NCBI GenBank assembly: GCA_001768515.1
Contig: MEOA01000021.1
Coordinates: 62,001-126,000, forward strand
DNA: 64,000 bases
Direction of reading: 5' to 3'
Source: Bacteroidetes bacterium GWE2_42_24
GTDB lineage: Bacteria > Bacteroidota > Bacteroidia > Bacteroidales > TTA-H9
Made by a program: the position numbers and the translations under genes. Shown one piece after another: positions 1 to 64,000 of the stretch. A model generated the notes under the pieces. The model was not told where the DNA came from. It made no database searches and saw nothing but the letters and a program-made list of their open reading frames with translations. Numbering within the stretch: position 1 is the stretch's first letter; every line of letters begins with the position of its first letter.

Positions 1-1513
1 TCAGTTTACGACCGAGGATTTCACGTCCGTTCCCTGCATCGCGCAATTTCTCATCATTCAGTGCTCTTCTGATCCTGTTTTTGGCTCTGTTGGTTACCAC
101 GATATTAAGCCAGTCGAGCTTTGGCTTTTGACTCTTCGTAGTAAGAATTTCAGCCACATCACCATTCTGAAGCAAGTGACGAATGGGGACATTTTTGTTG
201 TTCACCCGTGCACCCGAGCAGCAGGCTCCTACATTTGAGTGAATCTCGAAGGCAAAATCGAGCACCGTCGCTCCAACAGGGAGTTGCTTGACGTCGCCCG
301 CGGGGGTAAGTACATAAATAGATTCACTTTCAGGATGTGCCGGTAATCCGCTGTAAGAGCTTTCATCGGTTTCCGACTTTTGTTCAAGTAGTGTTCTGAT
401 CTGCTTAATCCATTGATCTGAAGCCCCCGATTCACGCCTTTCTTTATACTTCCAATGGGCGGCATCGCCGCGTTCGGCAATTTCGTCCATGCGCGTCGTT
501 CTGATCTGTATCTCTACCCAACGGGTATCAGGGGTCTGAACTGTAGTGTGCAGACTTTCGTAACCACTGTCTTTAGGCTTCGTAATCCAGTCGCGCAAAC
601 GTGAAGGATCGGGTTTATAAATATTGCTAACGATGGAATAGATCTTCCAGCAATCGGCCTTTTCATTCTCAATAATTTTGCGGGAGATTATTCTGATAGC
701 AAACAGGTCATAGATCCCGTTGAAACCGACACCCTGCTTCTGCATCTTCGTGTAAATAGAAGGAATCGACTTGTAGCGCCACTTTATCTCACAATCGAAA
801 CCATTACGGTTCAACTCCTTGATTACAGGTTTCAGGAAAGCTGAAAAGTAGGCTTCCTGCTTCGGTTTTGATTCATCAATCTGCCGTACAATGGCCATGT
901 AGGCTTGCGGTTCGGTAATACGCATAGCCCGTTCTTCCAGATCAGCTTTAATCTGATAGAGTCCCAGACGGTGGCAGAAAGGGATATACACGTAGAGGGC
1001 TTTTCGGAGAATGTGTTTTCCTTCAGACGCACTCACTTTATCGTAATGCCGCATCGAGAAAAGGTTTACAGACAAGCGGATCAGTATGACGCGCAAATCG
1101 GTGGTCATCGACAGCAACATCTGACGAAAATTCTCCGACTCGATGCTGATCTTGTCGAAATTAAGCGATTCGAGGATACGCAGTCCGGCAATCAGCTTTA
1201 AAATGTCGCTGCGTCCATCCAGCCAATCACCCGTTTCGCTGATTTCCTTATCGGTAAAAGTGTACGCCAGTGCAAAGGCAATGATTGAAGACGTCCCAAG
1301 CCCTACTTCTCCGGCAATAATCAGGCTGATATCAAAAAGCCGGATGAGCTGGCGGCTGCTCTCGGCACTTTCATCAGGGAATTTGGCAATGCAAAGTTGC
1401 ACCGTATGACGCAACAGATTGGTCTCTCCTTTATGTAAAAGTGGTTTTACCGCAGCAAGAAGTTTGCGGTATTTCTGGAGGACAAGTTTATCGGTAGTTG
1501 TTATAACCGTCAT
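1..1513 (-). CDS. relA: RelA/SpoT-family (p)ppGpp synthetase, C-terminal part beyond window edge
   Basis: Stringent-response enzyme making (p)ppGpp from ATP and GTP/GDP. The reading frame is open from an ATG at 1513 to the left edge (504 codons), so the end of the TGS domain onward is missing. Seen: an N-terminal HD-like region, then a synthetase domain with RYKSIPSIYTKMQ, FDLFAIRII-type and GYESLHTTV motifs and an EIQIRT strand, then a TGS domain (about residues 400-465). The HD region lacks the usual His-Asp catalytic pair; the place where HDVVEDT-like residues sit reads FALAYTFTDKE. I infer a RelA-type synthetase with an inactive hydrolase domain, consistent with Bacteroidota carrying two long Rel proteins. 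A terminator of the upstream operon lies just before the start. Confidence 0.92.
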   Translation of the reverse strand, partial: MTVITTTDKLVLQKYRKLLAAVKPLLHKGETNLLRHTVQLCIAKFPDESAESSRQLIRLFDISLIIAGEVGLGTSSIIAFALAYTFTDKEISETGDWLDGRSDILKLIAGLRILESLNFDKISIESENFRQMLLSMTTDLRVILIRLSVNLFSMRHYDKVSASEGKHILRKALYVYIPFCHRLGLYQIKADLEERAMRITEPQAYMAIVRQIDESKPKQEAYFSAFLKPVIKELNRNGFDCEIKWRYKSIPSIYTKMQKQGVGFNGIYDLFAIRIISRKIIENEKADCWKIYSIVSNIYKPDPSRLRDWITKPKDSGYESLHTTVQTPDTRWVEIQIRTTRMDEIAERGDAAHWKYKERRESGASDQWIKQIRTLLEQKSETDESSYSGLPAHPESESIYVLTPAGDVKQLPVGATVLDFAFEIHSNVGACCSGARVNNKNVPIRHLLQNGDVAEILTTKSQKPKLDWLNIVVTNRAKNRIRRALNDEKLRDAGNGREILGRKL

Positions 1514-1526
1514 TTAGTATTAAAAA

Positions 1527-1561
1527 AAAACGCCGGAATAAATACAATCACTCCGGCGTTT
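1527..1561 (-). terminator. Intrinsic terminator of the clpS-nfeD-floA operon
   Basis: Read leftward, AAACGCCGGA and TCCGGCGTTT pair around an A/T-rich loop and are followed by a run of T. It sits between the floA stop and the rel start, separating the two leftward units. Confidence 0.85.
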
Positions 1562-1580
1562 GAAATTCAACCTTTAAGAA

Positions 1581-2588
1581 TTATCCTTTGGTGAGATCGC
1601 CGGTTTTCTCGCCCCCCTGCCTTGACAAAGGATTGGCAATGTTTTCACGCATGCGGGTATCCGCCTGAATATTCTGGAACTTGTAATAGTCCATGATTCC
1701 AAGGTTACCACTCCTGAAAGCCTCGGCAATGGCCAGCGGAATCTGTGCTTCAGCCTGGATCACCATGGCACGGGCTTCCTGTGCCTTCGCTTTCATTTCC
1801 TGTTCATGTGCTACAGCCATCGCACGACGTTCTTCAGCCTTGGCCTGAGCGATGTTTTTATCTGCATTGGCCTGATCCATCTGCAATACGGCACCGATGT
1901 TCTTTCCTACATCAATGTCGGCGATGTCGATAGAGAGGATTTCGAAAGCAGTACCACTGTCAAGACCTTTGTCGAGTACCAGTTTGGAGATGCTATCAGG
2001 ATTCTCAAGAACAGTCTTGTGGCTTGGTGAAGAACCGATTGAAGAAACAATACCCTCACCTACGCGGGCCAGTACGGTCTCTTCACCGGCACCTCCGACG
2101 AGTTGACGAATATTGGCTCTCACTGTAACACGGGCTTTTGCAATAAGCTGAATACCATCTTTGGCAACAGCAGTAACAGGAGGTGTATCAATTACTTTAG
2201 GGTTAACCGACATTTGAACTGCCAGCAACACATCGCGTCCGGCAAGGTCGATAGCACTTGCCGTTTTGAAATCGAGGGTCATATTGGCTTTTTCAGCCGA
2301 GATCAATGCATTGACAACCGACTGGACATGTCCTCCAGCCAGATAATGCGCTTCCATGTCATTGCGGGTAAGTTTAAGTCCGGCCTTGGTTCCTGCAATA
2401 AGGCTGTTGACAATAACTGAAGGTGGTACTTTACGCCAACGCATCAGGATAAGCTGAAGCAGCGAGATATTAACACCCGAAACGAGTGCTGAGAACCATA
2501 ATCCGACAGGGATAAAGTAAAATATCACCCACAGACCGAACAGGGAGGCTATACCAATAGCCAAAAAAGCAAATACAGTTCCTTCCAT
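1581..2588 (-). CDS. floA: Flotillin-like protein FloA
   Basis: Membrane-associated SPFH/flotillin-like scaffold of bacterial lipid microdomains. At 335 residues it has the length of YqfA/FloA proteins. It has an N-terminal membrane segment pair (about residues 5-50), an SPFH-type core with the [21 protein letters not shown] stretch shared by FloA proteins, then an Ala/Glu-rich coiled coil ([19 protein letters not shown], about residues 245-290). It lies 6 bases after an NfeD-like gene, the partner normally found with flotillins. The short C-terminal tail ([11 protein letters not shown]) is polar. Confidence 0.95.
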
Positions 2589-2594
2589 GATAAT

Positions 2595-3065
2595 TTATTG
2601 GGTTTTAAGTTTAACGAAAATCTTTTGATGATCGATTTTTACAATTTCTATTTCAATACGCTGGTCAATAAAACCAGACAGGCTGTGAACCTCATAAAGT
2701 TCACCATTGATTCGGGCCTTACCGGCAGGTGCCAGCCTGGAGATGGTTTCACCTGTCTCACCTGGTTTAACCTTTGCAGCATCCACCAGATTCACTTTGG
2801 AGTCGATCGTATCATTGAGCATCAGACGCTTCCATGTCCGCGATTTCAAAGAGAAATAGAGAGATGCTATGGCACCGACAAGGGTTGAAAAGGTAACAAT
2901 CACACCGACCGTTGTACCATACCCGGCCCATGCCTGCCAGATGCCAATACCAATGGCAATAAAACCGAGAACCCCGGCAACCGATGTACCCGGAATAACA
3001 AGAATTTCAAGCACCAGAAGTAACAATCCGGTAACAATCAGTAGAATGATAATGGTAAGTGACAT
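2595..3065 (-). CDS. NfeD-family membrane protein (short form)
   Basis: Short NfeD (156 residues) without the ClpP-like protease domain of long NfeD proteins. Three hydrophobic segments (about residues 4-24, 27-48, 52-72) precede a soluble C-terminal beta-barrel (OB-fold) of about 70 residues containing GETGETISRLAPAGKARING. The family works with flotillin-like proteins in membrane organisation; here floA follows after 6 bases and clpS precedes by 9 bases, so one operon is likely. Confidence 0.9.
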   Translation of the reverse strand: MSLTIIILLIVTGLLLLVLEILVIPGTSVAGVLGFIAIGIGIWQAWAGYGTTVGVIVTFSTLVGAIASLYFSLKSRTWKRLMLNDTIDSKVNLVDAAKVKPGETGETISRLAPAGKARINGELYEVHSLSGFIDQRIEIEIVKIDHQKIFVKLKTQ

Positions 3066-3074
3066 AATAGCTTA

Positions 3075-3344
3075 TTATTCAATCGTCAGGCTCAACTGTC
3101 GGTGCGACAACTCATCAAACAATACCTTCAATTCGGTAAAGGAACCGCTTTTAACCGGACAACGACCTTTAACATGTGCCGTAAGCGCACATTGTTCGGC
3201 CTGCTCCTGCACATGACCAACAACCTCCATGAGGCAGTCGATCACATACTCAAATGTATTCACATCGTCATTGTAGAGTATCAATTGGTTTTGATCCGAC
3301 AATTCCGAATCCTCCTTCCTGACAATTTTCTCAAGTGTTTTTCC
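3075..3344 (-). CDS. clpS: ClpS-like adaptor protein
   Basis: Small adaptor that hands N-degron substrates to ClpAP-type proteases. The LILYNDDVNTFEYVIDCL segment is the diagnostic ClpS motif (NDD-T-EYV), followed by the helix with EQAEQCALTAHVKG that carries the conserved A-x-x-x-H...G residues. I take the start at the Met of MGKTLEK (3344) rather than an upstream in-frame ATG 18 bases earlier, because family members begin close to this point. It is the first gene of a leftward operon with nfeD and floA, an unusual partnership. Confidence 0.88.
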   Translation of the reverse strand, partial: GKTLEKIVRKEDSELSDQNQLILYNDDVNTFEYVIDCLMEVVGHVQEQAEQCALTAHVKGRCPVKSGSFTELKVLFDELSHRQLSLTIE

Positions 3345-3454
3345 CATAGAACATAATACCATTTGAAGGCATAAAAATAATCATTCTAGCGGTACGTTCG
3401 ATAAAAAACAGAAATTCATTCCGACTGTTAATAACATTACACAAATATGCATAT

Positions 3455-4132
3455 ATGAGCAAACAGGGATACATCACTGACAATAAACACCTTATTAATG
3501 ATCACTTCGTTGACAGCCTCAGGGATTCTTTTGCCAGGGGCTTACCCGGACTGTCAGCACAACTAAGGATGTCGCCTCCTTCCAGAGAAATTCTTATGCA
3601 GAACCCTAAGCACCACCATCCACCAAGAAAGGCCGCCGTTTTGATCGCCTTATTTGAAAGCAAAAACGAATTACATACACTCCTGATTACCCGCAATGAA
3701 TACCCGGGAATCCATTCGGGACAAATAGCTTTCCCCGGAGGCAAATATGAGCCTGCCGACAATAGCCTTATTCAAACCGCTTTAAGAGAAACTCATGAGG
3801 AAGTGGGCATCGCGCAAGAGTACATCGAGACCATAGGCTGCCTGACCGAGTTATACATACCACCCAGCAATTTCAATGTAACACCCGTAGTTGGCGTTCT
3901 GCGACAACTACCCAATCTGTTACCCGACGAGAATGAAGTATCGAAGATCAACATCATAAGCCTCAAAGAGCTTTTCGCTCCTGCAACCAGAAAACTTTTA
4001 CAAATCGACACGCCTGTCGGCAAGATGGAAACACCGGCCTATTGCCCCGACGGACTCATTATATGGGGAGCCACTGCAATGATAATAAGCGAACTGCAAC
4101 AACTCTGGCTTGGGTTCTCTGAGATCTTATAA
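3455..4132 (+). CDS. Nudix hydrolase, CoA pyrophosphatase (NudL) type
   Basis: Predicted to cleave CoA or related nucleoside diphosphate derivatives. The Nudix box is visible as GGKYEPADNSLIQTALRETH followed by EEVGI (about residues 97-121), preceded by HPPRKAAVLIALFE and followed by the conserved IPPSNFNVTPVVG segment characteristic of the CoA pyrophosphatase group. Length 225 matches the family. It is divergent from clpS with a 110-base shared intergenic region; the ATG at 3455 leaves room for a promoter. Confidence 0.9.
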   Translation: MSKQGYITDNKHLINDHFVDSLRDSFARGLPGLSAQLRMSPPSREILMQNPKHHHPPRKAAVLIALFESKNELHTLLITRNEYPGIHSGQIAFPGGKYEPADNSLIQTALRETHEEVGIAQEYIETIGCLTELYIPPSNFNVTPVVGVLRQLPNLLPDENEVSKINIISLKELFAPATRKLLQIDTPVGKMETPAYCPDGLIIWGATAMIISELQQLWLGFSEIL

Positions 4133-4239
4133 CCTAACGAGGGCACAATGGGGAGATATTTCCGCATTTGGTAACAGAACCTCATTTCCGATACCAGATA
4201 AAAACTTCCGGGGTTAAAATCCAGGATGCGGCACTTAAC

Positions 4240-4640
4240 AATACTTGTACCAAAGTCAAAAAACTGTTCGAACTGTTCAATGATTAAATTGATTCACATC
4301 AAAATGTTAAAACATGTAAGGTGACTAATTTTTTGAATATCTGATTTAAATATCAAATTACCAATTGTTTATATCATTCGGTGAAAATGCAATGATTTTC
4401 ACCACCGGTGATGGCTTTTGCACTTTCGTTCGAACTTCGATCAATGAACAGTGAAAATTGCAATTTTTAAGAATGTTCGTTCAATGTTCGTTCAATGAAG
4501 ATTAAGTAACCAATATCACACTTGAAAACAGCTTGATAATCAAGAAAAAGAGAGACCAAAGTTAGGCCAAAGATATATCAAAGAGGGAACGGAGCCTTTT
4601 TTTACATATCTTTTTAGCGGGTTTACAGTAAGTTATAGGA
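4240..4640 (+). repeat. Copy A of a ~400-bp non-coding repeat (inverted relative to copy B)
   Basis: From GTACCAAAGTC to AGTTATAGGA this stretch matches the reverse complement of 27815-28214 with only scattered substitutions and short indels. It contains smaller symmetric parts: a doubled GTTCGTTCAATGTTCGTTCAATG, and TTTTCACCACCGGTGATGG. No reading frame is shared between copies. It fills most of the gap between the Nudix gene and the thioredoxin-like gene. I do not recognise the family; no transposase is inside. Confidence 0.93.
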
Positions 4641-4740
4641 AACTTTGGCGTTGGCTATGGCTTTGACTTTGACCTTGACATTGGCTTTGGCTGGATGAAA
4701 GTATCAGGCCTAAACAGATTTTCAAATAAGCATAAGAGCA

Positions 4741-6195
4741 TTAATTCTCTTTATCCATTTCCAGGAGGCCATGCTTTTCGTTTTTGGTATGACGCTCGAT
4801 GAAACCTTCCAACTGGTCGGAGAGCAAACGTTTGGCAAGGATGGTCTTTTTATCATCCAACAGGTAGATGACAGGGGTGCTGTAGATATCGTAAAGATCT
4901 TTGAAAAAGGGAGTTAAGGCACGAGGGCCATTCACATTCACAAAGTTCATGTCATTTTTCTTCACATACTTTTTCATCTCGCGCATATTGGTGTCGGTAC
5001 ACACGGCATACACTCCTATGTCATACTTTTCTTTCATTCGCGCCACCATATCCCTGATTTTTGGCACTTCTTTCTTACAATGGCCACATTCGGGATCCCA
5101 GAAAAACAGCAGGGTATAGCGGTTTTTCATCGAATGCATTGATTGTAACCGCAATGAGGTATCCTGCATAATCAGTTCAGGTGCAGTTTTACCTATCAGA
5201 ATCGGACGCAGTTTGTTGGCTTTTTTGATCACATTCTCACGTACTTGCTTATTTATCCAGAAATCCATCTCGCCACTGGCATAGAATTGATCGACCATGT
5301 AAACAAAGGCAGCATCCATTCCCATGATTTCACTCCTTTCAACATAATTAGTCAGATACCATACGAAATAGCGATAGGTATCGCGACCCTTCTTCACCAA
5401 GGGAAGCAAACGTTCAACCTCTGACTCAATGCTATCGGGCGACTGCAACACCAGTTTGGTAAAATACAGATTCAATTTTTGATGGTAAACAGGAGTACGT
5501 ATCAATCTGTCATCGCCAAGATCAAAACTGTCAAAAAAGTGATTCTTATAGTATCGGAAAGCGAACAAAGAATCGACGGCTCCATTTGCAAGTTTTGGCG
5601 CTTCAGGAATCCGTGGTTCTGATTGGGCACCCACGAAGGCAGCCACAAGCAATCCCTTGTTGCCGGCAACGAAACCCGAAATATATGCCCTGACAACAGA
5701 ATCGGTGCCGGCAATTTGCTTCTTGCACCATAAGGCAGAATCACTATCCTTGCCATTCCGCTCGATACATTTTTGCCAGGCAGTAACCTCCTTTTGCCTG
5801 GCAGACAAGTAATTGATGTAGGAGAAAAACAGACTGACATCCTCCGATCCCTTCACCTTAATACTACCGGCAATGTTTTCAAATTTCGTTTCAATGGTCA
5901 CTTGTTGCTGTTTGTCGAGCAGGAGTTCAAGGTACCTTACTTTTTTCTGTCCGGCGATGATATACATTCCACCCGGCAGAAGCGTATCAGCACTAAATGT
6001 GTACCATCCCCCCCTCCCTAGTCTGGCGGTATCGTCGACATATTGTTTGTCACCATAGTAATGAGCAAGGTAAAGAACCGTATCGGAGATTCCCTCAATT
6101 TTCAACTGAAGCTTCAGACCATCCTTACCCGAGCTATAAACGGCTGAATGAAGACCCACCAGCATCAAAAAACTCAGTATTAAATTGCGTATCAT
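4741..6195 (-). CDS. Thioredoxin-like lipoprotein/periplasmic protein (DUF4369 + TlpA-like)
   Basis: Bacteroidota-type extracytoplasmic thiol-disulfide protein. An N-terminal signal peptide (residues 1-22) is followed by a DUF4369-like beta domain (about 28-125), a helical DUF5106-like middle (about 130-330) and a C-terminal thioredoxin fold with active site FFWDPECGHCKKEV (about residue 370) and a cis-Pro strand STPVIYLLD. The predicted role is thiol reduction in the periplasm. It is divergent from the coiled-coil gene that follows, and the adjacent 100 bases downstream are repeat-rich. Confidence 0.88.
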   Translation of the reverse strand: MIRNLILSFLMLVGLHSAVYSSGKDGLKLQLKIEGISDTVLYLAHYYGDKQYVDDTARLGRGGWYTFSADTLLPGGMYIIAGQKKVRYLELLLDKQQQVTIETKFENIAGSIKVKGSEDVSLFFSYINYLSARQKEVTAWQKCIERNGKDSDSALWCKKQIAGTDSVVRAYISGFVAGNKGLLVAAFVGAQSEPRIPEAPKLANGAVDSLFAFRYYKNHFFDSFDLGDDRLIRTPVYHQKLNLYFTKLVLQSPDSIESEVERLLPLVKKGRDTYRYFVWYLTNYVERSEIMGMDAAFVYMVDQFYASGEMDFWINKQVRENVIKKANKLRPILIGKTAPELIMQDTSLRLQSMHSMKNRYTLLFFWDPECGHCKKEVPKIRDMVARMKEKYDIGVYAVCTDTNMREMKKYVKKNDMNFVNVNGPRALTPFFKDLYDIYSTPVIYLLDDKKTILAKRLLSDQLEGFIERHTKNEKHGLLEMDKEN

Positions 6196-6484
6196 TTTTT
6201 CTAAGTATAATATTAATCGTTAATATCAATCAAATTTGAGCTGCAAAACCGGAATAGAAACAAGAAATCACAACAACTACAACGTCAAATGCCCTTCTGG
6301 TATTCTGTGAACTATGACTACCATGCAGGCGGACAAGGGATGCAAATTTAGCAAAACCAGCCTGAATGCGAACAAAACCTTATTCTTGATTCTTCGTAGA
6401 AACAAAAATGGGTAATTTTACGTTCATCAAACGAAAGTGAATTCTGAAGAACAAAATGAAGAAACAAAACCTCAGTTTACAATC

Positions 6485-7957
6485 ATGAAATACAAGGGTA
6501 TACTGGCTAGTGCCATCATAGCAATTTCAATATCAACGGTAACATTGGCACAACCGATGTCAGAACAAATGCGGCAAGCCCTTACGCAACGTGATGAAAA
6601 TGCACGATCCTACAGGATGATCCGCGATACCATGAGCTCGAATTCATGGTCCAACCTGATGCGGCTTGTGCATCATCTTCAACGAGTCTCGTCGGCCGAC
6701 AGTGTAATACTGATGGAATATGCTGATCTGTATACTACCGGGATTGTGCAGGCCGCATCGATGCAGATTAAGCTGGATAGCCTGGGATTGGCTGCTCAGA
6801 AAAAAACCATCAAATCCGAAAAATCCGGTTTCTCAGTCATCAACCTCGTGATCCTTGGACTGGCTGCTGTCTTTGCAGCTTTGGGTGGATATCTTTATTT
6901 ACTCTCGGGCAAAAACAAGCATAAGAATAGTACAACTCCCTCTGCCAGAGAAGAGGAGCTTAAAAATGAAAACCTCGAATATGAATCAAAACTGGCAGAG
7001 ATTAGTCAGGTTCTGTCAGAGCTCACCACCGAACGGGAAAAAACGGCCTCTGAGATAGATGATCTGACCAAAACGCTGCAGCGCGAAAGGCATCAACGGA
7101 CAACCTATGCCGAGCATTATGAAAAATTAAATAACGAGTACAACCATCTGAAGGTAAATCTGGAAACGCTGTTGAAAGAAAATGCCGAACTTAAGGCATC
7201 GGTTGGAAAAGCGGCCGCGGACAATCAGAATGAACCCGACAACGAATCGTTTATCAGCGAAATAGAAGCTTTGCATGCTTTGTTAACTGCCAGCAACGAG
7301 GAAAAAAAACAACTGGTACAGAAACTCGACGAGGTGCAATCGGCCCTTGAAGCCCTCCGGCATGAGGAAGGTGATACATCGGAAAATCAAGCTCAAAAAG
7401 AAGAATACCACTCCCTTTGTCATGAACTCGAAGAAACGAAACGGGTGGTTCTGACACTTGAAACAGAACAGCAGCGGCTTTCAGGTGAATTGGCTGCAGC
7501 TCACGAAAAAGCAAGATCACTAAACAACACCCTGTCCGACACAAGGTTACTGACAGGTCATCTGGAATCGATGAAGGATTCACTCATGAATCAATTGAAG
7601 AATGTGAGAGAAGAAAACAGCAGTCTGAGTGCAGAAGTAAACCTCATGAAGGATCAGATCAGTAAAAACGAGAAGAATCCGGAAGTTTGGGAAAAGGTCA
7701 ACAATGAACTGACTATTGCCATGCAACGACTTGCTGAAGAAGAAATGACAAACAAAAAGGCACTTAAAGAAATTCAGCAACAGAATGAATTGATTGCCGG
7801 ATTCACAGCCTCCAATCAACAGAATCAGGAACTCATTGCCGGGTTAAAAAAGTCGAAAGAAGAACTCACGAAAAAAATGAAAGAGATTGAAACAGAACTG
7901 AGCCGGAAAAATAAGCTTGAACGTGAGCTAAAAAAGCTTTTATCAGGTGGCGAATAA
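6485..7957 (+). CDS. Coiled-coil membrane protein
   Basis: No enzymatic domain recognised. The ATG at 6485 gives a clear signal/anchor segment (KGILASAIIAISISTVTLAQ); the longer GTG-started frame 48 bases upstream would bury it. A second hydrophobic segment, GFSVINLVILGLAAVFAALG (about residues 120-145), is followed by about 330 residues of continuous Glu/Lys/Leu-rich coiled coil. The protein probably spans the membrane with a long rod on one side. It converges with the DUF218 gene, whose stop lies 9 bases beyond. Confidence 0.8.
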   Translation: MKYKGILASAIIAISISTVTLAQPMSEQMRQALTQRDENARSYRMIRDTMSSNSWSNLMRLVHHLQRVSSADSVILMEYADLYTTGIVQAASMQIKLDSLGLAAQKKTIKSEKSGFSVINLVILGLAAVFAALGGYLYLLSGKNKHKNSTTPSAREEELKNENLEYESKLAEISQVLSELTTEREKTASEIDDLTKTLQRERHQRTTYAEHYEKLNNEYNHLKVNLETLLKENAELKASVGKAAADNQNEPDNESFISEIEALHALLTASNEEKKQLVQKLDEVQSALEALRHEEGDTSENQAQKEEYHSLCHELEETKRVVLTLETEQQRLSGELAAAHEKARSLNNTLSDTRLLTGHLESMKDSLMNQLKNVREENSSLSAEVNLMKDQISKNEKNPEVWEKVNNELTIAMQRLAEEEMTNKKALKEIQQQNELIAGFTASNQQNQELIAGLKKSKEELTKKMKEIETELSRKNKLERELKKLLSGGE

Positions 7958-7966
7958 TCACATGGA

Positions 7967-8632
7967 TTAGTCAGACAGGCCAAAGAGTACATTATAGTAG
8001 TAACCGAGCGATTCAGGGATAACAGCCCTGATTCCCCTTGATGACTTCCACCATTCTGTTTCACTATAGGTACTATCGGGCATGGCAATAATTCCTGTTT
8101 CAAAACCATATTGTTCACCTACCTGCCGGTAGATTTTCCAACTACGACGGCTATGAACACTAAGCGAAACCACATTTACACGACAAGGGGCAACGCCGAG
8201 TTCCTTCAGTTTTTCAAAACCTGCCCTGGCATTTTCCACTGAACGATCGCGCATTACCAATCGGGCAGGTGCCGCATAAAGTCGAAGCGAATCCACCCCC
8301 TGATGTTTAAGAATTTCAAATGCAACCTCAGCCAATGAATGGTATTCAGAGAGAAAAGAGCCTTCACTGATTTGCTGACCTGTAGTAATCAGCAAATCGT
8401 AATCTCCACTTTTGAACTCATTCGCTGCTTCCTGTAATGCATAATCAGGCAGAAATCCCTCAACCATCATTATACTGGCCTTACTTAAAGGTTGTCGGGG
8501 AGAAAGAAATTTCTGAATGGTAAAGGCCCACGAAACCACGGCACACAGCAGGAGCAATAATACCAGCAGCCATCCCGTCAGCGTTAACCGACGTCCGGTA
8601 GCAGGCTTCGTTAATCGAATGCGGAATCTCAT
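7967..8632 (-). CDS. DUF218/YdcF-like membrane-anchored protein (SanA/ElyC-type fold)
   Basis: Single N-terminal membrane segment (LTLTGWLLVLLLLLCAVVSW, about residues 17-37), then a DUF218-like domain: MVEGFLPDYAL, DLLITTGQ, MRDRSVENARAGFEKL, VVSLSVHSRRSWKIYR and a C-terminal WWKSSRGIRAV segment. The family is linked to cell-envelope or exopolysaccharide functions, but the substrate is not known. The typical ordering of these motifs is kept, so the gene looks intact. Confidence 0.78.
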   Translation of the reverse strand: MRFRIRLTKPATGRRLTLTGWLLVLLLLLCAVVSWAFTIQKFLSPRQPLSKASIMMVEGFLPDYALQEAANEFKSGDYDLLITTGQQISEGSFLSEYHSLAEVAFEILKHQGVDSLRLYAAPARLVMRDRSVENARAGFEKLKELGVAPCRVNVVSLSVHSRRSWKIYRQVGEQYGFETGIIAMPDSTYSETEWWKSSRGIRAVIPESLGYYYNVLFGLSD

Positions 8633-8868
8633 CTCGATAATCTTTCAACAAACATACAATTAATTCAAGAATTCAGGTTATATCCAAACCCGATAGCTAT
8701 CGGCAAAAGCCACAAGACAACCACATCGTTCATTAAAAGCCGGTGTTGTGCTGTGTTAAAAAACCGGCACACAAAAGTGTTAACATTCATTTAATACAAC
8801 AATAATATATCATTAACCCATGAGGCCATCGGTTGGAATACTTTTGCATCAAAATAATCCGAATCATC
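8633..8868. repeat. Intergenic region with CCGATAGCTATCGG palindrome
   Basis: A perfect 14-bp palindrome lies at 8690-8703. Such short palindromes recur in many Bacteroidota genomes, so it is probably a dispersed element or a protein-binding site. A TACTTTTG -7-like box lies at 8839, without a good -33 TTG at the expected distance. Confidence 0.5.
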
Positions 8869-9240
8869 ATGAAAAATAAAATTATTGCCTTTCTTTTTGT
8901 CCTTACCCTCTCAGGAATGCAGGTCATGGCCGACAACGAAGGTCAGACAATTGCAGAAAAAGCTACTTCACCTGAAGTTGCAACTATAGCAAGAACGATC
9001 ACAGGAAAAGTATACGATCTGAGTACAGGCGAAGTGTTGGCAGGAGCTGAAGTCATCATCGAAGGCACCGAAGTAAAGACTTACTCCGACCTGGACGGCA
9101 ACTTTACCATCACGGCACTTCAACCCGGCAAATATAACATCATTTGTTCATTGATTTCCTACAATAAGAGTCTAGTGGAGGATATCAACACCACCGAAGC
9201 AGCCAACAGTTGCAAGATCGCCCTGGAACCTTCCCGTTAG
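8869..9240 (+). CDS. Secreted carboxypeptidase-regulatory-like (CarboxypepD_reg) protein
   Basis: Short exported protein with a signal peptide (MKNKIIAFLFVLTLSGMQVMA) and one CarboxypepD_reg-like beta sandwich: ITGKVYDLSTGEVLAGAEV, TYSDLDGNFTI and LQPGKYNIICSLISY are the usual motifs. This domain normally forms the N-terminus of SusC-like TonB receptors; here it stands alone. The ATG at 8869 is chosen over one 36 bases upstream because it begins directly with the signal peptide. A strong terminator follows. Confidence 0.85.
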   Translation: MKNKIIAFLFVLTLSGMQVMADNEGQTIAEKATSPEVATIARTITGKVYDLSTGEVLAGAEVIIEGTEVKTYSDLDGNFTITALQPGKYNIICSLISYNKSLVEDINTTEAANSCKIALEPSR

Positions 9241-9263
9241 TCATTATAATATTATTCATCATG

Positions 9264-9299
9264 AATCCGGTGCCTGTACAGGTACCGGATTTTGTTTTT
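9264..9299 (+). terminator. Intrinsic terminator
   Basis: AATCCGGTGCCTG pairs with CAGGTACCGGATT around a 3-base loop, followed by a T-rich stretch. It ends the transcript of the preceding small secreted protein. Confidence 0.85.
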
Positions 9300-9375
9300 G
9301 CATCGCGGAGTGTAACTTTTTTGGGGGTTAGTATGTCCTAATCAGGAGTCATTTATCAACCCAAAAATATTTCAC

Positions 9376-10209
9376 ATGAAAAAAATGTTTTTTAGTGTAT
9401 TAACGTTGAGTCTGATGTTTATTGGACAAATGACACAGGCTGCACCTGTGTGGCTATCCAATGAAAAAGGGACCGAAACTGAAACCAGACAACTGGCAAC
9501 CTTTACCAACATCATCAGCAGTGGTTCTGTCGACATCATACTTAAACACGGCACCGTGCAGGAGATAAAAGTAGTGACCGACAAGGGACTTGCACATAAA
9601 GTTAGAACCGAAGTGAACGATAATACCTTAACCGTTAGCAATCCGGGTCAATATTGGAATGTAAAAGTTTTACGCGTTTACATCACGGTGCCGACAATTA
9701 AGGAAATCAAGCTCACAGGTTCGGGAGACCTGGAAACAGAAGGCACTTTCCCCTGTAACGATCTGTTGTTTAACATCCGGGGATCAGGAGATATTAAGCT
9801 GAATCTTAACACTGTCAATGTTAAGGGCTCCATTTCAGGATCAGGTGATGCAGAAATCTACGGGGTCACAGGCGTTCTGGATCTAACACTTTCAGGTTCC
9901 GGTGATATCGAAGCAAAAGGTCTGAGGCTGGCTAAACTATTACTTCAGGTGAGTGGGTCGGGAGATGCCGAACTGGAAGGCGTAGCTGAGAAAGTCACGA
10001 TAGGGCATTTCTCTTCAGGCGACATCAGTCTGACCAGGCTGAAAGCTCAGGACGGTGATCTCGAACAAAGAGGTTCGGGCGATTGCTCAATCTTTGTTAC
10101 CAACGAACTCAATGTTTCCAACTCCGGTTCGGGAGATGTATATGTCTATGGCAACCCGATGAAGAAAAGGGGAAGCAGCCATGGCTCAGGAGATATCTAT
10201 TACAAATAA
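9376..10209 (+). CDS. DUF2807 (head GIN domain) secreted protein, GSGD-repeat type
   Basis: Signal peptide at residues 1-22, then a right-handed beta-helix-like DUF2807 domain. A GSGD (or SSGD) tetrapeptide recurs about eleven times at irregular 15-25 residue spacing, the turn signature of this fold. The family is secreted or periplasmic and of unknown function in Bacteroidota. The next gene starts 11 bases downstream and encodes a paralogue, so the two are probably co-transcribed. Confidence 0.88.
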   Translation: MKKMFFSVLTLSLMFIGQMTQAAPVWLSNEKGTETETRQLATFTNIISSGSVDIILKHGTVQEIKVVTDKGLAHKVRTEVNDNTLTVSNPGQYWNVKVLRVYITVPTIKEIKLTGSGDLETEGTFPCNDLLFNIRGSGDIKLNLNTVNVKGSISGSGDAEIYGVTGVLDLTLSGSGDIEAKGLRLAKLLLQVSGSGDAELEGVAEKVTIGHFSSGDISLTRLKAQDGDLEQRGSGDCSIFVTNELNVSNSGSGDVYVYGNPMKKRGSSHGSGDIYYK

Positions 10210-10220
10210 AACTATATACC

Positions 10221-10922
10221 ATGAAATTAATTAGATTATTTATACCAGTAGTGCTCGGGATTTGTCTGCTCATCCCTTTCACCGGTTTCAGTGGCAATGA
10301 GGTTACCACAAGGACACATAAGACCCCTGAGTTTACGAAGATAGAGGCCGGAGGTGTTTTTAAAATCTCCTTTAGAGTTGGCCCGCTGGCTCCAATAATC
10401 ATTGAGGCTGAAGATTTCGCCCACGAAAAGATTGAAGTCTCGGTACACAGTGGGCTTTTGAAATTAAGTTGCAACAACCTGCGCAATATGGATCATGATA
10501 TTAAGGTTACGATTGTGGCCCCTGCGCTTGAATCAATCGATATGTCGGGAGCTTCAGCCTTTGCCACTATAGGAACCCTTAAAGCAGGCAGCTTTTCAAT
10601 AGAAGCATCAGGTGCCTCAGAGGTACTGGTAAATGTGGAAGCGGCCAATACCAAAATAGATGTAAGTGGAGCCGCGAAGCTGACGCTAAAAGGAGATTCA
10701 AAGCAGATGAACGTTGAGGTAAGCGGAGCTGGTAAATTGTATGCTGAATCATTTGTTTCAGCCAATTCCGATGTTGATGTAAGTGGCGCCGGCTATGCCG
10801 AAGTTAACGTGACACAAAACCTCGAAGCCGAAGCGTCGGGTGCCGGTTCGATAAGATACCACGGCAATGCACGGGTAAGAAGCCACACCTCGGGTGCAGG
10901 CAGTATCCACCAAAACAACTGA
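10221..10922 (+). CDS. DUF2807 (head GIN domain) secreted protein, SGA-repeat type
   Basis: Paralogue of the preceding gene with a signal peptide (IRLFIPVVLGICLLIPFTG) and the same predicted beta-helix, but its turns read SGA (SGAS, SGAA, SGAG) rather than GSGD. I start at the ATG at 10221, where the signal peptide begins; an open frame extends upstream but only overlaps the previous gene out of frame. A tetraloop terminator follows, closing a two-gene operon. Confidence 0.88.
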   Translation: MKLIRLFIPVVLGICLLIPFTGFSGNEVTTRTHKTPEFTKIEAGGVFKISFRVGPLAPIIIEAEDFAHEKIEVSVHSGLLKLSCNNLRNMDHDIKVTIVAPALESIDMSGASAFATIGTLKAGSFSIEASGASEVLVNVEAANTKIDVSGAAKLTLKGDSKQMNVEVSGAGKLYAESFVSANSDVDVSGAGYAEVNVTQNLEAEASGAGSIRYHGNARVRSHTSGAGSIHQNN

Positions 10923-10966
10923 CCTTTCAATTTGATCTTTCTTCACAAAAGCTAAAAGGTTAGCAG

Positions 10967-10994
10967 GGCTTTTCTTCGGAAAAGCCTTTTTTTT
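10967..10994 (+). terminator. Intrinsic terminator with TTCG tetraloop
   Basis: GGCTTTTC and GAAAAGCC form a perfect 8-bp stem capped by TTCG and followed by eight T. It closes the DUF2807 pair. Confidence 0.95.
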
Positions 10995-11126
10995 GCCTGC
11001 ACTCAACAGCAAAAGCCAATTCATGTGTATATTTGCTTTCCGTCAAAGTTTTCAAAGAACAATTCCTCTCTGTCGTTGTTTGGAAAAGGTTAACAATTTA
11101 ACATCCTGATCAAGGCACTAAGCTGC

Positions 11127-13079
11127 ATGATGAAAACGATATACTACACACTGCCCCTAAGCCTCTTAATATATCTGTTACCACTACAAACAGTATCAGG
11201 TAACACACAGGCTCAATCCACTTATCGAAAAAATGAGCAGACAGTTCAAAATCAGAAAACCACTGTATACGATTTTGACTTTAATTCATGGCGACAAATT
11301 GAATCAGATTCGGTAAAAGAAGAAAAAGTAGAGGCGTTGACCCGGGCTTACATCAAGACCTTAGACGATTACCGGCAGGTAGAAGAAAAAATGGCAGAAA
11401 ACAAAGTAACAAATATTGTTACAATCGTTGGAGCCCTGTTTCTTGTACTGGTATTCTTTCTCTGGAAAGTACTCAGTCAGTCACGGTTAAAAAATGAACT
11501 ATCTGCAATAAGAATTGAAAAAAACAAAAGGAAGAAAGAAGACCTTGAAATATTGCATCAGTATTTCTCGAATCTCAGCCATGAGATCAGGACCCCGTTA
11601 AATGGGATTTCAGGGATGTCGGAATTGCTGTCTTCGACAAGACTCACAGAAAAACAGGAAGAATACCTGAACATACTGACTGCTTCCGCCAATAATCTGA
11701 TGGCCAACGTAACAGATCTGATAGAATTCAACCGTTCAGAGCAGACCATGGCCAATGCCGACGATCTGCCCTTCGATCTCCACGACATCATCAATCAGGT
11801 AATTGATATGGCATCCGATAAGGCATCTGAAAAAAGAATTCATCTCTCCCTGTATACCGATACAAGAATACCCCAAACGGTTAAAGGCGATGCTTTTATT
11901 CTGCGTCACGTTTTATCGCTGCTGATCAGAAATGCGATTGAAAGAAGCGATTATAAAGATGCCGGACTGAAAGTGGATCAACTTCAACAAAACAACAACC
12001 GTACTGAACTGAAATTTACCATATTCGATAGTGGGAAACCTTACCCGTTTGATTTAAACAAAAGCCTTTCAGTGCTTGAAACACCCACTGAAAGTATATT
12101 GGGATTCCTTGACCAACATGAAATAGCACGAATGAAGACGGCCCTCCATTTTCTCAAAATTATTAACGCAACCTACGGCATTGAAAGCCATGGGCAGGAG
12201 GGTGTCCATTTTTGGTTTACCGTTAAATTTGAACTTACCGAAATCAAACAGGTTGAAGAAGCTAAGTTGAGTTTGCCCAATATAAAAGTACTCATCATCG
12301 ACGAAAACCATACCAGCCGTTCCATCTTCAGGCAGTATATAAATTATTTCGGGTGCAAATTTGATGAATCACTCAATATTGATGAAGGATTCAATCAACT
12401 TGTTACTGTCGGCAATCAGATGCCGTACCATTTCGCCATAATAAATTCAAGAACCATAGACTCCGAAATACTGGAAAAGATCAGACGTTTCAAAGCAACG
12501 CCACATGGGGAAAGCACAAAAGTTATTCTGATATCAACAACTGGGTTTATCCTCTCTCCATCTGAGTTAAAAAATGACGGTATCGCTGCTTATCTTAACA
12601 AGCCGGTCAGAATAACCGATTTGTATTACGTATTGTCCTCAATGGCCGAAATACAACCGCATCCTGAAAAGACTACCGGTACAATTTCTCCTTCTGGTGC
12701 CGGCGACGGCCTTACTATTCTTTTAGCCGAAGACAACCTCATCAGCGAAAAAGTGGCTGTTGCCACCCTGACAAGGTTAGGACACACAGTAGATGTTGCC
12801 GAAAACGGGAAAGTTGTTCTTAAAAAACTTAACGAAAGACGTTACGATCTCATTCTAATGGACATAGAAATGCCTATCATGAACGGAATCGAGACTACCG
12901 AGGCCATCAGAAATTCGAAGATTGTCGGTGCCGATGGCAATGCCATCAAAATTATCGCACTAACGGCTAATGCAATGCCTACAGACCGTGAAAAGTGTTT
13001 GCAGTCGGGCATGGATGGATACATCAGCAAACCGTTTAAACACGAAGAATTAATTGATGCGCTCAGTTCAAAACATTAA
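11127..13079 (+). CDS. Hybrid histidine kinase with degenerate ATP-binding domain
   Basis: Signal peptide, short periplasmic part, and a membrane segment (IVTIVGALFLVLVFFLW, about residue 95-112). An intact H-box, FSNLSHEIRTPLNG, lies near residue 150. The ATP-binding domain keeps an N-box-like LLIRNAIERSD, but the G1 box is weak (DSGKP) and the glycine-rich G2 box is absent. Two receiver domains follow: the first (about 388-505) lacks the phospho-acceptor Asp (IINSRTID), while the second (about 525-650) is complete (AEDN, LMDIEMPIMNG, KPF). A second kinase-like gene begins 12 bases downstream, which fits a joint signalling module. Confidence 0.88.
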   Translation: MMKTIYYTLPLSLLIYLLPLQTVSGNTQAQSTYRKNEQTVQNQKTTVYDFDFNSWRQIESDSVKEEKVEALTRAYIKTLDDYRQVEEKMAENKVTNIVTIVGALFLVLVFFLWKVLSQSRLKNELSAIRIEKNKRKKEDLEILHQYFSNLSHEIRTPLNGISGMSELLSSTRLTEKQEEYLNILTASANNLMANVTDLIEFNRSEQTMANADDLPFDLHDIINQVIDMASDKASEKRIHLSLYTDTRIPQTVKGDAFILRHVLSLLIRNAIERSDYKDAGLKVDQLQQNNNRTELKFTIFDSGKPYPFDLNKSLSVLETPTESILGFLDQHEIARMKTALHFLKIINATYGIESHGQEGVHFWFTVKFELTEIKQVEEAKLSLPNIKVLIIDENHTSRSIFRQYINYFGCKFDESLNIDEGFNQLVTVGNQMPYHFAIINSRTIDSEILEKIRRFKATPHGESTKVILISTTGFILSPSELKNDGIAAYLNKPVRITDLYYVLSSMAEIQPHPEKTTGTISPSGAGDGLTILLAEDNLISEKVAVATLTRLGHTVDVAENGKVVLKKLNERRYDLILMDIEMPIMNGIETTEAIRNSKIVGADGNAIKIIALTANAMPTDREKCLQSGMDGYISKPFKHEELIDALSSKH

Positions 13080-13091
13080 AACCCAATAATT

Positions 13092-14195
13092 ATGAAAAAG
13101 ACTATACGAATTCTCGTAATCGAGGATACAGAAGATGTAAGAAACAACATCATCGAAATACTTGAATCAGAAGGCTACGATGCTTTAGGTGCAGAAAATG
13201 GAAAAATTGGTATCGAGACCGCCATTCAGGTAAGTCCTGACCTGATATTGTGCGACATCATGATGCCCGTTATGGACGGGTACAATGTACTGGAGTCATT
13301 GCGTAAAAATGTAATCACCTCCACCACGCCATTTATTTTCCTTACGGCTAAAAACACACGTGATGACTTGCGTCGGGGCATGGCTCTGGGTGCTGACGAT
13401 TATATCGCGAAGCCCTTTACAATTGATGAATTGCTTAATGGTGTTACCACGCGGTTAAAAAGAGCCGAAGATTTTAAGATAAAAAGCGAACAAAAGCTCA
13501 ATGAACTCACCCGCAATATGGGTGTCCCGATCACACGTGTTATTAATGAACCCATTAAAGCAATCATAGGATTTTCCAAGATGGTGATGACCGAATACAT
13601 GCATATGGAGAAGCCTGAAATCGCAGAATTCATGGCACTCATCTACAATGCAGGCATGAAACTCAACGGCGTCATTCATAAAACACTGTTGTTCTATCAG
13701 CTCGAAGCATTATCATACAAAGCCGAAGAGATAAAAACACTACAGGAGAAGGTATCCTCCAACAGTAAGTCAAAAACAACTGAAATATGCGCATCGATCG
13801 CTACACACTTCGGACGTTCAAACGACTTAATGCTGCATATTGAAGCAAATACCAATCTTGCCATTCCGTCAGAATTCCTTGATGAAGCACTTACACAGCT
13901 CGTCGAAAATGCCTTTATCTATTCACCTAAACGATCAAAGGTAAAAGTAGTAGTCGGTTCTGACGGTACGCGCACATACTTTACCATCAGCGATGAGGGG
14001 CTGGGCATGACGGAATCACAGATTGAGAGTTCAGGGGCTTTCACCCGCTTTAATGAAGAATTTGCTGCACAGGAAGGGATAGGCCTTGGCCTCACTATTG
14101 TCAGAAAGATCAACGATTTGTTTGGCACCCAACTCTCGATCAACAGCACTCCGGGTGTTGGAACCACTGTAAGGTTCTCTGTCCCCAACGCTTAA
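13092..14195 (+). CDS. Response regulator-histidine kinase hybrid lacking the H-box histidine
   Basis: N-terminal receiver domain with acidic patch (VIEDTED), phospho-acceptor in CDIMMPVMDG (Asp about 56) and the KPF loop. A dimerisation-like helix pair follows, in which the expected S-H-E-x-R-T-P is replaced by T-R-V-I-N-E-P, so the phospho-histidine position holds Arg (about 148). The C-terminal ATPase domain looks intact: LVENAFIYSP, SDEGLGM, GIGLGLTIV. The gene follows the hybrid kinase after 12 bases. I infer an ATP-binding partner or receiver-controlled pseudokinase rather than a stand-alone kinase. Confidence 0.88.
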   Translation: MKKTIRILVIEDTEDVRNNIIEILESEGYDALGAENGKIGIETAIQVSPDLILCDIMMPVMDGYNVLESLRKNVITSTTPFIFLTAKNTRDDLRRGMALGADDYIAKPFTIDELLNGVTTRLKRAEDFKIKSEQKLNELTRNMGVPITRVINEPIKAIIGFSKMVMTEYMHMEKPEIAEFMALIYNAGMKLNGVIHKTLLFYQLEALSYKAEEIKTLQEKVSSNSKSKTTEICASIATHFGRSNDLMLHIEANTNLAIPSEFLDEALTQLVENAFIYSPKRSKVKVVVGSDGTRTYFTISDEGLGMTESQIESSGAFTRFNEEFAAQEGIGLGLTIVRKINDLFGTQLSINSTPGVGTTVRFSVPNA

Positions 14196-14280
14196 TTTAA
14201 CCTCATCCAATGGCTGTTCAGTATTCGTCATAGTGAACGCAGCCGGCAGTTCAATACTCATCTGACCACCATATACATTT

Positions 14281-14336
14281 TGCACTAAATAAAACCGCCT
14301 CAACGGAATCCGTTGAGGCGGTTTTATTTGGTGCAC
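14281..14336. terminator. Bidirectional terminator between convergent genes
   Basis: A nearly perfect palindrome with core AAAACCGCCTCAACGGA / TCCGTTGAGGCGGTTTT has A and T runs on both sides, so it can work on both strands. It separates the kinase operon from the stop of the giant surface-protein gene. Confidence 0.92.
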
Positions 14337-14340
14337 CAGA

Positions 14341-17300
14341 TTATCTCAGCAACATCACGTGTCCCTGATTGACATAATTACGTCCATCAGGCAGTCTGAA
14401 GGTAACAATCCATGTATAGACGCCCACAGGGCATTCACTCCCTTTGAGATTTCCATCCCAGGCAGCATCGCGTTCTTCTGTCTCAAACACCAGCATTCCC
14501 CAGCGATTGTATACCTGCAGCAAGTATGTTCCTTCCATCTCGTACTTCACCATAGGCCTGAAGTGCGAGTTCAGTCCGTCGCCATTGGGCGTAAAAGCAT
14601 TGGGAACCTGGAACAGCAACTCCGGATAAATCCTGATGACCTGATTGGCCGAATCACGACACCCTTCGAAGTTGGTAACCCATAGTGTTATGTTGAAATT
14701 GCCGGTATCAGGATCAATCACCCGGTTGCCGGTTGTATTGGCAAAGTCGTACAACACACTCTGCGCATTGCTGAAGGTGAGGCCATTCACCTGCCATTCC
14801 CAGCCGATGATCGGGCTATTGTTCGCGTTTGAGTTATCGGTAAAGTAAAATTCAGGATTAAAAATGCTGGCACTTTCGGGTGTAATGGTCATTTCGGCAA
14901 ATGGCGCAGGCTTAACCCTGATAAAGGCTGTATCGCTTATACCACAATTATCAGCAGAAGTAATTCTAAGTACCACGTGATACTCACCAGGCTCGAAATA
15001 ATGGGAAGCGACGGAGGTATCGGTTACCGTGCTGTCGCCATCGCCCCAGATCCAGTGATACTGATCATAAATAAAATGTGACGTATCGCTGAAGGTAATC
15101 TCCTCATCCTGGTTGCAGAAAAGTCCGGTCTTAGGTGAGAGGTAGATCACCGGACTTCTGCCAAGATTAATTTCCCTGATTAATGTATCAACACAACCAA
15201 AGCCACTCCACACGATAAGCTGCACCTGACGTGCGGTATCACCTACAAAGCGATGAACTGGATTCTGATCAATTGACAGGGTTCCATCGTCAAACAACCA
15301 CTTCCAGGCTGCAATGGTATCGTTAGAAGCAACCGATTGATCTGTAAACACCACATCGGCATTCTCACAAAGGTTTACTGCACTGAAATCAGCTACTGGT
15401 GCCGGGAGAACTTCCACCGTGTGACTTATGGTATCCTGTACCAGCTGTCCGTTGACTACTCCTGTTGTAGTGAGTTTGATACTATAGGTTCCAGCCGTGG
15501 CAAAAGTATGAGTAACAGTAGGTGTGTAGGTAAAATACTGCTGATATTCTCCATCACCAAAGAGCCATAGCCACGACGTTATAGCACCCGCCGGTGCAGA
15601 CATATCATTCAGCGTCACCGTCATTCCCTGGCAAGCAATAGAATCTGCTGCAACGAACTCAGAAGTCAGGCATTTCACAGTTGCCCGCTTTACGATGGAA
15701 TGTGTACATCCATTGGCAACATAAGCAGTCAGGGAAATGTTGTAGAACCCATATCGCGGAAAACGATGCACCACAGCAGGCGGTACGGGTGCATTAAAGG
15801 TAGTATCGGTACCATCGCCAAAATTCCACACCAACGAATCATTAATCGCCCCGCTGGTAACCGTGAGGTTGTAGAGTGTAAGGGTAGAATCACAATGCGG
15901 GACACCTTCATCCCAATTGAAATCTGCCAGTGGAGCGTCGGGCACATTGACTTCTACATAGGTACTGTCGAGGCAGTTATCAGAATTCCATGCCTTCAGT
16001 TTCACGAAGTAGTTTCCCGGTGAGGTATAGGTATGGCCGGGGTAGTATTGATTTGATGTATTGGCACCGCCTGAAGCAGGATCGCCAAAACTCCATTGGA
16101 CAAACATCAGCGTATCACCCTGCGCAAGGTTAACCGGCTGGAAGTATGTAGGATGACCTGCACACCCGGGATCTACAGCAATCGTAAAACTGGATTCCGG
16201 CTTTACGCATACCTGTTGTATTGAAGTATCCTGGCAACCGGCGGCATTATTCACAATCAGCCGAACTGTATAACATGAATCAGGGTATTGGTAAGTATAA
16301 ACAGGATTAGCTGCTGTTGAAGAGAATCCGTCACCGAAATCCCAAACTCTCGTGGTCACTGGAGAACCATTCCCCTGTGTCATATCCTGGAAGGTAACCT
16401 GACCACCCGGACAGAACACAGTGTAATAGTTAAATGCGGCTGCCGGTTTGTTACTGATGTTCACCGATTGGCCGAGAAACTGATCACATCCGAATGAATT
16501 GGTCACGGTAAGCGATACGAAATAGTTACCGCCCGTTGCAAAGGTATGAAGAGGATTTTGCTCCGTACTGGTACCTCCATCTCCGAAGTCCCACAACCAT
16601 GTTTCAATGGTGCCTGCGGGTGTTACTGAAATATCCGTGAATTGGGTACCATCATGGGCACATATTCCGGCATAGTTGAAGATGGCTGTTGGCAAAGGCT
16701 TAACAAACACATTCATGACAGTATCGCTTTGGCAGCCGGAAGCATTTGTTACAATCAGGCTAACATTGTAATTACCCCAATTCTGGTAGGTATGCAATGG
16801 GTTCTGAATTGTAGATGAGCCCCCGTCACCAAAATTCCACAACCACGAAACAACAGGCACCAGGCTCGTTGTACTGTCAGCAAACTGAGTCGGATTAGTG
16901 AAGCAGACACTATCGGCAACAAATCTGGCCGAAGGAGCCTGTCCAATAACCACCTGATTCACGATGGTATCGATACAACCATTGATATTGGAAACAATCA
17001 GCCTGACATTAAACGTATCAGCAGAAGAGAATATGTGCATCGGGTTCTGTAACGAAGAGGTGTTTAGCACACCAGAACCCGGATCATCAAACAACCAGTT
17101 CCAGGTGACAAGCGGCCCGGCACCATTGGTTTGTGACAGGTCTGTAAACAATACAGCCATCCCCTGACAGGTACTTCCACTTGCACTGAAACTTGCTGCA
17201 GGATTGTTCTGAACGACGACAGGAATCGATACTGATGATTCACATCCGAGGGTATTCACAACAGTGAGGGTCACATTGTATGTCCCAGCCATTGCATATT

Positions 17301-20300
17301 GGTGAGAAACATCTGGCAGTGCCGGGAAATTGACCAGCACGGTATCTCCGTCATCAAAATTCCATTGCCACTGAACGATATAACCCTGCGATGAGGTAGA
17401 CTGATCATCAAACAGAAAAGGCGACATTGTACAGTTCTGGGTACTGGGAATAAAGGCCGCCATGGGCAGTTGAGCAACCATCACTTGTTGGGTTACCGAA
17501 GAGGTACATCCGTTGGAGTTGTTTACTATCAGCGTAACCTGTTTCAATCCGGCAGAGGTGTAAGTATGCGTCGGATTGGCATTATTGGAATGAAGAGTTC
17601 CGTCACCAAAGTCCCAGTCATAGGTTGTGAGTACACCTGAATTCGCGATAGATTGATTAATAAAGGTGGTTACCCCGCCCAGACATGCCGTATCGGCTGT
17701 AAACTGGGCCAGCGGTTTATCGCTGATGATGACAGGATAACTTACCGTATCACTGCACCCCATGCCCGTACTAACCATTAATGTAACGGTATAGGTGCCG
17801 GGGTTCATAAATATATGTACTGGATTCTGTTGATAGCTTGTATTGCTGCTCCCTGAGGCTATATCCCCGAAATTCCATTCCCGGTTAATGATGGGAATAC
17901 CGCCAATCGACTGCGAGGCATCTGTAAAGAGCACAGTTGATTCTTCACAATTGGCAGCGGGGAATGTAAAATTTGCCAGCGGATTTGCAGTAATTGCAAC
18001 TTGATGGCTGACCTCAGCCATACAACCATTACTGTTAACGACCTTCAATGTAACCGTATAGGTATTGGGCAGTGCATAACTATGGATGGTATTTGGACTG
18101 GTAGGATAGTTTATGGTATCTTGTTCGCCATCCCCATATATCCAAATCCACTGCGTCAGGTATCCCTGCTGTGTGGCAGCCAGCGATGTAAAGCTGACCT
18201 CATTTCCTGCACAATTGGAACCAGAATTGGTAAATGCTGCATATGGAAGCCGGTAAACAGGAACAGCCATGGTCGTGTCGGATACACATCCGGCGGTATC
18301 AGTCACAGCAAGAGTAACCTGATAGGTTCCAAACTCTGCATACAAATGAGATGGATTCTGCTGATTGGAGTGCGTCTGCCCATCGCCAAAATCCCAGTCC
18401 CAACTATTGATGACGCTATTGGCAATAGCAGAAAGATCAGTAAACTGGGTCTCAAGACCCTGACAAACTGTATCGGCTTCAAATAATGCCGTGGGTTTAG
18501 GCTTGACAATAACAGGCTTAACCACAGTGTCGGCACATCCCTGACTGGTGATAACAATAAGTGATACCAGATAGGTTCCCGGTGTATTGTATGTATGCGC
18601 TGGATTTCGGAGATTGGATAAATTAGCTGAACCTGATGCAGGATTTCCAAAATTCCAATACCATTCCTGCACCGTACCACCAACACCAAGCTGTGTCAGA
18701 TCGGTGAACAGCGTTAAACCGCCCTGACAGCCATTCATATAGGAGAAGTCGACAACCGGCTGTGGTGTAATGTTAATCTCACGTGTCAGGGAGTCAATAC
18801 ATCCATTATTAGACCATACAGTAAGGGTCACATTGTAAGAACCACTGGCAGGGTACAAGTGACTAATGCTGGGATTACCCGGCCAATGGATGGTATCAGG
18901 GTCGGAACCATCTCCAAAGTTATAGACCCATTCTACAATGTAATCAGGCTGGGTTGTATAGGAAAGATTAGTAAAGTGAACAGGCGAATTGCTACAGTTC
19001 GGGTTATCCCAGGTAAAGAGTGCCACAGGACTATCCTGCACCTTCACATTATGGGCAACAGTGCGCTGGCAACCATTTGTGTCGGTAGCAACCATTGTTA
19101 CTGTAAAGACACCAGCCATTAGATAAGTATGCGTTGGATCGGAACTGCCTGAGAAGGTGGCTGTGTATCCATCACCAAAATTCCAGATTGTTTCAACAAT
19201 ACCGCCCAGCGAACTACCTGTCAGCGTAAACTGTGTTACGGCTCCAAGGCAGGCTGTATCAGCATGAAAATTGACCAAAGGGATTGGATAAACGGTAACA
19301 TGGATTATTCCTGGCATTTGCAGGAAACAGCCTGTTAAAACATCCGTCGCAACTACATAATAAGTTCCGGGATTGGTAACGTAACCGAATGAGATTGGGC
19401 TGCCGGTTCCGGCGACTGGCGTACCAAGTGACCCTAAACCAAACATTAAAGTATAACTGATCCCTGTCTGAGAACCGTTAAGGATAAGTTCAATGCCTGA
19501 TCCACCGGCACAGTATGAGCCATCTCCACTACCCGTTAGTTGGTAAGCAAACGGGATGGGATTAACCGTTACTGCAGCGGTGCCCGGAAATGAAATCCCA
19601 CCACAATAGGCATCCGAAACAGCGCTGAGACTATAGGAAGTATTAACAACAGGCATAACATCGAAGACAAAGGGTGATGCCATAATACTACCTATCGTAT
19701 AAGTTGTAGTACCATCAAAGTAGTCGATCGACCAGGGTGGTGTTCCGGTAAGGACAACAGAGAGAGGTGTTGATTCTCCCTCACAAATTACAGCGTCACC
19801 ACTTAAGAAAGCGGTCGGTAGGCTATTAACAGTCATCCGGATGATATTCGATTCCGCCATACAAGTCTTACCCGGAAGCGAAGAGGTCACCACTCGTTTA
19901 TACCAGCGATCAGTTGTCAGCACCGGAGCAGTATAAGTCTCTCCGTTGTTAACCCCCGAAGCGGCAACCCATCCCGACATTCCGTCAGGGCTCTGCATCC
20001 ACCGGTAGCTGATGATTCCATTGCCTGTAGCAGGAACACTCGTAAACGGTGCCGGTGCATTTCCCTCGCAAATCGTCTGATCGACTGCAATAGAACCAGG
20101 ATTGAGGTTATTAACGGCGATATGGACAGTAGACGTTTCGCCTGAACAGATGATACCGTTTAATTCAGATGTCACGATACGTTTATACCAGGTATCAGCA
20201 ATTAAGGCAGGGGGAGAATAAGATACCGTATTGTTCACCCCGTCAGCATCAGTCCAGCCGGTTGTACCGTCGGCACTTTGTTGCCACAATATGTCAATGA

Positions 20301-23300
20301 TTCCATCGGCTGTGGCTGGTGTCCCGATCAGCGAAGCTGGTGTATCGCCTTCACAAATCGTCTGGTCAGCGGCAATGGTTCCGGGATCAATATTATTCAC
20401 TGTTACGGCAATCAGGTTGGTTTCTTCCACACAGGCCGTCCCGTTGAGCGTAGAAGTTACGATACGCTTATACCAGTTATCCTCCATGAGTGAAGGAGCA
20501 GCATACGTTTCAAGGGTGTTTGCCCCGGCAGCATCAGACCATCCGGTCATGCCGTCAGCACTTTCCTGCCATAAATAGGTGAACACACCATCGCCGGCAG
20601 GTGGCACACTACTGAAGGGCAATGGAATCTCGCCCTCACAGATGGTCTGATCGATTGCAACACTTCCGGGATTAGAGTTTATCACGGTAACACCAATGTA
20701 ATTAGTTTCCGCAACACATGTCGTTCCATTCAGGAGGGAGGTCACGATACGTTTATACCATGTATCTGCAACCAACACAGGAGCACTGTATGTTTCGAGG
20801 CTATTCACACCAGGGGCGTCTGCCCAGCCTGTAATCCCATCGGCGCTTTGTTGCCACAGGTATGTATAGGTTCCGGAACCAGCAGGAGTAACGCTGGTGA
20901 AAGGAGCCGGAGCTGTCCCCTCACAGATGGTTTGATCGCCTGCAATACTACCAGGATCAAAGTAGTTCACTGAAACGTGTAGTATATTAGTCTCACTTGT
21001 ACAGGTAATCCCGTTGACAGTAGCCATTGCAACGCGTTTGTACCACATATCTGCAAAAAGCACAGGGGGCTGATAAACCTCTTGCGTATTCACACCGGCG
21101 GCGGCCACCCAACCTGTTGAACCATCGGTGCTCTCCATCCACAGCATACTGATGGTACCATCGCCGGCAGGCGGAACGCTGGCGAAGGGAGCCGGAGCAG
21201 TCCCCTCACAGATTGTCTGATCAGCCGAAACAGACCCTGATACAAAATTGATAACAGTCACCTCAAGTACATTAGTCTCCAACGAACAGGTTATACCTGA
21301 AACCGTCGACATAACAACCCGCTTGTACCAGGTATCAGCCGACAAGGCAGGAGGAGCATATAATTCACCATTGCCACTACTGGCAACATTGACCCAGGCA
21401 CCTGTACCATTGGGACTTTCCATCCATTGATATGTAAACAGACCATCACCTGCGGGGGCTACGCTGGTAAAGGGCGTGGGCACATCACCCTCACAAATCG
21501 TCTGGCTGGCGGCAACAGAACCTTGTGTAAAGTTAATGACGGTTATTTTTACCACATTCGACTCAACAGTACAAACCTCGCCGTTGAGCATCGAATTCAC
21601 CACCCGCTTATACCACATATCAGCGTTAAGTGCAGGCGGATCATAGTTTACATTACTATTACTGCCAGAGGCCATGACCCATGTGGTACCATCAGCACTC
21701 TGCATCCAGTTGATGTTAATTGTTCCGTCGGCTGTGGGCACTGGTCCTGTGAGCGTCGCAGGAACAGATTCTTCGCAGATGGTTTGATCACCAACGACTG
21801 TTCCATTCGTTAAGTTATTGACTGATATCCTCAATGAATCTGTTGCACTGCTGCAAGTGATGCCATTCAGAACTGAAGAAACCTGTCGCTTGTACCACCT
21901 GTCGGCTACCAGCAAAGGTGGAGAATACGTTTCGGTATTGTTGGTTCCGCCGGCAGTAGCCCAGGGAGCCATACCAGTTGAGCTTTCAAGCCATAAATAT
22001 GAAAAAACACCGGAACCGGAGGCTGGAACACTGGTGAATGGAACCGGTATTTCGCCCTCACAAACTGTTTGGTTGGACAAAATCGAACCCGGAGAGAACC
22101 TGTTGATTGTTAATGTCAGGTCGTCAGTGGTATAATTTGATCCACACGCGGAGATACCGTAGGCCCGCAATTGCAGCACGACTGTCACATCAGTCGGGGC
22201 AGGATAATAGATTGCTGAAAGTTGTGTCGCGTCGTCAAAGGTTCCATCACCCGTTGTTATCCAAAGCACTGAAGATTGATTGGAAGCACTCCCTGCGAGG
22301 GCGACATCCTCTCCCGGACACACGGTCAGATCGACACCTGCACTTACAACCGGTAATCCGGTAATCGATACAGAGCCATTCATCACGATCGGACAGCCAT
22401 TAGCACCGACGCCTTGTACCGTGTAAATCCCCTGATATTGAAGACCAAAATTCAGAGATGATCCGGTCCCGGCCATTATAACGGACGGAACCAATGGAAG
22501 GCCATTCCTGAGAAGCTCATAACTGACACCCGCCTGTGATCCGCTCAGGGAGACAGCTATTGGTTCACAGTTCACTCCGGCGGGCAGAATATCAAACATT
22601 AATGGCCTTGGCAACAAGGTTGTACTGCCAATCATCGATGATTCACAACCTGTAAGGCTATTGACAGCAATGACAACATAATTACCGGCAGTATTCTGCA
22701 CACCAAAATTTAGTACACTTCCTGTCCCGATAAGTTGTGCCACAGGCGTGGATATCAGATTGTCACGGATAAGCTGGTAGGTAATACCTGTCTGGCTTCC
22801 ATTCAACCCGATTTCAATACCTGTACAGAAACTCCCCTGAGGAGTAATGGAAAAAACAGAAGGGTTTGCAATCAGCGTGGCCACTCCATTCATGATCTCG
22901 GAACACAAGGTGGACGGATTGCTTGCCATCACACTATAATTTCCGGGCAATAGCTGTACTCCAAAACTCAATCCTGATCCGGTACCGGAAACAGGCGTCC
23001 CTATCAACACTGTGTCATTCAATAGCAACTGGTAGGACATACCCGGTTCTGATCCATCAAGCCCGATAGCATCACCGGCACAGGCGATCCCACTCAGTGT
23101 GAGGTTAAATATCTGTGGTCGGGGAAGCAATGTCAATACATTGGCCATTGACGACACACATTGGCTCACATCACTGACAGCTCTTACAGTATAGTTACCT
23201 GCCAGATTCCGCAGCCCAAAGTTTAGCGGTGAGCCGGTACCCGGCAGGATGACTTCAGGCGGAAAATTACCGTTGAGCTGCAACCAATAGGTGAAGCCTA

Positions 23301-26300
23301 CCTGTGAACCACCAAGACCAATCTCAATCGGCGCACAGGTATCTCCATGCGGAATGATTGAGTACTGAACAGGAAGGGGGTAAAGCGTAGCGCTTCCAAT
23401 CATAATCTCTGCACAGGAGGTAGCAGGATCAACACCCCTGACGGTATAAACACCCGGAAAGTTTGGCGCACCGAAATTAAGCGGCCCGCCGGTTCCGATA
23501 ATCGGAATTCCTGAATTGAACAAACCATCACGGATGAGTTGATAACTGATACCGACCTCAGATTCTTCAAGCCAGATTCCTTCATCCTGGCATACAATAC
23601 CGGCCGGGATGACTGAAAACTGTTGTGGCGGGACAACAATCACTGTAGTACCATTCATTACCCGGGTACATCCCGTCGCGCTAATTGTGGCAATAACTGT
23701 ATAGGACCCCGGTACTGTCTGAATGCCTAAACTAACCAACCCCGGAACACCTGTTCCGGCGATTGTTGATATGGTGACTCCATTATACTGCAGCTCGTAA
23801 TTGACACCTGCTTCTGTTCCATTTAAAAACAACTCTGTTCCGGGGCATTGATTTCCGGCAGGAATCAAACTATACAATGCAGGCCGCGGATTCTGCGTTA
23901 CAACTGCCACCCCATTCATATCGGTAATCCCTCCGGTAGTGGTATTCTCGGCCGTTACAGTATAATTCCCGGTAATGGTAAAAAGGCCAAAGCTCAACGC
24001 ACTGCCGGTTCCGGAAAATGTATTTACGAAAAAACCATTACGCATCAAACGATAGGTGATACCGACTTCTGAACCCGACAATCCAACAGCAACACCCGAC
24101 TCACCCAAACAGAATACTCCTCCGCCTGTTACATTGAATGACACAGGCATTGGAGTAGTGGCTATTGATGCTGTACCCGACATGATATTGGCACACTGGG
24201 TAGGCAGCAGCATATCCTGTGCAACAATCTGATAATCGCCAACCGTTGTTTGAAGTCCAAAACTGATGGAACTTCCGGTGCCAGAAATCGGGGCAGGAGG
24301 AGGAACGAGTGTCCCCCCAATCAATTCAAGCGTATAATTTACATTGGTTTGTGAAGAAGAGAGCCCTATGGCAACACCTGTCCCACCTTCCGGATAGGTT
24401 CCGCCACCAACAATTGTAAAGGCAGTTGGAAGGGGATCAATCACAATAACGGCACTTCCGCTCATCGGGGCCGGGCACCCGTTACGAGACGAAACAACGG
24501 TATAGGTTCCTGCAGCGGTCAGGTCAGGCCAGGTCAGCGGAGAGCCATCTCCAAAAATACTGGAACCCGAAACAGTATCTCCATCCAACAGCAGCAAATA
24601 TTCAACACCAACATCTGAGTCGCTCAGGTTAATGGACAGACCCGTCTCACCCTGGCAATAATGCCCCCCGCCTGAAACAGTATAAGGATCGGGAAGTGGC
24701 GTAACGGTAACCATAACATTTGCTGAGATGGAATTATAACCATCAGATACAAGTACCGTATAGGTCGTTGTTCCGGCAGGTGTAGCTGTCGGATTGGCGA
24801 TATCTGTAGCCGACAATGAACTTGCGGGCGACCATGTATAAGTATAACTACCTGAACCTCCCGAAGCATTGGCCTCCAATTGTGTGGCAGCACCTGCACA
24901 TACCGGATTGGGAACCGCCGAAGGATTTGCAGTAAGGGCTGTACCTGTCAGATTCACCAATACGATATCCGAATTCTGGCAACCGGCTCCATCCGTTACG
25001 GATACTTCAAACTGTACGTTGCTATACAAATTTGTTGTTGTGGGCGTAAGTGATCCTGCGCCTGAAGCAATCGAAAGCGCGGGTGTCCACAGAATGGGCG
25101 ATAAGGGCAACGTCTCGGCAGAGGCTGTGGCTGCAAGTGTTGTGGATGTGCCATTGGGAATATTTTGATCTGTACCGGCATCAACTACAGGCAAAGGCCT
25201 GACGGTCAACACAAGCTGCGAGGTTGTACCCGGGCAGGAGAGCGGCGCAGGACTAGAAGGGATCAGGTTGTAAACCACATCGATGCTGGCCGTTGTTGAA
25301 TTAGTCAGGGTCTCGGTGATCTGCGGATTCGTACCAGAATTTGTTGAGGGTGTTATTCCCGATACAGCAGGTCGATTCCACGAGAATTGCGTATTAATGA
25401 CACTACTTGTCGTTGAATAGGCAAACTCTTCACCACTACAGACTTCTCCGGTCAGGCCACTTGTAATAGATGGCAAAGCGCCAACTGTTATCACATAATC
25501 TCTGGCGGAAGCAGGACACGAACCAACCGTCCCGCCGGGCAGGATAGAATAGGTTACCGTACCATCGGCTACGGTGGGATTACTAATGGTCTGTACTGGA
25601 ATGGTTGATGTTCCACTCGTCGTAAACCCGGTAAGCGAAGGGGGATCGGCTATGGCATTCCATGTAAAGGAGGTTCCGGCTACGTTGGAAGTGAGTACCA
25701 CCTCTGTGGTAGGCACTCCTGAACAAACTGATTGTGAGAGCGGGGAATTCGTTACTGTAGGCGATGGATTAACAGTAACAGAATAGATTACACTGACTCC
25801 TTCACAATCGACGGGTGCAGCCCCAAAAGGCGTAATGGTAAAGTCAACCACCGTGGGGGCAATATTTGTACTATAAATGGTGATGGCAGGAATATTGCCT
25901 GTCCCGGATGACGGTGACATGCTGATGCCTGCAGGGACAGCAGCTACCCACGAGAAGGAAGTCCCGGGGAGTAAAGAGGTAAGGGTCACTGGTGCCGTGG
26001 CCCCACCTGCACAGATCGTTTGCGAGAGCGAGGTATTCGACACATCCCCTCTTGGATAAACAGCAACCCTCAAGTTGGAGGCAGTACCTACACAACTTGT
26101 TGGCACTGGTCCGGTAGGTGTAATCACATAGGTGACTTCACCCTGGCTTAAGGAACCTGAAGCGAGGGTTAAAATATTACTGATGGGTCCTGTTCCCGAT
26201 GCCGTATATCCGGAAACAGATCCGGAAGTAACTGAAGCAGTCCAGGTATAAGAAACCCCCGTAGCCGATGACTGTGGAGTATAACTGAATGTTTCGCCAC

Positions 26301-27261
26301 TACATACTGTATCAAACAATGGTGAAGTGATATCGGGTATCGGGTTTACCGTGATCAGAACGGTATTGCTGAGTCCTGCCTCACAAGGTTCGCTTGTGGC
26401 AGATCGCATAAAGTAGGTACTTTCTGTCAATGGCCCAGGGGAATACGTCGGGCCTGAAGCCCCTAAGGGAGTAAACAGCATTCCATTAAGACTATAAAAC
26501 CAGGCATAGGTATAGGTACCTCCTCCCCCATTGGCCGGCGCGACAGATGTAAGTGGAGCCGGCGTCTGGCCTGCACAGATTGTCTGTGCCGCAGCAATCT
26601 GCCCACCATCAATGGGATTATCAACCAAAACTGTCAAACTACTGGAATTCGTGCATTGAGGTGTTTGATTGGTGTTGACACACACAACCTGAAACGTAGT
26701 ATTGGCAAACAAAGTAAGCGAGAGTGGACTTAAACCTGATCCCATGATGCCGGCGGGTTGCATCCATAACCAGTTCACCCCTGTTGAAGGAGATGTAGTT
26801 ACTGTCATGGTAATAGGATCACCCGAACAAATATGAGGAGGTACAATATTGGGTGTAATTGTAACTGTAGGAACTGTATTCACGACAACTCCTGTGATCG
26901 CTGACAAGTCGGAACAACCACCACCACTGACCCTGACCTGGTAATTACCGGCAAGTGTTACCACCAGACTGTCACTCGTTTCACCTGGCAGAGAAACGCC
27001 ACCCTTAAACCACTCAAAAGTCAATCCTGCTGACATGGCCGGAGAACATTCCAAAATAACTGTATCGCCGGCACACATTCTGATCTCATTTATTCCAGAA
27101 TCATAAATTGCATTTGATGTGGGAGAAAGACGGGCTGTAATAATCGGAGGACACTGGCCAAATGCTACTCCTGAATTAAGAATCAGGAATACACTCAATA
27201 AGAATAAAGTTGTTTTTGCTGAACAGACCTGATATACAGATCCCATTAAATTACTTCGCAT
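14341..27261 (-). CDS. Giant secreted PKD/Ig-like repeat protein with gliding-motility-type (T9SS) C-terminus
   Basis: This 4306-residue protein is almost certainly exported through Sec and then the type IX secretion system. Signal peptide about residues 1-36 (TTLFLLSVFLILNSGVAFGQ). Ig/PKD-like domains occupy about 40-850. Nine ~85-residue repeats with GxxCxGxxIGLxGSQxGxxYxLxxxG run about 850-1640. Eight ~95-residue repeats with DQTICEG and WYKRxVxS run about 1715-2475. About fifteen PKD domains (WxFGDG, NPxHxY, YxVxLxV) run about 2640-4120. The end, VPNAFTPNGDGLN through YNRWGMLVFET to GHVMLLR, is the CHU_C/type B sorting domain. It is likely a surface adhesin or matrix protein. An alternative start is Met6. 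Confidence 0.95.
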   Translation of the reverse strand: MRSNLMGSVYQVCSAKTTLFLLSVFLILNSGVAFGQCPPIITARLSPTSNAIYDSGINEIRMCAGDTVILECSPAMSAGLTFEWFKGGVSLPGETSDSLVVTLAGNYQVRVSGGGCSDLSAITGVVVNTVPTVTITPNIVPPHICSGDPITMTVTTSPSTGVNWLWMQPAGIMGSGLSPLSLTLFANTTFQVVCVNTNQTPQCTNSSSLTVLVDNPIDGGQIAAAQTICAGQTPAPLTSVAPANGGGGTYTYAWFYSLNGMLFTPLGASGPTYSPGPLTESTYFMRSATSEPCEAGLSNTVLITVNPIPDITSPLFDTVCSGETFSYTPQSSATGVSYTWTASVTSGSVSGYTASGTGPISNILTLASGSLSQGEVTYVITPTGPVPTSCVGTASNLRVAVYPRGDVSNTSLSQTICAGGATAPVTLTSLLPGTSFSWVAAVPAGISMSPSSGTGNIPAITIYSTNIAPTVVDFTITPFGAAPVDCEGVSVIYSVTVNPSPTVTNSPLSQSVCSGVPTTEVVLTSNVAGTSFTWNAIADPPSLTGFTTSGTSTIPVQTISNPTVADGTVTYSILPGGTVGSCPASARDYVITVGALPSITSGLTGEVCSGEEFAYSTTSSVINTQFSWNRPAVSGITPSTNSGTNPQITETLTNSTTASIDVVYNLIPSSPAPLSCPGTTSQLVLTVRPLPVVDAGTDQNIPNGTSTTLAATASAETLPLSPILWTPALSIASGAGSLTPTTTNLYSNVQFEVSVTDGAGCQNSDIVLVNLTGTALTANPSAVPNPVCAGAATQLEANASGGSGSYTYTWSPASSLSATDIANPTATPAGTTTYTVLVSDGYNSISANVMVTVTPLPDPYTVSGGGHYCQGETGLSINLSDSDVGVEYLLLLDGDTVSGSSIFGDGSPLTWPDLTAAGTYTVVSSRNGCPAPMSGSAVIVIDPLPTAFTIVGGGTYPEGGTGVAIGLSSSQTNVNYTLELIGGTLVPPPAPISGTGSSISFGLQTTVGDYQIVAQDMLLPTQCANIMSGTASIATTPMPVSFNVTGGGVFCLGESGVAVGLSGSEVGITYRLMRNGFFVNTFSGTGSALSFGLFTITGNYTVTAENTTTGGITDMNGVAVVTQNPRPALYSLIPAGNQCPGTELFLNGTEAGVNYELQYNGVTISTIAGTGVPGLVSLGIQTVPGSYTVIATISATGCTRVMNGTTVIVVPPQQFSVIPAGIVCQDEGIWLEESEVGISYQLIRDGLFNSGIPIIGTGGPLNFGAPNFPGVYTVRGVDPATSCAEIMIGSATLYPLPVQYSIIPHGDTCAPIEIGLGGSQVGFTYWLQLNGNFPPEVILPGTGSPLNFGLRNLAGNYTVRAVSDVSQCVSSMANVLTLLPRPQIFNLTLSGIACAGDAIGLDGSEPGMSYQLLLNDTVLIGTPVSGTGSGLSFGVQLLPGNYSVMASNPSTLCSEIMNGVATLIANPSVFSITPQGSFCTGIEIGLNGSQTGITYQLIRDNLISTPVAQLIGTGSVLNFGVQNTAGNYVVIAVNSLTGCESSMIGSTTLLPRPLMFDILPAGVNCEPIAVSLSGSQAGVSYELLRNGLPLVPSVIMAGTGSSLNFGLQYQGIYTVQGVGANGCPIVMNGSVSITGLPVVSAGVDLTVCPGEDVALAGSASNQSSVLWITTGDGTFDDATQLSAIYYPAPTDVTVVLQLRAYGISACGSNYTTDDLTLTINRFSPGSILSNQTVCEGEIPVPFTSVPASGSGVFSYLWLESSTGMAPWATAGGTNNTETYSPPLLVADRWYKRQVSSVLNGITCSSATDSLRISVNNLTNGTVVGDQTICEESVPATLTGPVPTADGTININWMQSADGTTWVMASGSNSNVNYDPPALNADMWYKRVVNSMLNGEVCTVESNVVKITVINFTQGSVAASQTICEGDVPTPFTSVAPAGDGLFTYQWMESPNGTGAWVNVASSGNGELYAPPALSADTWYKRVVMSTVSGITCSLETNVLEVTVINFVSGSVSADQTICEGTAPAPFASVPPAGDGTISMLWMESTDGSTGWVAAAGVNTQEVYQPPVLFADMWYKRVAMATVNGITCTSETNILHVSVNYFDPGSIAGDQTICEGTAPAPFTSVTPAGSGTYTYLWQQSADGITGWADAPGVNSLETYSAPVLVADTWYKRIVTSLLNGTTCVAETNYIGVTVINSNPGSVAIDQTICEGEIPLPFSSVPPAGDGVFTYLWQESADGMTGWSDAAGANTLETYAAPSLMEDNWYKRIVTSTLNGTACVEETNLIAVTVNNIDPGTIAADQTICEGDTPASLIGTPATADGIIDILWQQSADGTTGWTDADGVNNTVSYSPPALIADTWYKRIVTSELNGIICSGETSTVHIAVNNLNPGSIAVDQTICEGNAPAPFTSVPATGNGIISYRWMQSPDGMSGWVAASGVNNGETYTAPVLTTDRWYKRVVTSSLPGKTCMAESNIIRMTVNSLPTAFLSGDAVICEGESTPLSVVLTGTPPWSIDYFDGTTTYTIGSIMASPFVFDVMPVVNTSYSLSAVSDAYCGGISFPGTAAVTVNPIPFAYQLTGSGDGSYCAGGSGIELILNGSQTGISYTLMFGLGSLGTPVAGTGSPISFGYVTNPGTYYVVATDVLTGCFLQMPGIIHVTVYPIPLVNFHADTACLGAVTQFTLTGSSLGGIVETIWNFGDGYTATFSGSSDPTHTYLMAGVFTVTMVATDTNGCQRTVAHNVKVQDSPVALFTWDNPNCSNSPVHFTNLSYTTQPDYIVEWVYNFGDGSDPDTIHWPGNPSISHLYPASGSYNVTLTVWSNNGCIDSLTREINITPQPVVDFSYMNGCQGGLTLFTDLTQLGVGGTVQEWYWNFGNPASGSANLSNLRNPAHTYNTPGTYLVSLIVITSQGCADTVVKPVIVKPKPTALFEADTVCQGLETQFTDLSAIANSVINSWDWDFGDGQTHSNQQNPSHLYAEFGTYQVTLAVTDTAGCVSDTTMAVPVYRLPYAAFTNSGSNCAGNEVSFTSLAATQQGYLTQWIWIYGDGEQDTINYPTSPNTIHSYALPNTYTVTLKVVNSNGCMAEVSHQVAITANPLANFTFPAANCEESTVLFTDASQSIGGIPIINREWNFGDIASGSSNTSYQQNPVHIFMNPGTYTVTLMVSTGMGCSDTVSYPVIISDKPLAQFTADTACLGGVTTFINQSIANSGVLTTYDWDFGDGTLHSNNANPTHTYTSAGLKQVTLIVNNSNGCTSSVTQQVMVAQLPMAAFIPSTQNCTMSPFLFDDQSTSSQGYIVQWQWNFDDGDTVLVNFPALPDVSHQYAMAGTYNVTLTVVNTLGCESSVSIPVVVQNNPAASFSASGSTCQGMAVLFTDLSQTNGAGPLVTWNWLFDDPGSGVLNTSSLQNPMHIFSSADTFNVRLIVSNINGCIDTIVNQVVIGQAPSARFVADSVCFTNPTQFADSTTSLVPVVSWLWNFGDGGSSTIQNPLHTYQNWGNYNVSLIVTNASGCQSDTVMNVFVKPLPTAIFNYAGICAHDGTQFTDISVTPAGTIETWLWDFGDGGTSTEQNPLHTFATGGNYFVSLTVTNSFGCDQFLGQSVNISNKPAAAFNYYTVFCPGGQVTFQDMTQGNGSPVTTRVWDFGDGFSSTAANPVYTYQYPDSCYTVRLIVNNAAGCQDTSIQQVCVKPESSFTIAVDPGCAGHPTYFQPVNLAQGDTLMFVQWSFGDPASGGANTSNQYYPGHTYTSPGNYFVKLKAWNSDNCLDSTYVEVNVPDAPLADFNWDEGVPHCDSTLTLYNLTVTSGAINDSLVWNFGDGTDTTFNAPVPPAVVHRFPRYGFYNISLTAYVANGCTHSIVKRATVKCLTSEFVAADSIACQGMTVTLNDMSAPAGAITSWLWLFGDGEYQQYFTYTPTVTHTFATAGTYSIKLTTTGVVNGQLVQDTISHTVEVLPAPVADFSAVNLCENADVVFTDQSVASNDTIAAWKWLFDDGTLSIDQNPVHRFVGDTARQVQLIVWSGFGCVDTLIREINLGRSPVIYLSPKTGLFCNQDEEITFSDTSHFIYDQYHWIWGDGDSTVTDTSVASHYFEPGEYHVVLRITSADNCGISDTAFIRVKPAPFAEMTITPESASIFNPEFYFTDNSNANNSPIIGWEWQVNGLTFSNAQSVLYDFANTTGNRVIDPDTGNFNITLWVTNFEGCRDSANQVIRIYPELLFQVPNAFTPNGDGLNSHFRPMVKYEMEGTYLLQVYNRWGMLVFETEERDAAWDGNLKGSECPVGVYTWIVTFRLPDGRNYVNQGHVMLLR
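14900..19290 (-). repeat. PKD-domain repeat array inside the giant gene
   Basis: Roughly fifteen PKD-type units of 85-95 codons, each with a W-x-FGDG-like strand and a N-P-x-H-x-Y turn. They are diverged at DNA level, so this is an old array, unlike the more uniform DQTICEG repeats to the right. Confidence 0.85.
19830..22110 (-). repeat. Eight tandem ~285-bp repeats (DQTICEG units) inside the giant gene
   Basis: Each unit encodes about 95 residues beginning near QTICEG and containing FTSVPPAGDG, WYKRVVTS and a C-terminal beta strand. Units are similar enough in DNA to support recombination or copy-number change. A diverged single relative occurs near residue 215 of the protein. Confidence 0.88.
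22330..24700 (-). repeat. Nine tandem ~260-bp repeats (GLxGSQxGxxYxL units) inside the giant gene
   Basis: Units of about 80-90 residues carry a Cys-containing start, a GSQ/GSE-x-G-x-x-Y strand and a GTGSxLxFG turn. A tenth, separate copy lies after the DQTICEG array, near 19300-19570. This is a different family from the flanking PKD and DQTICEG repeats. Confidence 0.82.
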
Positions 27262-27733
27262 AATCTTGAAAATTTGATTATTTCAGTGACACCAAATATC
27301 GTACGTAACCTGTTTCTAAAAGCCTCTCCATATAAAGGATAAAGTCCACACAAAGAAGAGATTTAAGCCAGTTCTGGCGGTCAGCCACAAACAATATTTC
27401 CGCTGATCATCATTGCTCCTTTGTAGTACATTCTTTTTTTTCATGTGGCCGGGAAGCAGAAAACCACAATAAAAGACTTTCTGCACAAATTACCATAAAC
27501 TAATGAGCATGAAGCAGAAGCACGCGGGAAATTAAATAAAGTTAAACTAAAACTAAATGCTCAGAAGCATGGTTAATCAGGCCGGAAATCTCCTGTTATC
27601 AGGACATCGATTGTACGTGTATAGTTGTATAGGGGTTACATGATTCTATATTTCCGGATCACTACCCCCTACTGATTATCAAAAACATAAATAATGACCA
27701 AATACGAAACGCTCAACAAGACAGGCCACGATA

Positions 27734-27809
27734 TGTAGAGACGCACGACCCTGCGTCTCAAATAACGACAACGGTCATGGAAGAGACGCACGGGTCGTGC
27801 TTCTCTACA
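27734..27809. repeat. Palindromic GTAGAGACGC dispersed-type repeat
   Basis: TGTAGAGACGCACGACCC pairs with the reverse complement of GGGTCGTGCTTCTCTACA across a 25-base spacer. The GTAGAGACGC...GCGTCTCTAC form is a common dispersed palindrome in Bacteroidota and cyanobacteria. It sits in the gap upstream of the giant gene and directly beside repeat copy B. Confidence 0.8.
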
Positions 27810-27814
27810 AACAT

Positions 27815-28214
27815 TCCTCTAACATACTGTAAACCCGCTAAAAAGATATGTAAAAAAGACTCCGTTCCCTCTATGGTCTAACTTTGGCCTAACTTTGGTC
27901 TCTCTTTTGCTTGATTATCAAGCTGTTTTAAAGTGTGATATTGGTTACTTGACCTTCATTGAACGAACATTGAACGAACATTCTTAAAAATTGCAATTTT
28001 CACTGTTCATTGAACGAAGTTCGAACGAAAGTGCAAAAACCATCACCGGTGGTGAAAATCATTGCATTTTCACCGAATGATATAAACAATTGGTAATTTG
28101 ATATTTAAATCAGATATTCAAAAAATTAGTCACCTTACATGTTTTAACTTTTTGATGTGAATCAAATTAATCATTGAACAGTTCGAACAGTTTTTTGACT
28201 TTGGCACAGGAATT
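27815..28214 (-). repeat. Copy B of the ~400-bp non-coding repeat
   Basis: Reverse-complement match to 4240-4640, sharing its internal features (doubled GAACGAACATT, CACCGGTGGTG, TAAACCCGCTAAAAAGATA). The two copies enclose about 23 kb, from the thioredoxin-like gene to the giant protein. Confidence 0.93.
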
Positions 28215-28610
28215 GCCTGGGGGCGACGGCTAAATTTTCCGGCACAGGGAGTGCCGGGATTAATGTCCGGCATGAGGTTGATCCATGAATACTAATTCCC
28301 GGACAACTAATCGGCCCGGCAGAAAACGTTGTTTTTGACATCTGACTAATAACACGATGTCTAAACACTGCACCACCGCCTTCCGGCATTTCATCGGGTG
28401 TAAAAGGGTTGGCAGAAAAGGCAGCAGTACCGGGGAGTATTAATCCCCATCGGCTAAAGATACCAACAAGATCGCGCGGTAATCCATAAAAACGGGTTTC
28501 AAATACAGGTTGCCGAGTTTTCTAAAACCACAAAGCCCGGCGACGTATCAACACCTCCATCATCCAGACAGGGAGGCGATTGCAGATTTACTGTGAATTG
28601 CGACATTTTC
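28215..28610. other. Gene-free stretch downstream of YfhO gene
   Basis: No gene called. A small hairpin CCGGCACAGGGAGTGCCGG lies near 28240. The leftward strand of 28300-28440 has a coding look (FSANPFTPDEMPEGGG) without an intact start or end, perhaps a decayed gene remnant. Confidence 0.4.
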
Positions 28611-31169
28611 TCAGACGGTCAGTTCTCTTTTCTTCAATGCAAACGCCAAGGCTCCAAATACCGAGATGAGCACAAGTATAGACCCGATCAGGGCAATTGC
28701 ATTTCCTTTCTGATAGATTACAGGCTCAAACTTAAATTCAATCAAGTGCTTACCAGCAGGTACTTCCATGCCTCTTAACAGGTAGTTTACACAGTAGTAT
28801 TCCATCAGGTTACCATCCATGTAAGCATTCCATCCATCAGGATAATAGATTTCAGAAAACACGGCAAAACCTTTGTCGTCCACCTGTGCCTCATAGACCA
28901 GATCATTGGGCTTATATGACTTTAAAACAATCTTACCATTGTCAGAATAGTCGGTCACGGCGGGAAACGATTGTCTGAATTTTTGTTGAATAACCGCTTC
29001 ATTTCTGGTATCCAGGTTATATAGGGAAATAATTTCGGCATCGGCATCCTTCACCGTTTTGAGAGTTTTAATAAACCATGCGTTTCCATCCGCCCGGCTG
29101 TTTGGTATTGCAATGGCATCTTCACGGCCCGGGTATATAATATATTTTGTATTAAGCATATTAATAACAGGTAATTGCGAAGTCAACACGCTTAATGTCG
29201 AATCATCACTGACTTTACCGATACCCTTTGAAAACACTTCTATTTCCCTGACCAGATGAAAGCTGATAAGTTCATCATATTTCTTCAGTTTCGCTCCATG
29301 GTACCCCCCGATGGACTTATGGTGATAAGACGTTGTACCGTCCATGAAAGGCGAAACAGATAAATTCAAAACCCGATAATCCAAACTCTTATCTTTCAAT
29401 ATTTCCTGATCCGCCCGGGTTAATGCATAGCTTGACTCAAACTGCGCTTTATTAACAAAATTATCACCGTTCAAATATCTCGACGCTATAGGCCAAAGAT
29501 CAACGACAAACAAAAAGCCCAGTCCCGCGAAAAGAATCTCTTTCGTAATTTTCCGGGTAATGAACAGATATAATATTAAGGCGGCTAATGAAATAAAAAT
29601 AAACGAACGAATTGCATCCTTTTTAAATATCCCGATTCTGGCTTTCTGGAGATTCAGAAGATAGACGGGAAGGAATTGGGCAATCTGTCCTTCGCTTGCG
29701 CCAGATTTTTTGTACAATTGTGCCAGTTTGGATTCTTCATCCGGAGGCGAAAATGAATTAACAGTTCGTGGCATCAGGTAACCAATCAGACAGAAACCTC
29801 CCACTGCAATAAATGAGATCAGGAATGCCCTTTTGACGCTTATTTGCTTTTTTAAAAAAGGTATTTTCAAAGCTTCCCTGCTGTTTACGACTTTGATCAG
29901 CTTATCGACAGTTAAAATTGCTAAAAGTGGTAAAGTCAACTCTGCAATAACCAATATCATAGATACCGCTCTGAACTTATCATAACCCGGGATATAATCC
30001 AGGAAGAAATTACTCAGGCCCATAAAGAATTTTCCCCACGAAAGCATCATACATAAGACTGTAGCTATCAATAGCGGCCATTTAAGGATATGATCCAAAA
30101 CAAATAAGCCCAAAATGGCAAGAAAAATTATGATGGCGCCAATATATACGGGGCCACTGGTTCCGCCCTGATCACCAAAATAAGAATCCCCATTCGCCAC
30201 CATCTTCCTGTAATCGGGATCGACAGCCTGCAACACATTTTCATCAGTATTCCCAATCGCTGAGCTCTTCCCTCCCTTAAAGTTTGGAATTAAAAAGGTG
30301 AATGTCTCCCATATACCATGGCTGTATTGTACCGCATAGCTTTTATCAAGGCCTGAAGTCTTGTCTTCCGAATTGCTTTGCATATTCTCATCAATCGTCA
30401 GTTCCGTTTGCCCTCTGGTTGAGAATTTGCTGTATTCACTGGTTGCCAGTAAGCTTCCGGCATTTGGCAGAAACCCGATTCCACCGGCTAAAACAAACAG
30501 TCCCGCCCCTATAAAAAACGATTTCACAGCTTTTTCCTTTAAAGCCCTGATAAGATAGGCCGCGAAAACAAGGGCAAAAACCATGAAGCCATAATAGGTA
30601 ATCTGAACATGGTTGGCATTTAACTCCAATGCCAAAAACAGTACGCTGACCGCGAAGCCTGACCAATACTTCCGACGCATCAATAATATGATCCCGCCTA
30701 AAACAGGTGCCAGATAACCGATCGCGTTGGCCTTTGAATTATGCCCGACTTCCAGAATAATGAAGAAGTAGGAGGAAAAACCGTAGGCCAACGCCCCTGC
30801 AAGCGCTAACCATGGACTTATCTCCAGACATAATAGAAGAATAAAAAAACCCATGAAACACATGAAGATATAACCAGCCGGGTGAGGTAAATATAAATGC
30901 ATGATCCTGTCAAGGTGCGACATCCAATTCCCTGTATAAATAGTAGAAATCTGATAGGCCGGCATCCCGCCGAACATTGAATTGGTCCATAATGCTTCTC
31001 CATTCCCGGCTTCCCTGAAGTCGGCCAATTCCTTCGACATTCCTTTATGCTGAATAATGTCGGATTGATGAATTACCTTGCCCGAAAACGCGGGACGAAA
31101 AGAAAGATAGGTAATCAACAGGAACAAGGGAATTGCAATGATAAACGCGAGATGTCTTTTAATGCCCAT
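28611..31169 (-). CDS. YfhO-family polytopic membrane protein
   Basis: 852 residues with about a dozen hydrophobic segments, a large soluble loop in the second half (about 560-810) and a final C-terminal membrane segment (GNAIALIGSILVLISVFGAL). N-terminal motifs HQSDIIQHKGMSKELADFRE and WTNSMFGGMPAYQ are typical of Bacteroidota YfhO proteins. The family is related to GT-C-type glycosyltransferases and is linked to glycosylation of surface polymers, but the substrate here is unknown. It stands alone, between the repeat region and a T9SS cargo gene. Confidence 0.88.
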   Translation of the reverse strand: MGIKRHLAFIIAIPLFLLITYLSFRPAFSGKVIHQSDIIQHKGMSKELADFREAGNGEALWTNSMFGGMPAYQISTIYTGNWMSHLDRIMHLYLPHPAGYIFMCFMGFFILLLCLEISPWLALAGALAYGFSSYFFIILEVGHNSKANAIGYLAPVLGGIILLMRRKYWSGFAVSVLFLALELNANHVQITYYGFMVFALVFAAYLIRALKEKAVKSFFIGAGLFVLAGGIGFLPNAGSLLATSEYSKFSTRGQTELTIDENMQSNSEDKTSGLDKSYAVQYSHGIWETFTFLIPNFKGGKSSAIGNTDENVLQAVDPDYRKMVANGDSYFGDQGGTSGPVYIGAIIIFLAILGLFVLDHILKWPLLIATVLCMMLSWGKFFMGLSNFFLDYIPGYDKFRAVSMILVIAELTLPLLAILTVDKLIKVVNSREALKIPFLKKQISVKRAFLISFIAVGGFCLIGYLMPRTVNSFSPPDEESKLAQLYKKSGASEGQIAQFLPVYLLNLQKARIGIFKKDAIRSFIFISLAALILYLFITRKITKEILFAGLGFLFVVDLWPIASRYLNGDNFVNKAQFESSYALTRADQEILKDKSLDYRVLNLSVSPFMDGTTSYHHKSIGGYHGAKLKKYDELISFHLVREIEVFSKGIGKVSDDSTLSVLTSQLPVINMLNTKYIIYPGREDAIAIPNSRADGNAWFIKTLKTVKDADAEIISLYNLDTRNEAVIQQKFRQSFPAVTDYSDNGKIVLKSYKPNDLVYEAQVDDKGFAVFSEIYYPDGWNAYMDGNLMEYYCVNYLLRGMEVPAGKHLIEFKFEPVIYQKGNAIALIGSILVLISVFGALAFALKKRELTV

Positions 31170-31671
31170 AGGTTAAATCACTTACAAATAATACTTTAGC
31201 ACCATACAATGTTTCTTAAGAGCCTCAGGTTAAGAGGGCAACCCTTTCAGAAAAACTTAGCGGCAAATCTAAACAAATTCTAAAGCCGCAGGACATCGCA
31301 GGCGGATCCCTTCAAATGCCGAAACATACCGCAATTAAATTACCTTCATTTCACTATCGGTGGTTTTTTAGGGATATTGAGCATCAAGTCAGGGAACGAA
31401 AGTTTTAGTGTGATGTACTTCAATTAAATCGTTTTTGTATACATTTTTACGCATATTCTGATCACAAACAGAGGTGGATTGAAAAGGACATCCCTTATAA
31501 GTTTCAAATTGATTACCAGCGACAACTAATATTCTTGTCGGAAAAATGAAGGCTCTGCTACTTTTCCTGCCGGCTTCACTTACAAACTTGCAGATCAAAA
31601 AAAGGCTGACTCCAAAAATCAGGAGGCAGCCTTCTGTAAAACTTAAGACACGCGATTAAGGTGTATTCAAT
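31170..31671. other. Gene-free stretch with leftward terminator
   Basis: A hairpin at about 31597-31634 (AAGGCTG...GGAG / CTCC...CAGCCTT on the leftward strand, followed by T7) ends the transcript of the T9SS cargo gene. The rest of the interval shows no convincing gene or RNA. Confidence 0.7.
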
Positions 31672-33384
31672 CTACTTTACAACCTGAACTTTTCGCGTAT
31701 TCAATCCTTTTGAAGTGAGTATCTGCACAAAATAGAATCCGGGGTTAAGATTATCAATGTTTATTGCATACTGATTAGCTCCTACAAATTGCTTATAAAC
31801 CACCTGACCGATAGAATTAATCATCTTAAGCTCAGTAATAGTTTCATCTGCTTTAACATACACCGTTTTGACTGCCGGGTTAGGATACACATGCATAACA
31901 TCAGCTACATCCAGGTTAGATCCTGCAGAAATTGAGCCAGAGGAATAAAACAGGGTAATGTTCGGGCAATAGTCAGTGGAATAGCAAGATTCTGGTGGTG
32001 ACATAGGGTCAAATGGAGCATCATCCCCTTCGGCAACACGCGAGCGGTTTGATGCGGTATCGAGTGTATTGATAAAAGCAGTACCAAGAACCATCTCGGG
32101 AAGTCTCTTATTCGAATAAATCACCAGGTTATCACCTTTATAAATATAAGAATTGTCAAGAGGAATATAAATCTGGTTTAGACCTCTTGAGAAATTGATA
32201 TTCCCATCAAATACAGAGGTTAAAGTAGCAGGATCGACCCATGATGTAGAAAGATCCGAAAGCGTGGTTTCGCCCATGAAAATTTGGATGGGGATTTCGG
32301 GTAAATCGTTATCGAAGTAACCTGTATATTGAATGCCAGTAATCTCAATATTAGTCTGGTTAATTTCTTCAGGGAAATAGAGCGATTGGCTAAGACTGAA
32401 AAAATTGAAGAAGTTATAGGGAATCATGCTCACCGGCTGTGAACCGTTACCAATTCCTACTGAGACCGTATTACTGTTCAGAACATTTACAGAGAAATTA
32501 CTTGTCCGGTTGTTTTCAGGGTTTTCATCGGGCGAGAAGTCAATGTCAGCATAGACGTTGGTACTGCCAATCAGTTCCTGTCCCGGAGTCCAAGAGAAAA
32601 GGAAGAACTTTTTCTCGTTAAAAGCGATTGTTTCACCAGGTAAAGAAGCTAACTCAATACCACCTTCCATCATTAATTTAACGGTATAATTTGTTTGAGT
32701 CAAATTGCCACCATTTAAGATCTCAACAAAATACATATTCATCTCATCGGCCTTTGGCGTCCCGTTTCCTGCAATTGAAACGGCTAACAAGTCATTGTCA
32801 GCAACGCTCTCCAGTGTAATATCATCGATGAGCCACATGTTAATTGCATATGAATTGCCTTCAAAACGGAAAGCATACTGAAACGTTGTTGCTCCTGATG
32901 GAACAGAAAAATAATGACTAATCTCTCCTTTTGGTATATTAAGCGTTCCAATGGGCTTATCCCACAGAGACTGCCAGTTCTGGCCTCCGTCAAATGTAAT
33001 ATCCAGACCTATAACTTCACCATAATCCATATCATAATTAATCAGGTACTGTGTATATTTAAGCCGTAAGTCCTCATAACCAGTAACGTTAATAGAAGGG
33101 GAAATCAGCCGGCTGGTGCCTGAAGCAAAACTGTAACCGAGATACAACTCAGGTGCTTCACCTCCTGACATATTGGAATTGGAAACAGACCAAGGAGCGT
33201 CAGCCCCATCAAGAACCCAACCCGGGGGTAATTGACCGGCCGGATAGTTAAACGCTTCATACATGATCGTATCTACAGAAACGACCGATCTGGGATTATC
33301 ACCAGAACTTAAAGCTGTGGCACCTGAAAGTGAAAGGTTAAAGAAAAGAAAAACAGCTAACAAAGGTATGAACAGATTTTTCAT
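31672..33384 (-). CDS. T9SS-sorted secreted protein with cleaved-adhesin/jelly-roll domain
   Basis: Exported protein of 570 residues. Signal peptide about 1-25; a jelly-roll domain of the choice-of-anchor J / cleaved-adhesin type (about 40-195: EAFNYPAGQLPPGW, SRLISPSINVTGYEDL, INMWLIDDITLES); a CARDB-like Ig domain (about 200-300); a further beta domain; then a C-terminal type A sorting domain (VYPNPAVKTVYV ... GFYFVQILT ... RKVQVVK). The tail routes the protein through T9SS to the cell surface. No protease catalytic domain is present, so a binding role is more likely. Confidence 0.9.
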   Translation of the reverse strand: MKNLFIPLLAVFLFFNLSLSGATALSSGDNPRSVVSVDTIMYEAFNYPAGQLPPGWVLDGADAPWSVSNSNMSGGEAPELYLGYSFASGTSRLISPSINVTGYEDLRLKYTQYLINYDMDYGEVIGLDITFDGGQNWQSLWDKPIGTLNIPKGEISHYFSVPSGATTFQYAFRFEGNSYAINMWLIDDITLESVADNDLLAVSIAGNGTPKADEMNMYFVEILNGGNLTQTNYTVKLMMEGGIELASLPGETIAFNEKKFFLFSWTPGQELIGSTNVYADIDFSPDENPENNRTSNFSVNVLNSNTVSVGIGNGSQPVSMIPYNFFNFFSLSQSLYFPEEINQTNIEITGIQYTGYFDNDLPEIPIQIFMGETTLSDLSTSWVDPATLTSVFDGNINFSRGLNQIYIPLDNSYIYKGDNLVIYSNKRLPEMVLGTAFINTLDTASNRSRVAEGDDAPFDPMSPPESCYSTDYCPNITLFYSSGSISAGSNLDVADVMHVYPNPAVKTVYVKADETITELKMINSIGQVVYKQFVGANQYAINIDNLNPGFYFVQILTSKGLNTRKVQVVK

Positions 33385-33595
33385 AATTATAAAATTGAAA
33401 ATAATGGCAAAGTAAACTCAATTGAAACCGCCAAACAATTGGTGCCAAACGCTATTTTCATCCTTAAAATCTTTAAGTGCCAGCACTTAATAATACTTGC
33501 GTAGCAACACCTATTTTATTCATTATAAGCAAGAAAGTCTGACTACCGACCAAAAATAGTATAAATTTGCGTCGATAAACACATTTATACTTAAC

Positions 33596-35575
33596 GTGGT
33601 AAAAAAGGGACACTCAGTTACCATTCCAGATTACCTGAATTGCAGCCAACTAATTATCTTATCACTATTGTTGCTGATGGTGGTTATAATTGGCTCATGT
33701 AGTATTCCTGAAAAGAAATCTGATGCTGATAAAATTTTAACGGATCAGGCCAGGTCCGCTAAATATGAAAATATCTTTGAAGATATCCATAAACAAATAT
33801 ATGAAAACTCTTTAGGTGCCAGGGCTAAAGCAATCGAAACGCTAAACTCCCTTAATCCTGATGATCAGGTTTATAAAGTTGTATTGCTTAAGCATATAGG
33901 CTCATCTTATGTATTTGAGACCAACTACTCTGAAGCCATTAAATATTACAACGAAGCTCTTTCAATTGCCGAAAAAATTGAGTTGTATTCGGAGCTGGCT
34001 AATATCAACAACAACCTGGGTGTTATCTATAATGAAATAGGTAATTACAAGACAGCCTACATTCATTTTGTCGAGGCATTGAATTACTACGATTTGGCTG
34101 ATATTAAAGACAAAAAAGTTGGAACCCTCAATAATATAGGGCTCGTCTATATCAATTTAAAAAACTATGAAAAAGCACTCACTTACTTTGACGAGGCTTT
34201 AAATTCCTTCGCGAAGCCCAAAGACTCCATCCTGATAGTCTCTGTAATGAATAACATCGCCCTGTGTTACATCTCGGAGAACAAGCCCGGTCTTGCGCTC
34301 GATTATCTTGATCGCGCGATTGATATGAGTGAAGATATAAACAATCAATATGGATTGTGTATTTCACACCAAATAATGGGAAACTTATATGCGGGGATAG
34401 ATGAAACAGAGAAAGCTCTCAAAGCATACACAACCAGTGTTGAAATAGCCAGCGGAGCTAACCTGACCTATCAGCGGGCTATATCCAGACTTGGGATCGC
34501 GAGATTGTTGCTGAAACAGAACAAAACAGATGAGGCATTCAAAGTTACCATTGAGATCATGGGTTATGTAAAAGAGCTGAAGAGTCTAGTACTGGAAACC
34601 GAGCTTCATCAGGTTCTTTCAGCTATCTATGAGAAGAAGAAGGATTACAAAAGCAGCCTCATACATCTTCAGGACCACATTAAATCGCAACAGGAATTGG
34701 TAAACCAGACGGTTATTCACCAAATCTATGATGTAGAGTTAAAGTATCTCAACCAACAAAATAAGATGCAACAGTTGGAGTTGGAGAAAAAAGAATTAAC
34801 CATTAGCAAAAAGAACAATTTACTATTATTTATATCCCTGATATTTGTATTATTATTAAGTGGACTTTATCTGCTTTATCTCAACCATCATCACAGGCAG
34901 AAAGTAAAACTTCAGAAAACAATTATTGAATTAACAGAAAAAAAGACCCATGCAGTGCTTGAAGCAGAAATTCAGGAGCGAAAACGAATAGGACAGGAAT
35001 TGCATGATAGTCTTGGACATTTACTCTCACTAACCGGCCTGCATGCCAGCGCCATGTACAAACGTCAGGATATTACAGAAGAAAAAAGAAAAGAGTTACA
35101 TGATTCACTCATGAAAATCATTGATGATGCATTCGAAGAGGTAAGAAATATCTCGCACAATCTTGCGCCTTACCTGCTATCAGAACGCGGACTCAAAGGG
35201 GCTCTCAAAAGCATTGCCGACAGAGTGAACCAAAGTGCCAGACTTACGATGAATTATGACACTTATGGCTTAACTGAAAAACTTGATAGTCTGATAGAAA
35301 ACACACTATATCGTACGATTCAGGAAATTGTGAATAATACAATTAAGCACGCCGATGCCACATCACTCTTTATACAAATCACCGAGGGCAACAATGAAAT
35401 TACATTAATTGCCGAAGATAACGGCAAAGGTTTTAATTCTAAAGACACAAACAAGCAAACCGGATTTGGCCTGTCACACATGAAATCAAGAATAGAAAAC
35501 CTTAACGGCACAATGTACATTGACTCAAATATCAACAGAGGAACAATTATCAGCATTTTTATACCATTTCGATAA
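33596..35575 (+). CDS. TPR-containing sensor histidine kinase (HisKA_3 / NarL-type)
   Basis: Starts at GTG. A lipoprotein-like hydrophobic leader ends in MVVIIGSCS (about residue 37). TPR repeats run about 75-390 (NNLGVIYNEIGNYKTAYIHF is a typical unit), a membrane segment (LLLFISLIFVLLLSGLYLL) lies at about 405-425, then an H-box ERKRIGQELHDSLGHLLS (His about 468) and an ATPase domain with IQEIVNNTIKHA, EDNGKGF and GFGLSHMKSRI. Extracytoplasmic TPRs sensing a ligand or protein are common in Bacteroidota. Its response regulator follows after 7 bases. Confidence 0.92.
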   Translation: MVKKGHSVTIPDYLNCSQLIILSLLLLMVVIIGSCSIPEKKSDADKILTDQARSAKYENIFEDIHKQIYENSLGARAKAIETLNSLNPDDQVYKVVLLKHIGSSYVFETNYSEAIKYYNEALSIAEKIELYSELANINNNLGVIYNEIGNYKTAYIHFVEALNYYDLADIKDKKVGTLNNIGLVYINLKNYEKALTYFDEALNSFAKPKDSILIVSVMNNIALCYISENKPGLALDYLDRAIDMSEDINNQYGLCISHQIMGNLYAGIDETEKALKAYTTSVEIASGANLTYQRAISRLGIARLLLKQNKTDEAFKVTIEIMGYVKELKSLVLETELHQVLSAIYEKKKDYKSSLIHLQDHIKSQQELVNQTVIHQIYDVELKYLNQQNKMQQLELEKKELTISKKNNLLLFISLIFVLLLSGLYLLYLNHHHRQKVKLQKTIIELTEKKTHAVLEAEIQERKRIGQELHDSLGHLLSLTGLHASAMYKRQDITEEKRKELHDSLMKIIDDAFEEVRNISHNLAPYLLSERGLKGALKSIADRVNQSARLTMNYDTYGLTEKLDSLIENTLYRTIQEIVNNTIKHADATSLFIQITEGNNEITLIAEDNGKGFNSKDTNKQTGFGLSHMKSRIENLNGTMYIDSNINRGTIISIFIPFR

Positions 35576-35582
35576 TCAAAAC

Positions 35583-36260
35583 ATGACCATGGAACCAATC
35601 AGGGTATTAATAGTCGATGACCATCAACTTATGGTTGAGGGGCTGAAATCGCTACTGGAGGATGAAGAAGATATCGCCTTCGTTGCCGGTGCAAACTCGA
35701 TGGCTGAGGCACTTAGTTTTCTGAATAGCAATACCATTGATGTGATACTAATGGACATCAATATGCCCGATGGTTCAGGTATTGAAGCAACAGAAAAAAT
35801 CAAAATATTATACCCTGCCGTCAAAGTGATTGCACTGACAATGCACGATGACATCTCGATTATTACAAAAATGGTTAAGGCCGGGGCCTCGGGTTATATA
35901 CTCAAACGGACCAACATGAACGAAGTCATTGATGCCTTGAGAACTGTTCATAACAATGGGCGCTACCTAAGTAGCAACACCCAGCAGATCATCATGGACA
36001 ACATTGGCACACCATCCAGCATTTCCGATGATAAAGAAGAAAGCAAACCATCGCTGTCATCCCGCGAAATTGAAGTACTGTCGCTTATTGCCAAAGAATA
36101 CAACAACGAACAGATAGCAGAAACGCTGTTTATCAGCGAACGGACAGTCGAAGCTCACCGACGTAATATTTTCATTAAAACCAAGACCAAATCAATAGTC
36201 GGGCTTATAAAATATGCCATCAGCAAAGGCTTAATAAAGATTGATCAGGAGAATAAATGA
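35583..36260 (+). CDS. LuxR/NarL-type response regulator
   Basis: Cognate regulator of the preceding TPR kinase. A receiver domain (IVDDHQLMVEG, phospho-acceptor in VILMDINMPDG, Lys in YILKRTNM) is followed by a LuxR-type HTH (LSSREIEVLSLIAKEYN ... ISERTVEAHRRNIFIK). I use the ATG at 35583, which begins right at the receiver fold, instead of an upstream in-frame start lying inside the kinase gene. Its target promoters cannot be told from the sequence. Confidence 0.93.
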   Translation: MTMEPIRVLIVDDHQLMVEGLKSLLEDEEDIAFVAGANSMAEALSFLNSNTIDVILMDINMPDGSGIEATEKIKILYPAVKVIALTMHDDISIITKMVKAGASGYILKRTNMNEVIDALRTVHNNGRYLSSNTQQIIMDNIGTPSSISDDKEESKPSLSSREIEVLSLIAKEYNNEQIAETLFISERTVEAHRRNIFIKTKTKSIVGLIKYAISKGLIKIDQENK

Positions 36261-36873
36261 TCAGCGGTAGTCCGCCGGGTAGAACTCCGGTAAACCAACT
36301 CCCATATTACCACCAGGAGAAATTGTCACTCTCATACACAACCGTATCGACACGATAAACCACCGGTAGAGAAAGGTCTTTGTAACAGGCAGATGGTATC
36401 TCTGTCTGAGTTTTATTTGACTTTAAGTAAACAATTACCGGTGATTCCTCAGTACAATCTGATTTCCATCAATAGCTTTGTAAGCATCACCCTTTCATTT
36501 CACATTGAATGAACGTTAATAGTTGTTTGGCGATGGTACCCATTTGGTTGATCACGTCGATACAATTTAAGGTAAGGACTGATTTACAAAGAAGAAACAG
36601 AAAGAAAATTTCAAAAACAACCGCAAAATATTCGATGAGTTGTGGAAGTTTGTATATTTGTGAAGTTCAAAACCAAGATCGTATGTAGAAATAACAAAAT
36701 AGAGGCAGCGGATTGGGGCTTTTCAGAAATGAAGAGTTTAGTTATTCTTCCTTGATAGCGGACATGAACTTGCAGAAGGCATGCTTATATTCCAGAATCA
36801 GGGAGCATCAACACAATTTTAGTTTACTTTTAACCCTGCATGCTTCATTTATGATGAAAATGAGAAGTGCTTT
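36261..36873. other. Gene-free stretch before the accessory region
   Basis: No gene called. Leftward frames near 36308-36450 give short coding-like pieces (YRVDTVVYESDNFSWW before a stop), perhaps decay products. A TATATTTG -7-like box lies near 36653. The base composition shifts toward A+T to the right. Confidence 0.4.
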
Positions 36874-37122
36874 ATGAAAGAAATAACAATTGCAGAATTA
36901 GCATATTGGATCAAACAGACCAAACAAAACAACCAACCTAAACCAATTTTTTTTCTGGGGGCTGGAGCTTCAGTTTCAGGTAATATTCCGTTGGCAAAGG
37001 ATATTGCAAAGCAAATAATACTTGATTATTCTGATAACCCATTTATAAATAAGATTGAGGAAAAAGACAGGTCTTATTCTACTTTAATGGGTTGTCTTTC
37101 CCCAATTCAAAGAAACGCTTAG
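36874..37122 (+). CDS. SIR2-like domain, N-terminal fragment (amber-interrupted)
   Basis: First 82 codons of a SIR2-type NAD-binding domain: IFFLGAGASVSGNIPLA carries the GAGAS nucleotide loop. The frame stops at TAG (37120-37122), and the same frame reopens at ATG 37126 and continues the domain without loss. The usual product would be one SIR2-TPR protein of about 753 residues. The TAG may be a real inactivating mutation, a suppressed codon or a coupling point for re-initiation. Confidence 0.8.
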   Translation: MKEITIAELAYWIKQTKQNNQPKPIFFLGAGASVSGNIPLAKDIAKQIILDYSDNPFINKIEEKDRSYSTLMGCLSPIQRNA

Positions 37123-37125
37123 TTA

Positions 37126-39138
37126 ATGAAGATCATTGATGAGGCTAAGATCAATGTTACCCATATATACCTGGCTCAGCTGCATAAATACGGATATGTG
37201 GACTATGTGCTAACTGTCAATTTCGACAATTTGATGCTCAGAGCCTTATCGCTGTACAATATATTTCCGGCGACATATGATATGGTAATATTGAAAGACC
37301 TGACAACAACCACGTTCAAGGAAAAATCAGTAGTCTTTTTGCATGGTCAGCATCATGGATTATGGTTACTCAACACTCCGGAAGAGATGGAGAAAGTAAA
37401 AGATACTGTCCCCAGGATATTTGAGAAAATAACTAATAATAGACCCTGGATATTTATCGGATACAGTGGTTCAGACCCAATATTCGAGCACGTAAAAAGG
37501 TTGGGGCGGTTTGACAATGGGTTGTTTTGGGTAGGCTACGGTAATAATTCACTCAGCTCAAGCGTCCAGAAATTTTTGACAACTCCATGCACAAATGCCT
37601 ATTACATTAAGGGATATGATGCAGATGCTTTTATGTTGAAACTAAATGAATTATTAAGCTTGCCCCAACCAGAAATATTGGAAAAGCCCTTTTCATCTTT
37701 AAAAGCCATGTTATGTGGGATTAATGACATTAACGATGAAGAGAATTTCAAAGGGGTAAAAGAGCGGCTGGAAATATCGAAAAAAAATATAGAAAAATCT
37801 ATCAGGCAATTTGAAGAAAATAAGTTGGTAATCGTTGACGAAAATGAATTAGTAATTGACAAATTGAAGAAAGAAATCATTGGAATAATAATAGCTGAGA
37901 CTTATGACAAGCAACAAATTACTACCATTGAGAAAAAGGCTATGACCATCAATGATGCAAGTGTTAATAGTCAATTATCATGGTTGTATTTGAGTTGGGG
38001 AAATTATATAGCTGACCTTGCAAAGACAAAGGAAAGCAAAGACGTAGATGACCTTTTCCGGCAGGTATTTGAAAAATTCCAAAAAGCCATTGAGATAAAA
38101 CCAGACTTGTACGAAGTATTTAATAATTGGGGGAGCAATTTAGGAAACCTTGCAAGGACAAAAGAAGGCAACGTGGCAGAGGACTTTTACCGACAGACAT
38201 TTGAGAAATTTCAAAAAGCCATCGAGATAAAACCAGACCTGAATGAAGCATTCATAAACTGGGGAATTTGTTTAGGAGACCTTGCAAAATCTAAAGAAGG
38301 CAATGAAGCAGATAACCTATACCTGCAAGCATTTGAAAAATTTCAAAAGGCCATTGAGATCAAACCAGATATGCACGAAGCATTCCATAACTGGGGAACT
38401 TATTTAGGAGACCTCGCAAAGACAAAAGAAGGCAAAGAGTCGGATGACCTTTACAGGCAGGCATTTGAGAAATTCAAAAAGGCCATTGAATTAAAACCAG
38501 ACAAGCACGATGCATTCATAAATTGGGGCATTTATATAGTGAACCTTGTAAAGAGCAAAGAAGGCAAGGAGGCGGATGATCTTTACCTGCAGGGATTTGA
38601 AAAATTCGAAAAAGCCATTGAGATAAAGCCAGTCAACCACGAAGCATTTTACTACTGGGGAATACTAATAGGGAACCATGCAAAGTCTAAAGAAGGCCAT
38701 GAGGGAGAGGAGCTTTATAGGCAATCACTTGAAAAATTCCAAAAAGCCATTGAGATGAAACCAGACATGCATGAAGCATTCTTAAACTGGGGAAATTATT
38801 TAGGAAACCTTGCCAAAACAAAAGAAGGCAAAGAGGCAGATGATATTTATCGTCAGGCAATTGAGAAATATCAAAAAGCCATCAAGTTTGGTGGAGACCA
38901 CTATAATCTTGCCTGCCTGCATGCCATAAGAGGGAATAAAACAGAAGCAATGCATCACTTAAATATTAGTCTCGAATCGAAAGTTATTTCTATTGATTTT
39001 GTAATTAAAGATTGTGATTGGCAGGGCTATTTAGAAGATAAACAGTTTAAATCACTCATTGATAAATTCGGAAATGAGATAAAGAAGATTAGCCAATTAA
39101 TAGCGCTTAAACACACCGACACTCCAACCTCTTGGTGA
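37126..39138 (+). CDS. SIR2-like domain C-terminal part with TPR-like repeat array
   Basis: Continues the SIR2-like fold in the frame of the preceding fragment: VLTVNFDNLMLRAL, VVFLHGQHHG (candidate catalytic His) and FIGYSGSDPIFE. A linker (about 190-290) leads to seven 44-residue TPR-like repeats (FEKFQKAIEIKPD...EAFxNWGxxLGDLAK) encoded by a 132-bp period DNA repeat, then a short C-terminal domain (LACLHAIRGNKTEAMHHL). SIR2 proteins of this kind are NAD-depleting anti-phage effectors in known defence systems. Without the first 82 residues this part lacks the GAGAS loop, so function depends on readthrough or association of both pieces. Confidence 0.82.
   Translation: MKIIDEAKINVTHIYLAQLHKYGYVDYVLTVNFDNLMLRALSLYNIFPATYDMVILKDLTTTTFKEKSVVFLHGQHHGLWLLNTPEEMEKVKDTVPRIFEKITNNRPWIFIGYSGSDPIFEHVKRLGRFDNGLFWVGYGNNSLSSSVQKFLTTPCTNAYYIKGYDADAFMLKLNELLSLPQPEILEKPFSSLKAMLCGINDINDEENFKGVKERLEISKKNIEKSIRQFEENKLVIVDENELVIDKLKKEIIGIIIAETYDKQQITTIEKKAMTINDASVNSQLSWLYLSWGNYIADLAKTKESKDVDDLFRQVFEKFQKAIEIKPDLYEVFNNWGSNLGNLARTKEGNVAEDFYRQTFEKFQKAIEIKPDLNEAFINWGICLGDLAKSKEGNEADNLYLQAFEKFQKAIEIKPDMHEAFHNWGTYLGDLAKTKEGKESDDLYRQAFEKFKKAIELKPDKHDAFINWGIYIVNLVKSKEGKEADDLYLQGFEKFEKAIEIKPVNHEAFYYWGILIGNHAKSKEGHEGEELYRQSLEKFQKAIEMKPDMHEAFLNWGNYLGNLAKTKEGKEADDIYRQAIEKYQKAIKFGGDHYNLACLHAIRGNKTEAMHHLNISLESKVISIDFVIKDCDWQGYLEDKQFKSLIDKFGNEIKKISQLIALKHTDTPTSW
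38030..38890 (+). repeat. Seven 132-bp tandem repeats encoding 44-residue TPR-like units
   Basis: The string AAAAAGCCATTGAGAT recurs at about 132-base intervals (38080, 38212, 38344 and onward). Units differ by scattered substitutions and are in frame with the SIR2-TPR gene, so unit number could change by recombination. Confidence 0.85.
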
Positions 39139-39476
39139 AATTTGCATCTATCAGGCGATTGGGATTGAAGCCGGCATTACAGATTAACTAACTGAATTCA
39201 TTGCAATTTATGAGACAGATATTTAAAAAAGAGAAACCATACATTACATACATGACAAAAGAATAATGAAATATCATTAAAGAAATTAAAAAAAAATCAA
39301 TAATTACGTATGAAGTTAACACACAGGTCATTAATTTAAAATCAATTAATCCTGTAAAAATAATTTCGGTCAAGTGAGTCATTTCTATATGACAAGTATG
39401 CAAGCATCTGTAGTAATGAACCTTTTAGTGAAAAAATAATAAAAATACATTGGAAAGAAAACTAATTTAAATATTT
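39139..39476. other. AT-rich gene-free spacer
   Basis: Very A+T-rich. I see no gene, hairpin terminator or consensus promoter that stands out. Confidence 0.4.
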
Positions 39477-40967
39477 ATGGAGATTAAAGAGTTAATTGCT
39501 AAGCGTAATTTTAAAAAACTATTTACCTTTTATAAAAATGAGATACTTAAAATTACAGAAGATTCTGTTAGAGTATCGCTTATAAAATCCATTGGCAAAA
39601 TCAAAAAAAAATACTATTTTAACAAACGCTGTGAAAAAATAGGAGAGAAATACGATGATAACTATATCATAAAATGTGTGTTGGCTTTGTTGGAGCTAAA
39701 CAATGAATTTAATAATAGCACAGAAAATAGTCCTGACCTTAATAGATCAAAAGTATCCAAACACCAGCCAATTAAATACATAGAAAACAGAGCATGGTTT
39801 ACCTGCTGTCAGTTAAATAAAAATAGAATTGAAAATTTGAAAGATTTGTCTTTTTTAAATAATTCATCTAAAAAATTAGAAGTATTAAAGACAGAAAACC
39901 TAAATTATAGTGACAAAATCAAATACCTATACTCTTATAATTCATTTGAATATATAGATATTGAACTAAATAACAATGGACTAAAAGAATTTAATAAGCT
40001 TTTCATGTCTGACAGTAAAAATAAACTTTTTTTACTAAAAATAAGAATTTTTGATTATGGCTTATTAAATACACTTTCCTATTTTGATATTTTCAACTGC
40101 AAAGATTTTGACAGTTTAGACGAAGAAGAAATCAAGTTGCATTCAGTTGTAAATAAATTAAACAGAGAATTGCAATTATTTTTTGATTTAATGATAGAAA
40201 ATGAATATCTCACCAAAACAAAATATTTGTATTGGTCGGTTCCTGATTTTGTAAAGGAAAAAGAGCTTACCATTGATGCTTCATACATATATCAATGTAA
40301 TTATTTTATTCCTGATACTAAATTTTTGAACTCACTTATATCAGGCAAAGATTTAAATCCACAACAATTTCAATATAAGGACTTAACGTGTCTCGTATTA
40401 CATGGTGAAGCTCATATTTTTTGGATTGGAGTCTTTGATAAAGAGAGGTTTGACTATTTAAATGTAAATTTTATTTTTCTTGCTGAAAGTAATGTATATG
40501 CCTCAGCCTTTATTATAGCAAAAATCATACTCCAATATATTAATTCGAAGAAAAGTGGCCTTGATTATCAATTCAGACATATTTTTAATTACATGAATGA
40601 AGTTGTATTAGCTATTAAAAATACAGATTATCAAAAGGATGTGTATGATATTCAATTTGCATTAAAATTTGCGGATTTAAAAGACTGCCATGAACTCTAT
40701 AAAGACACAGAAAATCGAATAAAATACGCCATTGAAAGTATTGAAATAAAAAAAAGCCAAGCAAATAACAAATTTATTCAAAATATCTTTGCCATATTTG
40801 CCGGCCTCACATCGTTCTCTGTTTTGAACGATGTTTTCTCTTTTTTATCAAGTGAAAAACTGTTTGAAAATTCATATGTATATGTAAAATTAGGCTTACT
40901 TTCTGTAATTGTCTTTTCTGTATCTCTTGCGCTATATCTGATTAATGGAAAGTTTAGAGAAAAATAG
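39477..40967 (+). CDS. Unrecognised protein with two C-terminal membrane segments
   Basis: 496 residues, rich in Lys, Asn, Ile and Phe, from strongly AT-rich DNA unlike the chromosome to the left. No family recognised. A long soluble part (1-430) includes VLHGEAHIFWIGVFDKERFD and YQKDVYDIQFALKFADL. Two hydrophobic helices close the protein: NIFAIFAGLTSFSVLNDVF (about 438-456) and VKLGLLSVIVFSVSLALYLI (about 470-490), with a short Lys-rich tail. A soluble sensor fused to a two-helix membrane anchor beside a SIR2-TPR gene suggests a defence role, but this rests on context only. Confidence 0.7.
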   Translation: MEIKELIAKRNFKKLFTFYKNEILKITEDSVRVSLIKSIGKIKKKYYFNKRCEKIGEKYDDNYIIKCVLALLELNNEFNNSTENSPDLNRSKVSKHQPIKYIENRAWFTCCQLNKNRIENLKDLSFLNNSSKKLEVLKTENLNYSDKIKYLYSYNSFEYIDIELNNNGLKEFNKLFMSDSKNKLFLLKIRIFDYGLLNTLSYFDIFNCKDFDSLDEEEIKLHSVVNKLNRELQLFFDLMIENEYLTKTKYLYWSVPDFVKEKELTIDASYIYQCNYFIPDTKFLNSLISGKDLNPQQFQYKDLTCLVLHGEAHIFWIGVFDKERFDYLNVNFIFLAESNVYASAFIIAKIILQYINSKKSGLDYQFRHIFNYMNEVVLAIKNTDYQKDVYDIQFALKFADLKDCHELYKDTENRIKYAIESIEIKKSQANNKFIQNIFAIFAGLTSFSVLNDVFSFLSSEKLFENSYVYVKLGLLSVIVFSVSLALYLINGKFREK

Positions 40968-41021
40968 AAGATGTGGCCTAAAAAACTGGACGGAAAGTTA
41001 ATTTATACAATTCGTTGTCCT

Positions 41022-41120
41022 ATGAAAAAGATCAGATGGTAATTCAGTTCAGCCTTTAAAACTGAGGTTGCCCTTGAAGCTATCAAAATCATGCACCTAC
41101 CAGCCAGGAATAATCCCCGC
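41022..41120 (+). pseudogene. Remnant of an IS3-family OrfA-like transposase N-terminus
   Basis: MKKIRW, then a stop, then FSSAFKTEVALEAIK in the same frame. The pattern F-S-x-x-F-K-x-x-V-A-L-E-A-I-K is the usual start of IS3-type OrfA. Nothing of the remaining transposase follows, so this is a scrap left by an old insertion. Confidence 0.6.
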
Positions 41121-41160
41121 GGATAAATCGGGATGATCAGCGACCATTTCTGAAATATAC

Positions 41161-41198
41161 AAAAAAACAGGCAGCACTTTTGGCGCTGCCTGTTTTTT
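41161..41198. terminator. Hairpin terminator next to the putative attachment site
   Basis: AAAAAACAGGCAGC pairs with GCTGCCTGTTTTTT around a 9-10 base loop; A and T runs allow use on both strands. Read leftward it directly follows the tRNA-like tail, as a tRNA terminator would. Confidence 0.85.
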
Positions 41199-41199
41199 G

Positions 41200-41216
41200 T
41201 AGCGGGAACGAGACTT
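41200..41216 (-). other. tRNA-Gly-like 3' tail; candidate prophage attachment site (attL)
   Basis: Read leftward, AAGTCTCGTTCCCGCTA resembles the last bases of tRNA-Gly (T-arm end plus acceptor strand), and it is followed by a terminator as tRNA genes often are. The rest of a tRNA is absent. Phages integrating into a tRNA 3' end leave such a tail at one end and the complete tRNA at the other. No integrase is visible in this window, so the call stays tentative. Confidence 0.4.
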
Positions 41217-41347
41217 AATTGACAGAGGTCAATTGCCTGATAATCAATGCTTCAAAATCCTGAAAAAATACAAATATCGCTGTGTTTTCCGGGGTTTTTT
41301 CTCATTTTTTTACTCAAATTGGATTACATAACAAACAATCGTTCAGT

Positions 41348-41710
41348 CTATTTATATTTATGAATAAGGTCCTCAAGTTGACCAATCAGCTTTAAAATCT
41401 GACCGGAACCTGCAACCATTTCTACCTTTTTCTCGTCCAAAAGATATGTACCAAACGGGACATCCAACAGCTCACACATAAGCTTGTATTTGACAACAGG
41501 AATAGTATCCCGGGTAATGGCTTTGTGAAGGCCATCACGGGTGTATTCGAGTTTTAACGCCAAGTCGCTCTGGCTTAGCCCCAACTCATTCGCCCGCCTG
41601 ACTATTCTTATCCTATCCATTGGCCTTATTTTTTCTGGCTTGTTGATATATACACTACCTTCATCACCCCGCTTTGCCTGCTGACGGATTTGGAATAGAT
41701 TGGTTGACAA
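41348..41710 (-). CDS. Phage HTH regulator (repressor-type), second gene
   Basis: 120 residues. A helix-turn-helix is suggested by MDRIRIVRRANELGLSQSDL followed by ALKLEYTRDGLHKAI (about residues 31-65), and a C-terminal helix LKLIGQLEDLIHKY may dimerise. Its first 16 codons overlap the end of the preceding leftward repressor gene; an alternative start at Met31 would avoid this. Probably co-transcribed with that gene in the lysogenic operon. Confidence 0.7.
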   Translation of the reverse strand: MSTNLFQIRQQAKRGDEGSVYINKPEKIRPMDRIRIVRRANELGLSQSDLALKLEYTRDGLHKAITRDTIPVVKYKLMCELLDVPFGTYLLDEKKVEMVAGSGQILKLIGQLEDLIHKYK

Positions 41711-42059
41711 TGTTTTGCAGCAGTTTAATCTGACCTAACAGCATTTCTCTTTCCGTCTTCCACTGTTTTTTCAACTCCACGAAAGCCTCCCGGTGAATAT
41801 AGTGTGAGTCCATCTTATCAATAAACCTTTCCTGCTCTTCCAGAACCTTCATTTCTTCATCATCTTTCCACCAATAACATATTGGCATTGAAAGTTTTTT
41901 GGAAATCGTTTCCAGAGTTGATACAGTCATCGTGTGTCTCCTCATCATTTTCTGGTAACCCGTTGGAGTCATCTCGCAGGCTTCAGCCATTTCTTTATCA
42001 GTAATTTTTTTCTCGGTAATAACAAATTCTATACGACTGTAATTCATAAGATTAGACAT
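41664..42059 (-). CDS. Phage XRE-type HTH repressor with C-terminal coiled coil
   Basis: 131 residues. HTH at about 13-50 (ITDKEMAEACEMTPTGYQKMMRRH ... VSTLETISKKLSMPI), then a Glu/Lys-rich helical tail (MKVLEEQERFIDKM, KKQWKTEREMLLGQI) likely used for oligomerisation. It reads leftward, opposite the early genes, the usual position of a lysogeny repressor. The intergenic region in front contains a consensus early promoter and a perfect inverted repeat that could be its operator. Confidence 0.8.
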   Translation of the reverse strand: MSNLMNYSRIEFVITEKKITDKEMAEACEMTPTGYQKMMRRHTMTVSTLETISKKLSMPICYWWKDDEEMKVLEEQERFIDKMDSHYIHREAFVELKKQWKTEREMLLGQIKLLQNIVNQSIPNPSAGKAG

Positions 42060-42097
42060 TATAATGTATCAATATCACAAATTAAACTGAAAATAGT

Positions 42098-42129
42098 TTG
42101 CTTTCTGTCGTAACTTTAGTTTATATTTG
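42098..42129 (+). promoter_or_regulatory. Rightward early prophage promoter
   Basis: TTG at 42098-42100 and TATATTTG at 42122-42129 with a 21-base spacer match the Bacteroidota consensus TTG-N19..21-TAnnTTTG. It faces the small early genes. Confidence 0.75.
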
Positions 42130-42137
42130 CGATACGT

Positions 42138-42159
42138 CTTTACTACAAATATAGTAAAG
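42138..42159. promoter_or_regulatory. Operator-like palindrome
   Basis: CTTTACTA and TAGTAAAG form a perfect 8+8 inverted repeat with a 6-base centre, starting 9 bases after the -7 box of the early promoter. This placement suits repressor binding. Confidence 0.6.
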
Positions 42160-42196
42160 CTTTAAAAAATAAACAATACCTAATACCTACCATTTT

Positions 42197-42424
42197 ATGA
42201 ACACGGAAATCATAAAAAAATTCCTGACACCATTAAACATTAAATCCTTAAAATCAGAGTTTAATTGCTCTGGAGACTATGTCAGAAAGGTGTGCTACAT
42301 GGGCACCCGTTACAACCATAAGATGCTATCGATGGCTCTTGATATGGCAATCGAGAATAGACTTTTAAAGAAAAAAGAGGAAGAGGAGCTTCAACAAAAG
42401 TTAGAAATCCTCAAAAAAGCCTGA
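42197..42424 (+). CDS. Small early phage protein, possible HTH
   Basis: 75 residues and first gene of the rightward early operon. LKSEFNCSGDYVRKVCYMGT followed by RYNHKMLSMALDMAIENR looks like a small DNA-binding helical fold; the C-terminus is a charged helix (KKKEEEELQQKLEILKKA). Family not recognised. It is followed after 2 bases by the LuxR-type regulator. Confidence 0.65.
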   Translation: MNTEIIKKFLTPLNIKSLKSEFNCSGDYVRKVCYMGTRYNHKMLSMALDMAIENRLLKKKEEEELQQKLEILKKA

Positions 42425-42426
42425 TC

Positions 42427-42972
42427 ATGAAACTCAACAAGGCCATTACAGGAACCGGCATTGAATATTTTGTTGTAAACGATGAACTGTTTGCAATTAT
42501 CAATGGCACCCGGATGCACTGGAGCGATATACCAGGAATAGAAAAAGACTCCAGAAAAATTGAACTCGACAACGACCCACACGCGAAAGCTGCCCTGAAA
42601 AAATGGGGATTGAATGATGATGAAGCCCTTAAACAATTTATTATCTGCACAAAAGGCGCCTTCAACCAAACTCCTGATGTTATCAATTCCGTTTCGGCTG
42701 ATCAGGAATACTTCGATTGCGGACAACACGGCACTTGCCCATTTGAAGGTCAAATCTGCAAAACAATCACATTGGGAGAAGAAACACTGAGTTTTCATGA
42801 AATCACGATAATCAGGCTCATCGTGGCAGGGCTCTCTGATAAGCAGATTGCCGGCCAGTTAAACATCTCGTACCACACGGTGACAACACATATGCAGAAT
42901 ATCAGGAGAAAAACACACCATGGAACGCGCGTGGAAGTTGCAGTTTGGGCACTGGAAAGAGGTCTCTGTTAA
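42427..42972 (+). CDS. LuxR-type HTH phage regulator with Cys-rich linker
   Basis: 181 residues. The N-terminal part has no recognised domain. A short Cys motif DCGQHGTCPFEGQIC (about residues 98-112) precedes a C-terminal LuxR-type HTH (FHEITIIRLIVAGLSDKQIA ... YHTVTTHMQNIRRKTH). The three closely spaced cysteines could bind metal or sense redox state. No receiver domain is present, so control is not by phosphotransfer. Position in the early operon suggests a role in switching on later genes. Confidence 0.85.
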   Translation: MKLNKAITGTGIEYFVVNDELFAIINGTRMHWSDIPGIEKDSRKIELDNDPHAKAALKKWGLNDDEALKQFIICTKGAFNQTPDVINSVSADQEYFDCGQHGTCPFEGQICKTITLGEETLSFHEITIIRLIVAGLSDKQIAGQLNISYHTVTTHMQNIRRKTHHGTRVEVAVWALERGLC

Positions 42973-42994
42973 CATTTTTATAATCAACCGAACT

Positions 42995-43234
42995 ATGGAA
43001 CAGAATGATATCGAACGTGAATTTTCACGTCTTCAGCACGACCGCGAATTCACCATCAACATCCTCGCTAAGTTGGCCCTGGAGCTTGTACACCCGCAAA
43101 GAAAAACATCAAAGGAGTTGATAGAGGCCTCCATTTCCGTGGCAGCAGAAACACTTCAGGGAATTGATAAAAATTCTCTGGCTGTTGCAAACCATATTGA
43201 TAATAAATTCATCATGAACCTGCTCCATGGCTAA
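42995..43234 (+). CDS. Small early phage protein
   Basis: 79 residues from the ATG at 42995; the longer open frame upstream overlaps the LuxR-type gene and is not needed. Predicted all-helical and charged (DIEREFSRLQHDREFTINIL ... SISVAAETLQGIDKN). Family not recognised. Its stop overlaps the next start by 8 bases. Confidence 0.6.
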   Translation: MEQNDIEREFSRLQHDREFTINILAKLALELVHPQRKTSKELIEASISVAAETLQGIDKNSLAVANHIDNKFIMNLLHG

Positions 43235-43412
43235 TCAAATGTACATGGTAACCCATTTGGGAAAATCCATAATGAAGTGTTTCGGAGAAACAAAGTATGC
43301 CTCTTGCGCATATGTCAGCGGGATAAAGGACATCCCTATAGATGAACTAAACGCCTTTCCATTAAAACCAAGAAAGCTTAAAAATTTATGCAAACCCCGA
43401 CACTTACAATAA
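43227..43412 (+). CDS. Small early phage protein
   Basis: 61 residues starting inside the end of the previous gene (ATGGCTAATC), suggesting translational coupling. Contains MVTHLGKSIMKCFGETKYAS and a basic C-terminus (KPRKLKNLCKPRHLQ). Not recognised. It overlaps the start of the following membrane protein by 25 bases. Confidence 0.5.
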   Translation: MANQMYMVTHLGKSIMKCFGETKYASCAYVSGIKDIPIDELNAFPLKPRKLKNLCKPRHLQ

Positions 43413-43702
43413 TCTTATTTATCGCTGCGGCTTTATTGTTAATCATTATCGTTACAGTATTACTGATTTGGCTCCAGACCATTCAGCAGCGCAAGACATT
43501 CCGCGAAGGACTCTCGGCAGGTGATGAGCTGACTATAAGGCAAGACAGAAGGTTTATCACAGGATGGGCCACTGACATCGACCACCGGGCAGGGACCTGC
43601 TCTGTAATGACAGACAGTGGTCACATCATGCATGCCAGATTAAACCAGGTACACAAACCTTTCGATAAGGAAACTCAACAAATTCTAACATCACCACTAT
43701 GA
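43388..43702 (+). CDS. Small phage membrane protein
   Basis: 104 residues with one strong N-terminal membrane segment (TIILFIAAALLLIIIVTVLL, about 6-28) and a soluble C-terminal beta-rich part (DELTIRQDRRFITGWATDID ... CSVMTDSGHIMHARLNQVHK). Function unknown. It overlaps the next gene by 4 bases (ATGA). Confidence 0.65.
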   Translation: MQTPTLTIILFIAAALLLIIIVTVLLIWLQTIQQRKTFREGLSAGDELTIRQDRRFITGWATDIDHRAGTCSVMTDSGHIMHARLNQVHKPFDKETQQILTSPL

Positions 43703-43890
43703 TCCTCGATAAATTTTCAACACCTGACCTCCGGATTTTTGTGGAAGCCTATGATTTATACAAATCCAGGTTAACCGACCGATGGCTGACTAATCCATTT
43801 GACAAAAAAATAGCCGAACGGGTTCACCGGTGCAACGAAGTTCTAACCGTAGCAAAAACCACACTGAAATGCCGAGAAGAAGAACAGTAG
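43699..43890 (+). CDS. Small early phage protein
   Basis: 63 residues, mostly helical (FSTPDLRIFVEAYDLYKSRL ... AERVHRCNEVLTVAKTTLKC). ATGA overlap with the previous stop and a 22-base overlap with the next gene argue for translational coupling. Not recognised. Confidence 0.6.
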   Translation: MILDKFSTPDLRIFVEAYDLYKSRLTDRWLTNPFDKKIAERVHRCNEVLTVAKTTLKCREEEQ

Positions 43891-44096
43891 AAAAAAACTA
43901 CAAGAATGCCCCCTTTGAAGACCCGATCATTAAAAAATTCGATGTGACTCAAACGAAACAAGAAGAGTTACAAGCAAGGATTGAGCTTCAACGACAGAAA
44001 GAATGCCTGATGGTTACAATTCAGGTGGATTCCAAAACCAAAATAATGTGTCTGCCACATCAAATGGCGGACGTCAGACGGAAATATGGAGTCTGA
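43869..44096 (+). CDS. Small early phage protein
   Basis: 75 residues from the ATG at 43869 (MPRRRTVEKN). The N-terminus is basic and the middle helical (TKQEELQARIELQRQKE), ending in a short beta-rich segment. Not recognised. The 125 bases that follow, before the ParB-like gene, hold no further gene. Confidence 0.6.
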   Translation: MPRRRTVEKNYKNAPFEDPIIKKFDVTQTKQEELQARIELQRQKECLMVTIQVDSKTKIMCLPHQMADVRRKYGV

Positions 44097-44221
44097 CAGC
44101 TTCACCGGCTTGTTGGAACAGTATTCCAGTGACTAAAGTCGCGTGAGATCGTGACTCACACAGGCTGCCCCCATTTTATCAACATTTATCAATAACAGCC
44201 GCAAGGCAAAATCAAACTATC

Positions 44222-45967
44222 ATGTCAGGAATACAAATGATCCCGCTTGAAGCGATCGTGTTAAGTCAAATGAATCCGCGTCGAACCTTTAATGAAGCAA
44301 GCATCAGTGAGCTTGCAGAATCCATCCTCCAGGTTGGTGTTCTCTCTCCGGTAATAGTCAGGCCTGTTAAAAAAGGGTTTGAGCTCATCTGCGGGGCACG
44401 CAGGTTCAAGGCCACAAAGTTATCCGGACTTACGGAAATCCCTTCCATTGTAAGAAAACTATCGGACACTGAAGCACTGGAGCTAATGATTACAGAGAAT
44501 CTTCAACGCCAAGACGTAAGTCCGCTGGAGGAAGCAGAAGCCTTCCAGAACCTGATCACCCATAGGCAGTATGATGTACAGGCACTTGTTACCAGGTTTG
44601 GAAAGTCTGAATTCTATATCAGGATGAGACTTAAGCTAAATGATCTGATCCCGGAATTCCGGGAGCTGCTTTCGTTGGATCATATCGGTGTAAGCCACGC
44701 CATGGAGCTCTGCAAGCTGGACGGGCAGTATCAGAGGGAACTGTTCCAATCTCAGTTTTCAAATTATCAGGGATTATTTTGGTCGTGTCCTTCTGTTAAG
44801 GTGCTGAAACGAAACATCGAACAAAATTTCACGCTAAAACTGGAGAACGCCACCTTTTCTCTTGATGATAATACACTAAACAAGATTGCAGGCTCTTGTA
44901 CATCTTGTCCACAAAACACAGCTTCTAACCAACTTTTGTTTCCCGATGTTACAGGAACCGGTATCTGCATGGATCGTGGCTGCTTCAAACAAAAAAGCGA
45001 AACCTACTTCCAACGTGAAATAGCCAGGATACAAGATGAAGAGCCAGGCATCCTTCTGGGTTACCCAATTAATATTAATGGAGAACAAGAAAGAGAACTT
45101 GAACGGCTTGTAAAGAGTGGCATTGATGCCGTACAGTTAAATTACAATACTTATGAGACAATTGACCAGCCGAAAAAACCGGAAGCCCCTGAGGCATCTG
45201 ATTACGATACACCTGAAGAATACGAAGACGCAACTACAGAATTCTTTGATGACCTCAGGGAATATGAATCAGAGTTGGCAATGTATGAAAAGGAGATAAA
45301 GGAGCCGGAGATTAAAAGAGTTTTCCTCATTGCAGGGCATAACAAAGGATCCTTCGAACACGTCCGGGTTAAAAGTATTGATGAGACTTCCAGAAAGGGT
45401 GACCCTGATCAATTGATAAAGGAGCAAATCAAAGCTATGCGCGAAAAGGACAACCGCAACAAAGAGCTCGAGTTTGAAAAGAATTATAATGTTGCCAAAC
45501 AATTATTTGAAACATATCAAAAGTCATACCTTGATATAACAAGCGACATTACCGAGACAGAAAACCGGGCTCTCTTTGCCTTGCTGATGGAAAGCTTGCC
45601 CACAAATCTGGTTCAAGACCTGGCTGGTCTCCTGAAGAACAAGAAAGAAGCCATCGAGTATAGTTATCTCAGCCGGAATGCCAGGTATGCAGTTGCAGGG
45701 CAAGTTTTAAATAAATCTGGCTTAGCAGCCAGACTACTACGAAGTTTCATTTTTCATAATTGTCAGACAGGCAGCCCTTCATTCGAAATAAATAAGGCGG
45801 AAGCGTTGATCGGGATAGCCATAGAACAATACCCTGAGCAGATGCAAAAGGCTCAGGAAGAGAACAGGAACAAGTACCTGAAAAGAAAAGCCTCGATCGA
45901 AAAGCAAATCGAGATACTTGAGCAAAACGCAGCCGAAGTAAAACCACTTATGTCACCACAAGCATGA
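44222..45967 (+). CDS. ParB/KorB-like nuclease-domain protein
   Basis: 581 residues. The N-terminal ParB-like domain (about 5-95) shows the CTP/DNA-binding motifs ICGARRFKA and TENLQRQDVSPLEEAEAF, followed by a KorB-like HTH (YDVQALVTRFGKSEFYIRMR, about 120-145). A Cys cluster CTSCPQ...CMDRGCF (about 225-260) may bind metal. The C-terminal half is acidic and helical. Phage ParB-like proteins serve segregation or regulation; no ParA is adjacent, so plasmid-like partition is not supported here. It overlaps the next gene by 4 bases. Confidence 0.87.
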   Translation: MSGIQMIPLEAIVLSQMNPRRTFNEASISELAESILQVGVLSPVIVRPVKKGFELICGARRFKATKLSGLTEIPSIVRKLSDTEALELMITENLQRQDVSPLEEAEAFQNLITHRQYDVQALVTRFGKSEFYIRMRLKLNDLIPEFRELLSLDHIGVSHAMELCKLDGQYQRELFQSQFSNYQGLFWSCPSVKVLKRNIEQNFTLKLENATFSLDDNTLNKIAGSCTSCPQNTASNQLLFPDVTGTGICMDRGCFKQKSETYFQREIARIQDEEPGILLGYPININGEQERELERLVKSGIDAVQLNYNTYETIDQPKKPEAPEASDYDTPEEYEDATTEFFDDLREYESELAMYEKEIKEPEIKRVFLIAGHNKGSFEHVRVKSIDETSRKGDPDQLIKEQIKAMREKDNRNKELEFEKNYNVAKQLFETYQKSYLDITSDITETENRALFALLMESLPTNLVQDLAGLLKNKKEAIEYSYLSRNARYAVAGQVLNKSGLAARLLRSFIFHNCQTGSPSFEINKAEALIGIAIEQYPEQMQKAQEENRNKYLKRKASIEKQIEILEQNAAEVKPLMSPQA

Positions 45968-46635
45968 ACAACGGAAGAGAATCGCTGCAGGAAGCAGTAA
46001 AAAGAGACTGCTCGAACGGGCAGGACTGCTTTAACGAGAATGGTTGTAACCATGAGTTTTACAAAAACCTCCCAGAGGACAATCCCGAAATCCGTCGGAT
46101 GGGGTTCGAAACAAAATGTGTTCATGTATCAAAGTGCTCTCACAAATACTGCGACAAGTACAAATGGATATTGGACCGGGCAGAACATTATAGCGTCAAA
46201 ACCGGAAAAACTACTGATCAGATTCTTGATGTTTGGGAAAAGGATAGAACCTATTGGTACATGAACTATTACCAGGAATGCAATCAACCAGTGCTGGAAG
46301 GAGAAAACATTATTTTCTACGACGATTGGATCAGCGCCTTGAAGGCCCGTTTCGGTGATGATCCTAAATTATGGGCATTCAAATGTCCGGCTTGCGGTAA
46401 TATTCAAACTATACAGGACTTCTTAGATCACAATATTGAAACACCAGAAAAAAAAGTGTATTTCAATTGCATTGGCAGGTATATCAACGGCATTGGGTGC
46501 AATTGGTCTCTTGGTGGTTTACTGAAGATCCACACCTGCACTGTCATCAAGGATGCCCAGCCATTCCCTGTTTTTAAGATGGCAACGATTGACGAATCTG
46601 AGGAAAGAAACAAAGCACTAACAATCAATTTATAA
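45964..46635 (+). CDS. VVA0879-family phage protein
   Basis: 223 residues. The C-terminal half has the family pattern: FKCPACGNIQTIQDFLDH, then FNCIGRYINGIGCNWSLGGL and a LKIHT strand. The N-terminal half adds another Cys-rich stretch (CSNGQDCFNENGCNHEF, CVHVSKCSHKYCDKYK), so several metal sites are likely. VVA0879 proteins are common in phages and have no settled function. Confidence 0.75.
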   Translation: MNNGRESLQEAVKRDCSNGQDCFNENGCNHEFYKNLPEDNPEIRRMGFETKCVHVSKCSHKYCDKYKWILDRAEHYSVKTGKTTDQILDVWEKDRTYWYMNYYQECNQPVLEGENIIFYDDWISALKARFGDDPKLWAFKCPACGNIQTIQDFLDHNIETPEKKVYFNCIGRYINGIGCNWSLGGLLKIHTCTVIKDAQPFPVFKMATIDESEERNKALTINL

Positions 46636-46640
46636 ATCTT

Positions 46641-46976
46641 ATGGATCAAGAATTTTCCACCTTCCAGTCATGGGCAATTGTCGAACTGTTCGGGCATACT
46701 CAGCTCGCTGGTAAGGTAACTGAACAAACCATTGCCGGACAGTCATTCCTCCGGATCGATGTCCCCCACACCACCCATTGCCCTGCCTTCACCAAATACC
46801 ATCTGCCAAGTGCGGTATATGGATTAACTCCCGTTGACCAGGACTATGCCTCCCGTATGGCCGAACACATCGGCGCACAACCGGTCAACAGTTACAACCA
46901 TCATGAGGTGATTGCAGAAATCATACGTGAAAAACTTCAGGACATAAACAAACAAATCCCGGAAACCACCGATTAA
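46641..46976 (+). CDS. Conserved phage protein of unknown function (ELFGH type)
   Basis: 111 residues. The segment WAIVELFGHTQLAGKVTEQ with SFLRIDVP belongs to a small protein type often found in phage early regions; I know no function for it. The remainder contains a VYGLTPVDQDYASRMAEHI segment. It follows the VVA0879-family gene by 5 bases. Confidence 0.7.
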   Translation: MDQEFSTFQSWAIVELFGHTQLAGKVTEQTIAGQSFLRIDVPHTTHCPAFTKYHLPSAVYGLTPVDQDYASRMAEHIGAQPVNSYNHHEVIAEIIREKLQDINKQIPETTD

Positions 46977-47037
46977 AAGCACCCTGTTTGAAAAGAATCA
47001 ATTGATTTAAAATAGTGTATATCATTTAATTATTAAT

Positions 47038-47301
47038 ATGGATTATAATATTATTGAAGTACATACAAAACACCTAAACGGTATTTTGGCAGAAATTGCA
47101 GTATTGTGGGTCTCGAACGAAGAAGAAGGATGGGTAAGAGCATCCTACGCCACAACAAAGCCTATATGGGGCTACAAATATCTTATGCCGGAAGAAATGA
47201 TATCCGACCGACTAATTCAGGAAGTCGCCGGGCTGGGTATGAATCTGCCAGATGACAAGAAGAAAAAATTCTTTCCTGGTAAAAGAAAATGGGAACAATA
47301 G
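47038..47301 (+). CDS. Small phage protein
   Basis: 87 residues. Beta-rich start (YNIIEVHTKHLNGILAEIAV) and a basic C-terminus (DDKKKKFFPGKRKWEQ). Not recognised. 61 bases separate it from the previous gene and 21 from the next. Confidence 0.6.
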   Translation: MDYNIIEVHTKHLNGILAEIAVLWVSNEEEGWVRASYATTKPIWGYKYLMPEEMISDRLIQEVAGLGMNLPDDKKKKFFPGKRKWEQ

Positions 47302-47322
47302 AAATTGATATTGAATTAGAAC

Positions 47323-47526
47323 ATGGCCAAAGAAAAGATAACGCTGCCTTATATCATCGGCGAACATCCCGATGTAAAAGGCCGAATCGTGATAGCTTTC
47401 GATAACACCGGACTAAATCTCTCTAACCCCGGGCACAGACATTATATTGATGTACTAGCTAAAATCATGATAACGCAGATGTATGCTAAGGCAAACAATA
47501 TTGACTCAAATAATGTGAAATATTAA
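47323..47526 (+). CDS. Small phage protein
   Basis: 67 residues (MAKEKITLPYIIGEHPDVKG start). No family recognised. Tight packing on both sides (21 and 14 bases) supports it as a real early gene. Confidence 0.55.
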   Translation: MAKEKITLPYIIGEHPDVKGRIVIAFDNTGLNLSNPGHRHYIDVLAKIMITQMYAKANNIDSNNVKY

Positions 47527-47540
47527 AACCCAGATTACCC

Positions 47541-47744
47541 ATGCCCCAAATCCGCCACCCCCCCACCCCGATACCTGATGGATCAGTGCTGATCCGCACC
47601 GGCTTCCTGTTTGGAAAGCCTGCCATCTTCATCAGCTATAATGCAATCACATGGAGGCTGCGATCAACGCATGCTTCAATATACAGTCAACAAAAGGCAT
47701 TTTTCATACTTACTCAAGCTATCAATGAAACAATTACGATTTGA
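47541..47744 (+). CDS. Small phage protein overlapping the next gene
   Basis: 67 residues (MPQIRHPPTPIPDGSVLIRT start). Its last 20 bases overlap the next gene in another frame. The composition (IPDGSVLIRTGFLFGKPAIF) reads like a real protein, and an ATG lies 14 bases after the previous stop. Not recognised. Confidence 0.55.
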   Translation: MPQIRHPPTPIPDGSVLIRTGFLFGKPAIFISYNAITWRLRSTHASIYSQQKAFFILTQAINETITI

Positions 47745-48213
47745 TGATGCTCCAGGTCGACTCCTGGCACTCATGATAGAGTTTCTCCCTATGGTTTCAA
47801 AATACGAAGCCAAGTATGGAGCCACCAATCCTCAAGTACAATTTTACCGAAAGATGATGGAGACCTTACGGTACTCATTACTCTATATGAACGATGTTGA
47901 ATTCATTTTCAAACGCAACAGCATGCTGGAAGAGAACATCGAGCTGCTCAGCGAACGACTTCACACTATCGAATCACGACTGGCATTATATGAAGAGATA
48001 AGGACAAATGTCAGCAATGGAGAATTGGCTCAGATGATGGCCAGAGTGCAATCCCGTATGGATGAAATCCCATCGGATCCCTCCTTTCTTACCGGTCAGG
48101 AATCCACACCGGAGGACGTGATGGCAAGTTTCCGGAGACACATCGCAATCACGCGCCTTGGCAAGATGGAAAAGATAGAGATCAACAAGAACAACCAATT
48201 AGAAGAGCTTTAA
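47725..48213 (+). CDS. Phage coiled-coil protein upstream of the helicase
   Basis: 162 residues from the ATG at 47725 (MKQLRFDDAPGRLLALMIEF). The frame is open further upstream, to ATGs at 47671 and 47641, but that would overlap the previous gene extensively. The middle is a coiled coil (MLEENIELLSERLHTIESRL). It ends 3 bases before the VapE-like gene, suggesting a replication accessory role, by context only. Confidence 0.65.
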   Translation: MKQLRFDDAPGRLLALMIEFLPMVSKYEAKYGATNPQVQFYRKMMETLRYSLLYMNDVEFIFKRNSMLEENIELLSERLHTIESRLALYEEIRTNVSNGELAQMMARVQSRMDEIPSDPSFLTGQESTPEDVMASFRRHIAITRLGKMEKIEINKNNQLEEL

Positions 48214-48216
48214 AGA

Positions 48217-49740
48217 ATGGATGAAAATCCCCTGGACCTTATCGATCCGTCTATTGTTAACGAAGATGAATTGATGCTTACAGCCGAACGGTTGTTTGAA
48301 GAAGCCGGCCAATCAGTGCAAAAAAAGGCCAGTGCATTGGAGGAGTTATGCATTCAAATGCTGGATCTTCCAACCGTCAGGATTGACTTCTATAAAAATA
48401 TCATGTCACGCAAATTCAAGGTTCCTAAAACAGTTTTTGCAGACATGCTCAAAACATTGCGACAGCAACGTGATGCTGATATGGGACTTGATGTTGACGA
48501 AGAAGAGGGATTGTCCGTCCCCCTTATTACCCGGGTAGAAAGCTTTATCAACAGGCGTTATGTGATACGATACAATGTCATTTCAAACCAGTTTCAAAGC
48601 CGCAAAAATGATAATGAATCACCCTATGAGCTAATGAATGAGAACAACATCCTTCGTGACCTGAAACAACATCACTTTAACTATCCTATGACTAATTTAA
48701 TTGAATTGCTCAAATCGGACTTTGTTCCACGATACAATCCCATCAAAGAATACTTCGAACAGTTAGAGCCCTGGGATGGCCGTACCGATTACATCGGTGA
48801 ACTGTCGAAATACATCAATCTTGAGGATGAATCAGAAAGGGATCGTTTCAAAAGGATGTTCGCTAAAATGTTTGTCAGATCAATCGCTTGTTCGTTTGAA
48901 GAGGCATTTAACAAGCATGCTTTTATCCTGATACATGAGGCACAGAGCTCGGGAAAGACAACATTCCTCAGGTGGCTTTGCCCAAAAAAACTGAAGGATT
49001 ACTTTTCTGAAGAGCTGTCACTCGATAAAGATGGTATGATATCGCTTACCGAGAATTTCATAATCAACATGGATGAGCTGTCGACGATGTCAAAATACGA
49101 GATCAACTCTTTGAAGTCGGTCCTGTCAAAAGATAAGGTAAAGGTTCGTATTCCATACGAACGCCGCCCGACAATCCTTCAGCGCCGGTGCAACTTTGTT
49201 GGATCAACAAATAGGCGTGAATTCCTGACAGACGAAACCGGTAATGTGCGATGGATCTGTTTCGTGATAAAGTCAATCAACTGGAGCTATATGGCCGATA
49301 TTGATATAGACATGGTTTGGGCCCAGGCTTATCACCTGAAAAATAACACAAAATTTCAATACCAGCTTACGGCAGAAGAGTTGGAAGAAAATGAAAAGGC
49401 AAATGCCAACTTCCTAACCCGGACACCCGAGATGGAACTCATTCAAAAATGCTATTCACCATCATCTCAAGGCGTGCTTGGCGCACAGTTCAAAACAGCT
49501 ACTGATATTCTTCAGTTTATTCAAACAAAAGTTAACATGAGGCTGACCGCTGTAAACATTGGAAAAGCATTGTCGATTCTTGGTTTTGCCCGCGAACACT
49601 TATGGCAGGGTGAGCTGGGCTATACAGTCAAAGGCTACTGGGTTTATGAAAAGTCTGATCTGGAGCAAGCCAACGAAACCGCAAAATTGACAATATGCAC
49701 CAACTCACAAGATGACTGTGAAACCAAACCACCATTTTAA
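48217..49740 (+). CDS. VapE/VirE-type phage helicase-like ATPase
   Basis: 507 residues. The N-terminal region (about 1-180) is helical. The VirE/VapE-type P-loop ATPase core has Walker A EAQSSGKTTFLRWL (about residue 247), an acidic Walker-B-like strand FIINMDELSTM, a sensor-like VGSTNRREFLTD (about 328-339) and a conserved GNVRWICF. A C-terminal winged-helix-like region follows (about 430-480). This class acts in phage and satellite DNA replication, probably as a helicase; a separate primase domain is not obvious. An iteron-like cluster lies about 650 bases downstream. Confidence 0.88.
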   Translation: MDENPLDLIDPSIVNEDELMLTAERLFEEAGQSVQKKASALEELCIQMLDLPTVRIDFYKNIMSRKFKVPKTVFADMLKTLRQQRDADMGLDVDEEEGLSVPLITRVESFINRRYVIRYNVISNQFQSRKNDNESPYELMNENNILRDLKQHHFNYPMTNLIELLKSDFVPRYNPIKEYFEQLEPWDGRTDYIGELSKYINLEDESERDRFKRMFAKMFVRSIACSFEEAFNKHAFILIHEAQSSGKTTFLRWLCPKKLKDYFSEELSLDKDGMISLTENFIINMDELSTMSKYEINSLKSVLSKDKVKVRIPYERRPTILQRRCNFVGSTNRREFLTDETGNVRWICFVIKSINWSYMADIDIDMVWAQAYHLKNNTKFQYQLTAEELEENEKANANFLTRTPEMELIQKCYSPSSQGVLGAQFKTATDILQFIQTKVNMRLTAVNIGKALSILGFAREHLWQGELGYTVKGYWVYEKSDLEQANETAKLTICTNSQDDCETKPPF

Positions 49741-49771
49741 AGCACACAATTAATAACAAAATCGAACACCC

Positions 49772-50122
49772 ATGAGCGCTTATAGCAAACCCTTGGTAAA
49801 GAAAGACAGTGAAAGCCAGTATCTGGAACTATCTACCTATCCTGCACAAATTCCTGAAGGGAAAATTGCTATGTTCATGGGTGTTTATATATACAGTTAC
49901 CTCCCTCCGGTGATGCGGTTGGCCAAAATATCCGATCTGTTTTTCGACACTAACCGCCCTGGTAGCACATGGACTCCCAGACAGGGAGTTCGTTATTTGG
50001 TCGAATCATTTCTGCAGCCAGGACACTATGTGGCTATGGTGGTTAATGCCGATGATTCATTTGAGAACATCAAACCCTGGTACGCGTGGCAGAAAATATG
50101 GGTTAAGGATGAAGGCAAGTAA
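49772..50122 (+). CDS. Small phage protein after the helicase
   Basis: 116 residues; SKPLVKKDSESQYLELSTYP start and an aromatic-rich C-terminus (YAWQKIWVKDEGK). Not recognised. It is the last gene before 1.1 kb without genes. Confidence 0.6.
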   Translation: MSAYSKPLVKKDSESQYLELSTYPAQIPEGKIAMFMGVYIYSYLPPVMRLAKISDLFFDTNRPGSTWTPRQGVRYLVESFLQPGHYVAMVVNADDSFENIKPWYAWQKIWVKDEGK

Positions 50123-50371
50123 TCATACTTTTAAACTGTCCTAACTCGATTATATTCATCGAAAAAGCTAACCCCTGATCTTACCAGATACAACTGTATT
50201 CAGCCAGGAACTAACAAGCGTCACCTAAAGGGGCCATTCCAGATACAATACTTCAATACCGGCTCGAACCTATCGAGCTAAAACCTCATTACACCTATCA
50301 GAAGTAATGAGGAGCCTTTAAGGCATCCGCTCCGACACGACTTCTTTTTACAATTCTGATGATCGGCCTTA

Positions 50372-50630
50372 ACCGAGTAAGATTATTTTGTTTTGGTCGA
50401 AGTTGGTACCGATATCATAGCTCAATCTTGTATTTCAAGTTTTTAGCTGCATAAAAACATCATAATAACTTACTCGGTTACTCGTTTCTCACAAACTATC
50501 ATAAAAAGCGTTTGTTTTAAACAAGTAACTTAGTTATTTATCTCTTACTCGGTCTTACTCGAAACAGTCGTTTTTATGTCTAGTAAATATTAAATTACTG
50601 AAAATCAAACTAAGCAACTTAGTAAGTAAG
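50372..50630. repeat. Iteron-like cluster, candidate phage replication origin
   Basis: CTTACTCGGT occurs at 50469-50478 and 50544-50553, with its complement ACCGAGTAAG at 50372-50381. Shorter copies TTACTCG follow at 50478 and 50555, and related AACTTAG/AGTAAG strings fill the AT-rich stretch to 50630. Position just after the helicase gene suits an origin; iterons could bind an early-region DNA-binding protein. Confidence 0.5.
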
Positions 50631-50943
50631 TATGGGGGCATTTACTTTTATTAGGAATTAAAAATGATTTTTTTGTTTAAATATCAAGAAACTGTATTTG
50701 AATTCCAAGTAAGTCTTCGTTGCAAACTACCTCAAAATGCATCCAATCCGATGAAATGGGACTTACCTTCTAATGCCTATAATTTAAGTAACTCACTATC
50801 ACAATTATTTAGTTCTCATAACTCTTTTCTGATGAAATGCTATATTAATAAATAACCAATCCCTTTTGACTTTCTTGGCAACAATTAAGATTTTCATGTT
50901 TTGAGTTTGATGCACAATTGATAATACCATAAAAATTCAAAAA

Positions 50944-50975
50944 TTGTTACAAGTATGCAAAAGTTTGTAACTTTG
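50944..50975 (+). promoter_or_regulatory. Promoter of the STAS/GHKL cargo operon
   Basis: TTG at 50944-50946 and TAACTTTG at 50968-50975 with a 21-base spacer. The first gene of the operon starts 258 bases downstream, leaving a long AT-rich leader. Confidence 0.65.
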
Positions 50976-51232
50976 TCCGGTTTAATACATGATATGTATA
51001 TCGAAATACTTTTGTAAGACAAAGAGTTGTTCTTCTATTCGTATACGCATTGTTTAATTAATATTTTTAGAATAACAACATTTTGACACAAAATGCTAGC
51101 ATTAATATCTATTTAAGTGCGATTTTCTCTTATAACCGCAAATAAGAGTTGAATTGTACAAAGACGTAGTAATGAACTCAATAACTCATAAATAATAACT
51201 TGCATACCTTGATAAGTTAACAGAGTCAAAAT

Positions 51233-52309
51233 ATGAAAAATAAAAATCACATTTCTAAACTCAGAATTAAACTTTATCAAGAGAAGTTAGAACGTCTCAA
51301 GAGAAAATCAGCAAGTAAAAAGCGGTTACAGAATATAGCAAATAACAAGAGAGTTTCTTCTATTAGAGAAACAAAACATAAAAATGAAAGTCTATTTAAT
51401 CAACCCAAAGAAGCTACTGTATCATCAAAATCAGATTTTACTCTATTAGATTTTCCTGAGAATGTTCTTTCATTCATAAAAATGGTTGACGAAGTAACTA
51501 AGAAAAAGAAATATAAGACTATCTTCTTTGACATATCTCAAGTCACAAGTATTGACATTGGGTCAATCGGATTACTTTTGTCTAAAATAAATGAACTTTC
51601 AACGGTTGGAATAAAGGTTAAAGGTAACTTCCCTGAAAATGCCCCATGCAAGAAGATAATATGTGAATCAGGTTTTTTATCTCATATGAATGACATGAAA
51701 GGACGTAGGTTTAATTATTTAAGAGGCGAAAGTAATCTTATGGTCAGTAGAGGATTCGATAGAACAAGTAATGTTTTAGTAGGTTCTGCAATAAGGAAGG
51801 CGGTAAAGCATCTAACTGGTGTTGATGAGAGTTATAGGCCTTTGTATAGCCTTGCACAAGAAATGTGTGCTAATTCGGTAGAACATGCAAATGAACATCA
51901 CCACTCGAAGAACTGGCTGTTTTCCGTTACGTATAAAAATGCAGATACAGTATGCTTTACTATGACTGATATTGGACGTGGAATTTTGGGAACTTTGAAG
52001 CGAAAAGCCTCACAGATAATTAAAGAAGTTTTGCTTTCAGATGATAAAGATATATTAGGCAGGGCATTTGATAAGCAGTACACTTCTAAAACAAAAGATA
52101 TTAACAGAAATAAAGGATTACCCAAAATTAAATCAATTGCTGACAATAATTTTATCAACAATTTTGTTGTAATTACTAACAATGTACTTTTAGATTTTTC
52201 AAATAACAATAACTCGAAGTTATTAAATAAGAAATTCGATGGAACATTTTACTATTGGGAATTAAATAAAAAATGCATAGAAACATGGAAAATAAGAAAA
52301 TCACAATAG
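51233..52309 (+). CDS. STAS + GHKL-ATPase fusion protein (cargo operon gene 1)
   Basis: 358 residues, AT-rich. A basic N-terminal helix (1-60), a STAS-like domain (about 65-155: KTIFFDISQVTSIDIGSIGL, with Ser in the anti-anti-sigma phospho-site region) and a GHKL/HATPase domain (about 185-330: MCANSVEHANEHHH N-box, TDIGRGILG G1 box, NKGLPKIKSI G2-like). STAS and GHKL kinases usually sit on separate partner-switching proteins; here they are one chain. The gene overlaps the DUF4325 gene by up to 37 bases, so the products are made together. Function unknown; regulatory kinase or sensor of a defence unit is an inference. Confidence 0.82.
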   Translation: MKNKNHISKLRIKLYQEKLERLKRKSASKKRLQNIANNKRVSSIRETKHKNESLFNQPKEATVSSKSDFTLLDFPENVLSFIKMVDEVTKKKKYKTIFFDISQVTSIDIGSIGLLLSKINELSTVGIKVKGNFPENAPCKKIICESGFLSHMNDMKGRRFNYLRGESNLMVSRGFDRTSNVLVGSAIRKAVKHLTGVDESYRPLYSLAQEMCANSVEHANEHHHSKNWLFSVTYKNADTVCFTMTDIGRGILGTLKRKASQIIKEVLLSDDKDILGRAFDKQYTSKTKDINRNKGLPKIKSIADNNFINNFVVITNNVLLDFSNNNNSKLLNKKFDGTFYYWELNKKCIETWKIRKSQ

Positions 52310-52722
52310 CCGTAATGGATTACTCAAAAAGCCCTGGGCCAAGATACAGTGCGCAAGGAGATGATTCTGGTGAGGATTTTTATCACAAAATCCTTAATGA
52401 GAAATTTAAATATGCCTGCGACAATAAATTAGATATAGAAATTAATTTAGATGGACCAGATGGTTATGCATCATCTTTTCTTGATGAAGCATTTGGAAAT
52501 CTTGTTTTCGATTTTGGGAAAGAAGATGTTAAAAATCGAGTTACAATCATTTCAAATGAAGAACCTGAATGGATTGAGATGATTATAAATGAGACATATA
52601 ACGAATGGGAAGAAAGACGCATTGCAAATGATACCCCAACGAAAACAGCAAAACACGAGGCTTGGTGGCGATTAAATTATAATAATTTATTGAGTAAGGA
52701 AGAATGGGTATGCAGCATTTAA
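52273..52722 (+). CDS. DUF4325 STAS-like protein (cargo operon gene 2)
   Basis: 149 residues (or 145 from ATG 52285). RYSAQGDDSGEDFYHKI, INLDGPDGYASSFLDEAFGN and RVTIISNEEPEWIEMIINET match the DUF4325 STAS-like pattern; the S-F-L-D-E-A-F segment corresponds to the helix start where STAS proteins carry their phospho-Ser/Thr. It is coupled to the neighbours by 37- and 19-base overlaps. It probably docks on the GHKL protein encoded just upstream. Confidence 0.8.
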   Translation: MHRNMENKKITIAVMDYSKSPGPRYSAQGDDSGEDFYHKILNEKFKYACDNKLDIEINLDGPDGYASSFLDEAFGNLVFDFGKEDVKNRVTIISNEEPEWIEMIINETYNEWEERRIANDTPTKTAKHEAWWRLNYNNLLSKEEWVCSI

Positions 52723-53207
52723 TTATCCTTAATATTAGTCTTTCAGACTGTATTGACATTGTTGACATCATAGTAACTTCCTTGTTAGGAGTGTGGATTG
52801 CATTAGCAGTTCAAAGCAATTTGACAAAAAAAAGATATTTACAGGAATATTTTATTTCAGAAGTAAAAGAGATTAGAGATTTGTATAAAACATTTATTAA
52901 TCAACTATACAACGATAATTATTCTGCTATTGAAATAAAGGAATGGTTTAAGGTAATGTCAATAAGAGCTCAAAATTTAGACAAATTTTTAAAACTAAAT
53001 TACAAAATACAAGGCTCACTTATTGTTAGTAAACATGCTGAAATACAGCAGACAATTACTTTAATGGACGATTTTAATATTAATTATAATTCAAAAGTGG
53101 TGTCATTCTCAAGTAATTCAAAAAAAGAAATACTAGAACTACACTCTGAACTGAGTTGTAATATAATTCAACGAATTATTGACATAAATAACGCTAAGCA
53201 GAAATGA
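52704..53207 (+). CDS. Small single-TM membrane protein (cargo operon gene 3)
   Basis: 167 residues. One hydrophobic N-terminal segment (IDIVDIIVTSLLGVWIALAV, about 17-36) and a helical cytoplasmic remainder (YFISEVKEIRDLYKTFINQL and onward). Start overlaps the DUF4325 gene by 19 bases. No family recognised. Small membrane proteins in such positions are often effectors or transducers; that reading is inferred from the operon only. Confidence 0.72.
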   Translation: MGMQHLIILNISLSDCIDIVDIIVTSLLGVWIALAVQSNLTKKRYLQEYFISEVKEIRDLYKTFINQLYNDNYSAIEIKEWFKVMSIRAQNLDKFLKLNYKIQGSLIVSKHAEIQQTITLMDDFNINYNSKVVSFSSNSKKEILELHSELSCNIIQRIIDINNAKQK

Positions 53208-53262
53208 TCTTAAAATTCTATTAAACATTATATTCAACGATCTTGTATGCTATAAAAATTAA

Positions 53263-53352
53263 TTGATTTTCGCCAAAACTGTATTACTCTTGACCTATTT
53301 ATAGTCTATAAACCGTTAATCCAAGCTAAGAACATTGATTTTTTCACTATAA
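53263..53352 (+). promoter_or_regulatory. Repeated promoter/leader element, copy 1
   Basis: TTG at 53263, 19-base spacer, TACTCTTG (one mismatch to the -7 consensus), then AAGCTAAGAACATTGATTTT about 30 bases later. CCAAAACTGTATTA and the distal AAGCTAA...ACATTGA block are shared with copies 2 and 3. It precedes the TIR gene. Confidence 0.7.
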
Positions 53353-53490
53353 CGAGAGCTAATCGATGAGTTTAGAATTTTGTACTGATATAAAACCAGC
53401 TCAGATATGAAACCCTGATTTAGCAATATCCTTGGTGAATAAATAAACATGTTTTAGCAACACAAGAAAAATCAACAAAATATAAACAAT

Positions 53491-54529
53491 ATGACATCGA
53501 CAACAAGGAAAAAAAACTGGAACAAACAGTGAAAAAATATCGACAGAATCTTCGGCTACTAAAACAGCCAATCCTTTGGTTTTCATAAGCCACGACACAA
53601 GAGATGCTGAACTGGCAGAAGAATTTAGCAATCTTCTAAAAAGTGCAAGTGCCGGTGGTCTAAAATCATTTCGTTCATCTGACAAAAAAGGCGCACAAGG
53701 AATTGAATACGGTTTGGATTGGTATCCTGCTATTATGGGAAAAATTGACGAAGCATCAGATGTTATTTGTCTTTTAACTCAACATAGTGTTGAGAGACCA
53801 TGGATACTATATGAAGCAGGTGTAGCTAAAGGGAAATTAGACAAAAAAGTAATTGGTATTGCAATGGGGATTCAGCATAGCATTGCATTTACAGGCCCTT
53901 TTGCGCAGTTCCAAAATAATGACGGATCTGTTGAATCAATAACAAAGCTAGTTATTGACTTAGTTAACAAGGTGCCTGGACTAGATCCAGAAAGAAGTTT
54001 TGTTGAGCAACTTGTGAAAGGGTTTCATGAAAAATCTGAGGAAATTATCTCAAATTATGTTGTGCCTTCAACACCAGTAGTACAAGAGACAAGCGATGTT
54101 ATGGTGGCAAAATTATTTGAAGAAGTCAAGATTATGTTTGAAAGATTGCCATCAAGAATTGATAACAGGATTGACCAAAATAATAGAAGAATAAATACGA
54201 AAAAGAACCTTGAGATCATTGATGAAAGTATGCATATTGCGATGAGGTCGCCTAATTCTGGCCTTGGATTTCTAATGGTGATTAGTTTTTTTAAGGATGA
54301 ATTTCCATGGGTTTATGAAATCGGTCTTGACACTTATCGTGGCGTTAAAAGAGCTAAAAATGATACCGAAAAGCAATTACTAATTGCCGATTTTAACGAA
54401 GTAATTGGACTTCTCGAACATCCGGTGATGCTAAAATTCTATGAGAATACTGAAAGTAGGTACCAACTAAGTAAAGCGTTAAAATACAATGTACACCGTT
54501 TCTTCAGCAAATTTATTAGTAGTGATTAA
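53491..54529 (+). CDS. TIR-domain protein, 5' end out of frame across an A8 tract
   Basis: The unbroken frame starts only at a TTG (53576), right inside the TIR fold (LVFISHDTRDAELAEEF). An ATG at 53491 opens a good N-terminus (MTSTTRKK) that shifts at AAGGAAAAAAAAC, where losing one A would join both parts. TIR domain about 30-140: ISHDTRDAELAEEF, SDVICLLTQHSVERPWILYE with the Glu expected for NADase activity, and a GIAMGI strand. The C-terminal ~170 residues are helical and unrecognised. TIR NADases are abortive-infection effectors in many defence systems. It could be slippage-expressed, inactivated, or a homopolymer sequencing error. Confidence 0.8.
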
Positions 54530-54721
54530 TTGAACGAATATTAATAATAAAGAAGGAGTTACCAATAACAAAGGTGTTGGGTAATAAGAGGTTTCGTGTT
54601 AAAAGAGCATTCTGTCCCATTTAAACTTTAGAATAGCTTGACGGTGATGACTCCGTAATTCATTGCGGCCGCTACACTCGAACGTTATAATGTAAAAAAC
54701 TAAAATTAAATACATAATACA

Positions 54722-55558
54722 ATGAGAAAAAGAGTACATTTTTTCGCAGCCACCATTTTAATAAGTTTATTAACTAGTTGTGGTGGAGTTGAGCAAAAAG
54801 AATATGATGCCTTAAAAACTGAAAATGAAAATCTAAAAAGGGAGATTGAAGAGTTACAATTCGGTCCTGAAAGATTGCTGAATAAAGCTAAAGTATACAT
54901 TGATAATAAGGATTTTGAGAAAGCTAAAGCAGAACTTCAAACGTTACTTGACAAACACCTCGGATCTCAACAAGCGAACGATGCCAAAAAACTTTTAATT
55001 ATTGTAGAGAATGGGATTAAAGATCAAATATTAGCTGAAGAAAAGGCGATTGCAGAAAAGGAAAGGGTAGAAAAAGAAAGAATTGCTAATGCAACAAAAA
55101 AATTGCATAAGAAATATGATGATGTTAATGAAATAACCTGGTACAGAGATAAATCTTCACCGGCCTTTGTGAACTACAATGGCTTTTATGTTTATATTGG
55201 ACAAACAAACGGAAGTAAACCCTGGTTGAGACTTGCGATACAATACGCTTCAGATGATTGGTTATTCATTGAAAGTTATATTATAAAAGTAGATGGTAAA
55301 ACTTTTACTATTTCTGAAGATTCCTATGGGGAAATCAAAACTGACAACGGCAGTGGGGGCATTTGGGAATGGTTAGATAGAAAGGTGGGTAGTTCTGAAT
55401 ATGAAATTATCAAAGCGGTTTCGCAAGGAAAAGAGGTTAAAATTAGGTTTTCTGGAAAAGATTATCATAAGGACAAGACGATAACTGAACAACAAAAAAC
55501 TGCATTAAGGAATGTCCTGGATGCTTATGAAGCACTTGGTGGAGATACTACATTTTAA
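54722..55558 (+). CDS. Prophage-encoded lipoprotein with coiled coil
   Basis: 278 residues. Lipobox ISLLTSCGG (Cys about 20), then a short coiled coil (EYDALKTENENLKREIEELQ), a TPR-like pair of helices (ARVYIDNKDFEKAKAELQTL type, about 58-95), a second charged helix (AEEKAIAEKERVEKERIANA) and a C-terminal beta domain (WYRDKSSPAFVNYNGFYVYI ... WLFIESYIIKVDG). The likely site is the outer or cytoplasmic membrane. As lysogenic cargo it might alter the surface and block superinfection, an inference. No promoter stands out in the 190 bases upstream. Confidence 0.78.
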   Translation: MRKRVHFFAATILISLLTSCGGVEQKEYDALKTENENLKREIEELQFGPERLLNKAKVYIDNKDFEKAKAELQTLLDKHLGSQQANDAKKLLIIVENGIKDQILAEEKAIAEKERVEKERIANATKKLHKKYDDVNEITWYRDKSSPAFVNYNGFYVYIGQTNGSKPWLRLAIQYASDDWLFIESYIIKVDGKTFTISEDSYGEIKTDNGSGGIWEWLDRKVGSSEYEIIKAVSQGKEVKIRFSGKDYHKDKTITEQQKTALRNVLDAYEALGGDTTF

Positions 55559-55592
55559 AAGCCCCCACTCTGTGCTTTTCGATTTCTCTTCC

Positions 55593-55690
55593 CCCAACTG
55601 TTAAAATTCCCAAAAACTGTTGACTTTCTCCAAAACTGTATTATCTTTGTCGCAAAGCTATAATTCAACACATTGATTTGCAGTTTTTTA
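55593..55690 (+). promoter_or_regulatory. Repeated promoter/leader element, copy 2
   Basis: CCAACTGTTAAAATTCCC, then TTG at 55620-55622, 19-base spacer, TATCTTTG (55642-55649), then a diverged distal block (AAAGCTATAATTCAACACATTGAT). A perfect Bacteroidota promoter. It precedes the Panacea-type pair. Confidence 0.82.
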
Positions 55691-55822
55691 ATTAACCATT
55701 CGTTAGTTAATCAGGTTTTTGCTGAATTCGAGGTAGCATGATACTTGCATATGAAAAACGGAAATGGAAAAGAGCAAAAAATCTACTTTATAGTTATTAA
55801 ATTTAGATTAATTCATACAGAT

Positions 55823-56272
55823 ATGGTTTACAATGTTTTAGATATCGCAAACAAAATTTTAGTTCAACCTTTGAAATCTGAAGGAGATGAATTAATAACA
55901 AACATGAAACTTCAAAAACTGCTATACTACATGCAAGGATTTCATTTAGCGCTGTTTGACGGAAATCCCCTCTTTGATGAAGAAATCGAAGCCTGGATGT
56001 ATGGTCCTGTTGTTCCATCTATGTATAGGCATTTTAGTAAATACACTAATAATGGAATAAAGCCAGATGTTTTGTTAGACCAAGTAATCTCGTTAACTAA
56101 TGATGAAGAAGCATTATTTAAAGAGGTATTTAGGGTTTATGGAGCCTATTCGGCTATTGGGTTAATGCAATTAACTCACTCAGAAGAGCCTTGGAGTTCT
56201 GTCAGTACCGGGCAAGGGTCTATCATAACTAAAGATGTTATGACCTCCTTCTTTAAAACACGTTTCAAGTAA
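55823..56272 (+). CDS. Panacea-domain (SocA-like, DUF4065) antitoxin
   Basis: 149 residues from the ATG at 55823 (MVYNVLDIANKI). Panacea motifs: NMKLQKLLYYMQGFHLALFD, EEIEAWMYGPVVPSMYRHFS and the C-terminal GLMQLTHSEEPW segment. These proteins act as antitoxins for unrelated toxins in PanAT systems. The next gene starts 2 bases after the stop, the spacing of a toxin-antitoxin pair. A longer frame upstream (from 55745) would add a poor 26-residue tail and is not preferred. Confidence 0.88.
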   Translation: MVYNVLDIANKILVQPLKSEGDELITNMKLQKLLYYMQGFHLALFDGNPLFDEEIEAWMYGPVVPSMYRHFSKYTNNGIKPDVLLDQVISLTNDEEALFKEVFRVYGAYSAIGLMQLTHSEEPWSSVSTGQGSIITKDVMTSFFKTRFK

Positions 56273-56274
56273 GT

Positions 56275-56709
56275 ATGAAAAGGAAAAAAACCGAACCACA
56301 CCAGAACAGATTTGAAATAAAAGAGCCTGAAAAATCAACCCAAATTAATAAAGCTGATCTTCATGATGAAGACAACTATCCTTTATTCTGTTTCAAGTAC
56401 TTAAGCGATCGCTCATTTAATAAATGTCGTGATCATCAGTTCTTTATTAAGTATTTAAAGCGACTTCAAAGCCTCTCAAGTTTGGGATGGGCAAAGATCA
56501 GAGAATCGGACAAACATTCATTTGGAATGGAAAAGATTCCGATTCGTGAGATAAAACCTAATTGTCCAATTTGCGTTACACCAGATGTTACTCACCTTCA
56601 TGCCTTTAGGGCGATCGGAGACAATCGGCCGTTTCTTGGTCTGCAAAATGGTCGTGTTTTCCAAGTCTTCTTTATAGAAACACATTTCGGAGACATCTAT
56701 GATCACTGA
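56275..56709 (+). CDS. Putative toxin of the Panacea pair
   Basis: 144 residues. A charged N-terminal arm (1-40) precedes a small alpha/beta domain (FIKYLKRLQSLSSLGWAKIR, then a C-terminal GLQNGRVFQVFFIETHFG strand-rich end). I do not recognise the family, though the fold hints at a RelE-like ribonuclease. Function as a toxin is inferred from the tight pairing with the Panacea gene. Confidence 0.65.
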   Translation: MKRKKTEPHQNRFEIKEPEKSTQINKADLHDEDNYPLFCFKYLSDRSFNKCRDHQFFIKYLKRLQSLSSLGWAKIRESDKHSFGMEKIPIREIKPNCPICVTPDVTHLHAFRAIGDNRPFLGLQNGRVFQVFFIETHFGDIYDH

Positions 56710-56769
56710 TATCAGAATCTTTATATCTTCCAAATCTAACATTCGACTCAAGTATTCTTTTCCCTCTCC

Positions 56770-56886
56770 CCCAACTGTTGAAATTTCCTAAAAGTAGTTG
56801 ACTCTCTCCAAAACTGTATTATCTTTGTACTGTCCTTAGTCTACCATCCGCCAACACAAGCTAAGTACATTGAGTTTTTACTATAA
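56770..56886 (+). promoter_or_regulatory. Repeated promoter/leader element, copy 3 (structural operon promoter)
   Basis: CCAACTGTTGAAATTTCC, TTG at 56798-56800, 19-base spacer, TATCTTTG (56820-56827), then AAGCTAAGTACATTGAG. It shares its 5' half with copy 2 and its 3' half with copy 1, and drives the structural block. Confidence 0.82.
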
Positions 56887-56890
56887 GGGG

Positions 56891-56967
56891 AAACCCCTTG
56901 CGTTCCTTCCCGGGCAACCGGGAAACTCCTTGGCGGGAGTGGTAGGCGGCGCAAGGGGTTTTTTCTA
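56891..56967 (+). ncRNA. Three-way-junction leader RNA with U-tract (attenuator or antiterminator-like)
   Basis: AAACCCCTTGCG (56891-56902) pairs perfectly with CGCAAGGGGTTT (56950-56961). The enclosed loop holds TTCCCGG-GCAA-CCGGGAA (56907-56924, a GNRA tetraloop) and ACTCC/GGAGT (56925-56940). T's follow the closing stem, as in a terminator. It lies between promoter copy 3 and the first structural-block gene, 15 bases before its start. Confidence 0.7.
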
Positions 56968-56981
56968 TAGGAGAATAAACA

Positions 56982-57338
56982 ATGAGTCCCAAAACGAACG
57001 AGGTCACCCTCCCGACCACAATCAACATTGAGCGCCTGCACGCCCTCAGAAACCTGATCGTAAACCATCGGATGCTCGATTCCGATACTTACGATTTCAA
57101 AGAAACCCCCATCACCGAAACCCTGAAAATGCTGCTGCATGTTTTCATGGAAAGCGACTGGCCAACGATTGTCACTAAAAATGACCGCTCAGCCATCGAC
57201 GATCATTTCTGGATGGCTTATGACACTGCAAGCTACATCGAGCATCTGGACGACCCATCTGACGAGAAAGACACAATGCTGATGACCATCGACCAGTTGA
57301 TACAACTGGTAACCCAATTACAGGAGGAAGCATCATGA
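56982..57338 (+). CDS. Phage protein, first gene of the structural block
   Basis: 118 residues; TTINIERLHALRNLIVNHRM and a helical C-terminus (TIDQLIQLVTQLQEEAS). GGAG-like bases 9 bases before the ATG. Not recognised. It overlaps the next gene by 4 bases. Confidence 0.65.
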   Translation: MSPKTNEVTLPTTINIERLHALRNLIVNHRMLDSDTYDFKETPITETLKMLLHVFMESDWPTIVTKNDRSAIDDHFWMAYDTASYIEHLDDPSDEKDTMLMTIDQLIQLVTQLQEEAS

Positions 57339-57529
57339 ACCAGACAAATGAAAAACCACGTTTCTTCCGCAACAACAATTACATCGATCTGCCACAGAAC
57401 CGTACCATCGAGCCGGGAAGCCTATGGAAAGAAACCGACGGCATGATGATCCTGGTTGATGACGACGATTTTGTTTGCATCAGTCCTTACAAGGCTGATG
57501 ACTTTAAAGAAGTTCAGCCTAGGGAATAA
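57335..57529 (+). CDS. Small phage protein
   Basis: 64 residues, ATGA overlap with the previous stop. Contains FFRNNNYIDLPQNRTIEPGS and an acidic patch VDDDDFVCIS. Not recognised. A terminator follows. Confidence 0.6.
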   Translation: MNQTNEKPRFFRNNNYIDLPQNRTIEPGSLWKETDGMMILVDDDDFVCISPYKADDFKEVQPRE

Positions 57530-57549
57530 GATCCATTAAGCTGAAGCAC

Positions 57550-57612
57550 GGATCCCGGAACCTGACAACCAAAAGAAATGGGGTGGTTGTTGTGGACCGG
57601 GATTTTTTGTTG
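57550..57612 (+). terminator. Long-stem intrinsic terminator
   Basis: ATCCCGG...TGACAACCA pairs with TGGTTGTTG...CCGGGAT with small bulges, then TTTTTTG. It ends the two-gene unit behind the leader RNA. Confidence 0.8.
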
Positions 57613-57733
57613 TTTCACAATTAGATTGCAATATTAAGAGAGTTTAGATTTTTTTAATAAATTATTACACAGTAATCAGAATATATTCTACATTTTCCAT
57701 TATATTTGTTCCACGAATTAAAACCCCTGACCC

Positions 57734-58294
57734 GTGGAACACAGCGTTGTAATCCGACTCAAACCCTATTTGAAAGAATTCATCACTCATCGTTTTGGGT
57801 CGGAGCTCTCCTCGCGTAAGAATGTGGTGGGGATCCTGTTGCAGCAATTTATCACATACACCCCTTCGGGAAGCTGCCAAAGGGAAGCCACAGGTCCTGA
57901 TTGCATGGTGATCCCGCTGGTGAGCGGCCCGGCCTACAACCCCAGGCGTGGTAATGTCTGGATTAGCCCACGCCACCAGAAAGAACTCGAGCGGGTGATC
58001 TACCAGCTTTTCAGGTCAACCTTCTTTACATACATGGACGATCGTAGCCGGTATATCGACATGATGCAGGAAGGAACCATCAAGGACTGCATCCTTCAGT
58101 TCTGTATCGACTTTGGACTCAGCCCTGACAATGTACAGTATGATACACTAAAGAAAGCATGGTATCGGCACCGTAAACATAAAGAGCACATTCTTCAGTC
58201 TAAAAAAAAAGCTGAAAAGAACGGCCTTAATCTGTCCCTTTTTCGTCCCCTGATATTCATTCAAACTCAATATGAACCACTATACTCCATTTAA
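57734..58294 (+). CDS. Phage protein, structural-block gene
   Basis: 186 residues. GSELSSRKNVVGILLQQFIT, then a basic C-terminal region (KAWYRHRKHKEHILQSKKKA). A TATATTTG -7 box at 57701-57708, without a good -33, suggests its own promoter. Not recognised. It overlaps the next gene by 23 bases. Confidence 0.65.
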   Translation: MEHSVVIRLKPYLKEFITHRFGSELSSRKNVVGILLQQFITYTPSGSCQREATGPDCMVIPLVSGPAYNPRRGNVWISPRHQKELERVIYQLFRSTFFTYMDDRSRYIDMMQEGTIKDCILQFCIDFGLSPDNVQYDTLKKAWYRHRKHKEHILQSKKKAEKNGLNLSLFRPLIFIQTQYEPLYSI

Positions 58295-58796
58295 CATTGA
58301 GGGGCTCAACAAGATAGAGCTTGTTGAAGCTAGTATGGTATTGAATATCACACCTGGGGATGTACTCACAGGTGCACCTGTTCGATTGGTTTTGCAATTC
58401 GGTGCTTCATTTGAGGCCATACCGATGGTAAAGGGTTCAGGGCAGTTTACCGAAGAACACCAACGCGATAGTTCGGGTGATCACTTCATGCAGAACATAG
58501 CCTTTAGCCATGCAAAAAACAGAAAAGAGGCAGATACCTGGTTGTTGACAAACCAACACAAAGATTTTATTGTAAAGGTAACTGATCGTAACCTCAATAT
58601 CCGCATCATTGGTTCAATTGAAAGCCCTGCCAGACTTTCAGCCCCGATGAACAACCCCGCCTCTGGAAGGAACGAATACGCCTTTACATTCTATGCCGAG
58701 TCAGACGACCGGGTTCCCTACCTTCAGGATGGAGAGGCGGTAACCAATGCCGGGAAAAGTTTCTCAACCGATTTTTCAACTGATTTTTCATTATGA
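58272..58796 (+). CDS. Probable phage virion-associated protein
   Basis: 174 residues, mostly beta-rich (INKIELVEASMVL-type strands, FTFYAESDDRVPYLQDG). Position among structural genes and overlaps on both sides (23 and 4 bases) support a structural role; no family recognised. The Ser/Phe-rich tail (SFSTDFSTDFSL) is low-complexity. Confidence 0.65.
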   Translation: MNHYTPFNIEGLNKIELVEASMVLNITPGDVLTGAPVRLVLQFGASFEAIPMVKGSGQFTEEHQRDSSGDHFMQNIAFSHAKNRKEADTWLLTNQHKDFIVKVTDRNLNIRIIGSIESPARLSAPMNNPASGRNEYAFTFYAESDDRVPYLQDGEAVTNAGKSFSTDFSTDFSL

Positions 58797-59170
58797 ATAA
58801 ACAAGAATTTGTAGCCCTGGTTGCTGATAAATTAACAGTTACTAATCCTGGCGATATTACCGCCCAGAAGATTAAAGATGTGTTTGACACTTTGGCATCG
58901 ATAGTGTTCGACGAGATCAAAATGGTGAACCATGTTGAAGCGGCCACAGGAACACTCACTGCAGATGTGCCAACTGATATCGAATTCTCCCTGGCATTCA
59001 GCAATACCGAATATGCAATTGCATACCGGGCACTCGATGCACTGGGACAAAAGGTAGATTGTACCATCGTGAAGTATGCCAATAAAATTACAGTGACAGC
59101 TCTTGAGAGCGATGTGACGTTTGATTTTATTGCCTCCAGAGCAACCATCAGTCTGGAGCAACCGACATAA
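58793..59170 (+). CDS. Phage protein, structural-block gene
   Basis: 125 residues. N-terminal helices (NKQEFVALVADKL) then a beta-rich part (AIAYRALDALGQKVDCTIVK). Not recognised. A terminator about 110 bases downstream closes this unit. Confidence 0.65.
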   Translation: MNKQEFVALVADKLTVTNPGDITAQKIKDVFDTLASIVFDEIKMVNHVEAATGTLTADVPTDIEFSLAFSNTEYAIAYRALDALGQKVDCTIVKYANKITVTALESDVTFDFIASRATISLEQPT

Positions 59171-59280
59171 CACAAGTAGTATTAATGTAAATTTTTCTCA
59201 TAATTTTTGATTTTGGTTAATTCATAATCAATAGTCGTAAGCGACATTTTGTTGAGTTAGATTCCGATTGATTATGGACG

Positions 59281-59313
59281 AAAGGCCACGCCGGGAGGTG
59301 CGGCCTTTTTGTT
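59281..59313 (+). terminator. Intrinsic terminator before the capsid module
   Basis: AAAGGCCACGCC pairs with GGTGCGGCCTTT (one mismatch) and T's follow. The capsid protease gene starts about 55 bases downstream, so it begins a new unit. Confidence 0.85.
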
Positions 59314-59365
59314 GTGTCCTTTTGCTTTGGTTTTCAGGTAATCATTTTTGCATCAAAATGTGAAT

Positions 59366-60268
59366 ATGAAAATCACAGTACTTTCATCGCTGCTGAGAGA
59401 ACCCTTCATGATCGATCTGGGCTTTGCCCTCGACAGCGGTATTCTGGTGCAGCAGCTCATCGATCACGATGTGCGGAAATTTTCGCCCCGCGAGAGCTTC
59501 ACCCTTCGCTATTTTATACCCTCGTTTGCCGAGAACGATCCCAGTGCTGATCCTGACGGTAGTTCTACCCCGCCGGAGAATCAACCTGCTGGCATTATTG
59601 CCATGGTTCCCCTTCATGGAAGCATGCTGAAATATGGCACCATGTGCAGTTATGGCACCACAGAGATTGCCGAATATCTGCGTATGGCTCTGTCAGATGA
59701 GCGAGTCATCGGCGTTCTGCTTGATGTAGATACCCCGGGAGGATCAGTCAACAGTATCCCGCCTTTGGTTGATGTGCTTTCTCATCGCACTAAACCCGTT
59801 TTGGCACATGTTGACAGCTGCGCATCGGCAGGCCTTTTCACATCCGTTTTCTGCGACGAGATCATGGCAAACAATGATATCTCTGCCCGAATCGGATCGG
59901 TGGGTGTAGAGATGAACTTTGCCGACATGCGACCATATTGGGAAGCCCAGAAGGTAGTCTTCCACACTATCCGCCCACCTGAAAGCGCAGAAAAGAACAG
60001 GGTGTTCGAGCTTGCCCTCGAAGGCAAGTACGAACAGATCACCCAGGAAATGCTCTCTCCCATGGCCCGACGCTTCCAACAGGAAGTGCGCAGCCATCTT
60101 CCCGGGCTCAAGGAAGAGCCTGGTGTACTCACCGGTGCAACCTTCGACGCCACCCGGTCCCTGGAACTTGGCCTCATCCATTCCATTGGCAACCGCCGCG
60201 CTGCCATCGCCCGCCTCAGCGAGTTGGCACTGCAATACGATGTGAACAGTTTAATCAACAATCCATAA
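59366..60268 (+). CDS. S49-family phage capsid maturation protease
   Basis: 300 residues from the ATG at 59366. SppA/ClpP-like fold: GVLLDVDTPGGSVNSIPPLV, DSCASAGLFTSVFCDEIMA with the nucleophile Ser near residue 154, then IGSVGVEMNF; a Lys near 210 (SAEKNR) is a candidate general base. In many phages such proteases cleave scaffold and capsid proteins during head maturation. The next gene, a probable capsid protein with a scaffold-like N-terminus, starts 11 bases later and is its likely substrate. Confidence 0.9.
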   Translation: MKITVLSSLLREPFMIDLGFALDSGILVQQLIDHDVRKFSPRESFTLRYFIPSFAENDPSADPDGSSTPPENQPAGIIAMVPLHGSMLKYGTMCSYGTTEIAEYLRMALSDERVIGVLLDVDTPGGSVNSIPPLVDVLSHRTKPVLAHVDSCASAGLFTSVFCDEIMANNDISARIGSVGVEMNFADMRPYWEAQKVVFHTIRPPESAEKNRVFELALEGKYEQITQEMLSPMARRFQQEVRSHLPGLKEEPGVLTGATFDATRSLELGLIHSIGNRRAAIARLSELALQYDVNSLINNP

Positions 60269-60279
60269 ATCCCATAGCT

Positions 60280-61917
60280 ATGAACCCAAAATGGAACCGT
60301 GTAATGAAAGCCGCTCTCGGCCTGATCGGGATGTCATCCTTCACCCTGAAGGATGGCAAGCTTGATCTTCCTGAAGAGAAGCGTACCAAACTCGAGAGCT
60401 CGTTTGGTAAGCCCTTTACCCAATCGCTCGAAAAACATCTGGCCGAAACAGAGGCCGGAACCACTACCGAAGAAGCCGAACTCAACGATGCCGAGTTCCA
60501 GGCTCTGACCACTGAACTAATGAACGAGGCTATGCAGGCTCTCCAGAGTCAGGTTTCCACCCTCCAGGCAAAAGTCGATGAAGCTGCCGCCACTATTGCA
60601 GCGCAAAAGGAAACCATCGGAATTCTGGCTGCACAACCAGAGCCTGACGTGCCGGCCACCAATGCCACTAATCCCCACGCAATGAATACAGCTCCTTTCA
60701 AACCCGACATGACCCTGGTCCATAATCGTATGTGGGAAGCCCAACAAAAGGGCATGTCGTTCGAGATGGCTGATGCCACCATGCAAATTGATGCTATTAA
60801 GACAGAATTCGCAAAGATTCCGGCTGGTGAACTCACTCGCATCAAGAAAAAGCTGGTTGATCGCACAGAGACTATGAAGTACATGACTTCAGTGCAGACT
60901 TCCGAAAGTGTTTATCGTGCTGCACAAGCCTCAATGACTCATGTGGTACAACAGATGATCGGTGCCTGGACTCCTTTAGGTCAGGCCACCTTCACTCCGA
61001 TGTCTATTCCCATGCGCCATCACAAGATCAACGTACCTTTGGTTCCTGCAGAAGTAATCGATACTTGGCTTGCTAAGCTTTACGATGAAAGTAAAACTCC
61101 GGCTCAAATGCCGCTGGTAACCTTCATGATGGACATCATCATTGATAAAGCAATGGATGATCGTGAAATGCTCCAGGTGATGATCGGAGAGTACGTAGCC
61201 TACGACTCAACACCCGCAGATGGCACCCCGGGGCAGGCTACTGAAAAATCGGTTGACGGTCTGCTTACACTCTTACGCAAGGAGTATGAGAATCCTGACA
61301 CTAAAATTCATTTTGTTATCCTTGGGGAAATCACTGAGGCTAACGTGGTGGACAAAATGAAGAAATTTCGCAAATCACTGCCACGCGAGCTCATCCGCAA
61401 AAAAATGGATGTGCTGATCAGCGAAGATCTTCGCGGGATGTACAAGGATTCTTACCAGACATTGTTTCCCAATACAAAGAACGAGGATGAAAACAACTTC
61501 CGTCTTGATCATTCACAGCTCAAGCTGTCCGCCGTTGATTCGCTCAGCGGTCTGAAGTCATTCTTCGTCACCCCGTTGGACAACCTCTTACTGATTCGTG
61601 ATAAGAACAAACCAGGCTCCATTATCCGCATTGACACCCTGCACTATAAAGTGTTCATCTATGGTGAATGGTCAGAGACTTACGGATTCGGATGGAAAGA
61701 AGCTATCGTAGCCTACATTGATCCTTTCTGGGTACTTGATGGCTATGCCAAGAAAAATGATGCTTCAAAGCTTCATTTTAAAATGCTCGAGGATACCGGT
61801 GCCGACGATCTGAATGAAGCCAAGCTCGCCGATTACAAAACCGCAATCTCGGCTGCTACAGAAATTCCCGATATGGCCGCTCTGCAGACCATCATCGATA
61901 CGGTGAATGCTGCTTAG
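60280..61917 (+). CDS. Probable major capsid protein with N-terminal scaffold-like region
   Basis: 545 residues. Residues 1-130 are charged and helical with a coiled coil (LQSQVSTLQAKVDEAAATIA), like a fused scaffolding domain; the linker is rich in Ala/Pro/Asn. The main part (about 140-520) reads as a capsid-type alpha/beta protein: DKAMDDREMLQVMIGEYVAY, PLDNLLLIRDKNKPGS, FIYGEWSETYGFGWKEAIVA. Placement right after the protease supports the call, but no family motif proves it. Confidence 0.75.
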   Translation: MNPKWNRVMKAALGLIGMSSFTLKDGKLDLPEEKRTKLESSFGKPFTQSLEKHLAETEAGTTTEEAELNDAEFQALTTELMNEAMQALQSQVSTLQAKVDEAAATIAAQKETIGILAAQPEPDVPATNATNPHAMNTAPFKPDMTLVHNRMWEAQQKGMSFEMADATMQIDAIKTEFAKIPAGELTRIKKKLVDRTETMKYMTSVQTSESVYRAAQASMTHVVQQMIGAWTPLGQATFTPMSIPMRHHKINVPLVPAEVIDTWLAKLYDESKTPAQMPLVTFMMDIIIDKAMDDREMLQVMIGEYVAYDSTPADGTPGQATEKSVDGLLTLLRKEYENPDTKIHFVILGEITEANVVDKMKKFRKSLPRELIRKKMDVLISEDLRGMYKDSYQTLFPNTKNEDENNFRLDHSQLKLSAVDSLSGLKSFFVTPLDNLLLIRDKNKPGSIIRIDTLHYKVFIYGEWSETYGFGWKEAIVAYIDPFWVLDGYAKKNDASKLHFKMLEDTGADDLNEAKLADYKTAISAATEIPDMAALQTIIDTVNAA

Positions 61918-61921
61918 ACTA

Positions 61922-61960
61922 AATTGTACCAGGGAGGTAACATACATCCCTGGTACAATT
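61922..61960. terminator. Perfect hairpin after the capsid gene
   Basis: AATTGTACCAGGGA pairs perfectly (14 bp) with TCCCTGGTACAATT around an 11-base loop. There is no T-run after it, so it may be a partial terminator or an mRNA-stabilising hairpin that helps keep capsid message abundant. Confidence 0.6.
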
Positions 61961-62018
61961 AACCTGATCAGCCAAACAATTCACACATTATCACAATAAT
62001 AATTAGACACTCCTACGT

Positions 62019-62846
62019 ATGTATGTAAAAGCAAATGTTCTCCGCCCCGCGAAAACTGCCCCAGGGTCAGGTGGCGACAAGAAAGACACCCTTATTCTTT
62101 TTGACTTCGACGATTTGGCCGATGAAGGCTATCACCGGTCGGGCAATGGTGTCATTACTGACCAACTGGTTTTCAAACCAGGCAAGTACATGGTCAAGGT
62201 TTATGGCACCGTCAGTAAAATGAAAGGCAGCTACGAAACCGAAGGCGACGAAGATGCCGAAGGTTTCATGCACGGTTTTGAATTTGAGCACCCGGGCGAT
62301 GCAATCGCTATCATGGAGTTCGTTCAAAACTGGACAGGAAAAAACGTTGGAGCTATCACTCAGAAATGCTCCGAGAACTATATGAAGCAATACGGCACAC
62401 CTTGCTCACCGCTTAAATTGAAAAGCAGTGGTCAGGATGACAAGGATGCGAACGTGCAAAAACTGGTATTTAAAAACACTGTGAAGGCACCTTTCGTTCC
62501 TGGCAAGTACGAAGGCACACTCACGCTCGAAAGCGTGTTGTTTACTGTAGCCGCTGATTCTGACTCGATTAATCTGGTAGCTGGTAGTGGGCAATATCAA
62601 TTAACATCGGGGGTCGGTTCTGTAGCTCTCTTGGCCGACTTGGAAAATGCTTCTGACGGTTTAATTTTTACCCTTTTAGGCAGTGGTGGAACATATCCTT
62701 CTAAGATTGAAAGTCCGGCTGGTGATGGTTCATTTTTGCTTCAAAATGGAGTAACATGGATCGCTGATGCTGGTAGTCAGATCACCTTCAGAGTTATGCA
62801 AACAGGTGTTTTATCTTATAAAGCTATTGAGATCAGTCGTTCTTAA
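62019..62846 (+). CDS. Probable phage virion protein
   Basis: 275 residues. The N-terminal half contains FDFDDLADEGYHRSGNGVIT and MKGSYETEGDEDAEGFMHGF; the C-terminal ~95 residues are a Gly/Ser-rich beta domain (VAGSGQYQLTSGVGSVALLA) like a decoration or fibre-type domain. Position between capsid and later genes suggests a head-decoration or tail protein. No family recognised. A terminator follows 40 bases after the stop. Confidence 0.7.
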   Translation: MYVKANVLRPAKTAPGSGGDKKDTLILFDFDDLADEGYHRSGNGVITDQLVFKPGKYMVKVYGTVSKMKGSYETEGDEDAEGFMHGFEFEHPGDAIAIMEFVQNWTGKNVGAITQKCSENYMKQYGTPCSPLKLKSSGQDDKDANVQKLVFKNTVKAPFVPGKYEGTLTLESVLFTVAADSDSINLVAGSGQYQLTSGVGSVALLADLENASDGLIFTLLGSGGTYPSKIESPAGDGSFLLQNGVTWIADAGSQITFRVMQTGVLSYKAIEISRS

Positions 62847-62888
62847 CTTACGATATTCTTTAGTTTGATTTTGATTTGTGTGCTTTCT

Positions 62889-62931
62889 AAAAGCCCGTAA
62901 CCCGAATGGGTGCGGGCTTTTGTCCTTTTTT
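62889..62931 (+). terminator. Intrinsic terminator
   Basis: AAAAGCCCGTAACCC pairs with GGGTGCGGGCTTTT around GAAT, followed by TGTCCTTTTTT. Clear T-run on the + strand. Confidence 0.9.
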
Positions 62932-62977
62932 CCGCATGGGTGCAATTGCACCTTTGCTTTATCAAATTCATTATTCC

Positions 62978-63745
62978 ATGACATCAATAAAAGAACAGAT
63001 CATTGCGTGGGTAACCCACGACCGTTCCTTTGAAGCCGGCGCAGAAATTTTTCGTGTTAACAGCAAACACCAGGGTCTCATTCGCAAATTCGCCATGCAA
63101 GGCGACACAAAAGAAAATTGCGAAATGCTCCATTACCATCTATCTAAGCTGGCTGGCGTTGATGAGGCTTCCTGGCGCCGACTGCTTCGCAACCCGGTTG
63201 TTCCGGTTGATACTACTGATTACACCAATACACAGGTACGCTTTGAGTTGCTGGCAGCAGTTCCTGAAGATGTTCGCAAGGTTTTCCGTCTCAGGGATGA
63301 GTTCCCCTTCCTCAACGCCAGAGAGTGCCCCAATGAGCTAAAGATCCTGGTTGCCGATCTGCTATCGACACACGATCGGTATGTCTCCGACCACCAAAAA
63401 CTGTTCTCTGCCACCACCCCTGAAGAGATCGCAACACTCAGTGCATCGGTCGTTGAGAATTATCTCGAGAACCGTCAAATATGGGATGAGCTCAATCACT
63501 ACAAAACCGAAGGTAAACCTCTCGGTGAACACCCCGTATGGCAACGTGCCGCCCGACTCAAAGAGCTTCAACAGATGAGCAATACTGATCTGGTAAAACT
63601 CAACAAGAACATACCGACTAATATCTCACGCATAACTAAAAAGCTTGAAGAGGATCCCCAGAATAAGGAAACAACCAACCGTCAACTGGCGCTGGAAAAC
63701 TATAAATGGGAACTCGAAGAGGTTAAGAAACTGCTAAAACTTTAG
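62978..63745 (+). CDS. Phage protein, structural-block gene
   Basis: 255 residues from the ATG at 62978; the frame is open further upstream, into the terminator, which is not coding. Predicted helical throughout: QIIAWVTHDRSFEAGAEIFR, RKVFRLRDEFPFLNARECPN, and a C-terminal coiled coil (ALENYKWELEEVKKLLKL). Not recognised. The next gene begins 1 base after its stop. Confidence 0.65.
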   Translation: MTSIKEQIIAWVTHDRSFEAGAEIFRVNSKHQGLIRKFAMQGDTKENCEMLHYHLSKLAGVDEASWRRLLRNPVVPVDTTDYTNTQVRFELLAAVPEDVRKVFRLRDEFPFLNARECPNELKILVADLLSTHDRYVSDHQKLFSATTPEEIATLSASVVENYLENRQIWDELNHYKTEGKPLGEHPVWQRAARLKELQQMSNTDLVKLNKNIPTNISRITKKLEEDPQNKETTNRQLALENYKWELEEVKKLLKL

Positions 63746-63746
63746 T

Positions 63747-64000
63747 ATGGGTCTCTTCTCTATAGATGAACTCAAGCCTTGCATTACACCTGCCCCCGGG
63801 GAGCGTGATGCTATGTTGAGTATCAATTTCCTCACGCTGCACATGCAGAAGATCAATTCGCTGCGTGACTTATGTGGTAGGCTACCGGCATCAGATGAAC
63901 TCATGCTCCTATGGACACTCAAGCAGTTCAACGCCTTTACATTCATTCCTTTCATTGTAGAAAATGCGGGTATCATCCTCGAACTGGTTATCTCCACCTA
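63747..64000 (+). CDS. Phage protein, cut by the right edge
   Basis: The first 84 codons are visible (MGLFSIDELKPCITPAPGER start), mostly helical and hydrophobic-patterned (LLWTLKQFNAFTFIPFIVEN). Starts 1 base after the previous stop, so translational coupling is likely. Not recognised. Confidence 0.6.
   Translation, partial: MGLFSIDELKPCITPAPGERDAMLSINFLTLHMQKINSLRDLCGRLPASDELMLLWTLKQFNAFTFIPFIVENAGIILELVIST

Follow-up and report, generated by a model that had tools for sequence, protein, structure and literature searches.

A predicted two-state transcription attenuator with a three-way-junction terminator in the leader of a Bacteroidales phage operon

The DNA analysed here, hereafter the window, is a 64,000-nt stretch of contig MEOA01000021.1 (positions 62,001 to 126,000, forward strand) from the assembly of Bacteroidetes bacterium GWE2_42_24 (GCA_001768515.1). 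At 56891-56961 it encodes a three-way-junction RNA, in which a 12-bp outer stem encloses two hairpins, one of them capped by GCAA, and is followed by a T-run, just as an earlier interpretation made from the letters alone (the sequence-only reading) had described it. The element begins 63 nt downstream of a promoter site and ends about 20 nt before the ATG (56982) of the first gene of a block of genes in a prophage, with AGGAG at 56969-56973 standing ahead of that reading frame (Table 1). The promoter site is of the Bacteroidota type, TAnnTTTG being the consensus described for sigma-ABfr of B. fragilis (PMC7366714), and we infer that transcription starts at about 56832. The predicted terminator therefore lies within the leader, between the promoter and the first gene. 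A protein search for close relatives of the first gene (56982) found none; the second gene is 29.5% identical over 44 aa (tblastn E 0.001) to its counterpart behind a homologous element on another contig (L062). A head protease gene at 59348 is read in the same direction as the element, and the term 'structural block' that the sequence-only reading had applied to the downstream genes is right for this window.

Table 1. Promoter, leader segments, RNA helices and first downstream genes, in window coordinates.
Feature	Position	Strand	Basis or remark
Bacteroidota-type promoter site (TTG at 56798, TATCTTTG at 56820-56827)	56798..56827	+	Sequence; box resembling TANNTTTG in all members
Leader segment a (CTACC), partner a' (GGTAG)	56841..56845	+	Hypervariable; complementary in 12/12 members
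Leader segment b (CCGCCAA), partner b' (TTGGCGG) in the P3 loop	56848..56854	+	Changed together with b' in G370, L093, L128 and L062
Mini hairpin AAGGGG-AAA-CCCCTT of the predicted antiterminator state, holding the P1 5' arm	56885..56899	+	Prefix folds, 10/10 members tested
Predicted terminator stem P1, 5' arm AAACCCCTTGCG	56891..56902	+	98.6% of cells paired, 6 pairs changed on both sides (helix 1, nine members)
Hairpin P2, TTCCCGG-GCAA-CCGGGAA, GNRA loop (GCAA)	56907..56924	+	Fold; stem covaries, loop kept in all members
Hairpin P3, ACTCC-TTGGCG-GGAGT	56925..56940	+	Fold; 4/6 pairs changed on both sides
b' (TTGGCGG)	56930..56936	+	Pairs with leader segment b
a' (GGTAG), junction strand between P3 and P1	56941..56945	+	Pairs with leader segment a
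Predicted terminator stem P1, 3' arm CGCAAGGGGTTT	56950..56961	+	Sequence, fold, covariation
T-run of the predicted intrinsic terminator	56959..56964	+	Sequence; GGGGTTTT or longer in every member
Shine-Dalgarno region TATAGGAG	56966..56973	+	TATAG pairs with CTATA 56881-56885 in the completed hairpin
First gene of the block (118 aa, no family match)	56982..57338	+	ORF
Second gene (64 aa)	57335..57529	+	Weak relative of the second gene behind the L062 element

The outer stem, P1, consists of 12 perfect pairs and is prolonged toward the junction by a T.G and a C-G pair, while the loop of the second hairpin (TTGGCG, 56930-56935) supplies most of the segment b' discussed below. Folded alone, the element has a minimum free energy of -43.2 kcal/mol, whereas its dinucleotide shuffles average -27.9 +/- 3.1 (z -4.9, with 0 of 200 shuffles as low), and with its flanks it reaches -53.1 kcal/mol (z -6.1, again 0 of 200). 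In the comparison of folding energy with shuffled sequences proposed by the sequence-only reading, the structure is thus far more stable than expected. P1 is rich in G+C and the U-run follows it directly, an arrangement typical of intrinsic terminators that is kept in all homologues. Both features would fit an ordinary intrinsic terminator whose role is to shield the block from cargo genes ahead of it. The second stem and any leader pairing would then be incidental, and the upstream genes at 55745 and 56275 do look like cargo. This explanation is nevertheless very improbable, since in all members of the family the element lies behind its own promoter and just before a Shine-Dalgarno sequence, the leader pairing is maintained by compensatory change, and two copies 600 bp apart in a single genome (L079) each stand behind a promoter of their own.

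Homologues were gathered in several ways. A covariance model of the window's single sequence (R1) was run against 393 genomes of the order and had a single strong match, G370 (E 4.9e-7, 39 bits), which has the same layout as the window and whose leader pairs likewise, with different bases. A scan of IMG/VR with the pattern GGGGAAACCCYN{40,70}GGGGTTTTT, its matches being scored with R1, yielded L063, L064, L065 (= L069), L070, L073 and L062 (= L074). Scanning genomes added the two copies in Bacteroidales bacterium UBA4073 (L079) and re-found G370 (= L057) as Bacteroidetes bacterium X3_MetaBAT.13, and two further patterns gave L093 and L128. The leader helix described below was not part of any pattern by which these members were selected. 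The resulting 12 distinct members, the window and 11 others from Bacteroidales genomes and IMG/VR phage contigs, are a lower bound, as finding members by pattern misses divergent ones. The others are 65-75% identical to the window over leader and element, and all members share a Bacteroidota-type promoter site, with the TANNTTTG-like box comparably placed in 12 of 12, followed by two hairpins, one of them with a GNRA loop, and by a U-run that immediately precedes phage genes.

When built without the window, the model (R2) recovers the window in its own genome at 71.8 bits (E 3.6e-15). Strong R2 matches were limited to two of 388 genomes of the order (the window's own and G370) and, among 355 genomes of the class, to the window's own genome, which suggests that the element is rare and phage-borne. 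The weak R2 matches in class and order genomes that we inspected were ordinary single-hairpin terminators or coding sequence. A second viral pattern, CCGCCA/CTTGGCGG, produced no additional true member, most of its extra matches being coding sequence; the element was absent at distant relatives of a 545-aa capsid-region protein, and searching a phage collection with the element's DNA returned chance matches only. Neither the window nor nine family loci contain a match to an Rfam family that reaches its gathering score; near the element, the best of the weaker matches have 13-18 bits, where 35-67 would be required. The RNA and its homologues make up a family of phage leader RNAs that had not been listed before.

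A DNA search found the element as a single copy in its own genome. This bears on the idea of a mobile repeat of the MITE or REP kind, in which the 12-bp arms would be terminal inverted repeats and the flanking TTTTTxCTATA sequences direct repeats. Imperfect repeats do flank the element, and a related promoter cassette at 53255-53353 lacks it, but with one copy in the genome and every other member at the same position between promoter and Shine-Dalgarno sequence, we rejected this origin as exceedingly unlikely.

The homologues show the covariation that the sequence-only reading had put forward as a check. Across nine members, the window excluded, 13 of the 28 pairs of the terminator fold have changed on both sides, and 97.6% of cells are paired, compared with 86.1% in shuffles (0 of 500 equal the alignment); no slid version of the alignment comes near. 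The loop of P2 is a GNRA tetraloop in every member, as GCAA, GAAA or GUAA.

A second set of pairs joins the terminator region to two segments of the leader, a and b. Segment a differs in nearly every member and is always complementary to the strand behind P3 (GTGAAA:TTTCAC, GAGTC:GACTC, TTCGA:TCGAA, CGTCAAA:TTTGACG, CGTCA:TGACG, GTACG:CGTAC, TCGAAC:GTTCGA, CTTAGA:TCTAAG, GTTCC:GGAAC, CGATA:TATCG and TGTTC:GAACA, with CTACC:GGTAG in the window). The b:b' pair is usually CCGCCAA:TTGGCGG, and its variants are again complementary (CGACCAA:TTGGTCG in G370, TCGCTAA:TTAGCGA in L093, CTGCGA:TCGCAG in L128 and TACGAG:CTCGTA in L062). This leader helix is present in 12 of 12 members, with b and b' 72-75 nt apart in the ten members measured. 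Nine of its 12 pairs have changed on both sides (0 of 500 shuffles; ten members, with segments picked by eye). No permutation of leaders among members paired as well as the true combination in either of two runs (0 of 100,000 and 0 of 200,000), and the same was found for swaps of whole leaders with no hand-chosen sites (0 of 200,000). L128, obtained after the rule was fixed, obeyed it.

Two comparisons were less discriminating. Scored by minimum free energy alone, 47 of 90 leader swaps keep at least 5 pairs; this is a weak test because short complementary runs are common, and the permutations are the relevant ones. In the window itself the duplex is only moderately unusual, being equalled by 1-2% of shuffles and 8% of phage 56-mers, so homologues are needed and the case rests on the family.

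A conserved helix that cannot be nested with the terminator stem is the expected mark of an attenuator. The sequence-only reading had named an attenuator as one option while overlooking that a leader stretch (56841-56854) is complementary to parts of the element, that a mini hairpin can form and that the stem runs on into the Shine-Dalgarno region; that option is now strongly supported by a covarying alternative helix that crosses the terminator stem and by a predicted switch in every member. When window prefixes are folded from the putative start, the leader helix (a-a', b-b') together with the mini hairpin is best until the 3' arm of P1 emerges, and the best fold flips to the three-way junction at 56962. 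All 10 members tested together have the leader helix and mini hairpin in the prefix and P1 in the complete leader, and L128 and L062 give the same predicted switch from leader helix to P1. The mini hairpin outlasts an indel in L093 and L128 (GGGAAAACCC). Once the U-run is complete, the terminator is the more stable fold, by 1.9 kcal/mol in the window and by up to 10.8 kcal/mol in other members. Direct refolding barriers are estimated at 13-30 kcal/mol, values that are upper bounds from path searches and not kinetics; if the barrier is high, the outcome would depend on which fold forms first or on a factor.

The program used for these folds, ViennaRNA, does not model pseudoknots, and by it mutually exclusive states are indistinguishable from a leader helix that coexists with P1. 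Since the terminator fold leaves a' single-stranded and most of b' in a loop, the competition between the two folds is mostly topological. The leader could then be part of a single pseudoknotted structure, with a and b docked into the junction strand and the P3 loop while P1 is closed, and the compact GNRA fold could serve as a binding site for a phage protein, RNA polymerase or a ligand. Regulation would then work by stabilising or masking the fold and not through exclusive states. With a' single-stranded and six of the seven b' bases in a loop, leader pairing would disrupt almost nothing; the linker between a and b is about equal in length to the 3' strand of P3, and every member retains the GNRA loop on a stem that covaries. 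Such a structure, however, has no need of the conserved self-complementarity of GGGGAAACCC, and prefix folding completes the leader helix at lengths that still lack the 3' arm of P1. We regard a coexisting pseudoknot as possible, though not probable. An extension of it, which we offer as a rather doubtful conjecture, is that the leader helix combines with the three-way junction and the GNRA hairpin into a single aptamer-like pseudoknot. Such an RNA would represent a new class of regulator in phages, sensing a phage protein (for example, the antirepressor-like product encoded downstream in many members) or a metabolite and so timing the operon at both transcription and translation.

The interpretation that we prefer, with a probability of roughly 0.8, is that the RNA acts in cis, from the 5' leader of a phage operon, as a two-state (bistable) attenuator of transcription. 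Computationally, the leader has two alternative folds, each conserved by compensatory change and each crossing the other, with promoter, U-run and Shine-Dalgarno sequence in place. From these we infer termination at the U-run, antitermination by the leader helix, masking of the Shine-Dalgarno sequence and dependence on a signal, as follows. Transcription would initiate at the TATCTTTG promoter and the leader would emerge first; segment a would pair with a' in the junction strand and segment b with b' in the P3 loop, and GGGGAAACCC would close on itself as the mini hairpin. The arms of P1 would thus be held apart, no terminator would form, and RNA polymerase would run into the operon. If the leader helix were unmade or removed, P2, P3 and the long P1 would form and transcription would stop at the U-run. 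A signal, which may be a phage protein, a ligand, the ribosome or polymerase speed, would decide between the states.

The predicted hairpin continues beyond the U-run, where CUUAAU pairs with AUUAGG (in the window, CUAUA with UAUAG). In folding, the Shine-Dalgarno sequence is at least partly paired in all 10 members that have one, its pairing partners differing in the window and in L073. In transcripts that read through, the hairpin would reach over part of the Shine-Dalgarno sequence and hinder translation as well, a possible second output of the attenuator.

The switch might instead be operated by a ribosome on a translated leader ORF, starting at an ATG directly after b and reading through the junction to the Shine-Dalgarno sequence. 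Such an ATG is present in nine of ten members with a standard leader, the window being the exception; most of those members have no stop in this frame up to the end of the U-run, the peptide often reading MF..TFNLIGETL..., and short ORFs resembling attenuation leaders have been reported from 5' UTRs of Bacteroides (PMC7366714). But an ORF of this kind is not found in every member: the window and L062 have no ATG there, and frames differ among members, one L079 copy (L079b) stopping early and the other (L079a) using another frame. Peptide conservation, moreover, is confined to bases already fixed by the RNA structure, and we consider ribosome-controlled attenuation unlikely.

The attenuator proposed here resembles those of the trp and riboswitch types in having an intrinsic terminator in a 5' leader before the first gene, an alternative helix upstream and a fold preference that switches as the transcript grows. 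It is unlike them in having a three-way junction with a GNRA hairpin as its terminator, in a leader that pairs with an apical loop and a junction strand and not with an arm of the terminator, and in a hairpin that extends to the Shine-Dalgarno sequence. In lambdoid phages, the late promoter pR' is followed by a short leader terminator, tR', which is overcome by the antiterminator Q, and then by a large block of genes. The likeness to the present locus (phage promoter, short leader terminator, large gene block) is one of position only; the DNA site bound by Q is located in the late promoter region (PMC6606751), whereas the information conserved here lies in RNA pairing. The put RNAs of HK022, to which the sequence-only reading had likened the element as an RNA acting on polymerase, are about 70 nt long and consist of two stem-loops; they bind RNA polymerase and, needing no protein factor, overcome terminators further downstream (PMC9378689). 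The element is likewise a phage leader RNA of about that size behind a phage promoter, but it contains the terminator of its own transcript, in the form of a three-way junction followed by a U-run where put has two stem-loops and no terminator of its own, and the comparison finds no support in its anatomy. The action of put on downstream terminators goes through the zinc-binding domain of the polymerase beta' subunit.

To our knowledge, little is known about the timing of gene expression in phages and prophages of Bacteroidota, and a literature search found no leader attenuator described for them. The present family is a concrete case of a predicted RNA switch: its two folds are defined, 12 variants occur naturally, and for the leader helix nature has supplied compensatory mutants. 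The family makes the regulation of these phage operons directly testable with small constructs. It may also offer a natural two-state control of expression for engineering Bacteroides.

In the other members the element stands before an operon that opens with small genes and, usually, an antirepressor-like gene, and continues into portal, tail or tape-measure genes. Most of them encode, just downstream of the element, an antirepressor-like protein with a P22_AR_N match (Pfam E 1e-26 to 1e-32; PHROG 'anti-repressor Ant'). G370 and L070 have nearly identical terminase (98.6%) and portal (96.9%) proteins and differ in their leaders and first genes, and on this basis leader and first gene, or cargo, seem to be exchanged as a module.

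Several members carry additional features around the leader. An extra 5' hairpin lies upstream of b, near the putative transcription start, in L063, L064, L065, L070, L073, L093, L128 and G370 (examples being CATTCAG...CTGAATG and CAAACAGG...CCTGTTTG); it seems to covary, and it is absent in the window, L079b and L062. The two attenuator copies of L079, at 2969-3064 and 3567-3662 and about 600 bp apart, each follow a promoter-like site, and the second has no Shine-Dalgarno sequence. On phage contig L089 (1420-1535), the leader sequence CCCGCCAA can pair with TTGGCGGG, which forms part of a single-hairpin terminator ahead of a gene; this is possibly due to chance, since the pattern required those words, or could be a simpler analogue of the attenuator.

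In the window, promoter cassettes of 65-98 nt that are 74-80% identical occur at 53255-53353, 55586-55650 and 56764-56889, preceding, respectively, the region of a TIR gene, a pair of genes with a Panacea antitoxin, and the structural block. The first and third cassettes have leaders that are homologous over about 98 nt, but in the first there is no three-way junction and b is degenerate (CCGTTAA). Recombination between copies of the promoter may have brought in the cargo. The TIR-domain protein (53576-54529; Pfam TIR_2, PADLOC TIR-TM) is likely a defence or cargo gene, and so is the pair, which consists of a SocA/Panacea antitoxin and a partner of PHROG 8366, a candidate toxin (55745-56272 and 56275-56709). 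On the phage side of the window, a weak match to a STAS/ATPase protein is followed by a DUF4325 (STAS-like) protein (51233-52722), and a SIR2-like protein with TPR repeats, likewise a likely defence or cargo gene, is encoded outside the late block at 37126-39138.
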